This document shows, one piece after another, positions 1-20,732 of a stretch of DNA of 20,732 nucleotides (position 1 is its first letter; every line of letters starts with the position of its first letter). The notes below the pieces were generated by a model. It was given only the letters and a program-made list of their open reading frames with translations. It was not told where the DNA came from and made no database searches. The stretch spans positions 1 through 20,732 of IMG/VR virus record IMGVR_UViG_3300012147_000918; one strand, written 5' to 3'. Position numbers and translations under genes: made by a program. The stretch is from a virus.

Positions 1-1
1 A

Positions 2-721
2 ACCGTACAGGATGTTTCGTCTACGAATATCCAAGTGACGCTCAACCAGCATAAGGATTCGACTTTCCGAATCAGCGACCGGGAAGCCGGGCGATCTTTC
101 ACGAATCTTGTGGATGAGTTTCTCGATCCCGCGATGCTCGCGCTGGCGAACGATGTTGATACGGCGCTTTTGTCGCTCTACACGGATCTTACTGTTAACG
201 CTGTAATCGGCGGCGCTAACCTCGATGCGGCGGCTGATTGGCGTAACGCGCCTAACACGGCGCGTACCCGACTCAACGCGGCGAAAGCGCCCGTTACTGG
301 GCGCTGCATGATTCTTTCGGATGACGATGAAGGTTTGCTCGGTAATCTTGATCTTCTCACGCGGGTTAACGAGTCCGGCAGCACCGAAGCGCTTCGAAAT
401 GGTATCGTCGGTCGATACAAAGGTTTCGATGTTTACCGCGCTTCTAACATCATCACTACCGGGTCGCCCGCGGTCCGGCATAACTTGGCTTTCCATAAGG
501 ATTGTTTCGCAATGGTCATGCGTCCGATGGCTACGGCTACTGGCATGAGCCCCGGCGCAGTTCAAACTAACGCGACCGATCCCGATGCGGGTCTTTCGGT
601 TCGTATTACGATGTCTTACAACCCGACGCTTCTGTCTACGCAAGTCACGCTCGATATTCTCTACGGCGTAAAGACGCTGGATGCGAATCTCGGCGTTGCG
701 TTGAACTCTACCGCCGCGTAA
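2..721 (+). CDS. Major capsid protein, P22 coat-like (5' end outside window)
   Basis: This is the C-terminal 239 residues of the main head shell protein. The frame is open from base 2 and reads TVQDVSSTNIQVTLNQHKD before the GTG at 35, which is therefore internal and not a start. The order of motifs fits P22 coat-like proteins: a VTLNQHKDSTFRISDRE stretch, then DPAMLALANDVD, a late NLAFHKDCFAMVMRPMA segment, and a DILYGVKTLDANLGV ending just before the C-terminus. In that family these belong to the HK97-fold core. The gene ends in TAA and a hairpin terminator follows 27 bases later, as expected for the most abundant virion protein. The scaffold, portal and terminase genes would lie upstream of the window. 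Assignment is by recalled family motifs. Confidence 0.88.
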   Translation, partial: TVQDVSSTNIQVTLNQHKDSTFRISDREAGRSFTNLVDEFLDPAMLALANDVDTALLSLYTDLTVNAVIGGANLDAAADWRNAPNTARTRLNAAKAPVTGRCMILSDDDEGLLGNLDLLTRVNESGSTEALRNGIVGRYKGFDVYRASNIITTGSPAVRHNLAFHKDCFAMVMRPMATATGMSPGAVQTNATDPDAGLSVRITMSYNPTLLSTQVTLDILYGVKTLDANLGVALNSTAA

Positions 722-748
722 TTCGGTAGATAATTTGTCACCCCGAAT

Positions 749-778
749 GGGTTGGGTCACAAGCCCAGCCTGTTTTTT
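749..778 (+). terminator. Rho-independent terminator after the capsid gene
   Basis: Bases 750-756 (GGTTGGG) pair with 764-770 (CCCAGCC), with one G-U pair and a 7-base loop. Two further G-U pairs are possible at the base, and six T follow at 773-778. It lies 27 bases after the capsid stop codon. The ATG of the next gene begins directly after the T run, so the hairpin probably lowers downstream expression relative to capsid. Confidence 0.75.
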
Positions 779-1450
779 ATGAACGGTCAAAACATATTAG
801 AATTGCACGGGTCCGCGCAAAGTAAAAGCGCGTTTGCAATTGCATCGGGTCCATCTTCCGGACTTGCAAACCCGGACACGGTTCGCAACTTTGCTAAAGA
901 CAAAATTACTATCGGCACCAATGATGTTTGGCGAGTTCTCGATGGCGGACCGATTAATTGCGATTATTTCGTGATCTTAGACATACGGTTTTACGAGGAT
1001 CATTTTCACGAAATCAGATCGTATTTGCAAAATTACCCGAACAGCATTCCCATTACTTACTTCGATCTAGACATACCGCATTTTCGGATTCCTATAGATA
1101 TGAATTGGGATGCCCGACAAGAATTACGCGGCGCAATTCAAAGACCGTATCACCCGGACAATTATTTTCATGGGCATTCGTCCGGCGTAGCAGCTTGTCA
1201 ATTTGCTATGAAACTCGGATGCTCTGAAATTTACTTGCTCGGACATGATCTGATTACGATTCCAACCCGAACGCACGGATTTGGAATTAGGGAGCAAGAA
1301 AAGAAAACAAATTATCAACAGGGCTTGACGATGCGCAGTGGTTATGATTTACTTGCAACGCACGCCGAACAAGAGAAAATTAGTATTATCAACTTGTCGG
1401 CGATTAGCAGTCTAGATCAGTTTCCAAATCAATCGGAGATCCTGCAATGA
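779..1450 (+). CDS. DUF115/MptE-like Rossmann protein
   Basis: The product is 223 residues. Near the N-terminus there is AIASGPSSG, a GPS-type nucleotide-binding turn, followed by TIGTNDVWRVL and CDYFVILD. Further on is GHSSGVAACQFAMKLGCSEIYLLGHDL. This layout is like DUF115/MptE-like proteins and GT42-type sialyltransferases, which share a Rossmann fold with a GPS loop and a late Leu-Gly-x-Asp-Leu strand. Some such proteins act in glycan modification, but the activity here is unknown. I chose ATG 779. A TTG at 752 is in frame but lies inside the terminator stem, and neither has a Shine-Dalgarno site. The stop overlaps the next ATG (ATGA at 1447). One copy of the 17-base repeat lies inside the gene. 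Confidence 0.6.
   Translation: MNGQNILELHGSAQSKSAFAIASGPSSGLANPDTVRNFAKDKITIGTNDVWRVLDGGPINCDYFVILDIRFYEDHFHEIRSYLQNYPNSIPITYFDLDIPHFRIPIDMNWDARQELRGAIQRPYHPDNYFHGHSSGVAACQFAMKLGCSEIYLLGHDLITIPTRTHGFGIREQEKKTNYQQGLTMRSGYDLLATHAEQEKISIINLSAISSLDQFPNQSEILQ
1122..1138 (-). repeat. 17-base near-palindrome, copy 1
   Basis: AATTACGCGGCGCAATT is the exact reverse complement of copies 4 and 5. It lies inside the DUF115-like gene, where it encodes Glu-Leu-Arg-Gly-Ala-Ile. Copy 5 is read as Lys-Leu-Arg-Arg-Val-Ile on the other strand, so shared protein sequence does not explain the match. Confidence 0.75.
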
Positions 1451-2052
1451 GTAAAAGAGCAATGCCAAATAAAGCCGCACCCGTTAAGGCCGAAACCGTA
1501 GACGAGTCGCCCAAGCCCCGAAACATCCCGCGTGAGACGATTACGCCTAATCAGCTGATCGGACAGGCCGCGAACCAGCAAAGCAGCGTACAGCCAATCG
1601 TACGGGCCGACAGAGCTATAGATTTCGATGCTTTGTCCGAACTCGCCGAACTGGCAGTCCGTCCGGGCGGGCAGCACCCGCGCGATGCGGCTACGCAACC
1701 CGGCGATGGTGATTCATTCGTTCGAATGCTCAACCTATCCGGGCATTGTATCGCGGTGAGTCATCGTCTAGTTTGTGATCGGCTTATGGATGGATATAAA
1801 TTCATCGACGGTGAATCGTCCGTTCCGTATTTCAGAACTCCATTAGGCCAAAATCAGAACACGCCGCAAATTCAAGGCAAGCCCGTAGCGCGACCGACAG
1901 CGGAAGTTAAGAACGCCGATGCCGCTATCCGGGTTTGGTTTTCAGAAATGCGAAACGATCTCGATACGATGCGAAGCATTCCCGATCTGGATTGGGATTA
2001 CATGCGGAAAATCGGACACGCTCTTTCCCGTTCCGGAGGCAATGTTCTATGA
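1447..2052 (+). CDS. Unrecognised protein in head-tail connector position
   Basis: This 201-residue protein begins at an ATG overlapping the previous stop by 4 bases and ends in TGA overlapping the next ATG, so it is translationally coupled on both sides. The first 70 or so residues are rich in Pro, Gln, Ala and Lys and are probably disordered. The C-terminal half has charged, amphipathic segments such as AAIRVWFSEMRNDLDTM and LDWDYMRKIGHALSRS. I do not recognise a family. Its place between the capsid and the head-closure/tail-completion genes suggests a head-tail adaptor or minor head protein, but this rests on position alone. Confidence 0.6.
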   Translation: MSKRAMPNKAAPVKAETVDESPKPRNIPRETITPNQLIGQAANQQSSVQPIVRADRAIDFDALSELAELAVRPGGQHPRDAATQPGDGDSFVRMLNLSGHCIAVSHRLVCDRLMDGYKFIDGESSVPYFRTPLGQNQNTPQIQGKPVARPTAEVKNADAAIRVWFSEMRNDLDTMRSIPDLDWDYMRKIGHALSRSGGNVL

Positions 2053-2402
2053 GTTTGCTTAATCGTGATTTAGTCGAATGGGGCAGCCAATCATCTAATT
2101 TAACAGACGATTTAGGACACCCCGTTTATACCAGCGATGGCGGCTACCCTGTCACGGTTCGCGGGCATTTTCAGCATTCAGGATCTGATTCTACGCAGTC
2201 TATCGGCGGACTCGATAAAACGGTTTCCGCCGTTTTTAGTAGCAGATGGAAAGGCGGAAAAATTGGCGATACCGTTTCGAAAGATGAAGTTACTTATTTG
2301 GTAGTCGGACTCGATATCAAGCGAAGCGCAGATAAATCGGTTAATCGGGTTCTTTACGAGTTAACGAAAAAGACGATTGGAACCGATCCAGATGGCATCT
2401 AA
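2049..2402 (+). CDS. Probable head-closure / neck protein
   Basis: The product is 117 residues. ATG 2049 overlaps the upstream TGA (ATGA), which decides the start; the frame is open further upstream but only out of phase inside the previous gene. The sequence is small and rich in beta strands: YPVTVRGHFQHSG, then KTVSAVFSSRWKGGKIGDTVSKDEVTYLVVGLDIK. This fits the small head-closure proteins that precede the HK97 gp10-like tail-completion gene in siphovirus genomes. No diagnostic motif is present, so the function is inferred from length, fold pattern and order. It overlaps the next gene by 11 bases. Confidence 0.5.
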   Translation: MSLLNRDLVEWGSQSSNLTDDLGHPVYTSDGGYPVTVRGHFQHSGSDSTQSIGGLDKTVSAVFSSRWKGGKIGDTVSKDEVTYLVVGLDIKRSADKSVNRVLYELTKKTIGTDPDGI

Positions 2403-2979
2403 TGTTACTGGCAATCCGGGCAAGAACTTACCGATTATTCTTGCGAAATATCAAAAAGCAATCCAACGCGAAATGAGAGCGATTTGTTTAGAAACCGAAC
2501 GAACCGCCAAGCAAAATCTAACTGATCTAGGCAAAGTCGATCGCGGGTTTACTCGGAGCAGCGTAGATTCGGAAGTTGAAACTATCGCGGGCCAAGTAGA
2601 GGGCGTTGTTTTCGCTGGCACTCTATGGGCACCGTGGATCGAATTCGGTAGACATGGCACGAAAAGTTCGCCCGTAGGAACCGGATCTAATAGCGCCGAC
2701 CCGGCGTTTCCGCCGATCGAACCTATACGAGATTGGGTGCGAAGAAATCGGCGTAAGCTCGGCATTAAGAGTTCCAACAAAAGAGACAGTGCCGGAAAGT
2801 TTCTTGCGGGCACAAACAGCACCGAAATAGAGGGTGCCGCGTTTGCTATCGCTCGCAAAATTCAAGAAAAAGGCATCGCGCCGACACCGTTTCTAATTCC
2901 GGCTTTTTTATCAGTGTCACCGTTTTATAAAGCCAGAATCGTTCAAGCGGTTCTTTCCGTAAAGGACAATTTCAAATGA
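2392..2979 (+). CDS. Tail completion protein, HK97 gp10-like
   Basis: This 195-residue protein is expected at the head-tail junction, where the family completes tail attachment. It has the family pattern: an N-terminal helix with ETERTAKQNLTDLGKVDRGFTRSSV, then VEGVVFAGTLWAPWIEFGRHG, then FPPIEPIRDWVRRNRRKLGI. The central 'agt.wA.wiEfG' followed by 'p...i..W' is what I use for the call. A region rich in Ser, Lys and Asn around residues 100-140 looks like an insertion relative to shorter members. I chose ATG 2392; an in-frame TTG at 2377 is the alternative. The stop overlaps the next ATG (ATGA). Confidence 0.75.
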   Translation: MASNVTGNPGKNLPIILAKYQKAIQREMRAICLETERTAKQNLTDLGKVDRGFTRSSVDSEVETIAGQVEGVVFAGTLWAPWIEFGRHGTKSSPVGTGSNSADPAFPPIEPIRDWVRRNRRKLGIKSSNKRDSAGKFLAGTNSTEIEGAAFAIARKIQEKGIAPTPFLIPAFLSVSPFYKARIVQAVLSVKDNFK

Positions 2980-3389
2980 TGGAAGCGCTTAAAAAATGGG
3001 TGATTGCCGAACTGAAAGCGTCATCGCTACCGGGGTTGCCCAAAGTTATTTCCGCTAGCATAAACGATCTTCCAAGCGAAGCGGGTATATTCGTTGCAAT
3101 GGGATCGCAGGGCGTAGCAGATCGGCAGCATACCGAAAATCAAGAGTTCCGAATCATATCGGTTACAGAGGGCGAGCAAAGCAACCTAACACTTGTTCGG
3201 CTTATAACGATAATGTTTTATTTCGTGCCGGGACAATTGAAATCATGGACGGTTGCACCCGCCGCGATGAACCTAAGCATTAAAGACATTCAGCGCATTT
3301 CAATTATCGCGCCAGAGTCTTTCGGAGCAGCAAATCGATACTTTCAATCTACTATAGTTTTCAGCGCTCGCGGGCGGGACACTCGGTAA
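2976..3389 (+). CDS. Probable tail terminator protein
   Basis: The product is 137 residues, starting at ATG 2976 in an ATGATG that overlaps the previous stop; the second ATG at 2979 is equally possible. Tail terminator (lambda gpU-like) proteins cap the tail tube and usually sit between the HK97 gp10-like gene and the major tail tube gene, which is the position here. The sequence shows an N-terminal helix (MMEALKKWVIAELKASSLPG), alternating beta strands (EFRIISVTEGEQ, LTLVRLITIMFYFVPG) and a C-terminal strand RYFQSTIVFSARG. This is consistent with that fold, but no single motif proves it. The stop codon is followed within 2 bases by a promoter-like element. Confidence 0.55.
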   Translation: MMEALKKWVIAELKASSLPGLPKVISASINDLPSEAGIFVAMGSQGVADRQHTENQEFRIISVTEGEQSNLTLVRLITIMFYFVPGQLKSWTVAPAAMNLSIKDIQRISIIAPESFGAANRYFQSTIVFSARGRDTR

Positions 3390-3390
3390 G

Positions 3391-3418
3391 TTGACAGTAA
3401 TAAATTTTGTGACATGAT
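3391..3418 (+). promoter_or_regulatory. Candidate sigma70-type promoter for the tail tube gene
   Basis: A perfect TTGACA at 3391-3396 is followed after 16 bases by CATGAT at 3413-3418, four of six matches to TATAAT. It lies 36 bases before the start of the major tail gene. The perfect -35 box is the main support; the -10 box is weak. Confidence 0.45.
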
Positions 3419-3453
3419 GTAGTCTAACGGTTAAAACAGACAGGAAACATCAA

Positions 3454-4023
3454 ATGCCATACAGTGACGCGGGACCATATTTCCCAGCGGGAGGACCAGT
3501 GAGTTACAGTCAAATTACAAACGCGAAGAATTCCGATGCAGTTTTGCTCGGACTCGGTAGGCTCGGCATCGCCGCGGCTTCCGGATCATCCCCGTTTACA
3601 TTCAGCGATGTAGGCTATCTGAAAGGCGTTGAAGTTGCTTACACTCGCGAGTTTCGCGAGTTTCAAAGCGCCGGGTTGCTTGTGAAGCGACTTGTTTTTT
3701 CCGATCGTTTGGAAATGACTGCGCAGTGGGCGGAGATTTCGATCTCTAATCTTTCGCGGTTTTTTCAAGGGTCTAGCACGGTCGATCAAATCAACTTCGG
3801 CGGATCGAAAGTTGTAAACCAATTCCGAACCAAATTTGAGCATCAGCGTTCGGATAACAAGTGGCTTACTTTCGAAATGTTTAGAGGCATTCCGGGCGGT
3901 GAAGTTAACCTCGCATTCGACGAGGAAGAATTCATTCAGTTTCCGGCTAACTTTGTTGCCGAAGTGGATAACTCGCAAGCGCCAGGGCAGCAGTACGGAC
4001 GAATCCGACTGCACGGCGCTTAA
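3454..4023 (+). CDS. Major tail tube protein
   Basis: This 189-residue protein would polymerise into the hollow tail tube. The start is ATG 3454 with AGGAA at 3442-3446, spaced 7 bases. The sequence is beta rich with segments typical of tube proteins: VGYLKGVEVAYTREFREF, LVKRLVFSDRLEMTAQWAEIS, and a late EVNLAFDEEEFIQFPANFVAEVD. Its position is the usual one: after the tail terminator and before the tail chaperone pair and tape measure. It stands as its own transcription unit, with a promoter-like element upstream and a strong terminator downstream. That fits a protein needed in hundreds of copies. The family is assigned from pattern and context. Confidence 0.75.
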   Translation: MPYSDAGPYFPAGGPVSYSQITNAKNSDAVLLGLGRLGIAAASGSSPFTFSDVGYLKGVEVAYTREFREFQSAGLLVKRLVFSDRLEMTAQWAEISISNLSRFFQGSSTVDQINFGGSKVVNQFRTKFEHQRSDNKWLTFEMFRGIPGGEVNLAFDEEEFIQFPANFVAEVDNSQAPGQQYGRIRLHGA

Positions 4024-4047
4024 TTGGTTTAGCATCGGGCAAGGTGC

Positions 4048-4082
4048 GGGCCGTCGTCGCTAGTCGGCGGCGGCTCTTTTTT
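4048..4082 (+). terminator. Rho-independent terminator after the tail tube gene
   Basis: Bases 4050-4059 (GCCGTCGTCG) pair with 4065-4074 (CGGCGGCGGC), a 10-bp stem with two G-U pairs and a 5-base loop. Pairs G4049-T4075 and G4048-C4076 can extend it. Six T follow at 4077-4082. This is the longest intrinsic terminator in the window, 25 bases after the tail tube stop codon. Confidence 0.85.
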
Positions 4083-4104
4083 AACAAAGAGAAAGAAACA
4101 AAAA

Positions 4105-4587
4105 ATGAGCAATAACAGACCCGCCGGATCGCCAGCGCCAAAGAATGGCGGCAAAGCGATTAAGGGCAAAGCGTATACAACTTCAAGCGGAGAAAAGCGA
4201 ATCCGCATCGCCGACATTCAGAATGCTAGAAGCAAGTCCGAAGATGCTTACGAATGCACACTTGGCGATATCTTGCTAGGTTCGGCAGCGATTGATAATG
4301 AAGATCCAAATAAAGTTATTCGGGTTAAGCCGATTAATCTAAAAGGACTCGCCGCGCTTACTGCAATGTATGGAAACGATCTTAGGGCTCTTTCTGGTGC
4401 GGCTACCGACTTTCATCAAACGATCCGAATCGTTACGATCCTAGTTAATCAGGATCGACCAGAGGCAGAGCATTTAACCGAAGATGAAGTCGGGCGAACG
4501 CTTGATATGAGCATTGCGCCGCTGGTTAACGAATTGGTGACGGATCTTATTTCCCCTCTATTCGCCCCCGTCGAAGTAAATTCTTAA
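4105..4587 (+). CDS. Tail assembly chaperone, short form (lambda gpG-like)
   Basis: The 160-residue product is the unshifted form of a tail assembly chaperone. Such proteins coat the tape measure during tail assembly and are absent from the finished virion. It has a basic, flexible N-terminus (SNNRPAGSPAPKNGGKAIKGK) and a helical core from about residue 45. The core includes KVIRVKPINLKGLAALTAMYG and LTEDEVGRTLDMSIAPLVNELVTDLISPL. The gene sits between the tail tube and tape measure genes, and a second open frame continues past its stop in the -1 frame. The ribosome-binding site is a weak purine stretch (AAAGAGAAAG from 4086). Only a few codons separate the likely slip point from the stop. 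Confidence 0.8.
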   Translation: MSNNRPAGSPAPKNGGKAIKGKAYTTSSGEKRIRIADIQNARSKSEDAYECTLGDILLGSAAIDNEDPNKVIRVKPINLKGLAALTAMYGNDLRALSGAATDFHQTIRIVTILVNQDRPEAEHLTEDEVGRTLDMSIAPLVNELVTDLISPLFAPVEVNS

Positions 4588-4889
4588 AAGATAACGATGG
4601 GGGCAGCGCGGCGCTTAGATGGGATAGAGTCTTTTTTACTTTTTCGGATAGATTCGGATGGACACCGGAGCAAATTTCTAATCTATCAATGCAACAAATC
4701 ACAATGTATTTGAACTGCATAATTGAAGAAAGCGACGAAATCAAATCCGCTAAAGGCGAATCGGAAATCGAAAACGACGGAATAGATTTCAAGCCGAGAA
4801 ACGCTAACGCAATCGATCTTCGAAATATGCCGATTGATACTTTGCACAAAACACTCGCGAGCGAATTCGGAACATCAGAGGGCAACTAA
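4105..4889 (+). CDS. Tail assembly chaperone, frameshifted long form (lambda gpG-T-like)
   Basis: A -1 frameshift near the end of the short form would give about 261 residues, for example join(4105..4557,4557..4889). The -1 frame is open from 4530 to the TAA at 4887-4889. Past the upstream stop it reads as real protein: LRWDRVFFTFSDRFGWTPEQ, followed by ISNLSMQQITMYLNCII, the pattern of T-type chaperone domains. The first ATG of that frame, 4689, cuts through this domain. The nearest GGAG (4667-4670) lies too far upstream to serve it, so independent initiation is unlikely. The exact slip base is uncertain. In the family the G-T form recruits tube subunits to the tape measure. Confidence 0.75.
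4551..4604 (+). promoter_or_regulatory. Candidate -1 frameshift signal with hairpin
   Basis: Bases 4564-4573 (GCCCCCGTCG) pair with 4595-4604 (CGATGGGGGC), a 10-bp stem with one G-U pair and a 21-base loop containing the short-form stop codon at 4585-4587. Six bases upstream is T TCC CCT (4551-4557). After a -1 slip, tRNA-Pro re-pairs fully and tRNA-Ser re-pairs with a central U-G. It is not a canonical X XXY YYZ site. The C5 run at 4565-4569 is an alternative. Confidence 0.55.
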
Positions 4890-4904
4890 TTTCGCGGCGC
4901 AATT
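4888..4904 (-). repeat. 17-base near-palindrome, copy 2
   Basis: AATTTCGCGGCGCAATT differs from copies 1, 4 and 5 only at the one variable position. It spans the chaperone stop codon and ends two bases before the GGAG ribosome-binding site of the tape measure gene. Confidence 0.7.
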
Positions 4905-4917
4905 TGGAGTCTAATCG

Positions 4918-7900
4918 ATGGCAATTAATGCAGGCGAAATCTTTGTTAGATTCCGGGCCGATTCAACGCTAGCGGTCCGTGAATTCGCTAAATTTCAAGG
5001 CAAGCTCAATACAACAATCAACAACACTCGCGATAAAGTCAAATCTTTAAATCAATCGTTGAGCGGAATTGGATTGCTTGCGGGCGTAGGGCTTGGCGCT
5101 GCGATTCTTAAAATCGGAAGCGACTTCGATAAAGCTATTACGAATGTTCGGGCGATCACGAAAGAAACTAGCGAGCAGTTCCAAGCAACTCGCGGTAAAG
5201 CAATTGAAATCGCTTCCGAATATGGTAAGGCAGCCGATGAAGTAGGCGGCGCGCTCTTTCAAATTGTATCAGCAGGCAAGCGCGGTGAAGATGCTATTTT
5301 GGCGCTTGTCGCAGCGACAAAACTAGGCAGGGCCGGTTTGGTCGATACAGCGCTTGCAACAGATGTTCTAATCGGTTCGCTCAATGCGTTTAAAATCGAA
5401 GGAAGCCGAGCAGAGGATATCGCAGGCAAGTTGATTGGTACGGTCGATCGCGGCATTCTTACTTTCGATGATCTTGCTACAAAGCTCGGACAAGTGAGCC
5501 CGATTGCATCGGCGGCAGGGCTAGAGATTGAAGAATTGTTAGGCATTATTGCTTTGCTTACCCGAAACGGCGTACAGGCAGCGCAGGCAATCACACAAGC
5601 GCGAGGCGCAATCGTTAAACTTGTCGCGCCCGGCAAGCAAGGGCGAGAAGAAATCGAAAAGTTGCTTGGAACAACTATTGAAGCAACGGTAGCAACAAAA
5701 GGATATATCGGAACGCTTGAAGCGGTTGTCGCAGCAAGCGATGGATCTATCGCGACATTCAAGAAGCTTTTCGAAGATGTTGAGGCCGTGCAAGGAATTA
5801 CCGCTATTGCATCCGCCGGATTTGATCAATTGCGCGGCGATATTGAAGGGTTGCAGAGCGCCGGAGCGGGCACCCTTAACCAAACACTTGCTATTCAGGC
5901 GGGTAGCTTCGCATCGCTTACATCAGAATTGCGAAATCTTGTCCAAAACAGAGTTGTTGCGTTCTTCGACGATAACAGAGAAGCAATCGTCGCGACCACA
6001 AATGCAATCATTGCTTTTGTTCGTAACAACCGTCTTTTGATTGATTCAATCGTAGTATCTACGGCTATCGTCGCGGGGCTTTCCGTTGCCGGGCTTGCTC
6101 TCAAACTTGCATTAACTGGGCTTAGTTTCTTGCTCGGCGGCGCGTCGGTCGCAGTTAACATTCTTTCCGCTGCTAAAGACAGGGACACCGCTTCAACCGT
6201 TGCGAATACCAGTCAGGTTGCAGCAAACAACGCATCGACACTTGTTTCAACCGGCAATATCTATTCAAACAATATGGCCCGCAACTTCTCGTCCGTTTCA
6301 ATTAATGCACAAACCGCCGCGGTCTTAAATCAAAATCGAATCTTAGCGGGCAATGTCGCAGCGCAAGCCGCAGCAGTCGCAACAGGGCGACGAGTCGCAA
6401 CTAACACAGCGGCAACAACGGTTGCAGTAAGCGCGGCGGCGGCATCTACCGGCGTTCTGGCGCGGGCTTGGCAGTTTCTTAATACCTCAATTAAGTTGCC
6501 GGTTCTCTCGCGAATACCGCTTGTGATGAAAGGCGCAGGCATCGCGCTTGTGGGTGCAGCGAAGGGCGCGGCAATCTTCGCGGCAGGGCTTAGCGCAGTA
6601 GCAATCGTCGCGGTTGCTGCGTACAAAGCCGGTCAGCTTATAAGCGATGCCGCTACCGGCAATAGCAAAGCGTATCGGGAAGAACTTAAGGATTTGCGGA
6701 GACTCAACAGCGAAAGAAATCTCGCGTCGATTCGCAATATTACCGGCATCAATTTTGAAACCGCCGCTAATGCAAAATCCGCCGCGTCGGCTGAAAAGTA
6801 TCGGGACACTTTGCTAGCGTTGGCAGACGCACAGAATGAAGCGGCAGCCGGTAGCGCCGAAGCAACAAAGCGCGTCATCGATCTAGAAATTGCTCTATCC
6901 GAACTTGAAGGCACCGGAGCTTCGGCGTTCGAAAACGCAACAGCGGAACTCAAACGATATGAACAAGTTGTTCTTAGCGCATTGAAAGAAACTGGAAAAT
7001 TGAGCGATTCTTACTTGGGCGCTTTCACCGAAAGCGGAAGGCTCATTCAAGGATTCGGACAAAGCTTAGCCGAAGCCGATTCGCTCGGTGAAATTTTGGG
7101 AGAAACCGAAGCAACAAATTTGGTTACTAGAATCAAAGCGGCTAAGGATGCTATTAACGGAATTACGCAAGCACAAATTCAGTTAGAAGAATCTTCGCGC
7201 AGGGCCGCAACTTCATCGGCGCTACTGGCGGGTGCAATCGGCGCGGCGAGATCAGTTTCAGACGAGTACGCTGGTTCAATTCAAAGCTTGTCGCAAAAAG
7301 CAAGTGATCTTGTCACTGGCGAATTCGAAAAATCATTTAACGACATTTCGAAAGACTTGGCGGCTAACGAAGCCATTATTACGCAACTGGTCAAAGCTTA
7401 CGATGATCTTGCTACCAGCGCTCAACAGTTACGAGCGAACAACGCTTCGCCCGAAGAAATCGCTGCGCTAAACGAAACATTTTCCGTGCTGGCACAGCAA
7501 ATCGATCAAGCGGCAGCGAGCAGCGTTATTCTTGCCGCTGCGCTTGGAAACTTGATAGCGGAGCAGAATGAAGAAATTCTTGCTAAGCGAATTGAAGCAA
7601 TCGATGAATCTACACAAGCCGAAATTAGAGCATTGCAGGAAGTCGGCAAGGTTCGCGAAGCCGAAGAACTAGCGGCGCAGCTTCGGCGGGATCAATCGAC
7701 CCGGCGCATTCTGGCAGCGATGCAAGAAGAATCGGACCGGCGCGATGAACTCAGCCGGAAAGAATCTGAATTATTCGAAGAACAAAAAGTCAGAGCCGAA
7801 GAAATAAGAAAAATTAGACAATCGGGCGGTGACGCGTCCGAGCAAGAAAACGCTTTTGATCGGGTAGAGCAAGAGCGAGAAATGCTCCAATTAACTATTG

Positions 7901-9033
7901 AAAGATCAATTGAATTAACCGAACTCTACGAAAACCAAATCGACGGAGTAACAGAATCGTATGGCCGAGAGTTAGAAGCAATAAAGCGCAACGGCGCAGA
8001 GCAAGAGCGCAGGCTAGCAGACGAGCAGCAACGCCGCGCTATCATCGCGCTTGAATTAGAAAAATCCGATCTTTCGCGAATTGCCTTGCAAGCGATTCTA
8101 AGCGGAAATCTCGATGAAGAATTGAAAGCGCGTCAGCGTATCGCAGAAATTGAACTTGAAATTCTCGGCACCAAAGGTTTGCAAGCCGAAAAAGAACTTG
8201 AATCAATCGCTGCAATCGAAGAACGACTTGAGCTTCTACGAGAAGAAATCGAATCTTCAAATAGAATCGGCGGCGGCGCGAGAGAAGCCGGTGATGCGGC
8301 ACAGGATGCGCAAAGAGATATCGGCGGCGCGTCATCGGTTGAGGGAGCAAGGGAAAACATACGCCGAACTTTGGACGAGGATCAGACAGATAAGGGCGTT
8401 AAAGAAAGACAAGACGCATTCGAAGAAACGCTCGATCTAGAGCGCCGGGCGCGACTGCAACAATTAGCAGAAGCGCAGCAAAGAGGCGATGAGGAAGAAC
8501 AAAAACGAATCGAAGAACGAATCGTCCAAATTGACGAATTGCGCCGAATCTTCCAAACCGAAGTTGATCGACGCATTCAAGAAATCAAAGACGAAACCGA
8601 AGCCCGTAGGAAGATCAAAGAAGCGCAAGACGCGCAAGACGCGTTAACGCAGCAACAGCCAGCGCCAGCAGACCCGGCACAGCCCGTAGGACCGGGCACA
8701 GAGGGTCCGGCGACCGAATCCCGGCCCGAACCGGGCAAGCCCGCGCAGGCCGGTACAGAGCCCGCAGGGAGAGCAGCGGCACAGCAAGCAAACGCGCTAA
8801 AAGAACAATCCGAAACCGTTATCGCGGAAATTCGAAACGCTTCAAATGTCCTAGCGGAAAGCACAGAGGGAGTTCGGAACGCGCTAACTTCGCTCGGCAA
8901 TACCGTTGTTTCTACCATGTCCACAATCACCGGAAAAATGGCAGAAATCGCGAAACAAACAAACGAAAATAGTAGAGCGATCCGAGCTATTCAAATCGAA
9001 GCGCAGGCGCTGCAAATCGAAGGGCGAAGCTAA
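4918..9033 (+). CDS. Tail tape measure protein
   Basis: At 1371 residues this is the longest protein here. Tape measure proteins fill the tail tube and set its length; at roughly 0.15 nm per residue it suggests a tail near 200 nm. The start is ATG 4918 with GGAG at 4906-4909. Residues about 65-330 carry the TP901-type N-terminal domain, with FDKAITNVRAITKETSEQF, SAGKRGEDAILALVAATK and FDDLATKLGQVSPIASAAGL. Hydrophobic segments follow near residues 372-420 and 540-572, as expected for a protein that enters the host envelope. From about 860 to 1245 there is a long Glu/Arg/Gln-rich coiled coil, then a Pro/Ala-rich linker near 1248-1285 and a final helix. No lysozyme or peptidase motif is apparent. 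The stop abuts the next ATG. Confidence 0.93.
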   Translation: MAINAGEIFVRFRADSTLAVREFAKFQGKLNTTINNTRDKVKSLNQSLSGIGLLAGVGLGAAILKIGSDFDKAITNVRAITKETSEQFQATRGKAIEIASEYGKAADEVGGALFQIVSAGKRGEDAILALVAATKLGRAGLVDTALATDVLIGSLNAFKIEGSRAEDIAGKLIGTVDRGILTFDDLATKLGQVSPIASAAGLEIEELLGIIALLTRNGVQAAQAITQARGAIVKLVAPGKQGREEIEKLLGTTIEATVATKGYIGTLEAVVAASDGSIATFKKLFEDVEAVQGITAIASAGFDQLRGDIEGLQSAGAGTLNQTLAIQAGSFASLTSELRNLVQNRVVAFFDDNREAIVATTNAIIAFVRNNRLLIDSIVVSTAIVAGLSVAGLALKLALTGLSFLLGGASVAVNILSAAKDRDTASTVANTSQVAANNASTLVSTGNIYSNNMARNFSSVSINAQTAAVLNQNRILAGNVAAQAAAVATGRRVATNTAATTVAVSAAAASTGVLARAWQFLNTSIKLPVLSRIPLVMKGAGIALVGAAKGAAIFAAGLSAVAIVAVAAYKAGQLISDAATGNSKAYREELKDLRRLNSERNLASIRNITGINFETAANAKSAASAEKYRDTLLALADAQNEAAAGSAEATKRVIDLEIALSELEGTGASAFENATAELKRYEQVVLSALKETGKLSDSYLGAFTESGRLIQGFGQSLAEADSLGEILGETEATNLVTRIKAAKDAINGITQAQIQLEESSRRAATSSALLAGAIGAARSVSDEYAGSIQSLSQKASDLVTGEFEKSFNDISKDLAANEAIITQLVKAYDDLATSAQQLRANNASPEEIAALNETFSVLAQQIDQAAASSVILAAALGNLIAEQNEEILAKRIEAIDESTQAEIRALQEVGKVREAEELAAQLRRDQSTRRILAAMQEESDRRDELSRKESELFEEQKVRAEEIRKIRQSGGDASEQENAFDRVEQEREMLQLTIERSIELTELYENQIDGVTESYGRELEAIKRNGAEQERRLADEQQRRAIIALELEKSDLSRIALQAILSGNLDEELKARQRIAEIELEILGTKGLQAEKELESIAAIEERLELLREEIESSNRIGGGAREAGDAAQDAQRDIGGASSVEGARENIRRTLDEDQTDKGVKERQDAFEETLDLERRARLQQLAEAQQRGDEEEQKRIEERIVQIDELRRIFQTEVDRRIQEIKDETEARRKIKEAQDAQDALTQQQPAPADPAQPVGPGTEGPATESRPEPGKPAQAGTEPAGRAAAQQANALKEQSETVIAEIRNASNVLAESTEGVRNALTSLGNTVVSTMSTITGKMAEIAKQTNENSRAIRAIQIEAQALQIEGRS

Positions 9034-10437
9034 ATGGAATCAATATTCTTTCAACGGCGAACGGACGGAATTAATTCGAATATCGGGTTGCCGATTCAAA
9101 TCGGAAAACTTCCCGGCACCGGCGTAGGTTCGTATGTTCAGCCAGAATATAGAAAAACGCAGCAAGGCGGGATTATTCGATGGGAAGTCGATGTTCCCGT
9201 GATCCCATATGAGCCGACAGATAACGATTACGATTTGTCGCTCATGCGCGAAGGCATCAACGCTTATTTGAGCGATCTTTTAAAACTTATGCAGTTTGCA
9301 CCGATTGAGTTGCGAACGATGCCGAACGGAAAAAACTATGTTTCGTTTCGAAATCAGCAACGCGGAGACTTGATCGTTAAAACGCTTTTCGAAAGCGAAG
9401 TCATCGAAACTAATGTCGCTATCAGCGATGCTAGAATCATCGAAGATGAAATGATGATGTCGGGCGGCATGGTCATTCGGCTTGTCTTTGTTAAAGAATC
9501 CGACTTGCAGCTACCCGATCAACGATGGGCGAGTTTTAGAATTAGAGCGGGCGGAACGGGTTCTCAATTAGCACAAATTGCAATCACGGACAATGGCACA
9601 CAATCTTCCAGACTTACTACATTTGAAATAGATTCGGCTGGTCCGATTCAACGGTTAGTAATCAGCGCATGGTATTCGTCCGAAGCCGGAGCCCGTTCGC
9701 TCGCATCGATCATCGGATATCCGGATCTGAAAAAAGCCGATATGCTATGGTCGCCGGTAATAATCAAAAACGATTCGCTCGGAAGGCCGGTAATTCTCAA
9801 CACGCGAAACAACTTCGGCGATATTACAATCGATAGCGGATTTCAAGGATCGGCGGTTATTACGCTTTTGCAAAATGCGGTTTTGCAAGATATTGCGATT
9901 GTTAGTTACGACGAAGGCGGCGGCGTGCAAATTCAGTACACTTTCATTAGTGTTAAAGCCGAATTCCGTCCGCCGCTTAGATACTTTCGGTTTAGAATAT
10001 CGAATTCCCCAACCGTTACCGTTCCGCTCGGCGTTAACGATCCCGAATCGGCATGGCTTGGAGAACTATCGGTATACGGGTCTGGAAAACTTACGCTAGC
10101 AACCGTTCGATCTTGGATGCCGAATGATCATGGCGCTACGGAGCTTCTCGATGTTCAATCTAAGGGCGAAGCCATTCGAAATGCTTGCCGATTTTCCCCG
10201 CCGCTTCTAAAAGATATGCCGCGAGGAAAGGCTATCATGCCGAAAATTCAAAACAATTTCGGCACACTTTATTACAGCAATTCTTACTTGTCAGGCTCCG
10301 AAACAAGCGGTACGATGGTGCTTACCAATTGCACAATGATGGAACCACCTAAAGTTTTTGAATCTCTCAATGAAGGCGGGGTAGGAATGGAATTCACTTT
10401 CGGGCGAGTCGCCGACAGCAACAGGGTTACAACTTAA
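9034..10437 (+). CDS. Tail-tip protein with three repeated beta modules
   Basis: This 467-residue protein starts directly after the tape measure stop (TAAATG), with AAGGG at 9020-9024. In siphoviruses this position is usually held by the distal tail protein that links tube and tip, and that is my tentative call. I see a repeated module near residues 88-155, 238-307 and 387-460. Each has a Gly followed by an N-x-x-x-G-D/T-hydrophobic turn (RNQQRGDL, TRNNFGDI, IQNNFGTL), then a late Gly-Gly beta hairpin (SGGMVIRLVF, EGGGVQIQYTF, NEGGVGMEFTF). No enzyme motif is evident. It shares one base with the next start (TAATG). Confidence 0.65.
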   Translation: MESIFFQRRTDGINSNIGLPIQIGKLPGTGVGSYVQPEYRKTQQGGIIRWEVDVPVIPYEPTDNDYDLSLMREGINAYLSDLLKLMQFAPIELRTMPNGKNYVSFRNQQRGDLIVKTLFESEVIETNVAISDARIIEDEMMMSGGMVIRLVFVKESDLQLPDQRWASFRIRAGGTGSQLAQIAITDNGTQSSRLTTFEIDSAGPIQRLVISAWYSSEAGARSLASIIGYPDLKKADMLWSPVIIKNDSLGRPVILNTRNNFGDITIDSGFQGSAVITLLQNAVLQDIAIVSYDEGGGVQIQYTFISVKAEFRPPLRYFRFRISNSPTVTVPLGVNDPESAWLGELSVYGSGKLTLATVRSWMPNDHGATELLDVQSKGEAIRNACRFSPPLLKDMPRGKAIMPKIQNNFGTLYYSNSYLSGSETSGTMVLTNCTMMEPPKVFESLNEGGVGMEFTFGRVADSNRVTT

Positions 10438-12914
10438 TGAGCGTCTTCGAACTTAATACCGAATCAATCGAAATACTAGAACTTTCTCACCGGATGTCGC
10501 GAGCTTCGCGATGCCGGTTTGTTCTTAATTCTGTTAGAGTATCAGGAAGCAACGCGGGCACACCGATTGATCCTGATTCCAGCGCCGCGGGATTTGGGTT
10601 CGGCGATTCGGAAAAGTTGGCAACGCGACAGGAAGTGCGATACACCGCCGACGATGGTACAATTTTGTTTGTTGGCAAAGTCCTACCGGCCCGGCGATCG
10701 ATTTCAGCTACTAGCGAAGGAATCGAATATGTCGCGGCAGATATTGTAGAATTTCTCGGCAACAATCCCGCCGATCAAGTCAACCGTTTTTATAATCAAA
10801 ATCGCAACGATTCAACCGCGTTTTCTTACCCGACTGAATTCACAATTGAACAAATTGTTCAAACAGAATTTGCGCGCATTATTGGAGTGCCTTCAAACGC
10901 CGAACATATTATCGAATCGATTGATTGGAGTAAGGCCGAAGACTTGCGCGGATTGACGGTTTATGATTTCCAAACCGAAGGGAAAAGCTGGTTACAACTT
11001 CTCGACCAATTGCGCGACGAAATTCCGATGCTGGCATATTGGTTCGATCCGCGCGGAGCAGACCGATCAAGCGATACTCGCGGCGTTACGCTTCGATTTT
11101 ATAACCTATCGCCAGCTTCAAACGGCGATGATAGTATTAGCAACAACGAGCGCGTCCGGCTTGTGTTGCCAAAGCGTGATAGCGAAGGGTCAAACAACTT
11201 TCAAAACATTATGAGCTTCAATTTCGATGAAGATATTTCGCAATCTTACGATAAACTTACAATCGTTGGATGGGGCGATTTCTATGAGCGGTACGATAAA
11301 CTGCGCCCCGCATGGCTATCAGGAATTTCCAGATCGGGTCTGTTTTCGAATCCAGACGGATTCCCCGATTCGGCTTCCGACAAAACAGTTTATCCGCTCC
11401 GAAGGAATCCAGATACCGGCAATTGGCAACGATACGACGACTCGCAAATCAACGGCGGCGCATGGATGCCGAACGCGGGCAATGTTTGGACACCGGACCG
11501 AAATACAATCGACGCGCGTAGAGCATTTCGGCGATATCAAACGCCAAATAAACCCAATGGCGAGCAACGGCGAATTATCAATTTTAAAGCCGAAATGCAG
11601 TTAGGCACCGACGAACAATCTCGGCTTGTAAGTGTTGAAAACGCAATTCGAATGGAAACCATTTCGCATATTTGGTACATGGGCGAAGTCCAAGCATCGG
11701 CGCAGGGCGTAAAGATCGGCCCGTTCACCGGCGGAGTGCAAAACGATTGGGGCGATGTAAGGCCGAGCGTTACTTATTATCCAGATTATCCGATTGGTCC
11801 GCCATTGCCGGGCGGCGGCGGAAATGCAGAAATGCAGCCTAAATTCGAATTGCCAATTACCGCGGTTGTTGAAGAAAACATTTTCTTTTTAAGTCAACCG
11901 TTAGTTAGGGAAACAAAGTATCTTTTCACCGAGAATCAAAGCGGAACCGGATGGAATAATTTAGTTAATACTCTGGTTGTTCTATACTGGCCCGTTGGCT
12001 TTGATTTGTGGGCAAACTACACACAATGGGACGAATTCGAATCACGCCGATTCAATGAATCTTTTGGTTACGAAAAGCATCTTGTTCTTTACGAACCAAG
12101 ATTTTTTAGATATACAAATATCAACGGCGAAGTATTGCGCGACGATACGGCGATCATGAACGAATATTCGGAAACGCTTTTCGATTTTTTGATCAAGCCT
12201 CGATATTACGGCGCGGCTGAAATCGATGTTTCGGTGTTGGGCTCTGAAACCAGAGTCTTTAGCAATCGTGCAAACCAGCGCGATATTTTCATAGGCTCAC
12301 CAATTCAAATCGAAAACTGGAAGCCTCAAAACCAATACACTACTTTTTTCCCAAAGGTTCTTATCCAGGAACTTGATTTGTCTAAGTACGATTCCGAAAA
12401 AACAGTTCGTGTAGGATTCGATAACCCGCAAACATTTATACCGCTTGAAAACACAAAGAAATTTAAGTCGTTTTTCGAAGGCGCTTTTAACAACGGAATT
12501 GGCGGAACAAACGGAAGCGGAACGGTCGGCAACGGGTGCGGGTGCGGCGGCGGCGGAGCAACTACGCAAGGACCAGGCGGAGGCGGCGGAGGCGGCGGCG
12601 GAGACAATACAAGTTCGGGCACCAATCCGCCACCGTTTACAACACCGGGCAATAGTTCGTCCGGCACAACTAATACAAGTGGAACTAGTAACACTACGAC
12701 CAGTTCAACTACGCCAACAACAACGCCAACCACAACAACTACGAGCAGCAGCAGCAGCAGCGCAAGTACACAAGAGCCCGACAATTCGATTTCAATATTT
12801 ACGGGATCAAGTTTCACGCTTCAAAATAGTTGCATATCGTCCAGCGAAAATAACAGCACAACGCCAGCGCCAGCCGAGCTATTCACGGGCGCGCCGCTTG
12901 AAATACAGCCATGA
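10437..12914 (+). CDS. Tail-tip / baseplate hub-like protein with mucin-like C-terminus
   Basis: This 825-residue protein starts at an ATG that shares a base with the upstream stop. The N-terminal part resembles hub proteins of the late-control-D/gp27 type: SRCRFVLNSVRVSG, then ATRQEVRYTADDGTILFVGK, a SEGIEYVAADIVEFLGNNPA segment and EGKSWLQLLDQLRDE. The resemblance is one of pattern and place. The middle, about 210-680, is rich in aromatic and charged residues and unassigned. From about residue 687 the composition changes sharply. A Gly-rich part contains GCGCGGGG and a run of nine Gly. A tract at residues 725-778 has 38 Ser/Thr in 54 residues. It ends in SISIFTGSSFTLQNSCISSS and a Pro/Ala tail. 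The stop overlaps the glycosyltransferase ATG. It is likely at the host-facing end of the tail. Confidence 0.75.
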   Translation: MSVFELNTESIEILELSHRMSRASRCRFVLNSVRVSGSNAGTPIDPDSSAAGFGFGDSEKLATRQEVRYTADDGTILFVGKVLPARRSISATSEGIEYVAADIVEFLGNNPADQVNRFYNQNRNDSTAFSYPTEFTIEQIVQTEFARIIGVPSNAEHIIESIDWSKAEDLRGLTVYDFQTEGKSWLQLLDQLRDEIPMLAYWFDPRGADRSSDTRGVTLRFYNLSPASNGDDSISNNERVRLVLPKRDSEGSNNFQNIMSFNFDEDISQSYDKLTIVGWGDFYERYDKLRPAWLSGISRSGLFSNPDGFPDSASDKTVYPLRRNPDTGNWQRYDDSQINGGAWMPNAGNVWTPDRNTIDARRAFRRYQTPNKPNGEQRRIINFKAEMQLGTDEQSRLVSVENAIRMETISHIWYMGEVQASAQGVKIGPFTGGVQNDWGDVRPSVTYYPDYPIGPPLPGGGGNAEMQPKFELPITAVVEENIFFLSQPLVRETKYLFTENQSGTGWNNLVNTLVVLYWPVGFDLWANYTQWDEFESRRFNESFGYEKHLVLYEPRFFRYTNINGEVLRDDTAIMNEYSETLFDFLIKPRYYGAAEIDVSVLGSETRVFSNRANQRDIFIGSPIQIENWKPQNQYTTFFPKVLIQELDLSKYDSEKTVRVGFDNPQTFIPLENTKKFKSFFEGAFNNGIGGTNGSGTVGNGCGCGGGGATTQGPGGGGGGGGGDNTSSGTNPPPFTTPGNSSSGTTNTSGTSNTTTSSTTPTTTPTTTTTSSSSSSASTQEPDNSISIFTGSSFTLQNSCISSSENNSTTPAPAELFTGAPLEIQP
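12609..12770 (+). repeat. Low-complexity Ser/Thr-coding tract
   Basis: This stretch encodes residues 725-778 of the tail-tip protein: 38 Ser/Thr, 6 Pro and several Gly/Asn in 54 residues. It is built mostly of ACN and AGY codons and ends in six tandem AGC codons at 12743-12760, which are prone to replication slippage. A Gly tract of mixed GGC/GGA codons lies just upstream at 12576-12602. Composition like this is typical of mucin-type O-glycosylation targets and of spacer segments. Confidence 0.9.
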
Positions 12915-13972
12915 TTATAAATACGCCAGCACCGAAAATTAGTGTTGCGATTGCGACGCTCAATGAGGGACCGGACTTAGAAGTTACGATCGCGATGGTT
13001 TATGCTAGTCGGTACGCGCCGCATGAAGTCATTGTTTGCGATGATAACAGCAAGGAAGATCCTCGCGAGCGGCTTTCATCGTGGATCGGGAAAAGCAACT
13101 TCAAATATTTGCGCAATGATCGTAGATTGGGCAGCGGGCAAACAAAGCAAATTGCTATGTCACAAGCGACCGGCGATTTAATTGTAATTCTCGATAGTCA
13201 TATGCGCCCGCATTGGGAATGGTTAAATCAAATAGCGCAAGCTCACCGCTACCATCCAAACGCGATTCTTTGCACGGAAAGTATCGGGTTCAAACAGCAC
13301 GGATCAAATAATGCGTTTTACGGTCGCGGCGCATGGTTCGATTCTAAAAATCCGTATAAGTATGGGGCGCATACGGTTTCGTGGCAGCCGAGTATCAACC
13401 TAGAGTCTTGCGCATATCCACGAATTACGGCGATGCACGGCGGTTGCTATATCTTCCCCGCGTACCAATACAAAACTATTGGCGAATACTCGCCGCTCTT
13501 GCAAGGATGGGGTTATGAAGAAGAATGGGTCGCGATGCGCGCCGCTATGCTTGGAATCGAAACCCGGTTGATATCAGGATGCCCGATACAACACCAATAC
13601 GAAAGAACAATATCGCGCGAACCCGCTACGCCCGATCGGCATCCGCAAGGATGGGAGCCGATTTATAACAGACACGCGGTATCAATTGCATCTTTCGGGT
13701 GGGATCGTTGGCGATCTCATTACCGCCAGCAAATTAACGAAAATAGTATTCCGCAAACTAGGCCGATTATCAACGACGAATTAGAACGAAATCGGTCCGA
13801 GTTAAACCGCTACCGCCAATTCTTGAAATCCCGGTCGATGCCGGAATCGGATTGGATGGCGCGGGTCGGAATCCAGCATCCGGACCCGGCGCAAGCGTCC
13901 GCCCAAGCCCCGCCAAATGAGCCCCAATCGATTTTTTCGATCGAAGCCGGGCCGAATCCCGCGGAATCCTAG
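12911..13972 (+). CDS. GT-A glycosyltransferase resembling polypeptide GalNAc-transferases
   Basis: This 353-residue enzyme probably transfers a sugar from a nucleotide donor. It opens with a GT2-like strand (KISVAIATLNEGPDL) and DDNS at 44-47. The next motifs match what I recall of animal GALNT (GT27) catalytic domains: LRNDRR-x-G from residue 67, the metal-binding LDSH with D95 and H97, M-x-G-G at 175-178, W-G-x-E-x-E at 200-205 followed by a conserved-type Arg, and a late H-x-x-x-R with H228. In GALNTs the DxH pair and the late His hold Mn2+. The C-terminal lectin domain of GALNTs is absent; a Pro/Ala-rich tail replaces it. ATG 12911 overlaps the tail-tip stop (ATGA), with no Shine-Dalgarno site, so translation is probably coupled. 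Activity and donor are unproven. Confidence 0.85.
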   Translation: MIINTPAPKISVAIATLNEGPDLEVTIAMVYASRYAPHEVIVCDDNSKEDPRERLSSWIGKSNFKYLRNDRRLGSGQTKQIAMSQATGDLIVILDSHMRPHWEWLNQIAQAHRYHPNAILCTESIGFKQHGSNNAFYGRGAWFDSKNPYKYGAHTVSWQPSINLESCAYPRITAMHGGCYIFPAYQYKTIGEYSPLLQGWGYEEEWVAMRAAMLGIETRLISGCPIQHQYERTISREPATPDRHPQGWEPIYNRHAVSIASFGWDRWRSHYRQQINENSIPQTRPIINDELERNRSELNRYRQFLKSRSMPESDWMARVGIQHPDPAQASAQAPPNEPQSIFSIEAGPNPAES

Positions 13973-14021
13973 AGGCCCGTAGAACCGATCCTAGAGGCTC
14001 CCAGAGGCATCGATTGGGGCT
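13920..14021. repeat. Inverted and direct repeats at the end of the structural operon
   Basis: AGCCCCAATCGAT at 13920-13932 is the exact inverse of 14009-14021, with 76 bases between. Inside lie two direct copies of ATCCTAGAGGC (13966-13976 and 13988-13998), a shorter CAGAGGC (14002-14008) and the palindrome TTCGATCGAA (13936-13945). The left arm lies in the last codons of the glycosyltransferase gene. The remaining bases up to 14166 hold the terminator and promoter listed next; I see no gene there. Confidence 0.6.
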
Positions 14022-14047
14022 ATCCCCGCACAATTTGGCACCCGATC

Positions 14048-14071
14048 GAATTGCGCCGCGCAATTTTTTTT
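14048..14071 (+). terminator. Rho-independent terminator ending the structural operon
   Basis: AATTGCG at 14049-14055 pairs perfectly with CGCAATT at 14059-14065 around a CCG loop. A run of eight T starts within the stem and ends at 14071. It lies about 75 bases after the glycosyltransferase stop and is also copy 3 of the 17-base repeat. Confidence 0.85.
14049..14065 (+). repeat. 17-base near-palindrome, copy 3 (perfect palindromic arms)
   Basis: AATTGCGCCGCGCAATT carries C at the variable position, which makes the two 7-base arms perfectly complementary. It forms the stem of the terminator at 14048-14071. The other copies have no T run, so the sequence itself is not simply a terminator. Confidence 0.7.
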
Positions 14072-14081
14072 GCGTACGGGC

Positions 14082-14110
14082 TTGATTCCCGATCGAATCG
14101 CGCCGATACT
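14082..14110 (+). promoter_or_regulatory. Candidate promoter for the small-gene region
   Basis: TTGATT at 14082-14087 and GATACT at 14105-14110 are separated by 17 bases; each matches four of six consensus bases. It starts 11 bases after the terminator and 57 bases before the next start codon, where a new transcription unit would be expected. Confidence 0.4.
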
Positions 14111-14166
14111 CTGTCACCGGAGCCGAGCAAACCGGATCACCAAACCCGCTCACAGAGGAAACGGAC

Positions 14167-14523
14167 ATGCAAACCGCTACGATCACCCGCCGACCGAAAA
14201 CCCCGTGCGACGAGAACACAAGCCGGGCCGCCCACAATTCCGCGACGCTCGCGATTAATCACGCGGTGATCACCGCGCTTATTTTCATGCCAGACATTAC
14301 AAGCGCAGACCGGGAGCGCGCAAGGGTCGCGGCGGAAAACGCCGTCCGGCCCGCGGACTTCCACCCGACATACAAAGCGGCATACTATCCCGTCCTCCGG
14401 AATATGTTACATCGCACCAGCGCCGACAATCAAATTTCCAAGGCCGAGAAAGCCGGGGGAGCCGCCGCGTATCATATGGCTTACGAGCTGGCCTATTCCG
14501 CCGTTCGCAAATCCATTACTTAA
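14167..14523 (+). CDS. Small hypothetical protein
   Basis: The product is 118 residues. ATG 14167 is preceded by GAGGAA at 14155-14160, spaced 6 bases. It is rich in Ala, Arg and Thr and mostly helical by appearance. The first 25 residues are basic and polar (MQTATITRRPKTP), followed by a helix with NSATLAINHAVITALIFMP. The second half has repeated AAY/AYxxAY patterns (YKAAYYPVLRNML, AAAYHMAYELAYSAVRK). I do not recognise a family. It is the first gene after the structural operon, and its codons look more GC-rich than those of the tail genes. An accessory or host-takeover role is possible but not shown. Confidence 0.65.
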   Translation: MQTATITRRPKTPCDENTSRAAHNSATLAINHAVITALIFMPDITSADRERARVAAENAVRPADFHPTYKAAYYPVLRNMLHRTSADNQISKAEKAGGAAAYHMAYELAYSAVRKSIT

Positions 14524-14592
14524 CCTTGCCCGATCCCGCGCCTAAACGGGCACAGGATCGTTTCCAAACCCCAAACCCGGAAGGAACTGCCA

Positions 14593-14775
14593 ATGCAAAC
14601 CGAAACGCAAACCGCCCCGATTGTTAACAGTTTCCGCAACCGCGAAATCAGCCTCGCGATCGAAGCTCGGATCGCGGAAGGGTACGAAGTCCAAACCGCT
14701 ATTGATTCGGTTTTGGGGTTCGGAACTTTCGATCGCGCCGTTACCAGTGCGTTGGAGTCAATCACCCGAAACTAA
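14593..14775 (+). CDS. Very small hypothetical protein
   Basis: The product is 60 residues. ATG 14593 has GGAAGGA at 14579-14585, spaced 7 bases, the best ribosome-binding site in this region, and it is the main reason to accept so short a gene. Like the preceding gene it begins ATGCAAACCG, encoding Met-Gln-Thr. The rest is acidic and helical, with ISLAIEARIAEGYEVQTAID and FDRAVTSALESITRN. No family is recognised. It is followed 9 bases later by a long perfect hairpin. Confidence 0.6.
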   Translation: MQTETQTAPIVNSFRNREISLAIEARIAEGYEVQTAIDSVLGFGTFDRAVTSALESITRN

Positions 14776-14784
14776 CACGGAGAC

Positions 14785-14826
14785 AGACGCGCCGCGCAGT
14801 GTTTAATTATGCTGCGCGGCGCGTCT
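14785..14826 (+). other. Very stable 15-bp hairpin between small genes
   Basis: Bases 14785-14799 (AGACGCGCCGCGCAG) pair perfectly with 14812-14826, around a 12-base AT-rich loop (TGTTTAATTATG). The stem is 12/15 G or C. No T run follows, so it is not a standard intrinsic terminator. It lies between two small genes, 9 bases before the ribosome-binding site of the next. It may stabilise upstream RNA, separate translation units or bind protein. Confidence 0.7.
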
Positions 14827-14848
14827 ATTCAGAAAGAGGGGCGATAGT

Positions 14849-15301
14849 TTGAAAAAGTTACATCCCGACGAAAAAGTTATCAGCGAAATCCGCGCCGTTT
14901 TGGAGCAGCAAACAGCCGACTTCAAACAGCGCCATGATAGCTTATTAGCCGATCTTCTCAATATGTTCGCGCAATCCATGCCGGAGCGCAATCGGCTAGC
15001 AGATTACGAGCGCGACAAATCTAAATATCTAATTCAAATGCAAGATCGAATAGCGCGCGCGTTTGCTCACAAACCAATCGATCAATCCGAAACGATACAA
15101 GATGCTCTAGCTCGATATCCGGAAGGGTTGCCAATGCCAGTAGAAATGAGCTGGAACGAACTGCAAGCCGCCGCGCTCATGTTAGGATACGATCTAGATT
15201 CCATTCCGGGCAGAGGATATTTCATGGGATTGTGGTTTCCCAATGATTGGGGACAGCGCGCCGAAATAACTAAATGGCTTGCCAAACAGGATACCGAATA
15301 G
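14849..15301 (+). CDS. Hypothetical protein with TTG start
   Basis: The product is 150 residues. TTG 14849 is preceded by GAGGGG at 14836-14841, spaced 7 bases, which supports the non-ATG start. Residues 1-75 form a charged, probably coiled-coil helix (VISEIRAVLEQQTADFKQRH, DYERDKSKYLIQMQDRIARAF). The C-terminal half is more compact, with MSWNELQAAALMLGYDLDSI, GRGYFMGLWFPNDWGQRAE and a final helix. I do not recognise a family. The gene is 13 bases ahead of the next start and is probably co-transcribed with it. Confidence 0.7.
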   Translation: MKKLHPDEKVISEIRAVLEQQTADFKQRHDSLLADLLNMFAQSMPERNRLADYERDKSKYLIQMQDRIARAFAHKPIDQSETIQDALARYPEGLPMPVEMSWNELQAAALMLGYDLDSIPGRGYFMGLWFPNDWGQRAEITKWLAKQDTE

Positions 15302-15314
15302 CAGGAGAGCGCAA

Positions 15315-15782
15315 ATGTACGGTCGAAAAACGCCGCTCAAATCTCATTGGGACCGGCCCGCATGGATTACCAGAATTTGCGCGAAGGAACTTCCCCGGCC
15401 ATTGTTCGCTACGCTTTCGGTCAACTGGTTTCCCGCCGAAATAACTAAGTCTGGCGCATCTTACAGTATCGAATTTCATAACATCGAAATTCGATGCCCG
15501 AATGAGGAAACGCGCACCGGCAAGATGCTTTTGTTGCACCAGATCGCTCATGTATTGTCGCCGGAAAAGGGGCCGCCGATTACCGGCGCTGGCCGAATTA
15601 CGCCGCATACGATCGAATGGCACAGCGTCGCCGCAACTCTGTTTGCGCGTTACCATGTTTATATGTTAGCTCGATACCGAGAATCCGCGGTCAGCACTTG
15701 CGATTATCTCGGAGATAGCAAAAAATATTATAATGTTTCCATAGACGATTTGGACGCACCGATTGATCTTACGGTCGATTAA
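15315..15782 (+). CDS. SprT-like zinc-motif protein with altered catalytic residue
   Basis: The product is 155 residues. ATG 15315 has AGGAG at 15303-15307, spaced 7 bases; an in-frame upstream ATG at 15279 lies inside the previous gene and is less likely. Residues 70-110 read LLLHQIAHVLSP, then PHTIEWHSVAATLFARY. This is the layout of small SprT/HExxH-type metallopeptidase-like proteins ('HE.aHv... HG..f...a..L..ry'). The catalytic Glu is Gln here (H75-Q76-I-A-H79; codon CAG). Candidate further zinc ligands are H98 and H103. With Gln at that position proteolysis is not expected, so binding or a structural role is more likely. The N-terminal 70 residues are unassigned. Confidence 0.65.
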   Translation: MYGRKTPLKSHWDRPAWITRICAKELPRPLFATLSVNWFPAEITKSGASYSIEFHNIEIRCPNEETRTGKMLLLHQIAHVLSPEKGPPITGAGRITPHTIEWHSVAATLFARYHVYMLARYRESAVSTCDYLGDSKKYYNVSIDDLDAPIDLTVD

Positions 15783-15845
15783 ATTAGGTTCATTTACCCA
15801 ATTTTAATTAGGCAATGCGCATATTCTCGATCGGCGGAATACTGT

Positions 15846-15874
15846 TTGATATCTTTTCCGAAGAAACGCATATG
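15846..15874 (+). promoter_or_regulatory. Weak candidate promoter in the 15783-15925 gap
   Basis: TTGATA (15846-15851, five of six matches) is followed after 17 bases by CATATG (15869-15874, three of six). The gap of 143 bases has no other supported gene. It does hold a good Shine-Dalgarno site (GAGGGAG, 15878-15884) before a 4-codon ORF at 15886-15900. Confidence 0.25.
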
Positions 15875-15925
15875 TAAGAGGGAGAATGAAAGAAGCATGA
15901 AATCAGTGTAAGTATCTTCTCACCA

Positions 15926-16231
15926 GTGATATTCGGAAGTAAGCCGAAAGAAAGAACCGAACAAATGTCGAAGGAAGTAATCGCAAAGTATGAGGCGGAA
16001 TCGCGCATGGGGATCAGGCAAGATCGGGTGATGAGCATCGCGAAGATGGGTACGGAAGTGTCCGAAGCGATTCTAGAACTTAGACAGAATCGAATGAATC
16101 GGATGTTAGAGGCAATCATCGGCGGTAACAAGATGCCGCAAATGTTTATAGACAAAGAGCGCCTAATGGTTGAGGAAGCGCGAGAGGCCGTCAAAATTTG
16201 CAAAGAACGCGAAGCAAATTCCGTTATCTAA
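15926..16231 (+). CDS. Small charged helical protein, start uncertain
   Basis: The product is 101 residues if it starts at GTG 15926, or 88 from ATG 15965. Neither has a clear ribosome-binding site. The frame is open back to 15890 and the extra residues (EISVSIFSPVIFGSKPKER) look like real protein. A good site and ATG at 15886 are one base out of frame, ending at TGA 15898-15900. The protein is highly charged and Met-rich and probably a coiled coil: VIAKYEAESRMGIRQDRVM, ILELRQNRMNRMLEAII, RLMVEEAREAVKICKERE. No family is recognised. The stop codon overlaps a copy of the 17-base repeat. Confidence 0.6.
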   Translation: MIFGSKPKERTEQMSKEVIAKYEAESRMGIRQDRVMSIAKMGTEVSEAILELRQNRMNRMLEAIIGGNKMPQMFIDKERLMVEEAREAVKICKEREANSVI

Positions 16232-16246
16232 TTGCGCCGCGTAATT
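16230..16246 (+). repeat. 17-base near-palindrome, copy 4
   Basis: AATTGCGCCGCGTAATT is identical to copy 5 and to the reverse of copy 1. It begins at the last two bases of the preceding stop codon and lies about 43 bases before the next start. Confidence 0.75.
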
Positions 16247-16289
16247 CGGCGGAGTAGAGTAGACAGACCAAACAAAGGGAGTCTAAGCG

Positions 16290-16784
16290 ATGCGGGTTAT
16301 CAATGAAAAACGAATCGAAGATCACAAGACATATTTCAGGTTCGACGACGGATCTAGAATGGAAGTTTCTTTCACTTGCTCCAAAGACGGCTCAGGCGGG
16401 CATCAACACCGGCACGACTTCAAACTATGGCCGAGCGCGGATGCGGAAACATTCGTCAAATTCTCGCAGGATGATCATCCCCAACACGCATCGGCGTTAC
16501 AGGATCATATGATTATAAACGCACTAGACAAGCGCGAGTGCGGCCCGGAGAACGATCCTGCTATCGATCCCGAAATGGCCGCAGCATTGAAGCAAGCTCG
16601 CGAGGATATGAGGGAAGCGATGCAAGCAATCGCCACCAGAATTGAAATGGAAGTCGCAAGCGCGAACAAAGCCAAACGCGCAACAACGGTCGCCGCAATT
16701 GTGTATCCGATCGCGTGTACCAGTTTCGCCGCGTCCGCAATAATTCTAATTATTATGCTATTCCAGCATCTTGGAGTAATTTGA
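16290..16784 (+). CDS. Hypothetical protein with C-terminal membrane anchor
   Basis: The product is 164 residues. ATG 16290 has GGGAG at 16277-16281, spaced 8 bases. The N-terminal 75 residues look like a small beta-rich soluble domain with a His-rich stretch (GGHQHRHDFKLW). Residues about 90-132 form a helix (MAAALKQAREDMREAMQAIA and onward). A hydrophobic segment at about 135-160 (VAAIVYPIACTSFAASAIIL, then IIMLF) is a single membrane span near the C-terminus. There is no signal peptide, so the soluble part would face the cytoplasm as a tail-anchored protein. No family is recognised. It is neither a holin (wrong topology) nor a clear spanin. It is one base from the next gene. Confidence 0.7.
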   Translation: MRVINEKRIEDHKTYFRFDDGSRMEVSFTCSKDGSGGHQHRHDFKLWPSADAETFVKFSQDDHPQHASALQDHMIINALDKRECGPENDPAIDPEMAAALKQAREDMREAMQAIATRIEMEVASANKAKRATTVAAIVYPIACTSFAASAIILIIMLFQHLGVI

Positions 16785-16785
16785 T

Positions 16786-17253
16786 ATGGAACTCCCGGAC
16801 GATATTACACACTTGGCGAACCGAATTTTGGAAGGCGGATATGCTAAGCGATCTGATATGTTCCGGCAGGTTTTCGTCGGACCCGTTATCGACGGGCAGG
16901 CACACGCATGGGATGTCACAAACTACCAAGCGCACGGTAAGTATAGCCGAGAAGCAGAAGATATAAATCAAACCGTATCGATCCGAGAATGGCAACAATT
17001 GCCACAAGCGACGAATGTTGATTTCGGATATGCTAGAGAAATTTGTTTGTTGCGAGCAAGGCCGGTTCTAGTTTTGAAATTCAAAGTTCCGGGCACCGGC
17101 GAAATCACTACAATTTTAGCAGACGGAAACCACCGGCTCGCCCGTGCCGCGATGCAAGGAATGAAATCGTTTCCGGCTCACCAATTAACATTAGAGCAAT
17201 CCGAAGTAATAAAGTTGCCTGATCATCTTGCCAACAATTTTTTAGAAGCGTAG
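16786..17253 (+). CDS. ParB/sulfiredoxin-like domain protein
   Basis: The product is 155 residues. ATG 16786 has GGAG at 16773-16776 and begins one base after the upstream stop. Residues 111-123 read LADGNHRLARAAM, with D113-G-N-H116-R117. This matches the D-G-x-H-R loop of the ParB/sulfiredoxin superfamily, which binds or cleaves nucleotides or DNA phosphates. It is preceded, as in that fold, by hydrophobic strands (PVLVLKFKVPG, EITTILA). The N-terminal 90 residues are not typical of partition ParB, and no helix-turn-helix is apparent. A stand-alone nuclease, ATPase-like or regulatory role is more likely than plasmid partition. The next gene follows within 50 bases. Confidence 0.6.
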   Translation: MELPDDITHLANRILEGGYAKRSDMFRQVFVGPVIDGQAHAWDVTNYQAHGKYSREAEDINQTVSIREWQQLPQATNVDFGYAREICLLRARPVLVLKFKVPGTGEITTILADGNHRLARAAMQGMKSFPAHQLTLEQSEVIKLPDHLANNFLEA

Positions 17254-17302
17254 AATGGGATTCAGTCTTTCCGATTCGAAACAAACAAACAAAGGCAGAG
17301 AA

Positions 17303-17641
17303 ATGGCACCAACTCAACTCCGCGACGGAACCCCGACAAACGATTACGCCGACGCGTATTTGATCGATACCATCATTGCATCGCGTGAAGAACTAAGAGT
17401 CGTCGGACCGCTGATCATCGGCTCAACTTATGATCCTACGCGAAAACTACTCGGACCAATCGGATTCGTGCATATGGATAATCTCGCGTTCGGGCATCCG
17501 ATGATCGAAATTGAAGTCATCGGCAACGAAGCGCATTACATTTACAGAGGAACGGCGATCGTATCAGACGGTCTGAATATAATCATGCCTTACACGGTTG
17601 AGGAAATCGAACAACTTCTAACAAACTGGAATCCTTCCTAA
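17303..17641 (+). CDS. Hypothetical protein
   Basis: The product is 112 residues from ATG 17303, which has AAAGG at 17291-17295 spaced 7 bases. An in-frame ATG at 17255 would add 16 polar residues but has only a weak site. The sequence alternates strands and turns: LIDTIIASREELRVVGPLII, KLLGPIGFVHMDNLAFGHPM, then EIEVIGNEAHYIYRGTAIVS and a final helix TVEEIEQLLTNW. I recognise no motif. The gene lies 8 bases before the SNF2 gene and is probably part of the same operon. Confidence 0.65.
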   Translation: MAPTQLRDGTPTNDYADAYLIDTIIASREELRVVGPLIIGSTYDPTRKLLGPIGFVHMDNLAFGHPMIEIEVIGNEAHYIYRGTAIVSDGLNIIMPYTVEEIEQLLTNWNPS

Positions 17642-17649
17642 AGATATAA

Positions 17650-19371
17650 TTGAAAATCGCGCTACCCAAATCCGACAAACACCTATCGTCCCGTCTCATT
17701 CGGATCGTACCCGATGAGGCGGGCGATCTTTTGCGTTTAACTAACATGCCATTTCCATTTCGGCAAGATGTTAGCACCGGCCATTTTTTCGTGCATATTA
17801 GTACGATTGAACGAATGATGAAAATAGGATGGATCAAAGGCGCGACGAAAGAAGCAAAGCAAGCAATCAGGCTATACGCAGAGGAAGCCGCTTTAACATT
17901 TCGTGCAAATATCGAAATGCAGGATAGCGACCAAAAAAGCGAATGGCTGAAACACTTAAACCCGAAACACTACAACCCGCTCCCATTTCAGATTGTCGGA
18001 ATGCAGAGGCTATATTCGCGATTCGTCAACTTCGGCAACGGTATTATACTCGGCGATGATGTCGGACTCGGAAAGACCATACAAGCAATCGGTATCATCG
18101 GGCGACTGCGAGCAGAGGGTAAATTGCGCCGCGTAATTGTCACAACAACTAGCGGCATGAAAAGTCAGTGGTCAGACGAAATAGCTAAGTTTTCTCGCCC
18201 GAAATTGCGAACAGCGACAGCAGACGGTAGCAGAGAAAAAAGAATCGAACGACTCGCATCGGATGCCGATGTTTATATCGTCAATCATGAAATGTTTCGG
18301 TTCGATCATTACGCTAAAGCAATCGACCGAATCATAGATAACGGAGTTGATCTTATTGTGATCGATGAATCTAGTTATGTAAAAAACTATGAGACAGTCA
18401 CACACAAAGCAATCTTCGATAGAGTCCAACGAATCAAGTGGGCGCTACCGCTCAATGCAACGGTAATCGAAAACAGCCTAGAAGATTTCTTCGCGCAGGT
18501 TAGATTGTGCGATCGGCACTTGCTCGGAAATCATGCCGGTTTCGATGCTCGATACATCGTTAGAGGGTACGCCGGACAAATCGTAAAATACAAAAACTTG
18601 AAGGAATTCCGGAAGCGGACCGCGATCACTATGTATCGTCGGACGCGCTCACAGGTTAGGCTACAGCTTCCACAAGTGATCGTGCAAGCCCGGCAGGTTT
18701 CGATGGGCACGGAGCAAGCAAGCGAATACAGGACCATCGTAGAGGCCGCAGTGAGCGAAAGAGGATCGGGCGCGATCAAGATGGCGAAGCTGGCGAAAGT
18801 ACAGCGGGCCGCGTACGCATCGGCATCGGGCCAATCGGCTAAGATCGATGATTTGATTGGGCTTCTAAACAGCGAACTTAAGGGCGAACGAATTGTAGTT
18901 TTTACCCGATTCAAAGAAATAGCGAAAGACGCATTTGATCGGTTGAAAGAGTACGCGCCGGCGTTGATCACCGGCGACACCGGACACGCGGCGCGAAACG
19001 ATACTCGCCGTCGGTTCGCTTCCCGGCACGGCGCAGGATCAATTCTAATCGGCACGGAAGCGATGGATAGAGGGCTAAACCTACAGGCCGCTGGCGTTAT
19101 CGTCAACTTAGATTTACCGTGGAACCCTGCCAAACTCCGGCAGCGAATAGGAAGAATTAACAGGGTAGGGCAAGAGCGCGAAAGCGTATTGGTAATCAAC
19201 TACATAGCGACGCATCCCAAAGGACCGACAATTGACGATTATATGATTAGTAAAATTCTTCCTAAGCGCGACTTATTCCGAGCGGTATTGAGTGACGACG
19301 ATACAGACGAAATCGGCACCGATACAACAAACCCGGATGCAGTTATGGAATATATTTCCGGCGTTCTTTAA
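17650..19371 (+). CDS. SNF2-type DNA helicase/translocase
   Basis: This 573-residue superfamily 2 ATPase probably moves along double-stranded DNA. After an N-terminal region of about 115 residues comes the SNF2 Q-like LPFQIVGMQRL and Walker A, GDDVGLGKT at 135-143 (K142). Motif II is DESS at 239-242 (IVIDESSYVKN), in place of DEAH. Motif III is LPLNATVIEN where LTGTPI is usual. The second RecA domain holds GERIVVFTRF, then GTEAMDRGLNLQAA and motif VI QRIGRINRVGQ from residue 498. The start is TTG 17650, 9 bases after the previous stop, with a weak site (AAAGA). Small SNF2 proteins are common in phage replication and recombination modules, and an exonuclease gene follows nearby. One 17-base repeat lies inside the gene. 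Confidence 0.9.
   Translation: MKIALPKSDKHLSSRLIRIVPDEAGDLLRLTNMPFPFRQDVSTGHFFVHISTIERMMKIGWIKGATKEAKQAIRLYAEEAALTFRANIEMQDSDQKSEWLKHLNPKHYNPLPFQIVGMQRLYSRFVNFGNGIILGDDVGLGKTIQAIGIIGRLRAEGKLRRVIVTTTSGMKSQWSDEIAKFSRPKLRTATADGSREKRIERLASDADVYIVNHEMFRFDHYAKAIDRIIDNGVDLIVIDESSYVKNYETVTHKAIFDRVQRIKWALPLNATVIENSLEDFFAQVRLCDRHLLGNHAGFDARYIVRGYAGQIVKYKNLKEFRKRTAITMYRRTRSQVRLQLPQVIVQARQVSMGTEQASEYRTIVEAAVSERGSGAIKMAKLAKVQRAAYASASGQSAKIDDLIGLLNSELKGERIVVFTRFKEIAKDAFDRLKEYAPALITGDTGHAARNDTRRRFASRHGAGSILIGTEAMDRGLNLQAAGVIVNLDLPWNPAKLRQRIGRINRVGQERESVLVINYIATHPKGPTIDDYMISKILPKRDLFRAVLSDDDTDEIGTDTTNPDAVMEYISGVL
18122..18138 (+). repeat. 17-base near-palindrome, copy 5
   Basis: AATTGCGCCGCGTAATT lies inside the SNF2 gene, between Walker A and motif Ia, reading Leu-Arg-Arg-Val-Ile in frame. 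It is identical to copy 4 and to the reverse of copy 1. Confidence 0.75.
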
Positions 19372-19403
19372 TCACAATTCATTCGGCGGAGTATTGTTTT
19401 AAC

Positions 19404-20270
19404 ATGGCACCAGATTATTCGTACATCAAAGAATCTTTCGCGGACCCGGATTTTCGACCGAACCGCGAAGCAGCTAAAAACATCTATCGCGACATAATTA
19501 AAAGCCATATTCTCACCGTGCAACCCGATCAGCATTGCATCGATCAGGAAATGATCGAATTGGTTATAGATTCGATGGATGTTAGCCAGTTTATTATATC
19601 GGAGCGCGGGCTATTTGCTAAGATTACGAGGCTTGAACAAAACCAAAACACGCATGAGATAAACCAGCTTGAAACTTTCATTGCATACCACAAACACTTT
19701 TTCATATGTTCAACTTTGAATCGGGTTCGACCCGATCTAGCAATGTTTCCGGTTCTCGGTTCGATCGTATACCATTGGCACGGTCGCGGCGATGAAGCCG
19801 TCTTTTTTAAAGCCGGTTCAAGCTACACCGATGAGGAAGCGCGCCCGGTTGTATGGTCGGAGTCAGCCGGAGCAAGATGGCAATGGACCGAAGAAGCCTC
19901 AAACAATGTTAAATCGTGTAGCATTAATCGCGAACCGTTCTACGATATAAATTCTAAAGTTCCTATTTCTATTGGGTGGGGATTCGGCGCTACAGATCCT
20001 ACAGAAAACCTAGAAGAACCATTGCGATTCGATACCGTTCTAAAAGATATCAGTAGAGTAAAAACAGAAAACAAAAGAATGAGTCATCTTGAATTGCCCG
20101 AAATTGCTATTCATCCGATGTTTCGTGGCATTTGCGGCATTCCCAAATTCAGAGCATCGGGCTCCGAAACATCGCGGGCGACGCGATGGAATACACCAAA
20201 CATGAAGAAAGATTATAAGCTATTCGGCCCGGATCGAATTAAAGCATATAAGCATTGGAGAGGCGAATAG
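19404..20270 (+). CDS. Hypothetical protein between helicase and exonuclease
   Basis: The product is 288 residues. ATG 19404 has GGAG at 19388-19391, spaced a rather long 12 bases. The N-terminal 95 residues are helical (REAAKNIYRDIIKSHIL, DQEMIELVIDSMDVSQFIIS, KITRLEQNQNTHEINQLETF). A Trp/aromatic-rich middle (IVYHWHGRGDEAVFFKAG, ESAGARWQWTEE) looks beta rich, and the basic C-terminus ends MKKDYKLFGPDRIKAYKHW. I recognise no family or catalytic motif. Its place in an operon with a helicase and a 5' exonuclease suggests a DNA-replication or DNA-repair role, from context only. Confidence 0.7.
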   Translation: MAPDYSYIKESFADPDFRPNREAAKNIYRDIIKSHILTVQPDQHCIDQEMIELVIDSMDVSQFIISERGLFAKITRLEQNQNTHEINQLETFIAYHKHFFICSTLNRVRPDLAMFPVLGSIVYHWHGRGDEAVFFKAGSSYTDEEARPVVWSESAGARWQWTEEASNNVKSCSINREPFYDINSKVPISIGWGFGATDPTENLEEPLRFDTVLKDISRVKTENKRMSHLELPEIAIHPMFRGICGIPKFRASGSETSRATRWNTPNMKKDYKLFGPDRIKAYKHWRGE

Positions 20271-20271
20271 T

Positions 20272-20732
20272 ATGGCACGCAATGAAGTTGTCGGATGGGA
20301 CGAAAGCATCAGCCGCAAAGAAAATCCTTACGGCGTGATTTCGGCCAAGCAATACAAAAAAGATTCATCGGTTCTTTTGATCGATGCCCGACTCATGAGT
20401 TACGCGGTATTTCATACGCGTAAACTAAGCACAAGTGGCGGCATTTGCACTTCGGTATTACATGGCATCATAGAGCAAGTGCAAGGTTTGTGCGACGCTG
20501 CTAATACTCGGCGATGGTGTTTGGTTTGGGATGGCTTGCCAAGTTACCGGCGCAGGATTTTCGCTGGTTACAAGATGAGGCAGGATCGCGACAGAACCCT
20601 AGAGGAAGCCGAGAACCATCGCCGACTGTTACGATCGATGGAAACCGCTAGGGAAGTCGGCGATCGATTAGGATGGCCCCAAGCCTGTTTGAGCGAAGTT
20701 GAGGCAGACGATTTGATCGGCGTTTTTTCACA
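20272..20732 (+). CDS. FEN-like 5'-3' exonuclease (3' end outside window)
   Basis: The first 153 residues are present. ATG 20272 begins one base after the upstream stop and has GGAGAGG at 20257-20263. The protein matches the 5' nuclease family (T5 D15, T4 RNase H, Pol I N-terminal domain), which removes RNA primers and flaps with two metal ions. Visible motifs are VLLIDARLM with D38, LVWDG with D87 followed by YRRRIFAGYK with basic residues at 93-103, and EVEADDLIG with E144, D146 and D147. These are the usual metal ligands. A 30-residue N-terminal extension before the first strand is unusual but not rare in phages. The remaining active-site Asp residues and helix-hairpin-helix would lie beyond the window. 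Confidence 0.87.
   Translation, partial: MARNEVVGWDESISRKENPYGVISAKQYKKDSSVLLIDARLMSYAVFHTRKLSTSGGICTSVLHGIIEQVQGLCDAANTRRWCLVWDGLPSYRRRIFAGYKMRQDRDRTLEEAENHRRLLRSMETAREVGDRLGWPQACLSEVEADDLIGVFS

Follow-up and report, generated by a model that had tools for sequence, protein, structure and literature searches.

The window analysed here, i.e. the whole 20.7 kb stretch of DNA in the IMG/VR virus record IMGVR_UViG_3300012147_000918, encodes late genes of a siphovirus-like phage. The genes run from the C-terminal part of the major capsid gene through the head-tail genes, the tape measure gene, a gene at 9034-10437 and the gene of an 825-residue protein to a glycosyltransferase gene, whose product we call P0001. 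The features considered in this part of the window are as follows.

4918-9033, tape measure gene (Pfam PF10145)
9034-10437, tail-cluster gene between the tape measure gene and the gene of the 825-residue protein
10437..12914, + strand, putative acceptor gene, an open reading frame encoding an 825-residue tail protein with a C-terminal part that is Gly-rich and then Ser/Thr-rich
12609..12770, + strand, Ser/Thr-rich mucin-like tract of 54 residues, by composition
12911..12914, + strand, ATGA overlap between the acceptor stop (12912-12914) and the glycosyltransferase start (ATG at 12911)
12911..13972, + strand, GT27/GT60-like GT-A glycosyltransferase of 353 residues (P0001), by Pfam, PDB phmmer, family profile, AF2/Foldseek and hydropathy

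A near-identical contig (L002) reaches in the opposite direction to a terminase-like gene. Searches with the tail protein and the capsid protein returned only the L002 fragment and L003, a 37% capsid relative, both of which stop short of the glycosyltransferase region.

The 825-residue protein putatively holds the position of a tail-tip or hub protein, as judged from gene order. An earlier note on this DNA had called it a tail-tip protein; the order of the genes (tape measure, one tail-cluster gene, then this one) agrees with this name, but profile and PDB sequence searches gave no convincing match for it. The mucin-like composition claimed for its tract was confirmed, with 38 Ser/Thr in 54 residues (22 Thr and 16 Ser) plus 6 Pro, and the enrichment runs on to the C-terminus, where 52 of the last 101 residues are Ser or Thr. 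The other genes of the window reach at most 16 Ser/Thr in 54 residues (20 genes checked), and the maximum over 2000 shuffles of the 825-residue protein is 25, versus the 38 observed. The tract holds one run of six AGC codons. Apart from this run it is no simple DNA repeat, since all four ACN codons are used for Thr (10 ACA, 6 ACG, 5 ACT and 3 ACC), and this mixed codon usage points to selection on the protein. Ser/Thr-rich tracts in general may also be plain linkers.

The stop codon of the tail gene and the start codon of the glycosyltransferase gene share 4 bp, as the note had stated, and the two genes are probably translationally coupled. The identical 4-bp overlap is also found in L032, L046 and L051, three of the loci described below.

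The best sequence, profile and fold matches to P0001 are the GT27 polypeptide GalNAc-transferases, at about 19% identity. P0001 matches the broad Pfam family PF00535 at 2.5e-19, and glycosyltransferase profiles are the only ones that it matches. In a phmmer search of the PDB, human GALNT12, T2, T10 and T7 came first (3.9e-9 and weaker), followed by other GalNAc-transferases. A profile built from six family members places GALNT chains in the top 15 positions of the PDB ranking, with E-values from 3.5e-24 to 1.1e-15 over the whole catalytic domain, and the next match, chondroitin synthase at 2.4e-13, covers the N-terminal half only. The hhalign comparison with GALNT2/12 gives a probability of 99.5% and 1.4e-22. 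We predicted the structure of P0001 by AF2 from an alignment of 11 sequences (pLDDT 75.9, pTM 0.76), the single-sequence prediction having reached a pLDDT of 34. All of the 50 best Foldseek matches of this model in the PDB are GalNAc-transferases (2.2e-18, TMq about 0.65). In the viral structure library BFVD the best matches are weaker and are generic glycosyltransferases, with some Caudovirales proteins named 'Glycosyltransferase, GlcNAc' lower in the list. Both the profile search and the structure comparison that the note had proposed thus lead to GT27, with the D-x-H motif aligned to the metal site.

P0001 differs from the GT27 enzymes in having neither a ricin-type lectin domain nor a membrane anchor. 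The absence of the lectin domain, stated in the note, was borne out, the protein being only 353 residues long and giving no lectin profile in the Pfam search; no transmembrane segment was found either (maximum 19-residue hydropathy 1.0). The GT60 polypeptide alpha-GlcNAc-transferases, i.e. the Dictyostelium Skp1 and trypanosome mucin types, have the D-x-H motif in common with P0001, and their acceptors are Ser/Thr of polypeptides (PMC7185993). P0001 is unlike them in having no listed Pfam GT60 match, the GT60 (GlcNAc) model giving none up to E 1, and in its fold matches, which are to GT27.

The active site of P0001 has metal ligands of the GT27/GT60 type, as the following residues show.

13193..13201, + strand, D95-S96-H97, a D-x-H metal motif in place of D-x-D, with D and H invariant in 11/11 family members
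13508..13519, + strand, W200-G201-Y202-E203, start of the helix on which the xED of inverting enzymes lies, with no Asp at the catalytic-base position
13592..13594, + strand, H228, the C-terminal metal-binding His (C-His), invariant in 11/11

The note had listed a series of motifs in the order found in animal GalNAc-transferases, and all of them are present (LRNDRR at 67-72, LDSH at 94-97, MHGG at 175-178, WGYEEE at 200-205 and H228-QYE-R232). The E-x-E part of its W-G-x-E-x-E motif is not a family feature, however, since only W-G is strictly conserved. The positions after W-G vary (Y/L/N/F, E/D/G and E/Q), as in WGLDEE, WGNEQE and WGYGEQ. The WGGEN motif of GT27 is not kept, and the position of its N, which follows WGxE, is E or Q in the phage family. 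The D-x-H motif occurs as DSH or DAH, and the position of the xED Asp is taken by Glu or Gln, never by Asp. According to a survey of GT-A enzymes (PMC7185993), both GT27 and GT60 have DxH in the place of DxD and share Ser/Thr O-glycosylation of polypeptides, the metal of GT27 is bound by the C-terminal His, and retaining enzymes vary at the position of the xED Asp that inverting ones have. Given this survey, the DxH motif, the C-His and the Glu/Gln at the xED-Asp position make P0001 a GT27/GT60-like and probably retaining enzyme. The GT-A fold, the D-x-H motif with the C-His and the W-G helix start are alike in P0001 and the GT27 enzymes (GALNT1-20, the PGANTs and Toxoplasma GalNAc-T3). The GT2 chondroitin synthase/GT7-type enzymes, a neighbouring GT-A clade (PMC7185993) that supplies the second-best PDB profile matches, differ in having DxD, the xED Asp and polysaccharide acceptors. 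Generic phage GT2s mostly have D-x-D, and the hallmarks of inverting GT2 enzymes (DxD and the xED catalytic Asp) are missing from the P0001 family despite its PF00535 match.

These features bear on the possibility that the enzyme alters a host surface polysaccharide in the manner of GtrB, causing serotype conversion or superinfection exclusion. The PF00535 match would fit such a role, as would the weak PHROG matches, which are named GtrB-like or glycosyltransferase. We consider it quite improbable, as the enzyme lacks a transmembrane segment, no gtrA- or gtrC-like gene was recognised nearby, the gene lies in a late tail operon, and the metal site is of the GT27 type rather than DxD.

The enzyme belongs to a family of phage proteins. 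Repeated alignment-driven scans of IMG/VR recovered 11 sequences, 28-34% identical to P0001 (relatives L023, L032, L033, L034/L038, L035/L036/L037, L045, L046, L047/L048 and L049, the last cut at a contig end). Exact-peptide scans with P0001 found no relatives, and a fixed-spacing DNA pattern of the motifs (D-x-H ... GG ... WG) hit, beyond the window, only L004 and L005, both chance sites. None of the family members tested has a close relative in INPHARED. The one plasmid match that we inspected is a DxD-type GT2. Actinobacterial genomes gave mostly generic matches to the N-terminal half of GT2, plus two DAH enzymes. In the enzyme tree P0001 groups with L023 and then with L032, and the more distant enzymes of L051 and L055, initially picked up as generic matches, fall beside GALNT.

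In eight lineages, among them a T7-like podovirus and a case of gene fusion, a Ser/Thr- or Thr-rich gene again adjoins the enzyme gene or lies a short way upstream of it. The podovirus is L032, which encodes an RNA polymerase, a head-tail adaptor and a tail tubular protein, and here a Thr-rich ORF of 131 residues overlaps the enzyme start by 4 bases. In L033, L034/L038, L035 and L045-L048 the gene before the enzyme encodes a small conserved domain, which we call FYGG, and a fast-changing tail. This tail contains about 42 consecutive Thr with mixed codons in L034/L038, is Ser-rich in L033 and is moderately Ser/Thr-rich in L035. The tails of L045, L046 and L048 are weakly Thr-rich (6-9 Ser/Thr of 20), and hence the pairing is not absolute. 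The neighbours of the FYGG loci are tape measure and DUF2460 genes at one end, with baseplate-hub and NlpC/P60 genes at the opposite end. L023 has a fusion, a single ORF of 531 residues that joins the FYGG domain, a Thr-rich stretch and the enzyme. The enzyme of L051 follows, again with a 4-bp overlap, a long mucin-like gene with TTEEPTT-type repeats, and in L055 a mucin-like gene with over 100 Thr/Ser lies about 1.1 kb upstream. The survey of homologues suggested in the note thus found a Ser/Thr- or Thr-rich gene alongside the enzymes of the relatives, with L045, L046 and L048 as weak cases.

We calculated ST40, the highest number of Ser/Thr in any 40 consecutive residues encoded in the 3 kb upstream of the enzyme, for GALNT-affine loci and for generic phage GT2 loci. 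With a cut-off that was picked after the data were seen, and with few control loci, ST40 is at least 14 in 10/11 GALNT-affine loci versus 1/16 generic loci (Fisher 1.4e-5); the lineages with FYGG genes are of common ancestry and are not independent in these counts, and L051 and L055 started out as controls and joined the GALNT-affine set because of their tree position, a decision that followed a first inspection of the Ser/Thr content near L051. Taking one locus per lineage gives a Mann-Whitney value of 5.5e-5. More informative than these counts is that the same pairing is found in at least three unrelated structural contexts, i.e. the window, the podovirus L032 and the FYGG tail cluster, as well as in L051 and L055. 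As the window, L023 and L032 group together in the enzyme tree across different tail and virion contexts, the pair seems to move as a unit.

The neighbouring genes could also be read without glycosylation of the tract, which would then be a flexible spacer only, with the enzyme as a passenger, or as a virion-borne protein that acts on the host surface or binds sugars from the tail tip. The L023 fusion, where a Thr-rich linker joins the glycosyltransferase domain to a tail domain, favours this reading, and so does the location of the genes in tail clusters, between DUF2460 and baseplate-hub genes. A spacer does not require Ser/Thr richness, yet the richness persists while the sequences diverge, from the 42 Thr of L038 to the TTEEPTT repeats of L051 and the Pro, Thr and Ser of the window. 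At most of the loci an ORF of its own encodes the enzyme, which has no attachment domain, and generic phage GT2 genes do not have such Ser/Thr-rich neighbours. Hence we regard this alternative as unlikely, although it is the strongest of those considered here.

Further sugar-decorating genes lie near the enzymes of several relatives. A methyltransferase-like domain is fused to the enzyme in L038 (a weak match); the ORF after the enzyme in L032 resembles glucuronoxylan 4-O-methyltransferases (GXM-like), just under the curated cut-off; L051 encodes a clear SAM methyltransferase two genes past the enzyme, and L055 a Methyltransf_24+GT2 protein after it. These methyltransferases would fit a glycan that is extended and methylated. 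Next to the enzyme gene of the window we recognised neither a methyltransferase gene nor any other glycan gene.

Glycosylation of virions is already known in the mycobacteriophages Che8, Corndog and Myrna (Freeman et al. 2023, cited in PMC12363180 and PMC12619734). As far as the accessible text goes, Che8 shares with the window a phage-encoded glycosyltransferase, and its glycans sit on virion proteins; the modified proteins are those of the capsid and tail tube, and the same text reports no mucin-like gene partner. The Che8 protein gp108 has the same two Pfam domains as the L055 protein, Methyltransf_24 and GT2. Che8 gp109 and gp110 have no GALNT match in the PDB, and gp110 shows no similarity to P0001. 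The idea that P0001 is a capsid glycosylator of the Che8 type was not supported, as the comparisons with gp109 and gp110 gave no sign of homology (gp108 was checked by Pfam only).

Some phage glycosyltransferases are known to modify DNA, according to a title cited in PMC12619734, and P0001 might likewise glycosylate hypermodified phage DNA. This is the least probable reading and a very remote one. We recognised no gene for nucleotide hypermodification among those of the window, the record being a fragment. The gene of the enzyme is coupled to that of a tail protein, and its relatives adjoin Ser/Thr-rich structural genes.

Our analysis suggests that P0001 is a phage-encoded polypeptide O-glycosyltransferase that modifies the neighbouring Ser/Thr-rich tail appendage of its own phage, so that the two genes would form a virion-glycosylation pair. 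We consider this explanation likely to be correct. That a phage glycosylates its own tail was the reading of the earlier note, and the GT27 profile and fold matches, the metal site and the recurrent Ser/Thr-rich neighbours support it; we infer that the tract is what P0001 glycosylates from the homology and the repeated gene pairing.

The proposed mechanism is as follows. Late in infection, a single mRNA would give both the tail protein and the enzyme, with ribosomes reinitiating at the ATGA overlap to make the latter. The enzyme, a soluble one, would take a nucleotide-sugar from the host, probably UDP-HexNAc or UDP-hexose, and D95, H97 and H228 would bind a Mn2+ ion. In the disordered C-terminal tract, Ser/Thr side chains would then receive the first sugar, as mucin-like peptides do from GT27 and GT60 enzymes, and the outcome would be a sugar-coated flexible appendage on the virion. 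The tract would thus be the acceptor, the linkage would be O-linked to Ser/Thr, and the donor sugar may be a HexNAc. The coat may shield against proteases or defences, extend the appendage or serve in adhesion. We speculate that it faces the host, for shielding or for lectin-type binding.

Glycosylation of virions by phage enzymes was already known in a few mycobacteriophages, as far as the accessible sources report. New here, as far as we have searched, are another enzyme class, of the type that starts animal mucin O-glycans, and a recognisable dedicated acceptor; our literature searches did not find a pairing of a Ser/Thr-rich gene and a GALNT-like enzyme in a phage. A broader hypothesis, to which we give an even chance, is that tailed phages make their own mucins by means of a mobile module, consisting of a Ser/Thr-rich appendage and a lectin-less GT27/GT60-type enzyme, often with methyltransferases. 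Such a module would have spread among unrelated phages, and would be a prokaryotic equivalent of mucin-type O-glycosylation in animals, perhaps related to its source. The combination of a Ser/Thr-rich tail gene and a DxH glycosyltransferase provides a genomic signature for finding glycosylated phages, as well as small, soluble enzymes free of a lectin domain, which might be able to O-glycosylate peptides in bacteria. The pair also opens to direct testing the question of whether there are mucin-like appendages on tailed phages, and for what purpose.

Loci encoding relatives of the window's GALNT-like enzyme lie in other phages, and possible relatives are encoded in actinobacterial genomes:

L051 7320-12335, candidate glycan cluster of another phage
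L055 7215-13458, Thr/Ser gene, glycosyltransferase and Methyltransf_24+GT2 gene
L049 138-2734, enzyme-family member with D-A-H, located at a contig end, and two small ORFs
L058 1399-2370, and L057, GT27-like enzymes with L-D-A-H, actinobacterial genomes

The L051 segment is probably a glycan cluster: it holds a mucin-like 864-aa gene, a GALNT-like enzyme gene overlapping it, a 248-aa ORF and a SAM methyltransferase. The strongest PDB matches of this enzyme come from its C-terminal half (1.3e-10), and no clear D-x-H was found in it. In L055, the Thr/Ser gene encodes more than 100 consecutive Thr/Ser, the D-A-H glycosyltransferase lies ~1.1 kb downstream, and the Methyltransf_24+GT2 protein encoded after it has the same domain pair as gp108 of mycobacteriophage Che8. 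The two small ORFs after the L049 enzyme have no Pfam matches. The L057 and L058 enzymes may be cellular relatives; no Ser/Thr-rich gene is evident adjoining the L058 enzyme.

Two further genes of the window were considered:

35-721, capsid gene
752-1450, 232-aa gene immediately 3' of the major capsid gene

The product of the latter matches PHROG 4603 ('alpha-2,3-sialyltransferase') at 1.9e-10 and, below the cut-off, Pfam MptE-like, suggesting from sequence the possibility of a second sugar-related gene in the window. The capsid protein is akin to those of actinobacteriophages, with 32% identity to that of Gordonia phage Aleemily, for example. The relatives of the window enzyme (12911-13972), in contrast, are mostly located in tails that have DUF2460 genes and hub genes of the phiJL001 Gp84 type.
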